NCBI RefSeq assembly: GCF_001428685.1 | Contig: NZ_LMIK01000010.1 | Location: 1 to 42,450 of the forward strand | Origin: Lysobacter sp. Root76 | GTDB taxonomy: Bacteria; Pseudomonadota; Gammaproteobacteria; Xanthomonadales; Xanthomonadaceae | DNA length: 42,450 nucleotides | Direction: 5' to 3' | Part shown: piece by piece, positions 1 to 42,450 of the stretch | Layout: every line of letters starts with the position of its first letter | How positions within the stretch are numbered: position 1 is the stretch's first letter | The notes under the pieces: model-generated | The model's input: only the letters and a program-made list of their open reading frames with translations | Databases searched by the model: none | Told to the model about the DNA's origin: nothing | Made by a program: the position numbers and the translations under genes

Positions 1-36
1 CCGTCCTCGTCACCAAAGTGCCCGAGGGAGCCGCAC

Positions 37-64
37 ATCTTACAGCAGATTTCGCGACCGTCAA
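37..64 (-). promoter_or_regulatory. Strong sigma70 promoter, second of a tandem pair, reading out of the left edge
   Basis: Read on the minus strand this is TTGACG, a 16-bp spacer and TAAGAT, followed by a GC-rich discriminator (GTGCGGC). The -35, the -10, the spacer length and the CTGCTG just before the -10 are identical to those of the promoter at 143-170. Tandem strong promoters with GC-rich discriminators are typical of stringently controlled stable-RNA operons. The transcript leaves the window, so the rRNA operon itself is inferred. Confidence 0.75.
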
Positions 65-142
65 CACCCTGCGAAACCTTTTTTCTTACCGCTTCCCGAC
101 TTCCGTTCAGGCCGTTCGGCCGTCCCGTCTAGTGGGCCGCGC

Positions 143-170
143 ATCTTACAGCAGGCTTCGAATTCGTCAA
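143..170 (-). promoter_or_regulatory. Strong sigma70 promoter, first of a tandem pair downstream of tyrS
   Basis: On the minus strand the sequence reads TTGACG, 16 bp, TAAGAT, then the GC-rich discriminator GCGCGGCCC. It lies about 150 bp past the tyrS stop and 106 bp upstream of the near-identical promoter at 37-64. The pair looks like P1/P2 of an rRNA operon. In Xanthomonas, as I recall, tyrS sits just upstream of an rrn operon, which fits. Confidence 0.75.
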
Positions 171-235
171 CCGATTTCGCCACCGCTTTCGCTGCGCCCC
201 GCGTCGATCAGTAAAGCGTCTCAGCGGGGCGCGCA

Positions 236-251
236 TTGTGCACATGCACAA
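236..251. repeat. 16-bp inverted repeat TTGTGCA-CA-TGCACAA
   Basis: Two perfect 7-base arms are separated by two bases. The element lies between the tyrS stop and the two strong minus-strand promoters, in a stretch with no gene. It could be a protein-binding site acting on those promoters. The arms are too short and lack a U-tract for a terminator. No binding protein can be named. Confidence 0.45.
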
Positions 252-315
252 CGGATTTGGGAAGAGCGTTTTCGCGATTTCCTTAAAGTTTTTCGCGAAA
301 TCTTTTGCGCAAGCG

Positions 316-1566
316 TCAGCCGGCGAGCAAACGCACGCGCACGACGCGCTTGCCCACCGCGAGCAGGCCGTCGAAACCGGCGATGAAGGAGCGCTGCGGG
401 TCTTCGATCAACTCGTTGTCGACGCGCACGGCGCGCTCCTTGAGCTTGCGGTTGGCCTCGGAATTGCTGGGCGTGAGTCCGGCCGCGGTAAGCAGGGCGG
501 CGATGCGCAGCCCTTCCACGGCAACGGCTATTTCCCGCGCTTCCAGCAGGTCCCGGTCGACGCCGGCGCCGCGCGAGGCATTGATGTTCTGCCACGCCAG
601 TACGGCGCGCCGGGCCGCGTCGCTGCCGTCGAAACGCGCGGCGAACTCTTCGGCCAGGCGCAGCTTGATGCCGGTCGCGAACGCGCCCTGGCGGTCGTCG
701 CCCTCCATCGCGTCGTACTGCGCCCGCAGCTCGCGCGCATCGGCCGGACCGATGTCGAAGCTGAGCAATTCGATCCAGCGCCACATCAGGGCGTTGTCGA
801 TGCGCATGGTCTTCTGGACGATGTCGATCGCCGGTTCGTTGATGCCGATGTAGTTGCCCAGCGATTTGGACATCTTGGCCACGCCGTCCAGCCCTTCCAG
901 CAAGGGCATGGTCAACACGATCTGGGCCGGCTGGCCGTGGTGTTCCTGCAGGCCGCGGCCCATCAGCAGATTGAACTTCTGATCGGTGCCGCCGAGCTCG
1001 ACGTCGCACTCCAGCGCGACCGAGTCGTAGCCCTGCACCAGGGGATACAGGAATTCGTGGATCGCGATCGACTGCTGGGCGGCGTAGCGCTTGGCGAAAT
1101 CGTCGCGTTCGAGCATGCGCGCGACCGTGTGCTGGCCGGCCAGCTTGATCATGTCGGCCGCGCTCATCCTGCCGAACCACTCGGAGTTGAAGCGGACCTC
1201 GGTCTTGTCGCGGTCCAGGACCTTGAACACCTGGTCGGAGTAGGTCTGGGCGTTGGCCAGCACGTCCTCGCGGGTCAGCGGCTTGCGGGTGACGTTCTTG
1301 CCGGTCGGGTCGCCGATCATTCCGGTGAAGTCGCCGATCAGGAAGATCACCTGATGCCCCAGGTCCTGGAACTGCCGCATCTTGTTGAGCAGGACGGTAT
1401 GGCCCAGGTGCAGGTCGGGGGCGGTCGGGTCGAAGCCGGCCTTGATCCGCAGGGGGCGGCCGAGCTTGAGACGGGCCTCGAGCTCGTCGAGCTTGAGGAT
1501 CTCGTCGGTGCCGCGGCGGATCAGGTCTAGGGCGTCTTGGACGGAGGCGGGGCTGGAAGCGGACAA
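316..1566 (-). CDS. tyrS: Tyrosyl-tRNA synthetase
   Basis: Class I aminoacyl-tRNA synthetase that charges tRNA-Tyr with tyrosine in the cytoplasm. The 416-residue product has the HIGH-type signature HLGHT near residue 53 inside a Rossmann fold, the KMSKS loop (seen as AKMSKSLGN) near residue 233, and a C-terminal S4-like RNA-binding segment ([18 protein letters not shown]). Length and motif spacing fit the bacterial TyrRS group of about 400-420 residues seen in gammaproteobacteria. The only start that keeps the full N-terminus is TTG at 1566. There is no in-frame ATG or GTG upstream before the conserved start and no clear Shine-Dalgarno, so translation may be weak. The gene is monocistronic here, with stable-RNA-type promoters downstream. 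Confidence 0.97.
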
Positions 1567-1688
1567 AGGGAGGGCTCGCGTGGCGGACGCGGACGCCGAA
1601 TTGCGACCGCGGTCTATGAATGGAGTTAACAGGGAGTTAAAACTTACCGCAATGACCTGCGGACAAAAACCCTATTCAGGTCAAGGGT

Positions 1689-1717
1689 TTGACGCACGTT
1701 GCTCGCATGTCTATGGT
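1689..1717 (+). promoter_or_regulatory. Sigma70 promoter for the M23 peptidase gene
   Basis: TTGACG, a 17-bp spacer and TATGGT end 45 bp before the ATG at 1763. The element lies in the only non-coding stretch between divergent tyrS and the peptidase gene. Spacing is ideal and the -35 is 5/6. A transcript starting here could carry both the peptidase and anmK. Confidence 0.65.
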
Positions 1718-1762
1718 AACGCCGCTACGCAGCCTTCACACCTTTTGCAGGGGATTCCATCG

Positions 1763-3199
1763 ATGACCGCACCCGATTCCGGTTCGGACCGGCGCGAACG
1801 CCTGAAGGCACTGCGTGAGGCCGCTCTGCACCGACCGGTGCTGGCACGTCATCTTTCCGATGGATTCACCGGCCGCTGGTCGCGCCGCCAATGGGTGCAG
1901 GCCAGCCTGTTCGCGACCATGGGCATGCTGGTGCTGGCGATCGTGCCGGGCTTCAGCCCGGGCAACGCCAAGCCGCTGCACGCCGCGCGCCAGTCGCTGG
2001 CCTTGGCGCTGCCGCCGCTTCCGCTGGCGCGCGCCAAGGGCCAGACCGGCGACAGCTGGCAGCTGGTGCGGGTCGACCGCGGCCAGACCCTGGGCTCGGT
2101 GTTCAAGCAATTGGACATCCCGACCGCGACCATGCAGCAGATCCTCGAGCAGCCGGGCGCCAAGCAGGCGCTGACCCGGATGAAGCCGGGCACCGAACTG
2201 GCCTTCGACATGCCGGTCAACGGCACGCTGCGCAGCTTCCGCTACGACCGCGACGACAGCCATCAGATCGAACTGAGCCTGGACGGCGGCAAGATCTACC
2301 AGAAGGTGATCGCGCGCCCGAGCGAAACCCGCACCGTGGTGCTCAGCGGCAAGGTCGGTTCTTCGTTGTTCCGCTCGGCGCGCAAGGTCGGCCTGAGCCC
2401 CAACAACATCCGCACGCTGACCGACGACATCTTCAAGTACGACATCGACTTCAACGAAGACGTCGGCGCCAACGACCGCTTCAGCGTGGTGGTCGAGCAG
2501 ACCTGGCGCGAAGGCGAGCTGGTCAGCACCGGCCCGGTGCTGGCGGCGACCTTCACCAGCGACGGCAAGCTGCACACCGGCTTCCGTTTCGAGCGCAACG
2601 GCAAATCCGAGTACTTCACCGGCGACGGCCGTCCGCTGAAGAAGAGCTTCATCCGCATGCCGATCCCGTACGCGCGCCTGAGCTCGGGCTTCGGCGCACG
2701 CCGCCACCCGGTGCTGGGCCGCATGCGCATGCACAAGGGCGTGGACTACGCGGCCGGCAGCGGCACCCCGATCATGGCCGCCGGCGACGCGCGGGTGCAG
2801 ACGGCCGGCTGGATGGGCGGCTACGGCAACGCGGTGGTCCTGGACCACGGCCGCGGCTACACCACGCTGTACGGGCACATGTCGCGGATCGGCAAGATCC
2901 GTCCGGGCCAGCGCATCGCCCAGGGCACGGTGATCGGCTACGTCGGCAGCACCGGCATGTCGACCGGCCCGCACCTGCATTACGAATTCCGGGTCAACGG
3001 CGTGCACCGCAATCCGCTGTCGATCACCATGCCGCCGCCGGAGCCGCTGAGCGGTGCGGCGCTGGCGCAGTTCCGCTCGCAGACCGGTGTCGCGCTGGCG
3101 CGCATCCGTCAGGTCGAGAACATCATCTACGCCGACGCCACGCCGACCCCGAACCCGATGTCGCGCGCGCTGGCCACCAAGAAGAAGACCAAGGCCTGA
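1763..3199 (+). CDS. Membrane-anchored M23 murein endopeptidase (MepM/YebA-like)
   Basis: Zinc metallopeptidase predicted to cut peptidoglycan cross-links in the periplasm. The 478-residue protein has a basic cytoplasmic N-terminus, one membrane segment at about residues 46-64, an OapA/LysM-like region (about 85-165), a Csd3-type second N-terminal domain, and a C-terminal M23 domain. The zinc ligands are visible as HxxxD in HKGVDYAAG (near residue 324) and HxH in HLHYEF (near 404). The ATG at 1763 is preceded by AGGGGATT and by a good promoter, so the upstream extension of the frame into tyrS sequence is not real. The gene ends 20 bp before anmK, so it links cell-wall cleavage with recycling. 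It could equally be called a lysostaphin-family LytM endopeptidase. Confidence 0.92.
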
Positions 3200-3219
3200 G
3201 GCCTGACCTGAGGCCTGAA

Positions 3220-4362
3220 GTGCCCGCAAACACGCAGGCCCCCGCCGCGGGGCTGTTCGTCGGCCTGATTTCCGGCACCAGCGCAGACGGCATCGACGCC
3301 GCGCTGGTGCGTTTCGACTCCGCGCAGCATTGCGAACTGGTCCTGGGCCGCACCTACCCGTGGCAGGACGCGCTGCGCGCGCGCCTGGTCGCGCTGGGCC
3401 AGGGCGGCGACGCGCAGTCGCTGGAAGAACTGGGCACGCTCGACGTGCAGATCGCCGACGCCTTCGCCGAGGCCGCGCTGGCCTTGCTGGACGAAGCCGG
3501 GGCCGGCGCCGCCGACGTCAATGCGATCGGCTCCCACGGCCAGACCGTGCGCCACCGCCCCGAGGGCGCGTTCTACGACGGCCGCCATCCCTTCACCTGG
3601 CAGCTTGGCGACGGTCACCGCATCGCCGAGCGCTGCGGCATCGCCACGGTCGCCGACTTCCGCCGCCGCGACGTCGCCGCCGGCGGTCACGGCGCGCCGC
3701 TGGTGCCTGCCTTCCACGCCGCCCAGCTGCGCGCGGCCGACGAGGACCGCGCGGTGCTGAACCTGGGCGGGATCGCCAACTACACCCTGCTGCCGGCCAG
3801 CGGCGCGGTGCGCGGCTTCGACACCGGCCCGGCCAACTGCCTGATGGACGCCTGGCACCTGCTGCACCGCGGCGGCGCCTACGATGCCGACGGCGAGTTC
3901 GCCGCACAGGGCGAGTCCGATCCGGAACTACTGGCGCGCCTGCTCGACGAGCCCTGGTTCGCGCTGCCGCCGCCCAAGAGCACCGGCCGCGAGCACTTCC
4001 ACCTCGACTGGGTGCGCTCGCGCCTGAGCGGCGACGAGCGCGTCGAGGACGTGCAGGCGACCCTGCTGGAGCTGAGCGCGATCACCATCGCCGACGCCCT
4101 GCGCGCGCAGCAGCCCGGCACGCGCCGGGTGCTGGCCTGCGGCGGCGGCGTGCGCAATGCGCAGCTGCTGGGGGCGATCGCCGCGCAATTGCCGGACGTC
4201 GTATTGGAGTCCACCGCGGCCTACGGCCTGGATCCGGATTTCGTCGAAGCCATGGCCTTCGCCTGGCTGGCGCGGCAGACCCTGGCCGGCTTACCCGGCA
4301 ACCTGCCCAGCGTGACCGGCGCGCGCGGTCCGCGCGTGCTCGGCGTGGTTTATCCAGCCTGA
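3220..4362 (+). CDS. anmK: Anhydro-N-acetylmuramic acid kinase
   Basis: Cytoplasmic kinase that opens and phosphorylates 1,6-anhydro-MurNAc to MurNAc-6-phosphate during peptidoglycan recycling. The 380-residue product begins with the family signature [16 protein letters not shown]. It also has [11 protein letters not shown], the [10 protein letters not shown] segment, [12 protein letters not shown], and the C-terminal ACGGGVRN of the ASKHA fold. The start is GTG at 3220 and gives the usual family length. The Shine-Dalgarno is weak (CTGAGG). The gene is 20 bp behind the M23 peptidase and its 3' end overlaps a convergent small gene by 13 bp. With the ampG homologue at 4778-6397 it makes a small recycling cluster. 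Confidence 0.95.
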
Positions 4363-4703
4363 TTCTTGCCGGAAGGCACTTCGTCGATCAGTTTTTGCAG
4401 GTCGGCGTCGATCTGGCTCACGCCCGCATGGCCCCACTCGCCCTCGTCGACCGGACGCGGCGCGCGCCCGATCAGGGAATAGCCCGGATCGCTGGGCACG
4501 CTTTCCAGGGCCATGATCGCGGCCTTCAGAGCGCTGGCATCGGTATCGCTGAAGCGTGCGGCCATTTCGGTCTCGCAGGCGAACAGGCCGTGCTCCAGCA
4601 GGTGCATCAGCGCTTCGTCCGGGGACCAGTTGCGGGCCTCGGCGACCCGGCGGATGCGTTCGGCCAGCACCGGGTCGATGTCGTGCAGGACAATATCGGT
4701 CAT
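4350..4703 (-). CDS. Conserved hypothetical protein with RHH-like N-terminus
   Basis: This is a 117-residue acidic cytoplasmic protein with no signal peptide or membrane segment. The first 45 residues (starting [19 protein letters not shown]) look like a ribbon-helix-helix fold: a short strand followed by two helices, as in FitA/Arc-type DNA-binding proteins. The rest is acidic and lacks a recognisable motif. No toxin gene lies beside it, so an antitoxin role is not supported. It overlaps the end of anmK by 13 bp in a convergent arrangement and lies 74 bp from the start of the minus-strand strip below it. Codon use and composition match its neighbours, which supports a real gene. Function unknown. 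Confidence 0.75.
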
Positions 4704-4777
4704 CGCCGCACTTTACCTCAGCAAACCGTGGGTTTTGTGCATGAACGTCGGTGAATCGTGAGCGCGGTCGCGAGCGT

Positions 4778-6397
4778 TCAGGCGACGGTGGCCGGCGCCG
4801 CCACCGGACGCCGCATCACCAGCAGCAGGCATAGCAACAGCGCCGGAATGCCGATCAAGGCGGTGCCGATGAAGAACAGCGAATACGCCTCCAGCAAGGT
4901 GCGGCCGGTTTCCAGGTGCTCCACCGCGAGCCCCGACAAGCCCTTGAGGAACTTGCCGGGCATGGCATAGAACGAACTCAGCAGGGCGTACTGGGTGGCG
5001 GTGTAGCCCACGCTGGTCAGGCTGGACATGTAGCCGACCAGGGCCACGCCGGCGTAGCCGTTGCTGAAGTTGTCGATCGCCATGACGATCGCGAACACGG
5101 TCGGGTCGCTGCCGTGCAGGGCCAGGTAAGCGAAGGCCAGGTTGGAGGCCGGACCCAGCACCGCGCCCACCAGCAGGGTCGGGACGAAGCCGAAGCGGAT
5201 CGCGCTCAGGCCGGCCGCAGCGATGCCGACGATGGTCGCGATCATCCCGACTGAGACGCGCACCGCACCCACGGTCTCCTTGCCCACCCCCAGGTCGGCG
5301 TAGAACGGGTTGGCCATCGGCCCGAGCACGAAGTCGGGCAGCCGGTACAGGCTGATCGCCAGCAGCATGAGCAAAGCCCACTTTCCGTGGGTGCGCAGGA
5401 ACATCAGCAGCGGGCCGAGCACCGCATCGAAGAAGCGCAGCAGCGGCCGCACCAGCGGCCGCGACCAGGTCGCCTCGTGCACCGGCTGGCCGCCCTGGGG
5501 TCGGCGCATCAGCAGCCACAGCACCAACGCCACGCCGCCGGCGAACACGGCGTCGAGATAGCTCCAGTCGGCGTCCCAGAAGTTGTGCTTGGCGACCTGG
5601 TAGGCCACCGCGAGCACGCCGATCGCCAGGGCCGCGAGCCAGCGCACCACCATCGCGTCGGACACGCCGAGCTTTTCGTCGGCCGCATCGACGATCTCGA
5701 TCACCGGTTCGGGGTCGGCCAGGCGCGCCTCGCGCGCCAGGAACACCGCGACCATACCCACGCCCAGCAGCAGTGCCATGATCTCGTACGAAACCGCCCA
5801 GCCCACGCGCGCGGCCATGATCAGGATCAACGCATCGGTTACTTGCAATGCGGCGCGGTAGCCCAGCGCGCCGCTCGCGGTCAGCAGGCCCTGCTGCTCG
5901 TTGCTGTCGGCGCTTTCGATGCGCCAGGCGTCGATCACGATGTCCTGGGTTGCCGAGGCGAACGCGACCACCAACGCCAGCGCGCCGAATACCAGCAGGT
6001 GGTTCAGCGCCACCCCGCCTAGCACCAGCTCGCCCTTGTGCGGTTCGACCAGGGCCATGCCCAGCAGCGCGGCGCTGGCGACGATCTGCGACAGCAGCAT
6101 CCAGCCGCGGCGGCGCCCGAGCCAGCGCCCGAACAGCGGCGCATAGGCCTTGTCGACCAGCGGCGCCCACAGGAATTTCAGCGAGTACGCCAGCCCGACC
6201 CAGGACAGGAAGCCGATCGTCGACAGCTCGATCGCGTTCTCGCGCATCCAGTACCCGAGCGTGTTGCCGACCAGGTAGATCGGGATGCCCGAGCTGAAGC
6301 CCAGCAGCAGCATCGCCAGCACCTTGGGCTCGCGCAGGCTCTTGAGCACCTGCCGCCAGCCCGGGCGCGGCTTCGCCGCGGCGGCGTCAGAGCTCAT
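4778..6397 (-). CDS. ampG: AmpG-family muropeptide permease (MFS)
   Basis: Inner-membrane major-facilitator transporter predicted to import GlcNAc-anhydroMurNAc peptides for recycling. The 539-residue protein has about 14 hydrophobic segments. Its opening (LLLGFSSGIPIYLVGNTLGYWM) and the segment LKFLWAPLVDKAYAP match AmpG. The motif QDIVIDAW is conserved in AmpG and in the related acetyl-CoA transporters. AmpG runs to about 490-590 residues, so the length fits. The ATG lies inside the end of xthA (11-bp overlap), which suggests co-transcription. Nearby anmK uses the sugar that this permease brings in, which supports the assignment. In many bacteria AmpG also feeds the inducer of AmpC beta-lactamase, but no ampR or ampC is in this window. 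Confidence 0.92.
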   Translation of the reverse strand: MSSDAAAAKPRPGWRQVLKSLREPKVLAMLLLGFSSGIPIYLVGNTLGYWMRENAIELSTIGFLSWVGLAYSLKFLWAPLVDKAYAPLFGRWLGRRRGWMLLSQIVASAALLGMALVEPHKGELVLGGVALNHLLVFGALALVVAFASATQDIVIDAWRIESADSNEQQGLLTASGALGYRAALQVTDALILIMAARVGWAVSYEIMALLLGVGMVAVFLAREARLADPEPVIEIVDAADEKLGVSDAMVVRWLAALAIGVLAVAYQVAKHNFWDADWSYLDAVFAGGVALVLWLLMRRPQGGQPVHEATWSRPLVRPLLRFFDAVLGPLLMFLRTHGKWALLMLLAISLYRLPDFVLGPMANPFYADLGVGKETVGAVRVSVGMIATIVGIAAAGLSAIRFGFVPTLLVGAVLGPASNLAFAYLALHGSDPTVFAIVMAIDNFSNGYAGVALVGYMSSLTSVGYTATQYALLSSFYAMPGKFLKGLSGLAVEHLETGRTLLEAYSLFFIGTALIGIPALLLCLLLVMRRPVAAPATVA

Positions 6398-7160
6398 AGT
6401 CGACGATGAACGGGGCGTGGTCGGAGAAACGCGGTTCCTTCTGGATCGCCCAGCCGCGCAGGCGGTCGCGCAGGCCCGGGGTCACCAGCTGGTAGTCGAT
6501 GCGCCAACCCACGTCGTTGCCGCGCGCGCCGCCGCGGTTGCTCCACCAGGTGTAGTCCTGGCCTTCGGTATTGAGCGCGCGGTAGGCGTCGACCCAGCAC
6601 TTGTCGCCGTCGCACAGGCCGTTCAGCCACTCGCGCTCGGGCGGCAGGCAGCCGGAGTTCTTCTGGTTGCTGGTCCAGTTCTTGATGTCCAGGCGGCTGC
6701 GCACGATGTTCCAGTCGCCGCACAGCACGTATTCGCGGCCGCTGCGCAGCCACTCGTCCAGCTTGGGCTTGAGCCAGTCCATAACCTCGAACTTGAAGCC
6801 CTGGCGCAGCTCGCCCGAGGAACCGGACGGGATGTAGAACGAAACGACGCTGAGATTGCCGAAACGTGCCTCGATGTAGCGGCCTTCGTCGTCGAACGGC
6901 GCCCAACCCATCGCGGTGCGGACCTCGTCCGGTTCGCGCTTGGAGTAGATCGCGACGCCGCTGTAGCCCTTCTTGGTGATCGCGTCGCGGAAGTAGGCGC
7001 GGTAGCCCTCGGGCAGAAATGCCGGGCCGGTGAGCTGGTGCTCCTGGGCCTTGGTTTCCTGGATGCACAGCACGTCGGCGTTCTGGGTGCGGAACCAGTC
7101 GAAGAAGCCCTTGGTGGCCGCCGAACGCAGGCCGTTGGCATTGAAGCTGATGATGCGCAT
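6387..7160 (-). CDS. xthA: Exodeoxyribonuclease III / AP endonuclease
   Basis: Mg-dependent enzyme of base-excision repair that nicks DNA at abasic sites and has 3'-5' exonuclease activity. The 257-residue product shows the family blocks in order: N-terminal IISFNANGLRSA, the metal-ligand segment CIQETKAQ, YSGVAIYSK, CGDWNIVRS (the catalytic D-x-N), a central WWSNRGGARGNDVGWRIDY, and the terminal FSDHAP catalytic histidine. I chose the ATG at 7160 because GGAG lies 5 bases upstream. A GTG two codons earlier (7166) is the alternative. The stop overlaps the ampG start by 11 bp, so the two are probably co-transcribed. The upstream gap separates it from the divergent acetyltransferase gene. Confidence 0.95.
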   Translation of the reverse strand: MRIISFNANGLRSAATKGFFDWFRTQNADVLCIQETKAQEHQLTGPAFLPEGYRAYFRDAITKKGYSGVAIYSKREPDEVRTAMGWAPFDDEGRYIEARFGNLSVVSFYIPSGSSGELRQGFKFEVMDWLKPKLDEWLRSGREYVLCGDWNIVRSRLDIKNWTSNQKNSGCLPPEREWLNGLCDGDKCWVDAYRALNTEGQDYTWWSNRGGARGNDVGWRIDYQLVTPGLRDRLRGWAIQKEPRFSDHAPFIVDYEL

Positions 7161-7229
7161 GCGCACTCCGGAGCGTAATGCGGCCGATCATAGCAATGGC
7201 CCGGGCGCCGGTGGCCTATCATGCCGGGC

Positions 7230-7778
7230 ATGTCAGTAGTCCCCGCCGCGACCGCGACCGTCCGCGTCGTCCCCATCGACGACGCGCTCGCCGATGCGGT
7301 GCGCGCGCTGCGGGTCGCGCCCGAGCAGCTGCAGTTCGTCGGCGAGACCGCGTTCAACCTCGACGACACCCGCCGCGATCCGTCCAGCGAGGCGATGGCG
7401 GTGTTGGCCGGCGACCAGGTGATCGGTTTCTACCGGCTCGACTTCCATCCCGAGGCGGTCGGCGGCCGCGCCTTCGACGAGCTCAGCGTGGGCCTGCGCG
7501 CGGTGGTGATCGACCGCGAGCGCCAGGGCCGCGGCTACGGCGCCCAGGCCATGGACGCCTGTTGCGACGACCTGCGCCGGCGCCACCCGCAGCTTCGACT
7601 GCTGGCATTGACGGTCAACTGCCGCAATCTCGCCGCGATCGCCGCCTATCGGCGCTCCGGCTTCGTCGACACCGGCGAACTGTTCCTGGGCGGCGCCGCC
7701 GGCCCGCAGCACCTGATGCTGCGCCGACTGCAGCCGCCCGCCACCGATCGATCAACCGCCCCCAGCACGCCCCCATGA
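7230..7778 (+). CDS. GNAT-family N-acetyltransferase
   Basis: Predicted acetyl-CoA-dependent acetyltransferase of unknown substrate. The 182-residue product carries the acetyl-CoA binding motif A as ERQGRGYGAQAM, the preceding beta strand VVIDRE, and motif B as NCRNLAAIAAYRRSGF near the C-terminus. The start is not certain: ATG at 7230 is used here, and ATG at 7221 would add three residues. Neither has a strong Shine-Dalgarno. The stop overlaps the pyrE start as ATGA, so the two genes are translationally coupled. This says little about the substrate, because such GNATs often ride in housekeeping operons. Confidence 0.87.
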   Translation: MSVVPAATATVRVVPIDDALADAVRALRVAPEQLQFVGETAFNLDDTRRDPSSEAMAVLAGDQVIGFYRLDFHPEAVGGRAFDELSVGLRAVVIDRERQGRGYGAQAMDACCDDLRRRHPQLRLLALTVNCRNLAAIAAYRRSGFVDTGELFLGGAAGPQHLMLRRLQPPATDRSTAPSTPP

Positions 7779-8437
7779 CCGACCACCGCACCCGCTTCCT
7801 CCAGCTCGCCCTGCGCGCCGACGCCCTGCGCTTCGGCGAGTTCACCCTCAAGTCCGGCCGCAGCAGCCCGTATTTCTTCAACGCCGGCCGCTTCGACACC
7901 GGCGCCGCGCTGGCCGAACTGGCCGGCTGCTACGCCGACGCCATCGACGCCCACGGCCTGGGCTTCGATCTGCTGTTCGGGCCGGCCTACAAGGGCATTC
8001 CGTTGGCGACCGCGCTGGCCTGCGAGTACGCGCGCCGCGGCCGCGACCTGCCGCTGGCGTTCAACCGCAAGGAAGCCAAGACCCACGGCGAGGGCGGCAG
8101 CCTGATCGGCGCGCCGCTGGCCGGCCGCCGCGTGCTGATCGTCGACGACGTGATCACCGCCGGCACCGCGATCCGCGAAGCGCTGGCGATCATCGCCGAT
8201 GCCGGCGGTAGCGCGGCCGGCATCGTGATCGCGCTGGACCGTCAGGAAGCCGTCGACCCGGCCACATCGCGACGCTCGGCGGCAGAAACTGTCGCAATCG
8301 AACAAGGCCTGCCGGTGATCGCCGTCGCCAGCCTCGCCGACCTGCTCGCCTTCACCGGCGAAAGCGCCGAGTTCGGCGCCCAGCGCGAGCGCCTGCTCGA
8401 CTACCGGGAGCGCTACGGCAGCCGCGCCGAGGCTTGA
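7775..8437 (+). CDS. pyrE: Orotate phosphoribosyltransferase
   Basis: Joins orotate to PRPP to give OMP in de novo pyrimidine synthesis. The 220-residue protein starts with the family N-terminus (FLQLALRADALRFGEFTLKSGR) and has SSPYFFNAG and the FGPAYKGIPLA segment. It also carries the flexible-loop KEAKTHGEGG and the PRPP-binding motif VLIVDDVITAGTA. All hallmark residues are present and length matches the gammaproteobacterial type (about 213-220). Translation is coupled to the acetyltransferase upstream through a 4-bp ATGA overlap. There is no pyrimidine-responsive attenuator visible, because the gene has no leader of its own. Confidence 0.97.
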   Translation: MTDHRTRFLQLALRADALRFGEFTLKSGRSSPYFFNAGRFDTGAALAELAGCYADAIDAHGLGFDLLFGPAYKGIPLATALACEYARRGRDLPLAFNRKEAKTHGEGGSLIGAPLAGRRVLIVDDVITAGTAIREALAIIADAGGSAAGIVIALDRQEAVDPATSRRSAAETVAIEQGLPVIAVASLADLLAFTGESAEFGAQRERLLDYRERYGSRAEA

Positions 8438-8585
8438 ATCCTGCAGCCGCGCGTCCGGCCGATCGGCCCAGCCAGGCGCGTGGGCGGAATCGTGACAGCG
8501 GTTGCACGCGCGAGGTGCTTGTATGGCCCGACTCTTGCGTCAGTTCTGTCCCATGACCCATGCATCGCGATGGCAGGGAGCCGAC

Positions 8586-9257
8586 ATGAACCCGAAGCCC
8601 CAGACGTTTAAGACCCGGACCCTGCTGACGGGCGCCGTGCTGCTGGCCCTGGCGGCGACCGCCGCGGTCGCGCAGGACGCCCCGAAGAAGAAGCTCTACT
8701 GCTGGAACGAGAACGGCCGCAAGGTCTGCGGCGACGCCCTGCCGGCCAGCGCGGTCGACAGCGCGCGCACCGAGTTCAGCGCCAAGAGCGGCCTGGCCAC
8801 CGCCCAGGTCGCACGCGCGCTGACCGCCGAGGAGCGCGCCGCCGCCGCCGCCCAGGCCGAAGTCGTGCGCATCGCCGCCATGGCCGAAGAAGCCAAGGTC
8901 CGTCGCGACATCGCCATGGCCCAGTCCTACGCCACCGAGGCCGATCTGCGGCGCGCGTTCCAGGAACGCATCGCGGTGATGGACGAAACCGTGAAGGCCT
9001 CGCAGTTGGGCGTCCAGGGCCGCCGCCAGAGCCTGCTCAGCCTGCTGCGCAAGGCCGGCGAAGAAGAACTCAACGGCAAGCCGGTGCGCGGCAGCCTGTC
9101 CGACAACATCCGCAACCAGCACGCCGAACTGTTGCGCCAGCAGAGCATCCTGGCCCAGCAGAAAGCCGAGCGCGCCACCATCGACGAAGACCTGACCGCG
9201 GCGCTGCAGCGCTACACCACGATGAAGGCCGCCGAGGCGGCGCGCGCGGGCGGTTGA
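8586..9257 (+). CDS. Exported coiled-coil protein of unknown function, DUF4124-like N-terminus
   Basis: This 223-residue protein has a clear Sec signal peptide (basic start, hydrophobic core LLTGAVLLALAATAAVA, cleavage about residue 27 before QD). A short mature N-terminal segment follows, with a Cys pair in YCWNENGRKVCGDALP. This resembles the first strand pair of DUF4124 proteins, where the usual pattern is W-x-x-x-x-G-x-x. The rest is Ala/Glu/Arg-rich helix from residue 75 to the end, probably a coiled coil. ATG at 8586 has CAGGGAG at good spacing. A bidirectional terminator follows at 9346. It probably acts in the periplasm. I can name no activity. Confidence 0.85.
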   Translation: MNPKPQTFKTRTLLTGAVLLALAATAAVAQDAPKKKLYCWNENGRKVCGDALPASAVDSARTEFSAKSGLATAQVARALTAEERAAAAAQAEVVRIAAMAEEAKVRRDIAMAQSYATEADLRRAFQERIAVMDETVKASQLGVQGRRQSLLSLLRKAGEEELNGKPVRGSLSDNIRNQHAELLRQQSILAQQKAERATIDEDLTAALQRYTTMKAAEAARAGG

Positions 9258-9345
9258 TGCGGCCCGCATCGCGTGAGCGGATGCGGATGCGGCTTGAGTA
9301 AGTCGACCGACCGAAGGCGCCCGCGGATTCCTCGGTGCCGAAAGC

Positions 9346-9380
9346 AAAACGCCCGGCCTAGGCCGGGCGTTTGCGTTTTT
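9346..9380. terminator. Bidirectional Rho-independent terminator
   Basis: A perfect 12-bp stem, AAACGCCCGGCC with loop TA and its complement, is followed by GCG and TTTTT on the plus strand and by a TTTTGC tract on the minus strand. It lies between the convergent ends of the exported coiled-coil gene (9257) and algC (9409), so it can stop both. Confidence 0.9.
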
Positions 9381-9408
9381 AGCGGTGCCGGCGCGGCCGG
9401 CCCCACGA

Positions 9409-11724
9409 TCAGAAGGGCAGGTTGAGCGTCGGGTCCACCGCCAGCAGCTGGCTGCGGAACGCGGCCTGGATGCGGCCCAGCGATTCGCGCGAGTCGGCGT
9501 CGAAGCGCAGCACCAGGATCGGCGTGGTGTTGGACGCGCGCACCAGGCCCCAGCCGTCGGCGTAATCCACGCGCAGGCCGTCGATGGTCGACAGGCGCGC
9601 GCCCTCGAACTGGGCCTGCTTGAGGAAGCGCTCGACGAAGGCATGCGGGTCGCCGTCCGGCGCTTCGACCTTGATCTCGGCCGTGGACACGCCGTCGGGC
9701 AGCGCGTTCAGGGTTTCGCTGGCGTTCTGCGGGCGGGCGGCGAGGATTTCGAGCAGGCGCGCGGCGGCGTAGATGCCGTCGTCGAAGCCATACCAGCGCT
9801 CCTTGAAGAAGAAGTGGCCGCTCATCTCGCCGGCCAGTTCGGCGTCGGTCTCGCGCATCTTGGCCTTGATCAGCGAGTGGCCGGTCTTCCACATCAGCGG
9901 GCTGCCGCCATGGCGCAGGATGTGGCCGGGCAGACGGCCGGTGCACTTCACGTCGTAGATGATCATCGCGCCGGGGTTGCGTTCGAGCACGTCGGCGGCG
10001 AACAGCATCAGCAGGCGGTCGGGGAAGATGTTCTGGCCGTCGCGGGTCACCACGCCCAGGCGGTCGCCGTCGCCGTCGAAGGCCACGCCCAGGTCGGCGT
10101 CCAGTCGCTGCACCATCTTGATCAGGTCGGCGAGGTTGTGCGGCTCGCTCGGGTCCGGATGGTGATTGGGGAAGTGGCCGTCGATGTCGCAGTACAGCGG
10201 CGTGACTTCGGCGCCGATCGCGCTCAGCACGCGCGGGCCGATGTCGCCGGCGACGCCGTTGCCGGCGTCGACCACGACCTTGAGCGGGCGGTCGATCTGG
10301 ACGTCGGACGCGATGCGCTGGACGTAGTCCTCGCCGATCTCGCGCTCCGACAGCGAGCCCAGGTCGCCCAGGTGCAGGCGGTCGTCGGCGATGCGGGCGT
10401 AGAGGTCGGTGATGGCGTCGCCGGACAGGGTCTCGCCGCCGATCACGATCTTGAAGCCGTTGTAGTCGGGCGGATTGTGGCTGCCGGTGACCGAGACGCA
10501 GGAACCGGCACGCAGGTGGTAGGCGCCGAAATAGATCACCGGCGTCGGCGCCATGCCGATGTCGATGACGTTGCGCCCGGCCTTGCGCAGGCCGGCGATC
10601 AGGCCTTCGACCATGGCCGGGCCGGACAGGCGGCCGTCGCGGCCGACGACGATGTCGCTCAGGCCCTGGTCGTGCATCAGCGAACCGATGGCATGGCCGA
10701 TCAGCTCGGCGACGCCGGTGTCGAGGGTCTTACCGACCACGCCGCGGATGTCGTAAGCGCGGAAGATGCTGCGGTCGATCGCGACCGCCTTGACCGGCAG
10801 CGGCGCCTTGACGTCGATCGGCAGCTCGATCGGCGGCGGTACTGGCTGCTGCTCCATCGCCTCGGTCAGGGTCTGGTCGGGGCCTTCCTCTTCCACCACG
10901 ACCGCCGCGCCGCGCCGCATCTTGGGCGCGCGCCAGGCCAGCAGGCCCAGCAGCGCCAGGATGCCGGCGGCGCCGAAGCAGCCGACCGCGCCCAGGCCCA
11001 GCGGGCCGCCGGCGACGTCGGGGATGGCGGCGGCGATGCGCAGATCGCTGTCGGGAATCTTGGCCGCGAGCGCTTCGGCGCCGTCGGCGAGCGCGGCGTC
11101 GCCGCGTTCGACCACGCTGTAGCCGCCCTGGCGCAGCGCCAGATAGGTGTCGCCGGACACCGAGGCGCCCTCGATGCCCTGGCTCACGCGCTGCAGCGGC
11201 AGGCGCAGGAAGGCCACGCCCACCGTCTGCTGGCCGGCGCGCGCCGGCGCGGCCAAGGCCAGCGAGGGCTGGGCGCCGTCGCGTGCGATCCAGGCCACCG
11301 GCTTGTCGTTGGCGATCGCCGCTTCCATCGCGGCGAGGCGGCCGTAACCGCCCTTGGGCAGGGCGGCGTATTCGGCGGCCAGGTCGCTGCTCAGGACCGC
11401 CGCGTCGCTGGCGCCGGGCCAGTCCTTGCCGAGTTCGCGTGCCGCCGCGGCCAGATCGCCCGCGCCCAGCGCGGTCTGCACCGGCGCCGAAGCCAGGCGT
11501 TCGTCGAGGCGCTTGAGTTCGCCGGCCAGACCGGTCTTGGCGGCCTCGACGGCGGCGTCGCGGGCGCGCTCGATGCCGGTGCGGCGTGCATTGTCGCGAT
11601 GCTGTTGCCAGCCGCTCCAGGCGAACCATGCCGCCAACAGCACGCACAAGGCGATCGCAACCGGTCGTAGCGGTTTGAGTTGCTCGGCCGACAGCTGCGG
11701 CCGCTCGATCTTCAGATCCACCAT
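9409..11724 (-). CDS. algC: Phosphomannomutase/phosphoglucomutase with N-terminal membrane sensor-like extension
   Basis: Interconverts hexose 1- and 6-phosphates, feeding LPS, exopolysaccharide and nucleotide-sugar synthesis. The C-terminal part (about residues 315-771) is a full alpha-D-phosphohexomutase: phosphoserine loop VTGSHNPPDYNG (near 410), metal loop DGDGDR (near 551), sugar-binding GEMSGH (near 633) and a C-terminal phosphate loop RASNTTP. The first 310 residues are an unusual addition: membrane segment about 19-36, a periplasmic-size domain of roughly 200 residues, a second membrane segment about 240-263, and an acidic/proline linker. P. aeruginosa algC has also been annotated with a long N-terminal extension, so this is a known layout. 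It is last in the operon coaC-coaB-dut-algC, 16 bp after dut. The start is ATG at 11724, with GGAACG upstream. Confidence 0.93.
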   Translation of the reverse strand: MVDLKIERPQLSAEQLKPLRPVAIALCVLLAAWFAWSGWQQHRDNARRTGIERARDAAVEAAKTGLAGELKRLDERLASAPVQTALGAGDLAAAARELGKDWPGASDAAVLSSDLAAEYAALPKGGYGRLAAMEAAIANDKPVAWIARDGAQPSLALAAPARAGQQTVGVAFLRLPLQRVSQGIEGASVSGDTYLALRQGGYSVVERGDAALADGAEALAAKIPDSDLRIAAAIPDVAGGPLGLGAVGCFGAAGILALLGLLAWRAPKMRRGAAVVVEEEGPDQTLTEAMEQQPVPPPIELPIDVKAPLPVKAVAIDRSIFRAYDIRGVVGKTLDTGVAELIGHAIGSLMHDQGLSDIVVGRDGRLSGPAMVEGLIAGLRKAGRNVIDIGMAPTPVIYFGAYHLRAGSCVSVTGSHNPPDYNGFKIVIGGETLSGDAITDLYARIADDRLHLGDLGSLSEREIGEDYVQRIASDVQIDRPLKVVVDAGNGVAGDIGPRVLSAIGAEVTPLYCDIDGHFPNHHPDPSEPHNLADLIKMVQRLDADLGVAFDGDGDRLGVVTRDGQNIFPDRLLMLFAADVLERNPGAMIIYDVKCTGRLPGHILRHGGSPLMWKTGHSLIKAKMRETDAELAGEMSGHFFFKERWYGFDDGIYAAARLLEILAARPQNASETLNALPDGVSTAEIKVEAPDGDPHAFVERFLKQAQFEGARLSTIDGLRVDYADGWGLVRASNTTPILVLRFDADSRESLGRIQAAFRSQLLAVDPTLNLPF

Positions 11725-11740
11725 CGTTCCGTTCCTTTGA

Positions 11741-12199
11741 TCAGCGCACGCCGGTGTGGCCGAAGCCGCCGGCCCCGCGCGCGCTGGATTCGAATTCTTC
11801 GACCACCTGCAGCGTAGCCCGTACGATCGGCAGTACGACCAGCTGCGCGATGCGATCCCCCGGCTGCATCGTAAAAGCCTCGCGTCCGCGATTCCACACG
11901 CTGATCAGCAAGGGGCCCTGATAGTCAGCGTCGATCAGGCCGGTGCCGTTGCCGAGCACGATGCCGTTTTTGTGACCCAGGCCCGATCGCGGCAGGATCA
12001 CCGCGCACAGCGTGGGGTCGCCGAGATGGATCGCCAGCCCCGACGGCACCAGCGCGGTGTCGCCCGGAAGCAGGACCAGCGACTGATCGAGCGCCGCGCG
12101 CAGGTCGAGACCGGCGCTGGCGGCGGTCGCGTACTGCGGCAGCGGCCATTCGTCGCCGAAGCGCGGGTCGAGGATTTTCAGTTCGAGAGTGTGGTTCAT
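11741..12199 (-). CDS. dut: dUTP diphosphatase
   Basis: Hydrolyses dUTP to dUMP and PPi, keeping uracil out of DNA and supplying dTMP synthesis. The 152-residue trimeric-type dUTPase has all five motifs: AGLDLRA (1), [11 protein letters not shown] (2), [11 protein letters not shown] (3), GDRIAQLV (4) and the P-loop-like tail [11 protein letters not shown] (5). It starts with an ATGA overlap on coaB and ends 16 bp before algC. The coaBC-dut-algC order is typical of Pseudomonas and xanthomonads. Confidence 0.97.
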
Positions 12200-12855
12200 G
12201 CGTTGCGCAGGCGTTCGGCGATCAGGTCGAGCAGCTCGTCGGCGAGCCGGGTCTTGGGCGCGGGCCCGAGCGCGCGCTCGCCGCCGGCCCAGTACACGGT
12301 CAGGGCGTTGTCGTCGCTCTCGAAGCCGCTGCCGGGCACGCCGACGCGGTTGGCGGCGATCAGGTCGAGCTTCTTCTTCTCCAGCTTGTCGCGCGCGTAG
12401 CGTTCGACGTCGTTGGTTTCCGCGGCGAAGCCGACCACCAGGCGCGGGCGCGCGGCATGCACGGCGACCTCGGCCAGGATGTCGGGCGTGCGCACCAGTT
12501 CCAGGGCGAAGCGCGCTTCGTTCTTCTTGATCTTGCCCGGCGCAACCTGGACCGGAGTGTAATCGGCGACCGCGGCGGCGCCGATGTAGGCGTCGGCCGG
12601 CAGCCCCGCCAGCACCGCCTCGCGCATCTGCGCGGCCGAGCGCACATCCGTGCGAACGACCCCGGCCGGGGTCGGCAGCGACACCGGGCCGGCGACCAGC
12701 CGCACTTGCGCACCGCGCCGGGCGGCGGCTTCGGCGATCGCGAACCCCATCTTGCCGCTGCTGCGGTTGCCGATGAAACGCACCGGATCGATGTCCTCGT
12801 AGGTCGGCCCGGCGCTGATCAGCAGACGCAGGCCCTGCAGGCTGGCCACGCTCAT
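12196..12855 (-). CDS. coaB: Phosphopantothenate-cysteine ligase (CoaB half, separate ORF)
   Basis: Joins 4'-phosphopantothenate to cysteine, the second step of CoA synthesis, with CTP as the usual activator in bacteria. The 219-residue ORF has the CoaB hallmarks: [20 protein letters not shown] at the N-terminus, [13 protein letters not shown], the AAVADYTP segment, and the catalytic-lysine loop GKIKKNE. In most proteobacteria this is the C-terminal half of one bifunctional CoaBC. Here it starts on its own ATG, which overlaps the coaC stop as ATGA. Nothing seems lost between the halves: the linker length matches that of E. coli CoaBC. It also overlaps dut by ATGA. See findings for split versus sequence error. 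Confidence 0.9.
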
Positions 12856-13415
12856 GGCGCGACCTGGGCCAGCGCGGCGACGATGTCGTTGGGTTCCATC
12901 AGCCGCCCGGGGCCGGATTCGGGTTCGGCCATCGGCCCGTCCATCGGCCCTAGCAAGCGCACCCCGCGCGCGCGCAGCGTGGCGACGTTGGCCTGGGTGG
13001 CCGGATGCGCCCACATGCGGTGGTTCATCGCCGGCGCAATGGTCAGCGGAGCCTCGGTGGCCAGGCACAGGGTGGTGATCAGGTCGTCGGCGAAACCGTG
13101 CGCGAGCTTGGCGATCATGTCGGCGGTGGCCGGCGCGATCAGCACCCGTTGTGCCCAGCGCGCCAGTTCGATGTGGCCCATCGAGGCTTCGGCCTCGGCA
13201 TCCCAGAGCGAAGTCCGCACCGGCTGGCCGGACAGGGCCTGGAAGGTCGCGGTGCCGACGAAGCGGGTCGCGTTCTCGGTCATGGCCACGCGCACGTCGG
13301 CGCCGGCATCGCGCAGGCGGCGCACCAGCTCGGCGGCCTTGTAGGCGGCGATGCCGCCGCAGACGCAAAGCAGCAGGTGCTGGCCTTGCAGGGAGGGTGG
13401 CGCGTCTAGTGCCAT
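12852..13415 (-). CDS. coaC: Phosphopantothenoylcysteine decarboxylase (CoaC half, separate ORF)
   Basis: Flavin-dependent decarboxylation of 4'-phosphopantothenoylcysteine in CoA synthesis. The 187-residue ORF is a complete HFCD flavoprotein domain: [20 protein letters not shown], the active-site histidine segment [28 protein letters not shown], and the substrate-clamp motif PAMNHRMW (near residue 127). It ends in ...VAALAQVAP with TGA inside the coaB ATGA. It is first in the operon. The ATG at 13415 has no convincing Shine-Dalgarno. The family is usually fused to CoaB (about 400 residues in total), so a single-gene reading would be 12196-13415 with a one-base change. Confidence 0.9.
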
Positions 13416-13565
13416 GTTCGGCTTCGGGTCCAGGTGCGGCGGTGCGGCTCCGGCGTTCGCAGGCTGCCCGTAAGGGAATTCCTACGCCGGAACGAGGCCC
13501 TAGCTTACCCGATGCACCCGCAACGCCCGATCGCCGCGCCCCGCACGCGGCGCCAAGCTGCGGCC

Positions 13566-14240
13566 ATGCGTATCCAAGAATGGCCCAGCGCGGAACGGCC
13601 CCGCGAAAAACTCCTGGCGCGCGGCGCCGGCGCCCTCTCAGACGCCGAGTTACTGGCGATCTTCCTGGGCTCCGGCCTGCGCGGGCACGATGCGGTCGCC
13701 ACCGCGCGCAACTTGCTGAACGCGCACGGCCCGCTGCGCGCCCTGCTCGAATGCAGCCCGGCCCAGTTGCTGCGCCTGCCCAGCCTGGGCCCGGCCCGCG
13801 CCTGCATCCTGGCCGCCGCTTTGGAACTGGCCAGCCGGCACCTGTCGGCCCAGCTCGAGCGCGGCGAGGTCCTGACCGATCCCGGCGCCGCCGGGCGCTA
13901 TTTCGCCCAGCGTCTGCGCGGGCGGCCGCACGAGGTGTTCGCGGCCCTGTTCCTGGACACCAGCCACCGCGCGATCGCGTTCGAGGAGCTGTTCCGCGGC
14001 ACCATCGATGGTGCCGAAGTGCACCCGCGCGAAGTAGTCCGGCGTGCGCTGATACACAACGCCGCCGCGGTGATCGTCGGCCACAACCACCCCAGCGGCA
14101 ATCCCGAGCCCAGCGCCGCCGACCGCGCCGTGACCCTGCGCCTGCGGAATGCCCTGAACCTGGTCGATACCCGTCTGCTGGACCACTTCGTGATCGCCGA
14201 CGGACCGCCGGTATCGATGGCGGCGCGCGGCATGGTCTGA
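13566..14240 (+). CDS. radC: RadC family JAB-domain protein
   Basis: The 224-residue protein has the RadC layout: a UPF0758 N-terminal helical region ([32 protein letters not shown]), a helix-hairpin-helix-like LPSLGPARA, and a C-terminal MPN/JAB domain with the metal-binding signature [11 protein letters not shown] plus a downstream Asp in [12 protein letters not shown]. Despite the name, a role in recombination repair was withdrawn for E. coli RadC and the true activity is unsettled. The start ATG at 13566 fits family N-termini. The gene is divergent from coaC with 150 bp between them. Confidence 0.94.
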
Positions 14241-14417
14241 GGTCGGCAGGTCCGGGGTCGGCGGCGCATGCCCGCGGCCCCGAGGCGTCGCGCCGCTCCG
14301 ACCCGGGGCGGACCTCGTCGCGACGCTACGGGCGAGGCGTCGCGGCGGCGTCCGCCGCCCGCCTGCGGGGCCGCCCTCGCGTACAATGGCCGATCCGCAG
14401 CACCCCGCAGAATCCCC

Positions 14418-16106
14418 GTGAAAACCCATCTCCGCGCGCTGGTCGCGCAGGCCATCGATGCGTTGCGCGCCGCCGGCACTCTGCCGGCCGAGCTGGCGAC
14501 GCCCGATTTCGTGATCGAACGCCCCAAGACCCATGCCCAGGGCGACTTCTCGACCAACGCCGCGATGCTGCTGGCGAAACCGGCGCGCGCCAATCCGCGC
14601 GAGATCGCGCAGAAGCTGGTCGAGGCCCTGCCGGCCAACGACGACATCGCGCGCGTCGAGATCGCCGGCCCCGGCTTCATCAACTTCCATGTCGACGAGT
14701 CGGCCTGGCGCCGCCTGCTGCGCGACGCGCTCGCCGCCGGCGCCGGCTACGGCCGCAACGACAGCGGCAAGGGCCACCGCGCCGGCGTCGAATACGTCTC
14801 GGCCAACCCGACCGGTCCGCTCCATGTCGGCCACGGCCGCGCCGCGGTGATCGGCGACTGCATCGCGCGCGTGCTCGCCGCCAACGGCTGGAACGTGGCG
14901 CGCGAGTTCTACTACAACGACGCCGGCGTGCAGATCAACAACCTGGCGATCTCGACCCAGGCGCGCGCGCGCGGCATCGCCCCCGGCGATGAAGGCTGGC
15001 CGGAAGACGGCTACCGTGGCGACTACATCGCCGACGTCGCCCGCGCCTACCTCGAAGGCGCCTCGGTCGAGGTCGACGGCCATATCGTGGTCGGCGCCGG
15101 CGACATCGAAGACCTCGATGCGATCCGCCGCTTCGCCGTGGCCTACCTGCGCCGCGAGCAGAACGGCGACCTCGCCGCCTACGGCGTCGACTTCGACGTG
15201 TACTTCCTGGAAAGCTCGCTGTACGCCGACGACAAGGTCGAGGAGACCGTGCGCGAACTGATCGCGCACGGCCATACCTACGAGGAAGGCGGCGCGCTGT
15301 GGCTGCGCAGCACCGACTTCGGCGACGACAAGGACCGCGTGATGCGCAAGTCCGACGGCACCTACACCTACTTCGTGCCGGACGTCGCCTATCACTTGAG
15401 CAAATGGCAGCGCGGCTACGAGCGCGCGATCACCGAACTGGGCGCCGATCACCACGGCTCGCTCGCGCGCGTGCGCGCGGGCCTGCAGGCGCTCGACGCC
15501 GGCATTCCGCAGGGCTGGCCGGAGTACGTGCTGCACCAGATGGTCACGGTGATGCGCGGCGGCGAGGAAGTGAAGCTGTCCAAGCGCGCCGGCAGTTACC
15601 TGACCCTGCGCGATCTGATCGAAGAAGCGGGAAGCGACGCCGTGCGCTGGTTCCTGATCGCGCGCAAGCCCGACTCGCAACTGACCTTCGACATCGATCT
15701 GGCGCGTTCGCAGTCGATGGACAACCCGGTCTACTACGTGCAGGTTTCGCACGCGCGCATGTGCGGCCTGATGCGCCAGCTCAAGGAGCGCGGCCTGTCG
15801 TTCGACCTCGAACAGGGCCTGGCGCAACCGCTGGACCTCGACGACGAGGCCGCGCGCGAACTCGTGGTCACCTTGCTGCGCTATCCGGACGTGGTCGCCG
15901 CCGCCGGCCGCGACCTCGAACCGCACCAGATCGCGGTCTATCTGCTGGAGTTGGCGCAGACCTTCCAGACGTATTACAACGACCACCAGTTCCTGGTCGA
16001 CGACGCGGCCGTGCGCAACGCGCGCCTGGCCCTGGCGACGGCGACGCGCCAGGTGCTGGCGAACGGTCTGGACCTGCTGGGCGTCAGCGCCCCCGAGGTG
16101 ATGTAA
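14418..16106 (+). CDS. argS: Arginyl-tRNA synthetase
   Basis: Class I synthetase that charges tRNA-Arg. The 562-residue protein has an N-terminal Add-1 domain, the HIGH-type motif HVGHGR near residue 135 after [10 protein letters not shown], the ArgRS segment [21 protein letters not shown], and VKLSKRAG in place of a canonical KMSKS loop, as in many ArgRS. The C-terminal anticodon-binding domain includes [10 protein letters not shown]. The start is GTG at 14418. The frame is open upstream to 14268, but the conserved N-terminus begins here. A TACAAT hexamer at 14392-14397 could be a -10 element, though no matching -35 is seen. The next gene begins directly after the stop. Confidence 0.96.
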
Positions 16107-16973
16107 GTGGCAGCACGACGTGGCAAATCGCAAGCGAAGCGCAACCAGGGCAACGGCGGCGGCCTGCCGGGCTGGGCCTGGGGCGTCATGGGCGTCCTGC
16201 TGGGCGTGGTGCTGATCCTGTCGGCGCCGAAGCTGCTCAAGTCCGACGGCGACGGCTTCTTCCGTCCCAAGCCCAACCCCGACGCCCAGCCGGCGCCGGT
16301 CGCGGTGGCCGAGGACGAGACCGTCGCTCCCGACAACGACGACGGCCCCAGCAAGCCCAAGCCCGCCGCCGACCCGGACAAGCAGGCCACCGCCTACGCG
16401 TTCTACGACCTGCTGCCGGGCAAGGAAGTGCCGCTGACGGACGCCGAACTGGCCGCGACCGAGCGCGCCGAAGCCCAGCGTCTGGCGCAGCAGCAGAAAC
16501 AGCAGGCGGCGCAGGCCGCCGCCGCCCAGAACGGCGCCGTCCAGACGACGACCGCGCCCGCCGACGCGACCGCCGCCAACAACGCAGGCACCGCGCTGCC
16601 CAAGCCGGTCGACGCCGGCCCCAGCACGCCCGTCGCCACGACGCCGGCGACGGTCACGGCCAACAACGCCGGCACGACTACGCCGGCCACGGCCAACGTC
16701 GCCGCCAACACCGCGCCGAAGCCGGTCGCGATCGACGACGGCACCCGTTACCTGCTTCAAGCTGGCGCGTTCCAGGCTTCCGGCCAGGCCGAGGAAATGA
16801 AGGCCAAGATCGCCCTGCTGGGCCTGGGCGCCCGGGTCGAGCCGGCGCAGATCAGCGGCAAGACCGTCTACCGCGTGCGCATGGGCCCCTACGGCACCGC
16901 CAGCGACCTCGCCGAAGCCAAGCGCAAGCTCGCCAGCGGCGGCCTGCCGGGGCTGGCGATCAAGGTCAAGTAA
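16107..16973 (+). CDS. FtsN-like SPOR-domain protein
   Basis: Probable bitopic inner-membrane protein that binds denuded septal glycans. The 288-residue product has a short basic cytoplasmic tail (MAARRGKSQAKRNQ), a membrane segment about residues 22-40, then a long Pro/Ala/Thr/Asn-rich periplasmic linker. A C-terminal SPOR domain covers about residues 212-288 (YLLQAGAFQASGQAEEMKAK ... VYRVRMGPYG). Start is GTG at 16107, touching the argS stop, so it is translated from the argS mRNA. FtsN itself is often beside argS in gammaproteobacteria. The linker contains near-repeats of ATPATVTANNAG type. The family call is firm, but whether it is the essential FtsN is an inference. Confidence 0.9.
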   Translation: MAARRGKSQAKRNQGNGGGLPGWAWGVMGVLLGVVLILSAPKLLKSDGDGFFRPKPNPDAQPAPVAVAEDETVAPDNDDGPSKPKPAADPDKQATAYAFYDLLPGKEVPLTDAELAATERAEAQRLAQQQKQQAAQAAAAQNGAVQTTTAPADATAANNAGTALPKPVDAGPSTPVATTPATVTANNAGTTTPATANVAANTAPKPVAIDDGTRYLLQAGAFQASGQAEEMKAKIALLGLGARVEPAQISGKTVYRVRMGPYGTASDLAEAKRKLASGGLPGLAIKVK

Positions 16974-16987
16974 GCGCACCTTCTGAA

Positions 16988-17470
16988 CCCCTCTCCCGCC
17001 TGCGGGAGAGGGGTTGGGATGAGGGCAGCCGCCGGGCTTGAGGTGCTACCACCTCGCCCCGCCCCTCATCCGGCCCTGCCGGGCCACCTTCTCCCGCGAG
17101 CGGGAGAAGGGAAAGCGTCCGCGCCTGGGCAGGCGCCGAAGACCAAAGCACGCACGCCTTGAGCCCCTCTCCCGCCTGCGGGAGAGGGGTTGGGGTGAGG
17201 GCAGCCGCTGAGCTTGCGGTGCTACCACCTCGCCTCGCCCCTCATCCGGCCCTGCGGGCCACCTTCTCCCGCGAGCGGGAGAAGGGAATAGCGTCCGCGC
17301 CTGGGCAGGCACCGAAGACCAAAGCACGCACGTCTTGAGCCCCTCTCCCGCTTGCGGGAGAGGGGTTGGGGTGAGTGCCGTCGCAGCGATTGCGGTGCTA
17401 TCACCTCGCCACGCCCTCATCCGGCCCTCCGCGCCCCCTTCTCCCGCGAGAGGGAGAAGGGAAAGCGCCA
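16988..17470. repeat. Three tandem 176-bp units with paired palindromes
   Basis: Units start at 16988, 17164 and 17340, so the period is exactly 176 bp. The first two are nearly identical and the third is diverged in its second half. Each unit carries a hairpin CCCCTCTCCCGC..GCGGGAGAGGGG at its start and a second hairpin CCTTCTCCCGC..GCGGGAGAAGG about 100 bp on, joined by GAGGTGCTACCACCTCGCC-like sequence. The array fills almost all of the 653-bp gap after the SPOR gene. ORFs across it are artefacts. It resembles dispersed intergenic repeats of xanthomonad genomes. Roles in mRNA 3'-end stability or transposition by a RAYT enzyme are guesses. Confidence 0.85.
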
Positions 17471-17573
17471 CGGGCACTCAAGTCCATTCCGAGCGCGGGC
17501 TCAGCCTCCTCCCTGCTCCCACACACCGCCGCGGCGCAAGCGCGAGCGCGGTCACAGCCCGCGCCGCCGGCGC

Positions 17574-17601
17574 TTGGCGATACGCGTCGCCGCGGTAGAC
17601 T
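17574..17601 (+). promoter_or_regulatory. Candidate promoter for the small membrane protein
   Basis: TTGGCG, a 16-bp spacer and TAGACT end 25 bp before the ATG at 17627. The match is moderate (4/6 for each hexamer). It is the only plausible element between the repeat array and the gene. Confidence 0.4.
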
Positions 17602-17626
17602 CGCCCGGTTCGCAGCAGGGTGAAGC

Positions 17627-18043
17627 ATGGACAAACGCGTACTACTGGGCTGCATCGCCGCACTGTCCGTACTGTTGCTGGGCGGCATGGCCGCGCAGCT
17701 GGCCGGCAGCGACGGCGGCGGCAGTCAGATCCTTTCTTCGCCGCTGGGCCGGGTGCCGATCGGCGATGTACTGATGGTGCTGCTGGCGATGGCGGTCGGC
17801 GGCGCGATAGCGCGACGCAAGTTCCGCGCGATCGCGGTGCTGATGGTGTTGATCGTGTGGTTGGCGATCCTGACCGTGCTGGTGGCGATGATCGCCCCCG
17901 ACAGTCCGCCGCCGATGGCCTCGCTGCCGGCAATGCTCAAGTACAACGGCGCGGCGATCGTGTTGACCTTGTTCGCGGCCTGGTTGGGCGCGACCCTCGG
18001 CGAAACCCTGGCCAACCGCCGCAACAAGACGGCCGCCTCCTGA
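17627..18043 (+). CDS. Small integral membrane protein, unknown function
   Basis: A 138-residue protein with four predicted hydrophobic segments, at about residues 5-24, 46-62, 67-90 and 110-127. They are joined by short loops, with a basic RRKFR between segments 2 and 3 and a basic C-terminus (NRRNKTAAS). It has no catalytic motif. The ATG at 17627 is well supported by AGGGTGAAGC just upstream and by a candidate promoter. The gene stands alone between the 176-bp array and REP-like palindromes, with no operon partner. I recognise no family. Confidence 0.75.
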   Translation: MDKRVLLGCIAALSVLLLGGMAAQLAGSDGGGSQILSSPLGRVPIGDVLMVLLAMAVGGAIARRKFRAIAVLMVLIVWLAILTVLVAMIAPDSPPPMASLPAMLKYNGAAIVLTLFAAWLGATLGETLANRRNKTAAS

Positions 18044-18075
18044 GGGGAGGCGCCGTGTCGGCGCCTTCCTTTCGC

Positions 18076-18186
18076 TTTCTGTGGGAGCGGCGTGAGCCGC
18101 GATCGCGCCGCTCGACATTCGACGCAAGCCGCGGCTCTTCCTCATCCCGCCTAAAAGCATCGCGGCTCACGCCGCTCCCATAGAAA
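18076..18186. repeat. REP-like palindrome pair (long hairpin)
   Basis: Two 28-base arms, 18076-18103 and 18159-18186, are inverted copies with one G-T wobble around a 55-bp spacer. The core is GGGAGCGGCGTGAGCCGCG. The same core occurs at 18253-18277 and, with A for G, at 39436-39527. The pair sits just after the stop of the plus-strand membrane protein gene. It is probably a paired REP unit (REPIN type). Confidence 0.85.
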
Positions 18187-18194
18187 GCAGGGCA

Positions 18195-18221
18195 GCGTTC
18201 GCGCGATTCCAGCGCGAACGC
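18195..18221. repeat. 10-bp perfect hairpin between convergent genes
   Basis: GCGTTCGCGC and its exact complement flank a 7-base loop. No U-tract follows on either strand. It lies between the ends of the membrane protein gene (plus) and the dehydrogenase gene (minus), so it may help terminate or protect 3' ends. Confidence 0.5.
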
Positions 18222-18252
18222 CCGTCACGGCCCGCTGCGTTCCTGCAAGAAC

Positions 18253-18277
18253 ATCGCGGCTTACGCCGCTCCCACAG
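18253..18277. repeat. Single REP-like unit
   Basis: ATCGCGGCTTACGCCGCTCC followed by CACAG matches one arm of the palindrome at 18076-18186, with TTA in place of TCA. It is a lone copy 30 bp beyond the stop of the dehydrogenase gene. Confidence 0.7.
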
Positions 18278-18307
18278 ACTGCCAGGCGCGGCGCGCGCGC
18301 AGCCGAA

Positions 18308-19159
18308 TCAGCCGCGCTTGAGCGCAATCAGCGCCGAGGTGTCGGATTCGCCCATGCCGCGCTCGATCAGCTCGGCGTAGTCGGCGATGGCCTGGTCGAT
18401 GGTCGCGGTGCGGATGCCGGCATCGCGTGCGATCGCCTGGACGATGCGCAGGTCCTTGAGCATGTGCGCGCACTTGAAGCCCGGCGCGAACTCGTCGCGC
18501 AGCATGGTCGCGCCGCGCTTGTCGAGGAACCAGTTGTTGGCCGCGCCGGCCATCAGCGTCGGCAGCAGGCGCTGCGGGTCCAGGCCGAGCTTCTCGCCCA
18601 GCGCCAAACCTTCGCAGACCGCTTCGTTGATGCCCGCGACCAGCACCTGGTTGACCGCCTTGGTCGCCTGGCCGGCGCCGGTGTCGCCCATGTGGCTGAT
18701 GCGCGCGGCGTAGGCTTCGATCGCCGGGCGCGCACGCTCCAGCACCGCGGCATCGCCGCCGACCATCACCGACAGCTTGCCGTTGCGTGCGCCTTCGACG
18801 CCGCCGGACACCGGCGCATCGAGGAAACCGATGTTGTGCGTGGCCAGCATCGCCGCGCAGCGGCGCGCGGTCTCGACCGCGACCGTGGAATGGTCGACCA
18901 CCACCGCACCGGCCTTGAGCACTTCCGCCAACGCGGCGACGTTCTCCAGCACGTCCGCGTCCAGCGACACGCACAGCGTCACCACGTCGCAGTCGGCGAA
19001 GTTGGCCGCCGAGCGCGCCGCACGCACGTCCAGCTCCGCCGCCATCGCGTCGGCCTTGGCCTGAGTGCGGTTGCCGACCGCGGTCAGCAGCCCCTTGCTG
19101 TGCACGTAGCGCGCCATCGGCGCGCCCATCGCGCCCAGGCCTATGAATCCGACTTTCAT
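18308..19159 (-). CDS. NAD(P)-dependent beta-hydroxyacid dehydrogenase (3-hydroxyisobutyrate dehydrogenase family)
   Basis: The 283-residue oxidoreductase begins with the dinucleotide-binding signature VGFIGLGAMGAPMARY. It has the substrate-binding segment FLDAPVSGGVEGARNGKLSVMVGG and the catalytic-lysine helix GAGQATKAVNQVLVAG, followed by an all-helical C-terminal domain. This is the HIBADH, tartronate-semialdehyde reductase and GLYR1 family. Sequence alone does not fix the substrate. The ATG at 19159 has GGAAGG at good spacing, so the longer frame to 19198 is not used. It lies 26 bp after the YciI gene and 148 bp before REP repeats, as last gene of the speA-yciI strip. Valine catabolism genes are absent nearby, so I prefer the general name. 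Confidence 0.9.
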   Translation of the reverse strand: MKVGFIGLGAMGAPMARYVHSKGLLTAVGNRTQAKADAMAAELDVRAARSAANFADCDVVTLCVSLDADVLENVAALAEVLKAGAVVVDHSTVAVETARRCAAMLATHNIGFLDAPVSGGVEGARNGKLSVMVGGDAAVLERARPAIEAYAARISHMGDTGAGQATKAVNQVLVAGINEAVCEGLALGEKLGLDPQRLLPTLMAGAANNWFLDKRGATMLRDEFAPGFKCAHMLKDLRIVQAIARDAGIRTATIDQAIADYAELIERGMGESDTSALIALKRG

Positions 19160-19185
19160 TTCAACCTTCCGTCCCGTAGGGGTGT

Positions 19186-19437
19186 TCAGACCAGCCATTC
19201 GTAAATCGTGAGCCGCGACGCGCCGGCCAGGTGCAGAGGATCGGTGTGGGCGAGCGCCGTCGCCGCGGCCAGGTCAGGCGCCAGCAGCACGTAGGCGCCG
19301 CCGCTCTTGTCGGAAAACGCGCCCGAGCGTTCCAGGCGGCCCTGCGCGCGCAGCGCGGCAACGAACTCCCTATGCGGCTCGATCACAGCCGCATCGAACG
19401 CCGGCTCGCGCATCGCCAGCACCAGGTACTGCTTCAT
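19186..19437 (-). CDS. YciI family protein
   Basis: This 83-residue protein of the YCII/ferredoxin-like fold starts QYLVLAMREPA and has the HREFVAALRAQGRLERSG segment with the conserved histidine of the family. FSDKSGGAYVLLA and the DPLHLAGASRLTIYEW ending follow. YciI proteins are small dimers related to muconolactone isomerases. The activity of most of them is unknown. The ATG at 19437 has GGGAG at 7 bases. It sits 14 bp after speA and 26 bp before the dehydrogenase gene, so the three are probably one transcript. Confidence 0.88.
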   Translation of the reverse strand: MKQYLVLAMREPAFDAAVIEPHREFVAALRAQGRLERSGAFSDKSGGAYVLLAPDLAAATALAHTDPLHLAGASRLTIYEWLV

Positions 19438-19451
19438 GCCCGAACTCCCGC

Positions 19452-21341
19452 TCACGCCAGCGGCGCGTCGCTGAGATAGGTGTAACCGGTCAGGCCGGCT
19501 TCCAGGTCCGCGTTCAGGCGATCGGATTCCTCGTCCGGCAAGCGCGCGGCGGCGACCTTGTCGCGGTAGGCCTGGCGCAGGTCGGCCAATCGGTAGCCGA
19601 CGTAGTCCAGCATCACATCGGTGGTGTCGCCGCGGCGCTGCTGCACGATCCGGTAGCCGTCGCCGTCGACGCGCACTTCGATCGCATCGGTGTCGCCGAA
19701 CAGGTTGTGGATGTCGCCCAGGATCTCCTGGTACGCGCCGACCAGGAAGAACGCCAGCCGATAGCTTTCGCCGTGCTTCAGGCGGTGCAGCGGCATCGAG
19801 CTGTCCAGCCCCTCGTTCTCGACGTAGGTCTTGACCGTGCCGTCGGAGTCGCAGGTCATGTCGGCGAGGATGCCGCGACGCTGCGGCGCCTCGTCCAGGC
19901 GCTCGATCGGCACGATCGGGAACACCTGGTCGATCGCCCACACGTCCGGGATCGACTCGAACACGCTGAAATTGACGAAGTACTTGTCGACCAGACGGTC
20001 GTTGAGCTCGTCCAGCAGTTCGCGATGGCTCTTCTCGTCGTAGTTCAGACGCTGACGCACCGCATGGGCGATGGCGTAGAACAGGTCGTCGATGCGCGCG
20101 CGATGGGTCAGGTCGATCTGGCCCAGCGCGTACGAGGACAGGCCCTCGCTGTGGTGGTGCTGGGCCTCGTGGAACAGCTCCACCGCCGGGCGCTGGTCGA
20201 GTTCGCCGTGGATCTCGCGCAGGTGGCGCACCACCGCCGGCTCGTCGTCGTGCTCATCGGGGATGCGGCCTTCCGGCGCTTCCTCGACTTCCGACACGTT
20301 GGCGACCAGCACCGCGTGGTGCGCGGTCATCGCGCGGCCGCATTCGGTGACCACGCGCGGCGGGGTCAGGCCGTGCTCGGCGCAGGCTTCGGCCAGCGGC
20401 TGGACGATGCTGTTGGCGTACTGGCCGAGGCCGTAGTTGATCGAGCAGTAGCCGCGCGAACGCGTGCCTTCATAATCGATACCCAGGCCGCCGCCGACGT
20501 CCATGTAGCGCACCTTGGCGCCGAGCTTGGACAGTTCGACGAAGTAACGCGTGGCCTCGCGCATGCCGTTGGCGATGTCGCGCACGTTGGAGATCTGCGA
20601 ACCCATGTGGAAGTGCAGCAGCTGCAGGCAGTCGGTCATGCCGGCGTCGCGCAGCTTCTTCCACAGGTCCAGGACCTGGCGCGGCGACAGCCCGAACTTG
20701 GCTTTGTCGCCGCCGCTGTTCTGCCACTTGCCGGCGCCCAGCGAGGCCAGGCGCATGCGCACGCCCAGGCCGGGCTGTACGCCCAGGGCCTGCGCCTCTT
20801 CGATCACCAGCGCCAGCTCGGACGGCTTTTCGACCACGATGTAGGTCTCCAGCCCGAGCTTGCGGCCGATCAGGGCCAGGCGGATGTACTCGCGGTCCTT
20901 GTAGCCGTTGCAGACGATCAGGCCGCCGGGCCGGCTCAGGGCCAGCACCGCCATCAGTTCGGGCTTGCTGCCCGCTTCCAGGCCGAAGCCCTCGCCGTGG
21001 TGCGAGGCCAGGGTGCCGGCCACGCCCTGATGCTGGTTGACCTTGATCGGGTAGACCGCGGTGTAGCCGCCGGCGTAGTCCCACTCGGCCTGGGCCTGGG
21101 CGAACGCGGCCTGGAGCTTGCCCAGGCGGTCGCCGAGGATGTCCGGGAAGCGCACCAGCACCGGCAGCTTGGCGCCGTTGGCGCGCGCGGCGTCGACCAC
21201 TTCGGGCAGCGGAATCGCCGGCCCGCGCTCGCCGTGCGGCCGCACCGCGATCCGCCCGGCCGTATCGACGTCGAAGTAGCCTTCGGACCAATGCGGAATC
21301 GAGTAGGTCTTGCGGGCCTGATCGAGCGACCAGTCGGACAT
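19452..21341 (-). CDS. speA: Biosynthetic arginine decarboxylase
   Basis: PLP enzyme that converts arginine to agmatine, the first step of putrescine and spermidine synthesis. The 629-residue length is that of the SpeA type. Motifs include the PLP-lysine segment YPIKVNQHQGV, the HFHMGSQISNVRDIA barrel strand, the glycine-rich DVGGGLGIDY, and the C-terminal active-site CDSDGT (Cys from the partner subunit). Start ATG at 21341. A TAGAAT (minus strand, 21375-21380) about 34 bp upstream could be its -10 element, though the -35 is unclear. The gene follows an M48 peptidase on the same strand and is near speE. Agmatine to putrescine needs speB or an agmatine deiminase pathway, not seen here. Confidence 0.96.
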   Translation of the reverse strand: MSDWSLDQARKTYSIPHWSEGYFDVDTAGRIAVRPHGERGPAIPLPEVVDAARANGAKLPVLVRFPDILGDRLGKLQAAFAQAQAEWDYAGGYTAVYPIKVNQHQGVAGTLASHHGEGFGLEAGSKPELMAVLALSRPGGLIVCNGYKDREYIRLALIGRKLGLETYIVVEKPSELALVIEEAQALGVQPGLGVRMRLASLGAGKWQNSGGDKAKFGLSPRQVLDLWKKLRDAGMTDCLQLLHFHMGSQISNVRDIANGMREATRYFVELSKLGAKVRYMDVGGGLGIDYEGTRSRGYCSINYGLGQYANSIVQPLAEACAEHGLTPPRVVTECGRAMTAHHAVLVANVSEVEEAPEGRIPDEHDDEPAVVRHLREIHGELDQRPAVELFHEAQHHHSEGLSSYALGQIDLTHRARIDDLFYAIAHAVRQRLNYDEKSHRELLDELNDRLVDKYFVNFSVFESIPDVWAIDQVFPIVPIERLDEAPQRRGILADMTCDSDGTVKTYVENEGLDSSMPLHRLKHGESYRLAFFLVGAYQEILGDIHNLFGDTDAIEVRVDGDGYRIVQQRRGDTTDVMLDYVGYRLADLRQAYRDKVAAARLPDEESDRLNADLEAGLTGYTYLSDAPLA

Positions 21342-21422
21342 CGGCGTGACACCACGGATACGGAGGGGACGCGCATTCTACCGTCCCCGTTCGCTCAAGC
21401 CGTCGACATCGCCTGAACGGCG

Positions 21423-23279
21423 TCAGGCCGGCCCGTAGACCGGCGCCCCGGCCACCGCCTTGATCCGCTTGGCCAGCTTGCGCTGGCTGGAGGCGTGCAC
21501 GGCGACGAAGCTGCCGGGCAGCTCGAGCGCGTCGACCACCTTCTGCAGCATGCCGTCCTCGGTCCAGGCCATCCCGCGCAGGGTCACCACCACCACGTAA
21601 TGCGGCACCCCGGTGTCGTCGCCGTCGATGTGCTTGCGCGCGATCCAGGCCTGCTTGACGTGGCCGGCGCGCTGCAAGCCGTCCGCCGCGACGCGCAGCG
21701 CCTCGGCGTCGAGGCCGTGTTCGAGGTAGCGGTCCTTCTTGGCGTCGACTCGCTCGCGCGCCTGCATGGCGACGTCGCGGCGCTGGTGCAGGGCGCGCAG
21801 GCGCGAGATCGTCGCGCCGAAGCCGGCCTCGTCGTCGGCCTGGCGGTAGTACTGCGCGAGCAGCTGCAGCGCCTGTTCCAGCAGATTTTCGTCGAGCTCG
21901 ATCGCGCGCTCCAGGTAGGCCACGCCTTCGGCGTCCTGGCGATCCAGCAGCAGCGTGCCCAGGCGGGCCTGGGCCAGGGCGTCGTCGGGCCGCGCGGCCA
22001 CGGCCGCACGGTACAGCGGGGCCGCGTCGGCGTCCGGGCGCAGCACTTCGACCAGACGCGCGTACTCGCCCAGTTCGGTGTCGGCGAGCGCATCGGCGCG
22101 CGTCTCCAGCTCGGCCAGGCGCTCGACATCCTGAGTGTGGCGATCATGGCGCTCGCGCCAGTTCTCGGCGACGTGCTCGCGCCATTCCTGGCTGAAACGC
22201 TCCTGCAAGCTGTCCAGCAGCGGGCCGAGCAGATCCTCGGCGGCCGAGCGCACCGGCGCGGGCACCGCCACCGGCGCCTGCCCCAGGGCCTGCAGGCGCT
22301 GGGCCAGGGTGGGATGGGTGTCGTCCAGGCCGGGCGCCTCGTCCAGCAGTTCCTGCAGGCGCACCGGCTCGTCCTGGCTGGCGGCGGCGAAGCTGCCGGC
22401 CATATCGCGGAACAGCTGCTGCGGCGGCTGCGGCCGGGTCTGCACGCTGCGCTCGACGTCGGGCCAGAAATCCCGCTGCAAGCGCGCGCTGCCCAGGCCG
22501 ACCCGCTGCAGCGCCTGCGCCATGGTCGGCGCACCGGTCACGCGCGCGGCGGTGGCGTCGGCGTCGTACTCCTGCGCGCGCGCCAGCACGAAGCTGTAGG
22601 CGTCGAAGTACGGCGCGTACCAATCGAAGAAGCGCCGGAACAACGCGGTCGTCCACGAACGCCGCATCGCCAGCTCCTCCAGGAACCGGTACCAGCTCAC
22701 CCGGACCCGGTAGATCCAGCCGGAAAAACGCCCGTGGCCGCCGCCGAAATGACCGAACTCGTGCGCGATCACCGCCGCGAACTGCTCGCGGCTGAGCAAC
22801 TGCATCAGCGGCAGACCGATCACCAGGTAATGGGTGTGCCCGAGCAGGCCCAGCGCGCGCGGCACGCTGGCCGCGCCGGCGTTGAGCTGCGGATCGATGA
22901 TGATGTCGTGCAACGGCGGCGCCTGGGTCTGGGCGCGCAGACGCTCGATCTCGGCGCGCAGCTCCGGGGCCTCGTCCGGCGCCAGCACGTGGCCGGTCGG
23001 CGGTTCGAACTTCACCCAGATCGCCTTGATCACGAACCAGCCGAACGCGACGGGTATCCAGACGACCTTGATCAGCTTCACCAGCAGGATCGGACTGATC
23101 GCCAGCAGCGCCAGCACCAGCCCCGCCGACATTCCCAGCGCCAGCAGCACCGTGCCGCCCAGCACCGCGAAGCCCAGGCCCGCCAGCAGGGCCAGTTTGA
23201 ACTTGTAACGTCCCGGCGCGCGCTGCGCCTCCTGCTCCAGGCGCTCGACGAGCCCCCGGTACCGTGCGACCGATGCCAT
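21423..23279 (-). CDS. M48 family zinc peptidase with TPR-like C-terminus
   Basis: Membrane-bound gluzincin protease of the HtpX/Ste24 class. The 618-residue protein has two hydrophobic segments (about residues 28-50 and 52-75) and a cytoplasmic or periplasmic domain with HEFGH (near residue 173) as zinc site. The third ligand is probably a Glu in AQEYDADATA. The C-terminal half is helical with repeated AQARLGTLLLDRQDAEGVAYL-type units, as in TPR. A short domain ending at VYGPA closes the protein. The ATG at 23279 follows GGGGGAGG. A GTG three codons earlier (23288) is possible. It is divergent from speE and precedes speA. A quality-control role is the family default. The substrate is unknown. 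Confidence 0.88.
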   Translation of the reverse strand: MASVARYRGLVERLEQEAQRAPGRYKFKLALLAGLGFAVLGGTVLLALGMSAGLVLALLAISPILLVKLIKVVWIPVAFGWFVIKAIWVKFEPPTGHVLAPDEAPELRAEIERLRAQTQAPPLHDIIIDPQLNAGAASVPRALGLLGHTHYLVIGLPLMQLLSREQFAAVIAHEFGHFGGGHGRFSGWIYRVRVSWYRFLEELAMRRSWTTALFRRFFDWYAPYFDAYSFVLARAQEYDADATAARVTGAPTMAQALQRVGLGSARLQRDFWPDVERSVQTRPQPPQQLFRDMAGSFAAASQDEPVRLQELLDEAPGLDDTHPTLAQRLQALGQAPVAVPAPVRSAAEDLLGPLLDSLQERFSQEWREHVAENWRERHDRHTQDVERLAELETRADALADTELGEYARLVEVLRPDADAAPLYRAAVAARPDDALAQARLGTLLLDRQDAEGVAYLERAIELDENLLEQALQLLAQYYRQADDEAGFGATISRLRALHQRRDVAMQARERVDAKKDRYLEHGLDAEALRVAADGLQRAGHVKQAWIARKHIDGDDTGVPHYVVVVTLRGMAWTEDGMLQKVVDALELPGSFVAVHASSQRKLAKRIKAVAGAPVYGPA

Positions 23280-23456
23280 CCCTGCCACCTCCCCCTGACT
23301 GGGGCCATTTTAGGACAGGCCGGGCGCCTAACGCGCGGTCCGTTACAATGCCGCCCCCCGCCTTATCGCAGCGCCCGCACGTCACGGCGCATCGCAGCCG
23401 TCATCCGCGGCCGCTACCCTGGAAGGCGCGACCAACTTCCCTCTGGAACCACCCGC

Positions 23457-24320
23457 ATGAGCAGCACCGACAGCACCTGGAAGTACGAGAATTTCGAGCC
23501 CGCCGGTTCGGCCATCGGCTACCGCATCACCCGCAAGCTCGACGAGGTCCAGTCGCCGTTCCAGAAGATCGAGATCTTCGAGAGCACCGACTGGGGCAAC
23601 GTCATGCTGATCGACGGCGCGATGATGCTGACCACGCGCGACAACTTCCTCTACCACGAGATGATGTCGCACCCGGCGCTGTTCACCCATGCCGCGCCCA
23701 AGAACGTCGTCATCATCGGCGGCGGCGACTGCGGCACCCTGCGCGAAGTGCTCAAGCACCCCGGCGTCGAAGAAGCCGTGCAGTGCGACATCGACGAGCA
23801 GGTCACGCGCATGGCCGAGAAGTGGTTCCCGGAACTGTGCGAACGCAACAGCGACCCGCGCGCCCAGCTGCTGTTCGACGACGGCATCGCCTACATGGCC
23901 AACCGCGCGCCGGGCAGCGTCGACATCATCATCGTCGACTCCACCGACCCGGTCGGCCCGGCCGAAGGCCTGTTCAACAAGGCCTTTTACGAAAGCTGCT
24001 TCCGTGCGCTCAAGGACGACGGCATCCTGGTCCAGCAGTCGGAATCGCCGCTGGTCCTGCTCGAACTGATCAAGGAAATGCGCGGCGAGATGGGCAAGGC
24101 CGGCTTCGCCGGCTTCCAGACCCTGCCGTTCCCGCAGCCGTGCTACCCGACCGGCTGGTGGAGCTGCACCCTGGCGCGCAAGTCCAAGTCCGATGGCTTC
24201 GGCTTCCGCGACACCGACGCGCGCGGCAAGGGCTTCGACACCTTGTATTACAGCGCCGACATCCACCGCGGCGCGCAGACCCTGCCGCCGTTCGTGGCCG
24301 CGGCCCTGGGCGAGGGCTGA
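23457..24320 (+). CDS. speE: Spermidine synthase
   Basis: Aminopropyltransferase: putrescine plus decarboxylated SAM gives spermidine and methylthioadenosine. The 287-residue protein shows the N-terminal beta domain ending FLYHEMMSHPAL, the gate/cofactor motif VVIIGGGDCGTLREVLKH, the IDEQVTRMAEKWFP helix, and the active-site DIIIVDSTDPVGPAEGLF. The downstream segment FPQPCYPTGWWSCTLA is also typical. Length fits the bacterial family. A TACAAT at 23344-23349 may be a -10 element. The gene is divergent from the M48-speA strip, so polyamine synthesis is split over two facing transcripts. No speD is present in the window. Confidence 0.96.
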   Translation: MSSTDSTWKYENFEPAGSAIGYRITRKLDEVQSPFQKIEIFESTDWGNVMLIDGAMMLTTRDNFLYHEMMSHPALFTHAAPKNVVIIGGGDCGTLREVLKHPGVEEAVQCDIDEQVTRMAEKWFPELCERNSDPRAQLLFDDGIAYMANRAPGSVDIIIVDSTDPVGPAEGLFNKAFYESCFRALKDDGILVQQSESPLVLLELIKEMRGEMGKAGFAGFQTLPFPQPCYPTGWWSCTLARKSKSDGFGFRDTDARGKGFDTLYYSADIHRGAQTLPPFVAAALGEG

Positions 24321-24599
24321 TCCGGCATCGGGCGCAGGTCGGGCGAACGCCTGGCCCTGCGCCCGATACGCGAACTCGCGGCGGCCGTTGCGGCCGCCGC
24401 TGCTTCGGGTCCGCCTGCCCTCAGCGGAATGCCGCCATCGCCATCGTCGGCGCACGCGCTCGATAGCGCGAGCGCGAGCCACTTTGCCGCGGTCCGCGTA
24501 CAGGCACTTCGTGGCTTCGACATCGCACTATCCCTCGAACTGCGCCAGATCTTGCGGCGAACGCGCGGCCCGCTCGGCACCACGGCACTACGAGCGGCC
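24321..24599. other. Non-coding gap after speE with a strong hairpin
   Basis: A 12-bp perfect stem (ATCGGGCGCAGG at 24327-24338 and its complement at 24356-24367) follows the speE stop by 6 bp and probably helps end that transcript, although no U-tract follows. The remaining 230 bp up to the YeiH gene hold a second short GCGGCGGCCG-type palindrome and nothing coding that I can support. Confidence 0.6.
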
Positions 24600-25679
24600 T
24601 TATCCGCCGCCAGCGACCCAGCGCATCGCCAGGCAATTGAGCGCGTAACCGCCCACCGTCAACAGCGCGAACAGCAGCGCGGCGAGCAATAAAGGTCTGG
24701 CGCCGGCCTGGCGGATCGCACTGAGCTGGGTGCGCAGGCCGAGCGCGGCCATCGCCATCGCCAGCAGTGCGGTGTCCAGCTGGACGATGGTCGCGGTCCA
24801 GACCGGCGGCAGCGGCAGCAGCGAGTGCAGGCCGCTGACCGCGATGAAGGCGAGCGCGAACCACGGCATCGCCAGTTTCGGGCGCGTGCCGTCGGCGCCG
24901 CGGGTGCCGCGCGCCGACAACAGCAGCAGGAAAGGCGCCAGCAGCATCACCCGCAGCATCTTCTCGATCACCGCCGTCGAGGCGGCGGTTGCGCCGATTG
25001 CCTGACCCGCCACGACCACTTGCGCGACCTCGTGCACGGTCGAGCCGACGTACAGCCCGTAGGCGTGCTCGCTCAGGCCCAGGTGCGGATACAGCCAGGG
25101 GTAGACGAACATGCCGATGGTGCCGAACACGACCACCGTCGCGACGGCGACCGACACCTGATGCGCGCGGGCGCGCAGCACCGGCTCGGTCGCCATCACC
25201 GCGGCCGCGCCGCAGATCGCGCTGCCGGCGCCGATCAGCATCGCCGTCTCGCGGTCCAGCTTCAGCCAGCGCGTGCCCAGCCAGACCGCCAGACCGAACA
25301 CCGAGGCCACGACCACGACATCCACCACCAGCCCGGCGATGCCGACCGCAGCCAGGTCCTGAAACCCGACCCGGAATCCGTACAGCACGATCCCCAAGCG
25401 CAGCAATCGGCTGCGGCACAGGTCCACACCGGGGCCGGCCACGACGGCGATGCGGGCGAAAGCGGTATTGCCGACGGCGATGCCGAGCACGATCGCCAGG
25501 GTCAACGCGCTCAGTCCCAGACCGCGCAGCGGCGCCCACTCGCCCAAGGTCCAGGCCAGCGCGGCGATCGCCGCCGCCAAAGCCAGGCCAGGCGTCCACA
25601 CCGCCAGACGTCGCAACGCGGTGCGGGGCGTGGTGGACAGCTGGGTGGTTTCGTAGGCGACGGACACGGGGCGCTCCAT
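24600..25679 (-). CDS. YeiH/PSE-family putative inorganic anion (sulfate) exporter
   Basis: Inner-membrane protein of 359 residues with about 10 hydrophobic segments. Family signatures include ALTLAIVLGIAVGN, LRLGIVLYGFRVGFQDL, and the highly conserved IGAGSAICGAAAVMATEPVLRA. Another is YGLYVGSTVHEVAQVVVAG. The family (UPF0324, conserved hypothetical protein 698) is annotated as putative sulfate exporter, but activity is poorly tested. The ATG at 25679 gives a normal family length. The gene is divergent from a LysR regulator with 76 bp between them, the classical yeiH-yeiE arrangement, so that regulator probably controls it. Confidence 0.9.
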   Translation of the reverse strand: MERPVSVAYETTQLSTTPRTALRRLAVWTPGLALAAAIAALAWTLGEWAPLRGLGLSALTLAIVLGIAVGNTAFARIAVVAGPGVDLCRSRLLRLGIVLYGFRVGFQDLAAVGIAGLVVDVVVVASVFGLAVWLGTRWLKLDRETAMLIGAGSAICGAAAVMATEPVLRARAHQVSVAVATVVVFGTIGMFVYPWLYPHLGLSEHAYGLYVGSTVHEVAQVVVAGQAIGATAASTAVIEKMLRVMLLAPFLLLLSARGTRGADGTRPKLAMPWFALAFIAVSGLHSLLPLPPVWTATIVQLDTALLAMAMAALGLRTQLSAIRQAGARPLLLAALLFALLTVGGYALNCLAMRWVAGGG

Positions 25680-25755
25680 GGCGAAGGGCGCCACGGTAGG
25701 CCGCCGCGGTACCGGCGTCCAATGCATATAATTCCATGATCCATGAATCTGGCTC
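25680..25755. promoter_or_regulatory. Divergent yeiH/LysR control region
   Basis: This 76-bp intergenic stretch has a consensus -10 (TATAAT, 25727-25732, plus strand) for the regulator gene. It is AT-rich compared with its surroundings. TTCCATGATCCATGAA overlaps and follows it (25732-25747), an imperfect dyad with two CATG boxes that fits a LysR-type site (T-N11-A). Binding there would allow autorepression and control of the exporter. Confidence 0.5.
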
Positions 25756-26700
25756 ATGCCGATGAACCTGCATCTGCTGCGCACCTTCCTGACCGTGGTC
25801 GAGGCCCAGAACTTCTCGCGCGCGGCGCAGCTGCTGTTCGTAAGCCAGTCGGCGGTGTCCAAGGCGGTACGCGAACTCGAACACCAGCTCGACCTGCCGC
25901 TGCTGGAGCGCGGCGGCGCCGAGGGCAAGGCCCTGCGCGGCGTGGCCCTGACCGAGCACGGCCGCGCGGTGTTCGAACATGCGCGTGCGATCTTCGCCCT
26001 GGAACGCGCCGCCAGCGAAGACGTGCGCGACCGGGCCGAGCTGCGCCAGGGCAGGCTGCGCATCGGCGCCAGCACCACCGTCGCCGCGTACTGGCTGCCG
26101 CAGGCGATCGCCGCGTTCGCGCGTCGTCACCCCACGCTGGAACTGGAGCTGGTGGTCGGCAACACCGACGAGGTCAGCCGCGCGCTGATCGATTGCCGGG
26201 TCGATGTCGGCTACGTCGAAGGCGAAGTCGCCGATGCGCGGATCGCGGCCTCGCTGTGGCGCACCGAAGCGCTACGCCTGATCGCCGCCGGCGATGGCGT
26301 CGCGGCCCGCAGCAAACGCATGACCGCCAGCGCCTTGGCCGAGCAGACCTGGTTGCTGCGCGAACCCGGCTCCGGCACGCGCCAGGCCGCGCAGGCCTGG
26401 TTCGACGCCCAGGGCATCGTGCCCGCACGCGCCATCGAGATCGGCAGCAACGAGGCCATCGCGCGCGCGGCAGCCGCGGGCGCGGGCGTCGCCCTGTTGC
26501 CGGAAACCGTGGTCGCCGATCTGGTGGCGATCGGACGGCTGCGCACGATCGCGCTCGTCGGCGACGCCAACGCCGCCACGCGGCCCTTGTACCGATTGGA
26601 GCTGCTCAATCGCCCGCAGGCGCCGGCATTGCGTGCGTTCCTGGCGCTGGACGCGGATTCGACCGCGTCGCGCGCGCGTCAGGCCAAGCCGGGTACGTGA
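25756..26700 (+). CDS. LysR-type transcriptional regulator (YeiE-like)
   Basis: The 314-residue regulator has an N-terminal winged HTH (LRTFLTVVEAQNFSRAAQLL, then SQSAVSKAVRELE) and a C-terminal periplasmic-binding-like effector domain from about residue 95 (LRIGASTTVAAYWLPQAI), with the GSNEAIARAAAAGAGVALLP block near 230. This matches the YeiE/CysB-like branch. It is divergent from the yeiH homologue, which it probably regulates. Start ATG at 25756 lies about 24 bp from a perfect TATAAT, so the leader is very short. ATG at 25762 is an alternative that matches the common MNLHLLRTF start. Confidence 0.93.
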   Translation: MPMNLHLLRTFLTVVEAQNFSRAAQLLFVSQSAVSKAVRELEHQLDLPLLERGGAEGKALRGVALTEHGRAVFEHARAIFALERAASEDVRDRAELRQGRLRIGASTTVAAYWLPQAIAAFARRHPTLELELVVGNTDEVSRALIDCRVDVGYVEGEVADARIAASLWRTEALRLIAAGDGVAARSKRMTASALAEQTWLLREPGSGTRQAAQAWFDAQGIVPARAIEIGSNEAIARAAAAGAGVALLPETVVADLVAIGRLRTIALVGDANAATRPLYRLELLNRPQAPALRAFLALDADSTASRARQAKPGT

Positions 26701-26728
26701 CGCGCGCGATTGCGCCGCCGCAACGCCC

Positions 26729-27232
<504 letters not shown>

Positions 27233-27238
27233 TTACCG

Positions 27239-27262
27239 CAGTGTCAGATTTTTCTGACAGTG
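27239..27262. promoter_or_regulatory. Near-perfect 24-bp palindrome in the glnB-ubiK intergenic region
   Basis: TGTCAGA (27242-27248) and its exact complement TCTGACA (27253-27259) flank TTTT, and CA/TG pairs extend the dyad past one G-G mismatch. It lies 172 bp upstream of glnB and 79 bp upstream of ubiK. It is more symmetrical than expected by chance in this GC-rich DNA. It could be an operator or, on the plus strand, a weak hairpin. It does not match the NtrC consensus. Confidence 0.5.
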
Positions 27263-27340
27263 CGATGCGGCCCACACCTACGGCGCCGCCCCGGCCACGA
27301 GGCCAAGCTGGCCACGTCCCCCGGATAGAGTCCCGACCCG

Positions 27341-27607
27341 ATGATCGACCTGAACCATATCGACGACCTCGCCCGCCGCCTGGGCTCGCTGTTGCCGCCC
27401 GGCGTGCGCGAAGGCCGCGAGGAAATGCAGCAGAACTTCAAGGCCGTGCTGCAGAGCGGGCTGGCCAAGCTGGACCTGGTCACGCGCGAGGAATTCGAAG
27501 TGCAGCGCGCGGTCCTGTTGCGCACGCGCGAGAAGCTGGACGAACTGCAACGCACCGTGGCCGAGCTGGAAGCGCAGCTGGGCCAGTCCGCACCGCCCCA
27601 ACACTGA
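27341..27607 (+). CDS. ubiK: Ubiquinone biosynthesis accessory factor UbiK (BMFP/DUF526)
   Basis: An 88-residue helical protein that supports aerobic ubiquinone synthesis in Proteobacteria as a UbiJ partner in the Ubi complex. It has the DUF526 layout: an N-terminal amphipathic helix (IDLNHIDDLARRLGSLLP), a central EEMQQNFKAVLQSGLAKLDLVTREEFEVQ, and a C-terminal coiled coil with RTREKLDELQRTVAELEAQL. The VTREEFEVQRAVL block is the best-conserved part of the family. It lies 10 bp before comM. ATG at 27341 lies shortly after ATAGAG. Confidence 0.92.
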   Translation: MIDLNHIDDLARRLGSLLPPGVREGREEMQQNFKAVLQSGLAKLDLVTREEFEVQRAVLLRTREKLDELQRTVAELEAQLGQSAPPQH

Positions 27608-27617
27608 GCCTGCCGCC

Positions 27618-29132
27618 ATGAATCTGGCGATCGTGCACAGCCGTGCGCGTACGGGCGTCCGTGCGCCCGCGGTCCGGGTCGAGGTCCACCTCGCCGGCGG
27701 CCTGCCCTCGATGTCCATCGTCGGCCTGCCCGAAGCCGCGGTGCGCGAGGCCAAGGACCGCGTGCGCGCAGCGATCCAGTGCGCCCAGTTCGAGTTCCCG
27801 GCCCGCCGCATCACCGTCAACCTGGCGCCGGCCGACCTGCCCAAGGACGGCGGGCGCTACGATCTGGCGATCGCACTGGGCATCCTCGCCGCCAGCGGCC
27901 AGGTGCCGTTGGACGCGCTGGGCGACTACGAATTCCTGGGCGAACTGGCCCTGACCGGCGAACTGCGCGCGATCGACGGCGTGCTGCCGGCCGCGTTGGC
28001 CACGGCCGAGGCTGGACGCAAGCTGGTGGTGCCGGCCGGCAACGGCGCCGAAGCCGCGCTGGCCAGCCGGGTCGAGGCCATGACCGCGCGCACCCTGCTC
28101 GAAGTCTGCGCCCTGCTGTCGGCGCGCAAACCGCTGCCGGCCGCGATCGCCGTGCCGACCCGCCGCGTTCCAGGACCGGACCTGGAAGATGTGCGCGGCC
28201 AGAGCCAGGCGCGGCGCGCGCTGGAGATCGCCGCCGCCGGCGGCCACCACCTGCTGCTGATCGGCCCGCCCGGCTGCGGCAAGACCCTGCTGGCCGCGCG
28301 CCTGCCCGGCCTGCTGCCGGACGCCGACGAGGACGAAGCCCTGGAAGCAGCCGCCATCGCCTCAATCAGCGGCCGCGGCCTGGACCCGGCGCGCTGGCGC
28401 GAGCGCCCGTTCCGTTCGCCCCATCACACCGCCAGCGCGGTCGCCCTGGTCGGTGGCGGCGCCGAACCGCGCCCGGGAGAGATCTCGCTCGCGCACCACG
28501 GCGTGCTGTTTCTCGACGAACTGCCCGAGTGGGACCGGCGCGCGTTGGAAGTGCTGCGCGAACCTTTGGAGTCGGGCGTGGTGACGGTGTCGCGCGCCGC
28601 GCGCAGCTCCGAATTCCCGGCCCGCTTCCAACTGGTCGCGGCCATGAACCCCTGCCCCTGCGGCTGGGCCGGCGACCGCAGCGGCCGCTGCCACTGCGGC
28701 ATCGACGCGATCCGCCGCTACCGCGCCCGCGTGTCCGGGCCGATGCTGGACCGGATTGATCTGCATGTCGAAGTGCCGCGGCTGGCGCCGACCGAACTGC
28801 GCGCGGACGCGCCGCCGGGCGAATCCAGCGCCGAGGTCCGCGTGCGCGTGGCCCAGGCGCGCGAGCTGCAGCGCAGCCGCGCCGGCAAGGTCAACGCGCA
28901 GATGACCCAGGCCGAAACCTCGGCGACCTGCCGCCTCGACGACCGCGACTACGGCCTGCTCGAACGCGCGGTGGAAACCCTGCAGCTGTCGGCGCGTTCG
29001 ACCCACCGCATCCTGCGCGTCGCGCGCACCATCGCCGACCTGGCCGGCAGCCCGCGCATCCACAGCGCGCACCTGACCGAGGCGATCGGCTATCGGCGCG
29101 CGGACCGCGGCCAGTTCAACCAGGCGGCTTGA
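27618..29132 (+). CDS. comM: YifB/ComM Mg-chelatase-like AAA+ ATPase
   Basis: Helicase that promotes branch migration during natural transformation in Vibrio and Haemophilus. The 504-residue protein has an N-terminal Lon-like domain (VRVEVHLAGGLPSMSIVGLP, with SPVRASS-like ends), then a Mg-chelatase AAA+ core. Walker A is GPPGCGKTLLAARLPG (near residue 216), Walker B is GVLFLDELPEW, and there is the zinc-type MNPCPCGW...GRCHC cysteine cluster with YRARVSGPMLDRIDLHVEVP. The C-terminal domain ends SPRIHSAHLTEAIGYRR. Start ATG at 27618. It follows ubiK by 10 bp and ends 18 bp from a convergent gene. Presence does not prove competence. Confidence 0.95.
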   Translation: MNLAIVHSRARTGVRAPAVRVEVHLAGGLPSMSIVGLPEAAVREAKDRVRAAIQCAQFEFPARRITVNLAPADLPKDGGRYDLAIALGILAASGQVPLDALGDYEFLGELALTGELRAIDGVLPAALATAEAGRKLVVPAGNGAEAALASRVEAMTARTLLEVCALLSARKPLPAAIAVPTRRVPGPDLEDVRGQSQARRALEIAAAGGHHLLLIGPPGCGKTLLAARLPGLLPDADEDEALEAAAIASISGRGLDPARWRERPFRSPHHTASAVALVGGGAEPRPGEISLAHHGVLFLDELPEWDRRALEVLREPLESGVVTVSRAARSSEFPARFQLVAAMNPCPCGWAGDRSGRCHCGIDAIRRYRARVSGPMLDRIDLHVEVPRLAPTELRADAPPGESSAEVRVRVAQARELQRSRAGKVNAQMTQAETSATCRLDDRDYGLLERAVETLQLSARSTHRILRVARTIADLAGSPRIHSAHLTEAIGYRRADRGQFNQAA

Positions 29133-29150
29133 GCCCGCCGCCCGCCCGGC

Positions 29151-29627
29151 TTACAAGCCCGAGCAATTCTCGCCGCAGACCTTGGGTCTCTCGAGGAAAC
29201 CGCGCGCGCCTTCGCGAGCCTCGCGCATCTCGGCCTGGGTGCCGCAACGGGTCTTCTTCATGCCGGTGCCGCTCACGCGTTCGCGCCAGCACACGTCCTG
29301 ATCGTCGCGTGCGCTGCGGGTGTCGACGATTTCGGCGTTGATGCGCTCCAGGGCGTTCTCCAGCCGGATCTTTTCGTCCATCGACAGCTGGTCCAGGGAC
29401 TGCTTGCCCTCGGCGACCGCGAACACTTCCTTCTGCGCCTTTCGGATCGCATTGGCCTGGCGCGGGCTGAGACCTTCGAAGCGGTTGCCGTCGAGATCGG
29501 CCTGAATCTCGCGCTGTTGCTCCAGCACGATCTGCAAGCGGTCGCGGCCGTCGGCCGACGCGTTCTCGGCTGCCGACAAGGGCCCTGCGGCCAGGGCCAG
29601 CAGCAGACACAGCACTAGACGTTTCAT
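29151..29627 (-). CDS. Small exported protein, paralogue A of four
   Basis: The 158-residue product has a Sec signal peptide (MKRLVLCLLLALAAGPLSA, cut near residue 19) and a helical middle (residues about 28-105). Its Cys-containing end is DDQDVCWRERVSGTGMKKTRCGT, then MREAREGAR and a terminal pair VCGENC. It is the most divergent of four tandem genes that share C-x-R/E-R-x(2)-x-G-(S/T)...RxC-x-T-x-AxxR. It is last in the series and ends 18 bp from comM, convergent. The ATG at 29627 has GGAG 8 bases upstream. Predicted periplasmic and function unknown. The terminal CxxxC is shared in type only with paralogue B (CxxC). Confidence 0.85.
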   Translation of the reverse strand: MKRLVLCLLLALAAGPLSAAENASADGRDRLQIVLEQQREIQADLDGNRFEGLSPRQANAIRKAQKEVFAVAEGKQSLDQLSMDEKIRLENALERINAEIVDTRSARDDQDVCWRERVSGTGMKKTRCGTQAEMREAREGARGFLERPKVCGENCSGL

Positions 29628-29996
29628 GGCGATGACTCCGTGTGTGGAGCGTGGGCGCTGCCGCGATCGCTGAAGAAGCAGGCGGTGTCGCGGGCCTGGC
29701 TCGTTTGGTCTTTCCCCGAGCCGGACATTACGCCGCCCCGCCACCGGCTTCAACGGCCGCAGGCACCGCAGGTCGGAAACGCGGAACGGCGCCTGGCGCG
29801 CCGATCGGGGCCGGCCGCCTTCGCCGCGTCGCGGCGGTGCGGATTCGCATTCGCGGCTGGCCGGCCAAGGCCATGAACTTGCCGGCGATAGCTACGCGCA
29901 GATAGGCGCGCGCCGAAACGAAACAGGCGGCCCGAAGGCCGCCTGTCCGGGCATCGCGTCGCGACACCCACCGCTTGCGCGCGTGGAGCGCGGCGA
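29628..29996. other. Intergenic region between paralogues A and B
   Basis: This 369-bp stretch has no supported gene. It contains the terminator of paralogue B at 29913-29945. The rest, toward A, should hold the promoter of A, but I find no convincing -35/-10 pair. Open frames across it are shadows. Confidence 0.5.
29913..29945 (-). terminator. Rho-independent terminator of paralogue B with UUCG tetraloop
   Basis: On the minus strand the 9-bp stem CAGGCGGCC has loop TTCG and its exact complement, followed by TTTCGTTTCGG. It starts about 50 bp after the stop of paralogue B. The cUUCGg loop is unusually stable, so termination should be strong. Confidence 0.8.
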
Positions 29997-30470
29997 TCAG
30001 TTGCTCTTGCAGTCGGCGCAGCCGCCGCGGCTGTCCATTTGGTTGCGCGCGGCGTCGCGCTCTTCGCGCATCTGCGCGACGGTCTTGCACACGCGCTCGC
30101 GGCGCGTGCTGCCCAGGATCTGACGACGCTCGCAAACCAGGCGCTCGTCTTCGGTCTTGTTGATCGCAGCTTCGATCCACTCCAGCGCATTGAAGACTTC
30201 GGTCTTCTGCTCTTCGTTGAGATCGTCGGTCGAGCTCTTGCCTTCGAGCGTGCGCAGCACTTCGCCCTGCTTGGCCAGCAGCTGCGAACGGGTGTCGGCG
30301 TTGAGGTTCTTGTAACGGCCAGTGCGCGACTCGACGCCGGCGCGGATCTCCGCCTGCTGGCTGCGGATCGACTCGACCTGCAACGCGTTGCGGTCCACCG
30401 AAGCGAACGCGGCCGGCGCAGCCAGCAGGCCGCCGAGCACGAGGGCCATCACTACCTTCTTCATCGACAT
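29997..30470 (-). CDS. Small exported protein, paralogue B of four
   Basis: The 157-residue product has a signal peptide (MSMKKVVMALVLGGLLAAPAAFA, cut about residue 23 before SVDR), a helical body with ESIRSQQAEIRA and LLAKQ, and the shared block EVFNALEWIEAAI. The Cys motif is DERLVCERRQILGSTRRERVCKT and the tail ends GGCADCKSN. It is strongly similar to paralogue D from the signal cleavage site on. Paralogue C is intermediate and A most divergent. The start is ATG at 30470 (ATG at 30464 possible). Neither has a strong Shine-Dalgarno. A promoter is predicted at 30501-30529 and a strong terminator follows, so it appears monocistronic. Confidence 0.87.
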   Translation of the reverse strand: MSMKKVVMALVLGGLLAAPAAFASVDRNALQVESIRSQQAEIRAGVESRTGRYKNLNADTRSQLLAKQGEVLRTLEGKSSTDDLNEEQKTEVFNALEWIEAAINKTEDERLVCERRQILGSTRRERVCKTVAQMREERDAARNQMDSRGGCADCKSN

Positions 30471-30500
30471 TGGAACGATCCGTGGTTTTTGGAGCACCCG

Positions 30501-30529
30501 AACATACTTTGCCGAATCGGCCGTGTCGA
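30501..30529 (-). promoter_or_regulatory. Candidate sigma70 promoter of paralogue B
   Basis: On the minus strand TCGACA, 17 bp and TATGTT (-35 5/6, -10 4/6) lie 31 bp before the ATG at 30470. The distance and spacing are ideal. Confidence 0.5.
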
Positions 30530-30701
30530 CTGCCTCCCACCCTCTTTTTCGCAGCTTTGCGCCAAGCCGAATGCAGCTATCGGGGCGCCGCCCAAATAGA
30601 GCGATCGCCCAACCTGGCACGCGTAGGCAAGGCCCACCCAGGGGCCGGCCGTATTCAGGTCAGCGATGTTCATGGAACACGCCGCGATCCAGGCGCTTGC
30701 C

Positions 30702-30718
30702 GGCCCGCTTCGCGGGCC
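30702..30718 (-). terminator. Hairpin behind paralogue C, no U-tract
   Basis: GGCCCGC with loop GAA and its complement GCGGGCC (minus strand) lie 74 bp after the stop of paralogue C. The stem is stable, but there is no U-run, so a Rho-independent role is doubtful. Confidence 0.35.
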
Positions 30719-30791
30719 TCGTGTTCCTCGGTTACGGTCTCGCCGAAAATCGCTGGCGAATGCAGATCGCGCGGGTGTCGCCCGGGATGCG

Positions 30792-31265
30792 TCAGAGCTC
30801 GGAAGTACCGAGCTGGCGCGGGCGATGATCGAGCTTCTGACGCGCGCGTTCGCGCTCGGCGCGCTGCTCGGCGACGGTATGGCAGACCCGGGTCACGCGC
30901 TGGCTGCCCAGGATCCGTTCGCGGTGGCAGATCGTGCGCTCGTCCTCGGTGCCGTTGATCTTGGCCTCGATCCATTCCAGGCGGTTGAAGACCTCGACCT
31001 GCTCGTGCGCGTTCAGGTCCTCGGAGGTCGCCTTGTCCTCGATCAGGCTCAGCAGTTCCAGCTGCTTGGTCAGCAGTTCGACGCGCTCGCCGGTCGGCAA
31101 CTCGCGGTAACGGCCGCGCTGGGCCTGGTCGTCGGCGCGGATCTGCTTCTGCTGCTCGATGATCGCCACCATCGGCACCGGCGGTGCCGGCGGCACCTCC
31201 GGCTTCGGGCCGGCCGCTGCCAGGGCGGGCGCCAGCAGCAGTACGGACAGGACGAGGATGCGCAT
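30792..31265 (-). CDS. Small exported protein, paralogue C of four
   Basis: The 157-residue product has a signal peptide (MRILVLSVLLLAPALAAA) and a short proline-rich start to the mature part (PKPEVPPAPPVP). The helical body contains IIEQQKQIRAD and LLTKQLELLSL, and the shared EVFNRLEWIEAKINGTEDER is followed by the Cys motif CHRERILGSQRVTRVCHT and a basic tail without further Cys. It differs from B and D by the proline-rich linker and by lacking the ASVDR start. The ATG at 31265 has GGGAG at 8 bases. A candidate promoter lies at 31317-31345. Predicted periplasmic, function unknown. Confidence 0.86.
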   Translation of the reverse strand: MRILVLSVLLLAPALAAAGPKPEVPPAPPVPMVAIIEQQKQIRADDQAQRGRYRELPTGERVELLTKQLELLSLIEDKATSEDLNAHEQVEVFNRLEWIEAKINGTEDERTICHRERILGSQRVTRVCHTVAEQRAERERARQKLDHRPRQLGTSEL

Positions 31266-31316
31266 CGCCGGAACTCCCTGGCTGGGCGACGGAAACACCG
31301 TCGCGATCGGCAGCCA

Positions 31317-31345
31317 GAGATACACGCGGCGACGGCGCAAGGCAA
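31317..31345 (-). promoter_or_regulatory. Candidate sigma70 promoter of paralogue C
   Basis: On the minus strand TTGCCT, 17 bp and TATCTC end 51 bp before the ATG at 31265. The hexamers are 4/6 each, with ideal spacing. Confidence 0.4.
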
Positions 31346-31406
31346 CGCCTCGCGTCGAAATACGCGCTTGGGACTAAGCCGTCCGGGTGAATTCAGGACG
31401 GCCGGC

Positions 31407-31428
31407 CCGGCGGCGGCGATGCCGCCGG
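31407..31428 (-). repeat. 8-bp hairpin downstream of paralogue D and its extension
   Basis: CCGGCGGC and its exact complement surround a 6-base loop. It lies 8 bp after the stop of the in-frame extension. There is no U-tract, so it is at best a weak terminator or a 3'-end stabiliser. Confidence 0.35.
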
Positions 31429-31435
31429 ACAGGTT

Positions 31436-31582
31436 TCAGGGTCGCTGCACGCCGCCGGAAAGGGGGCCCGACTGCGGCACGCAGAGGGCCGAGTCGCCCT
31501 TCCATTCGTGCGCGTACCGGATCAGGTTTTCGCGCTCGGCGATGGTCGCAAAGCGGGTTTCGCGCAGGTCGGTGCGTTCGCC
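31436..31582 (-). other. In-frame 48-codon open extension after the paralogue D stop
   Basis: After the TAA of gene D the same frame stays open for 48 codons and reads GERTDLRETRFATIAEREN ... then HEWKGDSALCVPQSG, closed by TGA at 31436-31438. The composition looks coding (charged, amphipathic, few rare codons). It may be a decayed C-terminus, a readthrough product or a chance open frame, since GC-rich DNA gives long open frames. No start codon with a Shine-Dalgarno was found for an independent gene. Confidence 0.35.
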
Positions 31583-32029
31583 TTACTGGCGCACTTCGCC
31601 GTTCTGCAGCCGCTCACGGGCGGATTCGCGCTCGGCGCGGATCTGGGCGGCGGTGCGGCACACGCGCTCTTTGCGGTTGCTGCCCAGGACCTGGCGACGC
31701 TCGCACACCATGCGCTCGTCGTCGGCCGAGTTGATCGCCGCTTCGATCCACTCCAAAGCGTTGAACACTTCGGTTTTCTGGTCCTCGTTGAGGTCCTGGG
31801 TCGACTGCTTGCCTTCCATCAGATGGAACAGTTGCTGCTGCTTGGCCAGCAGTTCGCCGCGCGTGTGGGTGGGCATGTCCTTGTAGCGGCCGTTGGCGGC
31901 CTGGACCGCGGCGCGGATTTCGCTCTGCTGGGAACGGATCGATTCGAACTGCAGCACGCCACGGTCGACCGAGGCGAACGAGAGGGGGGCCACCAGCAAC
32001 AACGACAGGGCCCAGGCTCGGAACTTCAT
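31583..32029 (-). CDS. Small exported protein, paralogue D of four
   Basis: The 148-residue product has a signal peptide (MKFRAWALSLLLVAPLSFA, cut near residue 19 before SVDR), a helical body with ESIRSQQSEIRA and LLAKQQQLF, and EVFNALEWIEAAIN. The Cys motif is DERMVCERRQVLGSNRKERVCRT and the tail is charged. It is the nearest relative of paralogue B, with which it shares the start of the mature protein, and it lacks the terminal Cys pair. The ATG at 32029 has GGAG at 8 bases. It is the gene nearest the RiPP dehydrogenase, 429 bp downstream on the same strand. Function unknown. Confidence 0.88.
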   Translation of the reverse strand: MKFRAWALSLLLVAPLSFASVDRGVLQFESIRSQQSEIRAAVQAANGRYKDMPTHTRGELLAKQQQLFHLMEGKQSTQDLNEDQKTEVFNALEWIEAAINSADDERMVCERRQVLGSNRKERVCRTAAQIRAERESARERLQNGEVRQ

Positions 32030-32458
32030 GGGGCGAACTCCTGGATGGCGAACGACGATTGCGAGCGATCGACGTTACGCCGGCAAAATGCGGCCTTCAA
32101 CCGCCGGGCGTCGCCCGCCGCAGGCGCGCCTCGCCGGACTTGGCCCTAGCAAGGTCAATGACTTAGGCTCGACTGGGCCGGCCCCGGCACCCGCGCCGGC
32201 GATGCCGGAACAGCGTCGCTCTGCGGCCAACCGTGCCTGCGCTGCGCCGGACCGTGGCCGGGCGGATCTCTCCGGCCGGATGAATGGGTGCCGCTGTGGG
32301 ACGGCGCTGACGGCGGGGTCGGGGCGACGCGGCGACGTCTATCAAAAGGAGCGTTCGTACTAGAAACAACGAGCGCAGCCGGCCTGTCATCGTCCACGGC
32401 GGGTGGCCGGCTCGGGCCCTTGGCCCCGGCCCGAACGGCCCGGCCCATTCGAGGTCCC
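32030..32458. other. Intergenic region between SagB-like gene and paralogue D
   Basis: This 429-bp stretch has no supported gene. A weak promoter candidate for paralogue D is TTGAAG, 17 bp, TAACGT (minus strand, 32072-32100). The region is rich in GGCC-type palindromes and its open frames on both strands have no conserved features. No tRNA, terminator with U-tract or repeat was recognised. Confidence 0.5.
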
Positions 32459-33664
32459 TCAGCCCTCTGGCCGGTCCGGCGCCCGCTCGAACCCAGCCTC
32501 GGGCGCCCATACCGCACCACCGGGATCGAATTCGGCCGTGCTGCGCTCCGCCGAGCGCCAGCCGAAGCCGCACACCGCCAAGGGACCTTCGATCAGAGGA
32601 TCCAGGCCGAACGCACGTTCGATATCGACCTCGTTGACCGCGCAGGTCACGAACGCGCCCAGCCCCAGCTCGGTCGCGCTCAGGTACAGGGTCTGCGACA
32701 GGTGGCCGCTGTCCAGCACCAGGGCGCGGTAGGCCTTGGCGTGGTGGCGGTACTTCCAGAAACAGCGCGCGTAACGCGGCGCCAGCACCGCCAGCACCGG
32801 CGCGCCGGCGAACCAGTGCTGGCCGGCCAGCGCGCGCAGCGCGAATGCGGCCAGGGCTTCGTTCGGCGGCGGCAGCGGTTCCAGCGCGTGCGCGACCGGG
32901 TGGTAGTGGTACAGCCCAGGCGCCACGCCTTCGACGTTTTGCACCACCAGGTAGGCTTCGGTCGGATGCAGGCCGCCGGCCGAGGGCGTGTGCTTTTTCA
33001 GGAACACCGCGTCGTCGTGGGTCCGCAACTGGGCCTGGGCGGCGAACGTGCGTTGCAGCATGTGCGCGAACAAGTGCTGCGGCAGCGGCCGTTCGCGGTC
33101 GAAGTTGCGGCAGGTGGCGCGGCGCGCGAGCAGCGCATCGAATTCGCCCGGCGCGATCTCCGGCAAGGCGATGCGTTGCGCGGCCGGGACCCGCTCGTGC
33201 ACCGGCGGCGGCGGCGCACCGAGTTTGTCGAGCAGACCGGACACGGTGGTCATGTCCTTGGCCTCCATGTCGGCCACGCCATCCACGCCCTCCCAACGCG
33301 CCAGCCGGTGCAGCATCGCCGACGCCGGCCACCAATGGCCGTCGCGCAGCCGTTGGTCGCGTTCGCGGTGGCCGGCGTGGGCCGGGTCTTCGCCGATCAG
33401 CAGGCCGAGCGCGAGCAGGCGTTCGAGCGCGGCGGGCGGCGCCTCGGCCAGCGTTTCGGTGGAACTCCATTCGCCGGGGCTGAGCCGGCCGAGCAGTTCG
33501 CGCTCGTCGGCGTCGATCTCGATTTCGCCGTCCAGATGCGCGGCCAAGGCCAGCCAGCGCCGTTGGCGCCGCAGTCCGGCGCCGCCGCTGAGCAGGGACG
33601 ACAGATCGAAGCCGATCTCCTCGCGCGGTTCCAGAAACACCACCGCGCATCGCCGCACCCGCAT
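32459..33664 (-). CDS. SagB-related putative peptide-maturation dehydrogenase
   Basis: Flavin-dependent nitroreductase-fold protein of the SagB/ThcOx group, which in RiPP pathways oxidises azolines to azoles. The 401-residue product has an N-terminal part starting MRVRRCAVVFLEPREEIGFD and a flavoprotein domain at about residues 176-385: LLARRATCRNFDRERPL, KKHTPSAGGLHPTEAYLVV, GLYHYHPVAHALEPL, KYRHHAKAYRALVLDSGHL, and the end GFGWRSAERSTAEFD. It fits what I recall as TIGR04511 (putative peptide maturation dehydrogenase). The frame opens at 33721, but I prefer ATG at 33664, with GGGAG six bases upstream and the typical MRVRR start. It is divergent from the precursor. No YcaO cyclodehydratase is in the window. 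Confidence 0.88.
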   Translation of the reverse strand: MRVRRCAVVFLEPREEIGFDLSSLLSGGAGLRRQRRWLALAAHLDGEIEIDADERELLGRLSPGEWSSTETLAEAPPAALERLLALGLLIGEDPAHAGHRERDQRLRDGHWWPASAMLHRLARWEGVDGVADMEAKDMTTVSGLLDKLGAPPPPVHERVPAAQRIALPEIAPGEFDALLARRATCRNFDRERPLPQHLFAHMLQRTFAAQAQLRTHDDAVFLKKHTPSAGGLHPTEAYLVVQNVEGVAPGLYHYHPVAHALEPLPPPNEALAAFALRALAGQHWFAGAPVLAVLAPRYARCFWKYRHHAKAYRALVLDSGHLSQTLYLSATELGLGAFVTCAVNEVDIERAFGLDPLIEGPLAVCGFGWRSAERSTAEFDPGGAVWAPEAGFERAPDRPEG

Positions 33665-33701
33665 ATTCCGCTCCCGCGCTGCATTTTTACGGAGTTTGAG
33701 G

Positions 33702-33730
33702 TTGTCCCGTACGTGGGACAAGGATAGATT
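33702..33730. promoter_or_regulatory. Divergent RiPP promoter with shared inverted repeat TTGTCCC-N6-GGGACAA
   Basis: A perfect-arm inverted repeat (33702-33721) lies between the dehydrogenase and precursor genes. TTGTCC of the left arm is the -35 of a plus-strand promoter with a 17-bp spacer and TAGATT (33725-33730), 46 bp before the precursor ATG. TTGTCC of the right arm, read on the minus strand, can serve as the -35 for the dehydrogenase promoter, with a weaker -10 (TCAAAC or CAAACT). One bound dimer would control both. The 7-N6-7 architecture resembles sites of CRP/FNR-class regulators, but the sequence is not the CRP consensus. Confidence 0.7.
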
Positions 33731-33775
33731 CCTCGGCTATCGGGGCCGCAACAGGCTCTGCTAGGGGGAGTACCG

Positions 33776-34102
33776 ATGGGCAACGACAACAGCAGGGGGC
33801 ATCCGCCCCTGGATCCGAAGATCGCCGACAAGCTGCTCGACAAGCTCGGCAACGACGATCATTTCCGCGAGCTATTCGTTCAGGACCCGGCCGCCGCGCT
33901 GGGACGGGTCGGCCTGGCGCCGGCGCAGACCAAGGCCGCACTGTCCGATACGAGCTGCATGATGGTGGCGAACATCGCCCCGAAAGAAGAAATCCAGGCC
34001 TCGCGCGATGAGCTGCGCAGCTACCTGACCTCGGAAGACACCCACACGGTGGTTCACTGCTTCGAAGCGGGCAGCGTCGCGTCCAGCCTGCGCATCAAGT
34101 AA
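33776..34102 (+). CDS. Putative RiPP precursor peptide, NHLP-related
   Basis: The 108-residue protein looks like a nitrile-hydratase-leader type precursor, as I recall TIGR04509 (putative modified peptide). After a polar start it has KIADKLLDKLGNDDHFRELF and the leader-like FVQDPAAALGRVGLAPAQ (about residues 38-53). Next come SDTSCMMVANIAPKEEIQAS, a charged helix DELRSYLT, and a terminal region HTVVHCFEAGSVASSLRIK. Cys61 and one in the tail are the only two cysteines. It has no signal peptide or membrane segment. The core boundary is uncertain. ATG at 33776 has a strong Shine-Dalgarno (GGGGGAG, 5 bases). It is divergent from the dehydrogenase and its last 49 bp overlap the convergent cyclase gene. 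Confidence 0.85.
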   Translation: MGNDNSRGHPPLDPKIADKLLDKLGNDDHFRELFVQDPAAALGRVGLAPAQTKAALSDTSCMMVANIAPKEEIQASRDELRSYLTSEDTHTVVHCFEAGSVASSLRIK

Positions 34103-36690
34103 GGCGGCAGGGTCTCGCTCGCCCAGGCGCGGCGGAAGGCTTCGGCTTCCCGCCGCGCTTCGTCCGGGCGACCGAGACCCGCCAGACGTTCGGCCGCATC
34201 CAGCGGCGCCAGGCTGGCGTCGGCCACGCTCATCGATTGCAGGGCCTGGCCGCCGAGCGGCTCGATGTAGGCCAGGCCGCGGTGCGCGGCCAGCCAGCGG
34301 TCCTGCTTCAGCGCCTCTTCGGCCTTGCCGGCATCGCGCAGCGCGTCACGCAGGGCGACGTGCAGCTGGAACGGCTCGCTGCCGTCGATCTCGCGCGCCA
34401 GCAGCACCGCCGCTTCGGCCGGCTTGCCGCTCAGGCGCAGCTGTTCGGCCCTGGCCACGGTCAGCAGCTTGATCGCGCCGATGTGGCCCGAGTCCTCGGT
34501 CATCGCGCCCAGCTTCGGCAGCAGGCGCTCGCCGATGCCGCGGTCGCCGGTGCGCTGGCCCAGCCGCACCGCGGCCAGGGCCATCACCAGCAGGTCGTCG
34601 CGGTCGGCTTCGCCGGCCGGCTTGTCGGCGTCGGCGACGATGGCCTCGGCCAGCGCGGCGATCCTGGCCGGCGCCACCGAGTCCGGGTCGCGCAGCAGGT
34701 CGGTCCAGTAGTCGGCGATGGCGAACGGGTAACGCAATAGCGGATTGGCGTTGCCCGCGGCGGCGGCGGCGCGGTCGGCGCGGCGCTGGGCCTCGCTCAG
34801 GCGGCCCTGGTCGAGCGGAATCGAGATGCGTTCGAACTCGTTGACCAGCACGCCCAGGCTGCGGTCGTTGGCGGGTAGCCCGGCCAGCACTTTTTCCGCC
34901 TCGGGGTAGCGGCGCAGCGTCGCCAGCGCGGCGGCGTGACGGCGCGTGGGCGGGTACTGACCGGCGGTTTCGGCCTGCTTGAAGCTTTCCAGCGCCTGCG
35001 CCGGACGCTCCTGGGCCAGGTAGACGCGGCCCTTGAGCTCCATAGCGATGTCGCGCAGCGCGTTCTGCGGGGCGGCGAACGCCTGCGCGCCGCGCAACGC
35101 GGCGTCGTAGCGGCCGGAGGTGAAGTCGAACCAGGCCAGGCGGCTCTGGCCGGCGTAGTAGTCCGGATACAGGCCGGCCAGCAGCTTCCACTTCGGCGCC
35201 GCGCGCCGCGAAGGCTGCGGGCCGAACTCGGCGGCCCAGGCGTCCAGGTACAGGGCGTCGCGCGCCGGCAGGTGCTCGCGCAACGCGATCGCGCGGGTCA
35301 GCGAGGGCCGTGCGGCGGCGTTGTCGGCGTTGCTCACGTACACGCGCATCACGCCCATGTGGGCGAGCGCGAAGTTCGGGTCCAGTTCCAGCGCGCGCTG
35401 GAAATACTGCAGCGCTTCCGGGAACTGGCGCTTGGCGTAGGCCTTGGTGCCCAGGGCGTAGGCGCGCAGCGCGTCGAGGTTCTTGGTGGTGACCTGCGGC
35501 AGCGGCGCGGAATCGTTGTCGATCGACTTCAGCGCCTCGCCCAGCTTGTTGCGCAGGCTGGCGGTGACCTGGTCGATCGAGGCCAGCGCCGAACCGGCGC
35601 CGACGCCGTCGACCGACTCGGCGTAGACGGTGGTCTGGGTGTGCGGGTCGATCACCTCGGCGCTGACGCGCACGCGCCCGCCGACTTCGGCCACGGTCGG
35701 CAGGATCACCGCGCGCGCGCCGTCGCGCAGGGCGATCTCGGACGCGACCGAACGGTCGAGGAAGGTATCGGACTTGCGCTGCATCCGCGCCAGCGTGTCG
35801 CGCGCCTTGAGGTCGGACAGCACGTTGACGTAGCGCGACTGCTCCAGGCTGATCCGGAACGCCTGCTCCAGCGAATCGTCGAGCACGCTCTGGCCGGTGA
35901 GGTTGCGCAGGTCGCCGACCACCACCCAGTCGCGCTCGTTGAAGGCGATCGCCGGCTGCGGCTTGGTCACGAACCACACGCCCACGCCGACCACCGCCAG
36001 CAGCGCGACTTCCGCCGCGAGCGCGGCCGGGCGCCGCCACAGCGGCACGTCGCGCCAGGCCTTGGGCGAATTCGGCGGCGCGCGCAGCGGCGCGATGCCG
36101 GGCTCGCCGACCTCGTAGATTTCCTGGGGATCGGGCACGCCCTTGAAGCGCCAGCGGCCGTAGGACTTCCACAGCAGTTGCTGGCCGCGCTCGCCGAGTT
36201 CGCGCGCGGCGCGATGGGCGAGCGGCTCGGCCACCGCCGACAGCAGGATCTGGCCGGGACGCGCCATCGCCATCAGGCGTCCGGCCATGGGTTTGGCCAG
36301 GCCTTCGACTTCCAGCGGCTTGGCGCCGACCTTGACCGCCTCGTCGCTGTTGCGCCAGGTCAGCACTTCGCCGACGTGCAGGCCTGCACGCGCGAGCAGG
36401 GGCTGTTTGCGTTCGCGCCCGATCTCGCGCAGGCCGCGCTCGTAGTCCAGGGCGAAGCCGAGGCCGTCGATCGGGCGTTCGAACAACAGCAGCAGGCCGT
36501 CGGAACGGTCGATCAGGCGGCCGCGCCATTGTTGCTGCAGCTGCAGGACCAGGCGGTCGTGTTCGCGGAACAACTCCGCCGCCGGGCCGTCGCCCAGGCG
36601 TTCGACCAGGGTGGTCGAATCGCACAGGTCGGTCAGCAGCAGCGTCCGCAGTTGCGGCGCTTCCGGATGGGGGCGGTGGGCATCGTTCAT
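34054..36690 (-). CDS. Membrane-anchored class III nucleotide cyclase with FlgO-like and TPR domains
   Basis: Predicted to make cGMP or cAMP. The 878-residue protein has an N-terminal class III cyclase domain (about 1-200). Metal aspartates appear as D21 in LLLTDLCDST and D64 in DRSDGLLLLF, with ARAGLHVGEV and GRLMAMARPGQILLS following. A membrane segment (about 217-240) is followed by a FlgO/CsgG-like segment (about 250-400: ERDWVVVGDLRNLTGQ) and many TPR units. It matches the layout I recall as TIGR04510 (putative peptide modification system cyclase) and resembles the Xanthomonas campestris cGMP cyclase XC_0250. The start is ATG at 36690 with AAGGA. It lies 34 bp after the cNMP-GGDEF gene on the same strand. 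Its 3' end overlaps the precursor by 49 bp. Confidence 0.9.
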   Translation of the reverse strand: MNDAHRPHPEAPQLRTLLLTDLCDSTTLVERLGDGPAAELFREHDRLVLQLQQQWRGRLIDRSDGLLLLFERPIDGLGFALDYERGLREIGRERKQPLLARAGLHVGEVLTWRNSDEAVKVGAKPLEVEGLAKPMAGRLMAMARPGQILLSAVAEPLAHRAARELGERGQQLLWKSYGRWRFKGVPDPQEIYEVGEPGIAPLRAPPNSPKAWRDVPLWRRPAALAAEVALLAVVGVGVWFVTKPQPAIAFNERDWVVVGDLRNLTGQSVLDDSLEQAFRISLEQSRYVNVLSDLKARDTLARMQRKSDTFLDRSVASEIALRDGARAVILPTVAEVGGRVRVSAEVIDPHTQTTVYAESVDGVGAGSALASIDQVTASLRNKLGEALKSIDNDSAPLPQVTTKNLDALRAYALGTKAYAKRQFPEALQYFQRALELDPNFALAHMGVMRVYVSNADNAAARPSLTRAIALREHLPARDALYLDAWAAEFGPQPSRRAAPKWKLLAGLYPDYYAGQSRLAWFDFTSGRYDAALRGAQAFAAPQNALRDIAMELKGRVYLAQERPAQALESFKQAETAGQYPPTRRHAAALATLRRYPEAEKVLAGLPANDRSLGVLVNEFERISIPLDQGRLSEAQRRADRAAAAAGNANPLLRYPFAIADYWTDLLRDPDSVAPARIAALAEAIVADADKPAGEADRDDLLVMALAAVRLGQRTGDRGIGERLLPKLGAMTEDSGHIGAIKLLTVARAEQLRLSGKPAEAAVLLAREIDGSEPFQLHVALRDALRDAGKAEEALKQDRWLAAHRGLAYIEPLGGQALQSMSVADASLAPLDAAERLAGLGRPDEARREAEAFRRAWASETLPPYLMRRLDATLPASKQ

Positions 36691-36724
36691 CGCGACGGCA
36701 TCCTTGTTCGTTCGCGGGTGCCGG

Positions 36725-37774
36725 TCAGACCGGTTCCAGTGTCGCGTCTTGCCAGTGCACGCGGTTGCCGCCCTTGCGTTTGGCCTGGTACAGCGCTTCG
36801 TCGGCGCGCGCGTACCAGTCGTTCCAGTCCGCGCGCGGGTCGACCATGCAGGCGCCGACGCTGACCGGACAGATGGTCGGCGGCGCTTGCGGCATCAGCA
36901 GCAGGTTCTGCGCCGTGGCGACGATGAACTCGGCGAAGCGCATCACCTCATGGGCATGCCCGGCCGAAACCAGCAGGCAGAATTCGTCGCCGCCCAGGCG
37001 GCAGGCGATGTCGTCGGGGCCGGCGACCGAGCGCAGGATGCTGGCCACGCTCTGCAGCACGCGATCGCCGGCGAGGTGGCCGTGGTCGTCGTTGACCTGC
37101 TTGAAGCGGTCGCAGTCCACCAGCACCAGGCCCAGGGTCTGCGGCATGCCCAGGGCGCGGGACTCCTGCAGGTGCAGGGTCAGGCCGCGGCGGTTGTACA
37201 GGCCGGTGAGCTCGTCGGTGCGGATCAGCTCTTCGGTCTGGTTGAGCTGATGCGTGGTCGCGTACAGGCTGTCGAGCGCGGCCTCGAGGTCCTGGTTGCG
37301 ACGGCGCAGGCGCCGGATCAGGCCCTGCTCGTTGAGCACCACGCGCATGATCGCGCGGCGCAGGAAATGGCAGACCAGGCCGGCGTTGCGATCGACCAGG
37401 CGCTGGAATTCCTCGTGGCGCAGTTCGATCAGCAGACCGGAACCGGCGACGATGGCGTCGGCGCTGCGCGCGTGGTCGCCGATCAGCAGGCCGAGTTCGC
37501 CGAAGAATTCGCGTGGGCCCAGGCGCTTGGTGACCAGGTCGTCGCCGAAGTCGAGATCGATCGCGCCGCGCGCGACCACGAACATGGTCGTGCCCAGTTC
37601 GCCGCGACGGAACAGCACCTGGCCGGCTTCGACGTGGCGGGGACGGCCGAGTTCGGCGAACAGTTCGAATTCCGCTTGGCTAAGCGCCGCCGTCGCCGCT
37701 TCATTAGGCGCCGCGACTGGATCCGAATTGAACTGACCGCCCGTCATGGTCGGCGCAGCACCATCGCGATTCAT
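36725..37774 (-). CDS. Cyclic-nucleotide-binding diguanylate cyclase (cNMP-GGDEF)
   Basis: Cytoplasmic 349-residue protein: a CAP_ED cNMP domain (about residues 30-150), a helical linker (LRRRNQDLEAALDSLYATT), then a GGDEF domain (about 185-345). The phosphate-binding cassette is FFGELGLLIGDHARSADA, with the conserved FGE...R-S-A. The catalytic signature is intact, RLGGDEFCLLV. The usual I-site RxxD is GPDD, so product inhibition is probably absent. It matches the layout of Xanthomonas XC_0249, in which cGMP binding activates c-di-GMP synthesis. It lies 34 bp upstream of the cyclase gene, so the pair is an operon. Start: ATG at 37774, after GGGGG; the frame is open to 37834. Confidence 0.92.
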   Translation of the reverse strand: MNRDGAAPTMTGGQFNSDPVAAPNEAATAALSQAEFELFAELGRPRHVEAGQVLFRRGELGTTMFVVARGAIDLDFGDDLVTKRLGPREFFGELGLLIGDHARSADAIVAGSGLLIELRHEEFQRLVDRNAGLVCHFLRRAIMRVVLNEQGLIRRLRRRNQDLEAALDSLYATTHQLNQTEELIRTDELTGLYNRRGLTLHLQESRALGMPQTLGLVLVDCDRFKQVNDDHGHLAGDRVLQSVASILRSVAGPDDIACRLGGDEFCLLVSAGHAHEVMRFAEFIVATAQNLLLMPQAPPTICPVSVGACMVDPRADWNDWYARADEALYQAKRKGGNRVHWQDATLEPV

Positions 37775-38087
37775 CCCCACGACCCCCGGATCCCCGGTTC
37801 CTTCAGAGGCTGGAGAGGCAGGATAGCACCTCACTTGCAGGGCAAACGGCCTATCCGGGGGAAGTCGGTCAGGCCGCTACCGCCCCACCGGGAGGGCGGG
37901 GGCGGCTGCGATCGAGCCGTTTCGATCTGGACCCACGATCCAGGCCCATCGATCCCACCGGCTTCGATCGAGCCGCGCCGGTCCGCTCCCTGCACCGCGG
38001 CTGGCCGCGGTCCGAGCGATCGCCGCAGCCCACCCGGTCCCCCAACCGGGTGCGCCGCGCGATCGGCCACGCGTCCGTTCATCGCAT
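37775..38087. other. Intergenic region between aceA and the cNMP-GGDEF gene
   Basis: This 313-bp region has no supported gene. A perfect 8-bp hairpin (CACCCGGT, six-base loop, ACCGGGTG, 38031-38052) follows the aceA stop by about 36 bp and probably marks its 3' end, though there is no U-tract. A weak promoter candidate for the GGDEF gene is TTTGCC, 15 bp, TATCCT (minus strand, 37820-37846). The rest is GC-rich with short palindromes only. Confidence 0.5.
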
Positions 38088-39383
38088 TCAGGCAGCGACC
38101 TTGGCCTGCTGGAACTGCTCTTCCTCGGTCGAGCCCTTGAGCGCGACGGTCGAGGACTGCCCGCCCTGAATGGTCTGGGTGACCGCATCGAAGTAGCCGG
38201 TGCCGACCTCGCGCTGGTGCTTGACCGCGGTGAAGCCCTTCTCGGCGGCCGCGAACTCGGCTTCCTGCAGCTCCACGAACGCGCTCATCTGGCGGCGCGC
38301 ATAACCATGGGCGAGGTTGAACATGCCGTAGTTCAGGCTGTGGAAGCCGGCCAGGGTGATGAACTGGAACTTGTAGCCGTAGCCGGCGATTTCCTTCTGG
38401 AACTTGGCGATGGTCGCGTCGTCCAGGTTCTTCTTCCAGTTGAAGCTGGGCGAGCAGTTGTAGGCCAGCAGCTTGCCCGGGAACTTGGCGTGGATCGCTT
38501 CGGCGAACTTACGCGCGAACTCCAGGTCAGGCTTGCCGGTCTCGCACCACACCAGATCGGCATAAGGCGCGTAGGCCAGGCCGCGGCTGATCGCCTGGTC
38601 CAGGCCGTTGCGGGTCTTGTAGAAACCCTCGTTGGTGCGCTCGCCGGTGGTGAAAGGCTGATCGTTCGGGTCGATGTCGGCGGTCAGCAGGTCGGCGGCT
38701 TCGGCGTCGGTGCGCGCGACGATCAGGGTCGGCACGCCCATCACATCGGCGGCCAGGCGCGCGGCGACCAGCTTCTCGACCGCTTCGCGGGTCGGCACCA
38801 GGACCTTGCCGCCCATGTGGCCGCACTTCTTGACCGAGGCCAGCTGGTCTTCGAAATGCACGCCCGAGGCGCCGGCCTCGATCATGCCCTTCATCAGCTC
38901 GAAGGCATTGAGCACGCCGCCGAAGCCGGCTTCGGCGTCGGCCACGATCGGCTGCAGGAAGTCGATGTCGCCCGTGCCTTCGGCGCACTGGATCTGATCG
39001 GCGCGCAGCAGCGTGTTGTTGATGCGGCGCACGACCTGCGGCACCGAGTTGGCCGGGTACAGCGACTGGTCGGGGTACATCTCGCCGGCGATGTTGGCGT
39101 CGGCGGCGACCTGCCAGCCCGACAGGTAGATCGCCTTGAGGCCAGCCTTGACCTGCTGCATGGCCTGGTTGCCGGTCAGCGCGCCCAGCGCGTTGACGAA
39201 GTCTTCGGTGTTGAGCGAGTTCCACAGCTTGGCCGCGCCCAGCTTGGCGATGCTGTGCTCGACCGGCACCGTGCCGCGCAGCCGCACCACGTCTTCGGCC
39301 GAATACGGGCGCGTGATGCCGGCCCAGCGCGGATTGCTGGCCCAGTCGTTGCGGAGTTGCTCGGCGGTCGGCAGGTGGCTCAT
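38088..39383 (-). CDS. aceA: Isocitrate lyase
   Basis: Splits isocitrate to succinate and glyoxylate, the entry to the glyoxylate shunt for growth on acetate or fatty acids. The 431-residue protein has the catalytic signature [13 protein letters not shown], preceding [27 protein letters not shown] and the substrate segment [14 protein letters not shown]. The length matches the short prokaryotic family. ATG at 39383 has AAGGAA upstream. It follows aceB on the same strand, separated by 158 bp that contain a 29-bp perfect inverted repeat, so aceA may be expressed from its own promoter or after processing. An LysR regulator beyond aceB may control both. Confidence 0.97.
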
Positions 39384-39435
39384 GACTTCGGTTCCTTGCG
39401 TGTGGGTCGTAGCGACGTGGGGTGGCGAATGTGCT

Positions 39436-39527
39436 TTGGGGTAGGAGCGGCGTAAGCCGCGACCGCGATATCGGATTGCGTCGGATGCCTGGAGATCGGG
39501 TCGCGGCTTACGCCGCTCCTACCCCAA
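39436..39527. repeat. 29-bp perfect REP-like inverted repeat between aceB and aceA
   Basis: Arms 39436-39464 and 39499-39527 are exact complements over 29 bases around a 34-bp spacer. The core GGAGCGGCGTAAGCCGCG is that of the repeats at 18076-18277. It lies in the aceB-aceA intergenic space and should fold in the mRNA as a very stable hairpin, so it may set relative expression or 3'-end stability of aceB. Confidence 0.88.
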
Positions 39528-39541
39528 GGCGGTCGCGCGGT

Positions 39542-41152
39542 TCAGTCGATGCGCTCGTACGCCGGCAGGGTCAGAAACTCTTCCAGGGTGGCGGCGTGGG
39601 TGAGCTGGTCGAGCATCGCGATGGCCTCGCCCAGGCGCGATGCGCCGGGCAACTGCATGCGCTCGGCGAGCTTGCTCGGCAGGCCGATCAGGGCGCGTTC
39701 GAGCAGGGCGAAATCGACCGGCGTGCCGTCGTCCAGATGCAGGCCGGAGGCGTGCAGCCACTGCCACAGCTGGGTGCGCGCGATCTCGGCGGTGGCCGCG
39801 TCCTCCATCAGCCAATGGATCGGCACGCAGCCGTTGCCGTCCAGCCAGGCCGCGAGGTAGCGCACGCAGACCTCGACGTTGCCCTCGAAACCGGCGCGGG
39901 TGATGGTGCCCAGCGAGGGCTTGATCAGGTCGTCGCGGATCACCAGCACGTCGTCGCGCAGCACGTGCTGCTGGTGCGGGCCGGGCATGCGCTCGTCGAA
40001 GATGCGCATCGCCAGCGGGATCAGCGCCGGGTGCGCGACCCAGGTGCCGTCATGGCCGGCGGTGACTTCGCGCAACTTGTCGGCGCGGACCTTGGCCAGC
40101 GCGGCTTCGTTGGCGGCCTCGTCGCCGCTGATCGGGATCTGCGCGGCCATGCCGCCCATCGCGTGGGCGCCGCGCTTGTGGCAGGTCTGGATCAGCAGTT
40201 CCGAATACGCGCGCAGGAACGGCTGCAGCATCGTCACCTGGCCGCGCTCGGGCAGGACTTTGTCGCGGTGCGCGCGGAAGGTCTTGAGGTAGGAGAACAC
40301 GTAGTCCCAGCGGCCGCAGTTGAGGCCGGCGATGCGCGTGCGCAGCGCATGCAGGATCTCGTCCATCTCGAACACCGCCGGCAGGGTCTCGATCAGCACC
40401 GTGACCTTGATCTGCCCCGGGCTCAGGCCCAGCGCCTGTTCGAGCCGGTCGAGCACGTCGTTCCACAGCTGCGCCTCTTCCATCGACTGCAGCTTGGGCA
40501 GGTAGAAATAGGGTCCGCGATCCTTCGCGGCGAGCACGTCCGAGTTGTGGAAGGCGAACAGGCCCAGGTCGAACAGGCTGGCGGAGATCGGCGCGCCGTC
40601 GATCAGCAGGTGCTTCTCGTCCAGGTGCCAGCCGCGCGGCCGCACCATCAGCACCGCCTGCTGCTCGAAGGGCTTGAGGGTGTAGTGCTTGCTGCCGTCC
40701 GGGGCCATCCAGTCCAAGGTCCCGGCCACGGCCTTCTTCAGCGCGCGCTGGCCGGTGATCAGGTTGTTCCAGGTCGGCGCGGTGCTGTCCTCGAAGTCGG
40801 CCATGAAGACCTTGGCGCCCGAGTTCAGGGCGTTGATGACCATCTTCGGGTCGACCGGGCCGGTGATCTCGACCCGGCGGTCCAGCAGCGCCGCCGGCAG
40901 CGCGGCGACGCGCCAGTGGCCGTTGCGGATCGCGGCGGTATCGGCGCGGAAGTCCGGCAGACCGCCGGCGTCGAAATAGGCCTGGCGCTCGCGGCGCGCG
41001 GCCAGGCGGGCCTGGCGAACCGGTTCGTAGCGGCGGTGCAGATCGGCCAGGAACGCCAACGCGGCCGGCGTCAGCAACTGCTCCTGCCCGGCCAGACTGG
41101 CCGTCAATTCGATCCCGTTCGACTCCTGCCGTTGCGCCATCACTGCCGACAT
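39542..41152 (-). CDS. aceB: Malate synthase A
   Basis: Condenses glyoxylate with acetyl-CoA to malate. The 536-residue product fits the MSA type (about 530-545), with FMADFEDSTAPTWNN, RPRGWHLDEKHLLIDG, the segment VTVLIETLPAVFEMDEI, and the catalytic GLNCGRWDYVFSYLK. The active-site region HAMGGMAAQIPI and a C-terminal block with NVEVCVRYLAAWLDGNGCVPI follow. The ATG at 41152 has GGGAG at 7 bases. Upstream, TTGAAA (41231-41236), 16 bp and TACAAG (41209-41214) make a candidate promoter on the minus strand. It is divergent from an LysR gene. aceA follows. Confidence 0.97.
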   Translation of the reverse strand: MSAVMAQRQESNGIELTASLAGQEQLLTPAALAFLADLHRRYEPVRQARLAARRERQAYFDAGGLPDFRADTAAIRNGHWRVAALPAALLDRRVEITGPVDPKMVINALNSGAKVFMADFEDSTAPTWNNLITGQRALKKAVAGTLDWMAPDGSKHYTLKPFEQQAVLMVRPRGWHLDEKHLLIDGAPISASLFDLGLFAFHNSDVLAAKDRGPYFYLPKLQSMEEAQLWNDVLDRLEQALGLSPGQIKVTVLIETLPAVFEMDEILHALRTRIAGLNCGRWDYVFSYLKTFRAHRDKVLPERGQVTMLQPFLRAYSELLIQTCHKRGAHAMGGMAAQIPISGDEAANEAALAKVRADKLREVTAGHDGTWVAHPALIPLAMRIFDERMPGPHQQHVLRDDVLVIRDDLIKPSLGTITRAGFEGNVEVCVRYLAAWLDGNGCVPIHWLMEDAATAEIARTQLWQWLHASGLHLDDGTPVDFALLERALIGLPSKLAERMQLPGASRLGEAIAMLDQLTHAATLEEFLTLPAYERID

Positions 41153-41208
41153 GCCGGTACTCCCTACGCATCACGCGTTTTCGTTAGGGCTCGACCATGC
41201 GCCGGCGT

Positions 41209-41246
41209 CTTGTATTTGACAATCAAGTTTTTTCAATGCATATCAT
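41209..41246. promoter_or_regulatory. AT-rich divergent aceB/LysR control region
   Basis: On the plus strand TTGACA (41216-41221) with TATCAT (41241-41246; 19-bp spacer) can serve the LysR gene. On the minus strand TTGAAA (41231-41236), 16 bp and TACAAG (41209-41214) can serve aceB. The two overlap, so the regulators compete for the region. The 120-bp gap is strikingly AT-rich for this genome (to 41272). Confidence 0.55.
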
Positions 41247-41272
41247 TTGGAAAACTTATATATGTCTTTCAT

Positions 41273-42241
41273 GTGACCACCAAGCACACCGGCAGCCCCC
41301 GCTTCGCCTACAAGGGCGATCGCCTGAAGCCGCTGCGGGCGTTCTGCCAGACCGCCCGCCTGGGCTCCGTCTCACGTGCCGCTGAGGCGCTGTACCTGAG
41401 CCAGCCGGCCGTGACCCTGCAGTTGCAGGCGCTGGAGCGCGATCTGGGGGTGCGCCTGCTCGAGCGCAGCGGCCGCCGCCTGAGCCTGACCCGCGAGGGC
41501 CAGGAGCTGTACGAACTGGCCCGGCCCCTGGTCGAGGGCCTGGACGGACTGGACGGCGCCTTCCGCGAGCGCGTGCGCGGCCTGGACGGGGGCGAGCTCA
41601 ACGTCGCCGCCGGCAGTTCGACCATCCTCTACCTGCTGCCCAAGATCGTCGAAGCCTTCCGCGCCGCGCACCCGGACGTGCGCCTGAGCCTGCACAACGT
41701 CACCGGCGCCGGCGGCCTGGACCTGCTGCGCTCCGACGGCGTCGACCTGGCGGTGGGCTCGATGCTGGATGTGCCCGGCGACCTCAGCTACGCCCCGGTC
41801 TACCGCTTCGAACCGATGCTGATCACGCCGCGCGATCATCCGCTGGCGCTGAAGCCCGACCTCAGCCTGCAGGACCTCTCGCCCTACGGCCTGATCCTGC
41901 CGCCGCAACGCCTGACCACCTACCGCATGGTCGACCTGGTGTTCCAGCAGAACCGGGTGCCGTACACGGTCGCGCTGGAGGTCGGGGGCTGGGAGGTGAT
42001 CAAGCAGTACGTGGCGATGGGCCTGGGCATCAGCATCGTCACCGCGATCTGCCTGACCGACGCCGACCGCTCGCGCCTGTCGGCCCGCTCGCTGGCGGCG
42101 TACTTCCCCTCGCGCAGCTATGGGGTGGTGGTGCGCAAGGGCAAATACCTGTCGCCGCAAGCGCGGGCGTTTACCGAGTTGATCCAGCCGGATTTGTTTT
42201 TCCGCGGGGACTATTACGCAACGGGGCAGTCGGATCGCTGA
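41273..42241 (+). CDS. LysR-type transcriptional regulator, divergent from aceB
   Basis: The 322-residue regulator has an N-terminal HTH (LRAFCQTARLGSVSRAAEAL, then LSQPAVTLQLQALE) and a type-2 periplasmic-binding effector domain (LNVAAGSSTILYLLPKIVEA ... GLGISIVTAICLTD). It belongs to the CysB/Cbl-like branch of LysR proteins. The location beside aceB suggests that it controls the glyoxylate shunt in response to a carbon signal, which is inference. Start is GTG at 41273, the only start that keeps the conserved N-terminus. It has no Shine-Dalgarno, and an ATG in another frame overlaps it, so translation may be leaderless or weak. Confidence 0.92.
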   Translation: MTTKHTGSPRFAYKGDRLKPLRAFCQTARLGSVSRAAEALYLSQPAVTLQLQALERDLGVRLLERSGRRLSLTREGQELYELARPLVEGLDGLDGAFRERVRGLDGGELNVAAGSSTILYLLPKIVEAFRAAHPDVRLSLHNVTGAGGLDLLRSDGVDLAVGSMLDVPGDLSYAPVYRFEPMLITPRDHPLALKPDLSLQDLSPYGLILPPQRLTTYRMVDLVFQQNRVPYTVALEVGGWEVIKQYVAMGLGISIVTAICLTDADRSRLSARSLAAYFPSRSYGVVVRKGKYLSPQARAFTELIQPDLFFRGDYYATGQSDR

Positions 42242-42259
42242 AGGCGAGCGAAGCCTGCG

Positions 42260-42331
<72 letters not shown>

Positions 42332-42386
42332 CCGGCATTGAAATCCAATGCTCCGCACTCGCCCAACCCCACTCAGACCCGAAGGG

Positions 42387-42412
42387 CGGCGCGCAGGACG
42401 CGCGCCGTTTTT
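42387..42412 (+). terminator. Rho-independent terminator after the LysR gene
   Basis: CGGCGCGC with loop AGGAC and its exact complement GCGCGCCG are followed by TTTTT. It lies about 145 bp after the LysR stop, beyond the hexamer array. Confidence 0.85.
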
Positions 42413-42450
42413 CGAGGAACAGGATGTTCCTTCGAAAAATCCCCGCGTCA

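What the first reader, a model, noticed from the sequence alone, without database searches (positions are those of the whole stretch)
32459..37774. RiPP-type peptide locus wired to a cyclic-nucleotide/c-di-GMP relay
Seen: a SagB-like dehydrogenase, a 108-residue NHLP-like precursor, a class III nucleotide cyclase with FlgO-like and TPR regions, and a cNMP-binding GGDEF protein, contiguous and with no other gene between. Recalled: the first three match NCBIfam models TIGR04511, TIGR04509 and TIGR04510, described as one putative peptide-modification system. The last two resemble Xanthomonas campestris XC_0250/XC_0249, in which cGMP activates a diguanylate cyclase that affects biofilm and virulence. 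Inference: peptide production and the second-messenger relay form one circuit. The peptide could be sensed by, or act on, the cyclase through its TPR part. As far as I know the product is uncharacterised.
Basis: partly seen in the sequence, partly recalled or inferred. Interest (0 to 1): 0.9.

Follow-up and report, generated by a model that had tools for sequence, protein, structure and literature searches.

The report
Swappable peptide-and-receptor cassette in Xanthomonadales
Four neighbouring genes encode a small peptide, an enzyme that probably modifies it, a membrane receptor that probably makes cyclic GMP and a protein that passes this on to a second messenger; related bacteria swap the peptide, the enzyme and the sensing half of the receptor as one block, which suggests that the peptide is the receptor's signal.

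Summary
In detail: TIGR04511, TIGR04509 and TIGR04510 proteins lie at 32459-36690, a cNMP-GGDEF protein at 36725-37834. In 250 genomes of the order the three families pass cut-off in the same 57; the cNMP-GGDEF protein is in 56 of those and 3 of the other 193. Residues tested in Xanthomonas XC_0250/XC_0249 are conserved. NCBIfam names the peptide system and An et al. 2013 describe the cGMP relay; I saw no paper that joins them.

New here: precursor, dehydrogenase and the sensor half of the cyclase are exchanged as one cassette. In seven close pairs of one genus, DNA 89-97% identical through the GGDEF gene and cyclase domain loses similarity 20-113 residues after the membrane helix; in six it resumes 68-250 bp past the dehydrogenase. 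At least 11 switches are needed among 28 congeners. Three genomes keep only the GGDEF gene.

This is the signature of a polymorphic signal-receptor locus, as in ComQXPA. Best reading: the modified peptide is the ligand of a receptor guanylate cyclase.

The parts
32459..33664 (-). D: SagB-like flavin dehydrogenase, putative peptide maturase (TIGR04511), 401 aa from ATG 33664
   Evidence: TIGR04511 577 bits; profile matches CyaGox, BmdC and McbC oxidases; W303-K304-Y305 invariant in 21 sequences and aligned with FWKY of CyaGox
33665..33775 (.). 111-bp divergent intergenic region between D and P; probable promoters of both (inference)
   Evidence: no CRP/Clp-like site with up to 2 mismatches near the locus
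33776..34102 (+). P: NHLP-like precursor peptide (TIGR04509), 108 aa; leader to about residue 66, conserved IAPKEEI... segment 67-86, variable C-terminal tail 87-108 EDTHTVVHCFEAGSVASSLRIK (mechanical split)
   Evidence: TIGR04509 99 bits; alignment of 80 precursor ORFs; leader/tail split
34054..36690 (-). C: single-pass guanylate cyclase-like receptor (TIGR04510), 878 aa: cyclase about 1-200, membrane helix about 219-243, FlgO-like plus TPR sensor half about 246-878
   Evidence: TIGR04510 1158 bits; residues equivalent to XC_0250 D41, D71, L73, A150, L157, A161 carry the same letters; hydrophobic helix near residue 231 in 107 of 108 rows
36725..37834 (-). G: cNMP-binding plus GGDEF protein (XC_0249-like), upstream of C on the same strand, 34 bp apart
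   Evidence: Pfam; best solved match 5h5o; seven cGMP-contact positions and GGDEF carry the expected letters
34054..35950 (-). Part of C inside the exchanged cassette (3' of roughly residue 250-290); the cassette runs on through P to about the end of D. Placed by comparison of relatives, not from the window alone
   Evidence: blastn similarity between relatives of one genus ends at window-equivalent residues 263, 285, 290, 290, 290, 292 and 356 of C and resumes 68-250 bp after D in six of seven pairs

Best explanation
A polymorphic signal-receptor cassette feeding a conserved second-messenger relay. P is a ribosomal precursor whose NHLP-like leader is read by D, a SagB-like flavin dehydrogenase that works without a YcaO partner; D alters P, and the C-terminal tail becomes the signal (inferred). 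The signal reaches the periplasm by an unidentified route and binds the FlgO/TPR half of C, a single-pass receptor guanylate cyclase (inferred; the topology is predicted). Binding changes cGMP output. cGMP binds the cNMP domain of G and changes c-di-GMP synthesis (shown for XC_0250/XC_0249 in Xanthomonas campestris by An et al. 2013; inferred here from conserved residues). Tail, maturase and sensor half must match, so they are exchanged between strains as one block while cyclase domain and G stay. This gives discrete types, like pherotypes. Shown here: gene content, strict co-occurrence, the exchanged block and its approximate edges, conserved catalytic and ligand residues.
For: Same 57 of 250 genomes pass cut-off for all three families. 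G in 56 of those 57 and 3 of 193 others. The best P is opposite to C in 103 of 103 loci that hold C, P and D (at least one genome is in twice). Exchange: L077 vs L100 have 97.4% identical DNA over 9.2 kb up to C residue 263 and 98.8% over 5.9 kb starting 250 bp after D, with no blastn match between. Further pairs of that genus end at residues 285, 290, 290, 290, 292 and 356. In 402 ordered different-type pairs of 25 congeneric loci, mean fraction of bases matched: left flank 0.97, G plus cyclase domain 1.00, sensor 0.04, P-D 0.11, right flank 0.90; P-D is under half matched in 402 of 402 different-type and 0 of 198 same-type pairs. At least 11 switches of 6 types on a 28-locus flank tree. Among 303 pairs with cyclase identity above 0.9, sensor identity follows D (rho 0.91) and P tail (0.81), not cyclase (0.08) or G (0.29); outside that genus, 40 close pairs: 0.87, 0.82, 0.22, 0.26. 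The sensor half also occurs without the cyclase and fused to a protein kinase, so it is a module. Catalytic and cGMP-contact residues conserved.
Against: No exporter or protease lies in the cassette, and C39 peptidase domains are found in only 38 of 57 cassette genomes (and 76 of 193 others), so how P would reach a periplasmic sensor is unknown. None of eleven residue types counted is in all 33 tail classes, so D's substrate residue is unknown. Sensor, P and D are neighbours, so linkage alone could make them travel together; P tail lies next to C's 3' end and leader next to D, which confounds the finer pairing. Over all 3655 pairs the sensor-tail correlation (0.44) is no higher than sensor-G (0.43); the contrast appears in close pairs. 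Cluster agreement is as high for cyclase-sensor (AMI 0.62) as for sensor-tail (0.63). Some close pairs differ in sensor but less in P tail and hardly in D (L071/L080). Outside the first genus the right edge lies inside D in two of three pairs. PMC3770947 reports that the cyclase domain alone restored biofilm formation to the XC_0250 mutant, so the sensor half is not needed for basal activity. No structure was obtained.
Confidence: 0.57

Rival explanations
1. Peptide-based antagonism or kin discrimination: the modified peptide harms cells of other types, and the matching sensor and cGMP relay detect self or signal protection. Type diversity is then kept by conflict.
For: Exchange block with discrete types, extra sensor halves kept after D (L083, L085) and a locus with 9 precursor and 5 dehydrogenase matches (L117) resemble orphan modules of polymorphic toxin systems (resemblance recalled). 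Tails are constrained within types A and B and nearly unrelated between sensor types.
Against: No immunity-like or export gene seen in the cassette; the only partner is a cyclase receptor; G is tied to the system.
Confidence: 0.15
2. Linked but separate functions: selection by some outside ligand or enemy diversifies only the sensor half of C, and P and D hitch-hike. P-D makes a product unrelated to the cyclase.
For: The three genes are adjacent; sensor can diverge while D stays near-identical (L071/L080, L075/L134).
Against: Strict three-way co-occurrence; P-D replaced in 402 of 402 different-type pairs (the types were defined by sensor and tail); C, P and D absent together beside G in G106, G111 and G233; the co-variation repeats outside that genus.
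Confidence: 0.16
3. Reverse wiring: the cyclase senses an outside cue, and cGMP/c-di-GMP controls production of a P-derived product. P is an output, not the ligand.
For: P and D are divergent across 111 bp and may share regulation; An et al. found many transcripts changed in the XC_0250 mutant (PMC3770947, Results).
Against: Does not explain why the sensor half is replaced together with P and D while the output half is kept. No CRP/Clp-like site near the locus, though other regulators were not searched.
Confidence: 0.12

Closest known systems
XC_0250/XC_0249 cGMP to c-di-GMP relay of Xanthomonas campestris (An et al. 2013, PMC3770947; abstract, Results part 1 of 2 and Discussion read)
   Same: C and G are the same kind of protein: same domain order, same letters at all six cyclase positions tested there (offset of 7 inferred) and at seven cGMP contacts (mapped by residue spacing)
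   Different: The sections I read say nothing of the precursor, the dehydrogenase or an exchange of the TPR half, and call the TPR domain uncharacterised. Guanylate cyclase activity is untested for this C. I did not locate the XC_0250 gene itself, so its neighbours were not checked.
NCBIfam TIGR04509/TIGR04510/TIGR04511 putative peptide modification system
   Same: All three proteins pass the curated cut-offs
   Different: The model names printed do not mention G, the relay or polymorphism. No paper in the held library contains these accessions.
ComQXPA pherotype system of Bacillus (PMC4408185, passages; PMC4008528, start of abstract in listing)
   Same: Maturase, peptide and sensor vary together (comQXP polymorphism is in the passages; that ComP's sensor part varies while its kinase half and ComA stay is recalled)
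   Different: Unrelated parts: SagB-like oxidoreductase in place of an isoprenyl transferase, NHLP-like precursor, receptor cyclase in place of a histidine kinase, c-di-GMP output, Gram-negative hosts
RRNPP peptide receptors, e.g. ComR-XIP (PMC8605241, abstract and start of introduction)
   Same: A TPR-type sensor that binds a ribosomal peptide and co-evolves with it
   Different: RRNPP sensors are cytoplasmic and bind unmodified peptides (recalled); here a transmembrane cyclase with a predicted periplasmic TPR part
SagB-type dehydrogenases (McbC, CyaGox) and the NRPS oxidase BmdC
   Same: Sequence family; the FWKY stretch is shared with CyaGox
   Different: Only 3 of the 57 cassette genomes have any YcaO protein and the window's genome has none

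Membership tests
TIGR04509/04510/04511 system | Each protein over its curated cut-off | tested here: met
   99, 1158 and 577 bits against 34, 400 and 240
XC_0250/XC_0249-type cGMP relay | Cyclase residues needed for guanylate cyclase activity in XC_0250 | tested here: met
   D34, D64, L66, A143, L150, A154 carry the same letters as D41, D71, L73, A150, L157, A161; the offset of 7 is inferred
XC_0250/XC_0249-type cGMP relay | cGMP contacts of the cNMP domain, notably the N-E pair, and an intact GGDEF | tested here: met
   F96, E113, L114, H121, V165, N168, E169 and GGDEF at 281. In 76 rows (the window's own copy included) F, E, L, H and the last E are kept in 76, V in 60, N in 59 (S in 12, G in 5), GGDEF in 75
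XC_0250/XC_0249-type cGMP relay | cGMP made by C activates the GGDEF enzyme | not testable with these tools
   needs enzyme assays
RiPP biosynthetic locus | Precursor with conserved leader and separable tail, with a maturase gene beside it | tested here: met
   alignment and tail classes; P and D in one stretch with C in 103 loci, positions
RiPP biosynthetic locus | Precursor is modified and released | not testable with these tools
   needs mass spectrometry
TOMM (azole/azoline RiPP) | YcaO cyclodehydratase partner | tested here: not met
   none in the window's genome; 3 of 57 cassette genomes
Polymorphic peptide signal-receptor (pherotype) system | Peptide, maturase and sensor domain co-vary while the output domain is conserved | tested here: met
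Polymorphic peptide signal-receptor (pherotype) system | Peptide activates its own receptor and not others | not testable with these tools
   needs binding or reporter assays
Polymorphic peptide signal-receptor (pherotype) system | Peptide is exported | tested here: inconclusive
   no transporter in the cassette; C39 family in 38 of 57 cassette genomes; other exporters not searched

The most novel reading that the evidence does not exclude
Xanthomonadales carry a family of transmembrane receptor guanylate cyclases gated by ribosomally made, enzymatically modified peptides. Peptide, maturase and sensor half form exchangeable types, some alike across genera, that divide strains into signalling groups and control c-di-GMP, and thus biofilm and lifestyle, through a fixed cGMP relay.
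Probability: 0.45. Interest if true: 0.93.

Novelty: new variant of a known kind. Interest (0 to 1): 0.84.

Why it matters
What the TPR half of the XC_0250-type cyclase senses was left open in 2013 (PMC3770947 calls the domain uncharacterised), and I know of no later answer. The exchange of that half together with a peptide and its probable maturase names a concrete candidate ligand. If right, this is a peptide signalling system in Gram-negative bacteria built from parts not known to me in this combination, with natural types that make specificity testable. It would tie group identity to biofilm and lifestyle control in soil, plant-associated and biocontrol bacteria, and point to an uncharacterised YcaO-independent RiPP chemistry.

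Tried and rejected
Exporter: C39 peptidase domains looked for in 250 genomes; found in 38 of 57 cassette genomes and 76 of 193 others, so not the dedicated exporter. Clp/CRP box: 4 matches in the window against 6.8 expected by chance, none near the locus. TOMM chemistry rejected for lack of YcaO. C-terminal basic residues as a common processing mark: K or R among the last three residues in 18 of 33 tail classes, not general. Tails are not diversifying within a type: pN/pS 0.07-0.17 in leader, middle and tail, types A (13 loci) and B (6) (the script failed before type C). Leader-with-D and tail-with-sensor pairing by partial Mantel: sensor-tail 0.20 against sensor-leader 0.12, D-leader 0.34 against D-tail 0.21; in the expected direction but confounded by gene order, so not used as proof. 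Cluster agreement (AMI) does not discriminate, many lineages being single. The first neighbour clustering was spoilt by shadow ORFs and was replaced. Ten literature searches: nothing in the titles and abstract starts listed joins the peptide genes to the cGMP relay or reports the exchange. One search listed 20 of 42 papers, 8 of 19; only three papers were opened; of the six papers only PMC3770947 was opened; the library lacks most subscription journals.

Rows dropped: searches used 86 of 107 loci with a full-length C; 21 with several precursors, no G in the locus, or broken or cut genes were left out (list). The leader/tail split is mechanical and is visibly misplaced in L137, L138 and L111, which were kept. 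The tree used 28 of 30 loci of that genus (L180 and L181 broken). One search used 25 of 30 (also without L160 and L171, D truncated, and L175, a long branch). Counts include the window's own copy as a row, and includes a few sensor-only copies that show as gaps.
Full report
WHAT IS THERE. Four genes lie side by side. D, 32459-33664(-), is a SagB-like dehydrogenase (TIGR04511, 577 bits). P, 33776-34102(+), is a 108-residue NHLP-like precursor (TIGR04509, 99 bits). C, 34054-36690(-), is TIGR04510 (1158 bits). G, 36725-37834(-), has a cNMP-binding and a GGDEF domain. Pfam sees only TPRs in C, but residues 5-182 match solved cyclases (LipJ cyclase part, Ma1120). P runs opposite to the rest, overlaps the end of C by 49 nt and diverges from D across 111 bp. 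Outside the four lie isocitrate lyase, malate synthase and a LysR gene on one side; on the other, four small paralogous genes, then a Mg-chelatase-like gene. The nearest named relatives found are Lysobacter sp. cf310 and Root916, with C 96% identical; the order name Xanthomonadales is inferred from this.

CO-OCCURRENCE. In one sample of 250 genomes of the order, TIGR04510, TIGR04509 and TIGR04511 pass their cut-offs in 57 genomes each, and comparing the printed lists shows the same 57. A search with the cNMP domain of G finds it at E below 1e-20 in 59 genomes: 56 of those 57 (not G091) plus G106, G111 and G233; the next match is E 1e-11. In 51 of the 57, G lies next to C on the same strand; the exceptions are G214, G014, G024, G073, G091 and G237, and in five of these six G is elsewhere in the genome. 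In a sample of 349 genomes of the phylum 6 pass the TIGR04509 cut-off, all in this order. The best-scoring P is opposite to C in 103 of 103 loci that hold C, P and D (at least one genome, L096 and L142, is in twice). D is on the strand of C in 95; in the other 8 it is on the strand of P, and those 8 have short tails such as SLGWVVFCR.

THE RELAY HALF. Positions tested by mutation in XC_0250 (D41, D71, L73, A150, L157, A161; PMC3770947, Results) fall, with an inferred offset of 7, on D34, D64, L66, A143, L150 and A154 of the window's C: six of six the same letter, and mostly kept in 89 rows, the window's own copy included (D34 in 81, D64 in 85, L66 in 58, A143 in 84, L150 in 67, A154 in 80). 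The cGMP contacts of XC_0249 (F73, E90, L91, H98, V142, N145, E146) fall, by residue spacing, on F96, E113, L114, H121, V165, N168 and E169, all the same letter. The N of the N-E pair is S or G in 17 of 76 rows, so ligand preference may vary there. C has a hydrophobic helix near residue 231 in 107 of 108 rows (8 rows have a further peak), with a basic flank on the cyclase side. I infer cyclase inside, FlgO/TPR half in the periplasm.

THE PEPTIDE HALF. P has a conserved leader (L..L...DD.FR..F..DP..AL...G), a conserved LASKEEI... stretch, and a tail of 9-37 residues (a mechanical split, misplaced in at least three loci) that falls into 33 classes among 86 loci. Within the two types tested, leader, middle and tail are all under purifying selection (pN/pS 0.07-0.17). 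D keeps a FWKY stretch shared with the CyaGox oxidase, yet only 3 of 57 cassette genomes have any YcaO protein and the window's genome has none. D therefore probably acts on P without a cyclodehydratase; its chemistry is open.

THE EXCHANGE. This is the main new result. L077 and L100, from one genus, have identical G and cyclase domain (100% each), yet C falls to 15-20% identity in the TPR region and D is 33% identical. Their DNA is 97.4% identical over 9.2 kb up to residue 263 of C and 98.8% over 5.9 kb starting 250 bp after D, with no match between. Six other pairs of that genus (left flank 89-95% identical) lose blastn similarity at window-equivalent residues 290 (L160/L177), 285 (L166/L176), 290 (L173/L076), 290 (L172/L076), 292 (L164/L170) and 356 (L162/L076); it resumes 68-245 bp after D in five of them and not at all in L160/L177, where D is truncated. 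These are ends of alignments, so edges are approximate; protein identity falls off more gradually. Three pairs of another genus break at 375-386, with similarity resuming inside D in two and 57 bp after it in one. Of 35 genomes of the first genus 30 carry P, two of them broken (L180, L181). Six types occur in the other 28: A (15 loci), B (6), C (4) and three singles. On a quick tree of 4 kb upstream (which includes G and the cyclase domain), 28 loci need at least 11 switches, where 5 would be the least possible; four sister pairs with support of 98 or more differ in type (L160/L177, L077/L100, L166/L176, L076/L173). In 25 loci, different-type pairs keep the flanks (mean 0.97 and 0.90 of bases matched) and G plus cyclase domain (1.00) but lose sensor (0.04) and P-D (0.11); same-type pairs keep all (0.96 or more). 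P-D is under half matched in 402 of 402 different-type pairs and 0 of 198 same-type pairs; the right flank is under half matched in 35 of 378 different-type pairs and in 12 same-type pairs, nearly all with L167 or L179. The types were defined by sensor and tail, so the loss of the sensor is by construction; the loss of P-D and the constancy of the flanks are not. Among 303 pairs with cyclase identity above 0.9, sensor identity follows D (rho 0.91) and tail (0.81), not cyclase (0.08) or G (0.29); over all 3655 pairs the contrast is weak (sensor-tail 0.44, sensor-G 0.43, sensor-D 0.65). Outside that genus 40 close pairs show the same as the 303 (sensor-D 0.87, sensor-tail 0.82, sensor-cyclase 0.22). 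The window's tail is alike to that of L066, from another genus (similarity score 0.78, G identity 0.67), while L066's tail scores 0.22, 0.54 and 0.02 against its congeners L079, L067 and L094, with G 0.93 to 1.00 identical.

MODULES. G106, G111 and G233 keep G between isocitrate lyase and the Mg-chelatase-like gene, and my profiles find no C, P or D in the 19.5 kb around it; searches list these genomes without a P or D match. L083 and L085 carry a second sensor half without a cyclase after D, about 50% identical to sensors of other loci. L123 has the same kind of sensor half behind a protein kinase domain. L117 holds 9 precursor matches and 5 dehydrogenase matches, one partial. Sensor, P and D behave as one unit, and the sensor as a portable module.

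INTERPRETATION. A block that contains a peptide, its probable maturase and the outer half of a receptor, exchanged while the receptor's inner half and the downstream enzyme stay, is what a matched signal-receptor system leaves behind. ComQXPA is the closest parallel (PMC4408185, passages: polymorphic comQXP), and TPR-type sensors are known to bind ribosomal peptides (ComR-XIP, PMC8605241, abstract). Linkage alone remains possible, since the three are adjacent and tail and leader lie next to sensor and D respectively. The missing exporter is the weakest point. PMC3770947 reports that the cyclase domain alone restores biofilm formation, so the sensor half may restrain or tune the enzyme rather than being needed for activity.

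NOVELTY. The three-protein peptide system has names in NCBIfam, and the relay was published in 2013. I saw nothing that joins the two, or reports the cassette exchange, in the listings of ten searches of the held library. I rate it a new variant of a known kind: it looks to work like a pherotype system but is built of unrelated parts.

Noticed in passing
window 29151-32029, minus strand: Four tandem paralogous genes (148-158 aa, signal-like N-terminus, shared Cys pair) with no Pfam match; the cluster occurs in 3 of the 61 sequences compared, the window included.
   Followed up: partly
L123 2354-5239 (-): Protein kinase domain fused to the same FlgO/TPR sensor half that elsewhere sits behind the guanylate cyclase.
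   Followed up: partly
L117 (G237), whole locus: 9 precursor and 5 dehydrogenase matches (one partial), plus a fragment of a second cyclase with a stop, around one full cyclase.
   Followed up: partly
L124 (G091) 4723-6677: Five near-identical tandem precursors; the only one of the 57 cassette genomes in which no G was found.
   Followed up: partly
L160, L171, L180, L181: Dehydrogenase, and in L180 and L181 also the precursor, broken; transposase-like ORFs (my reading of the sequence) lie beside the breaks in L160 and L180.
   Followed up: partly
G proteins of 17 of 76 rows: The N of the cGMP-contacting N-E pair is S or G, so these receivers may prefer another cyclic nucleotide.
   Followed up: no
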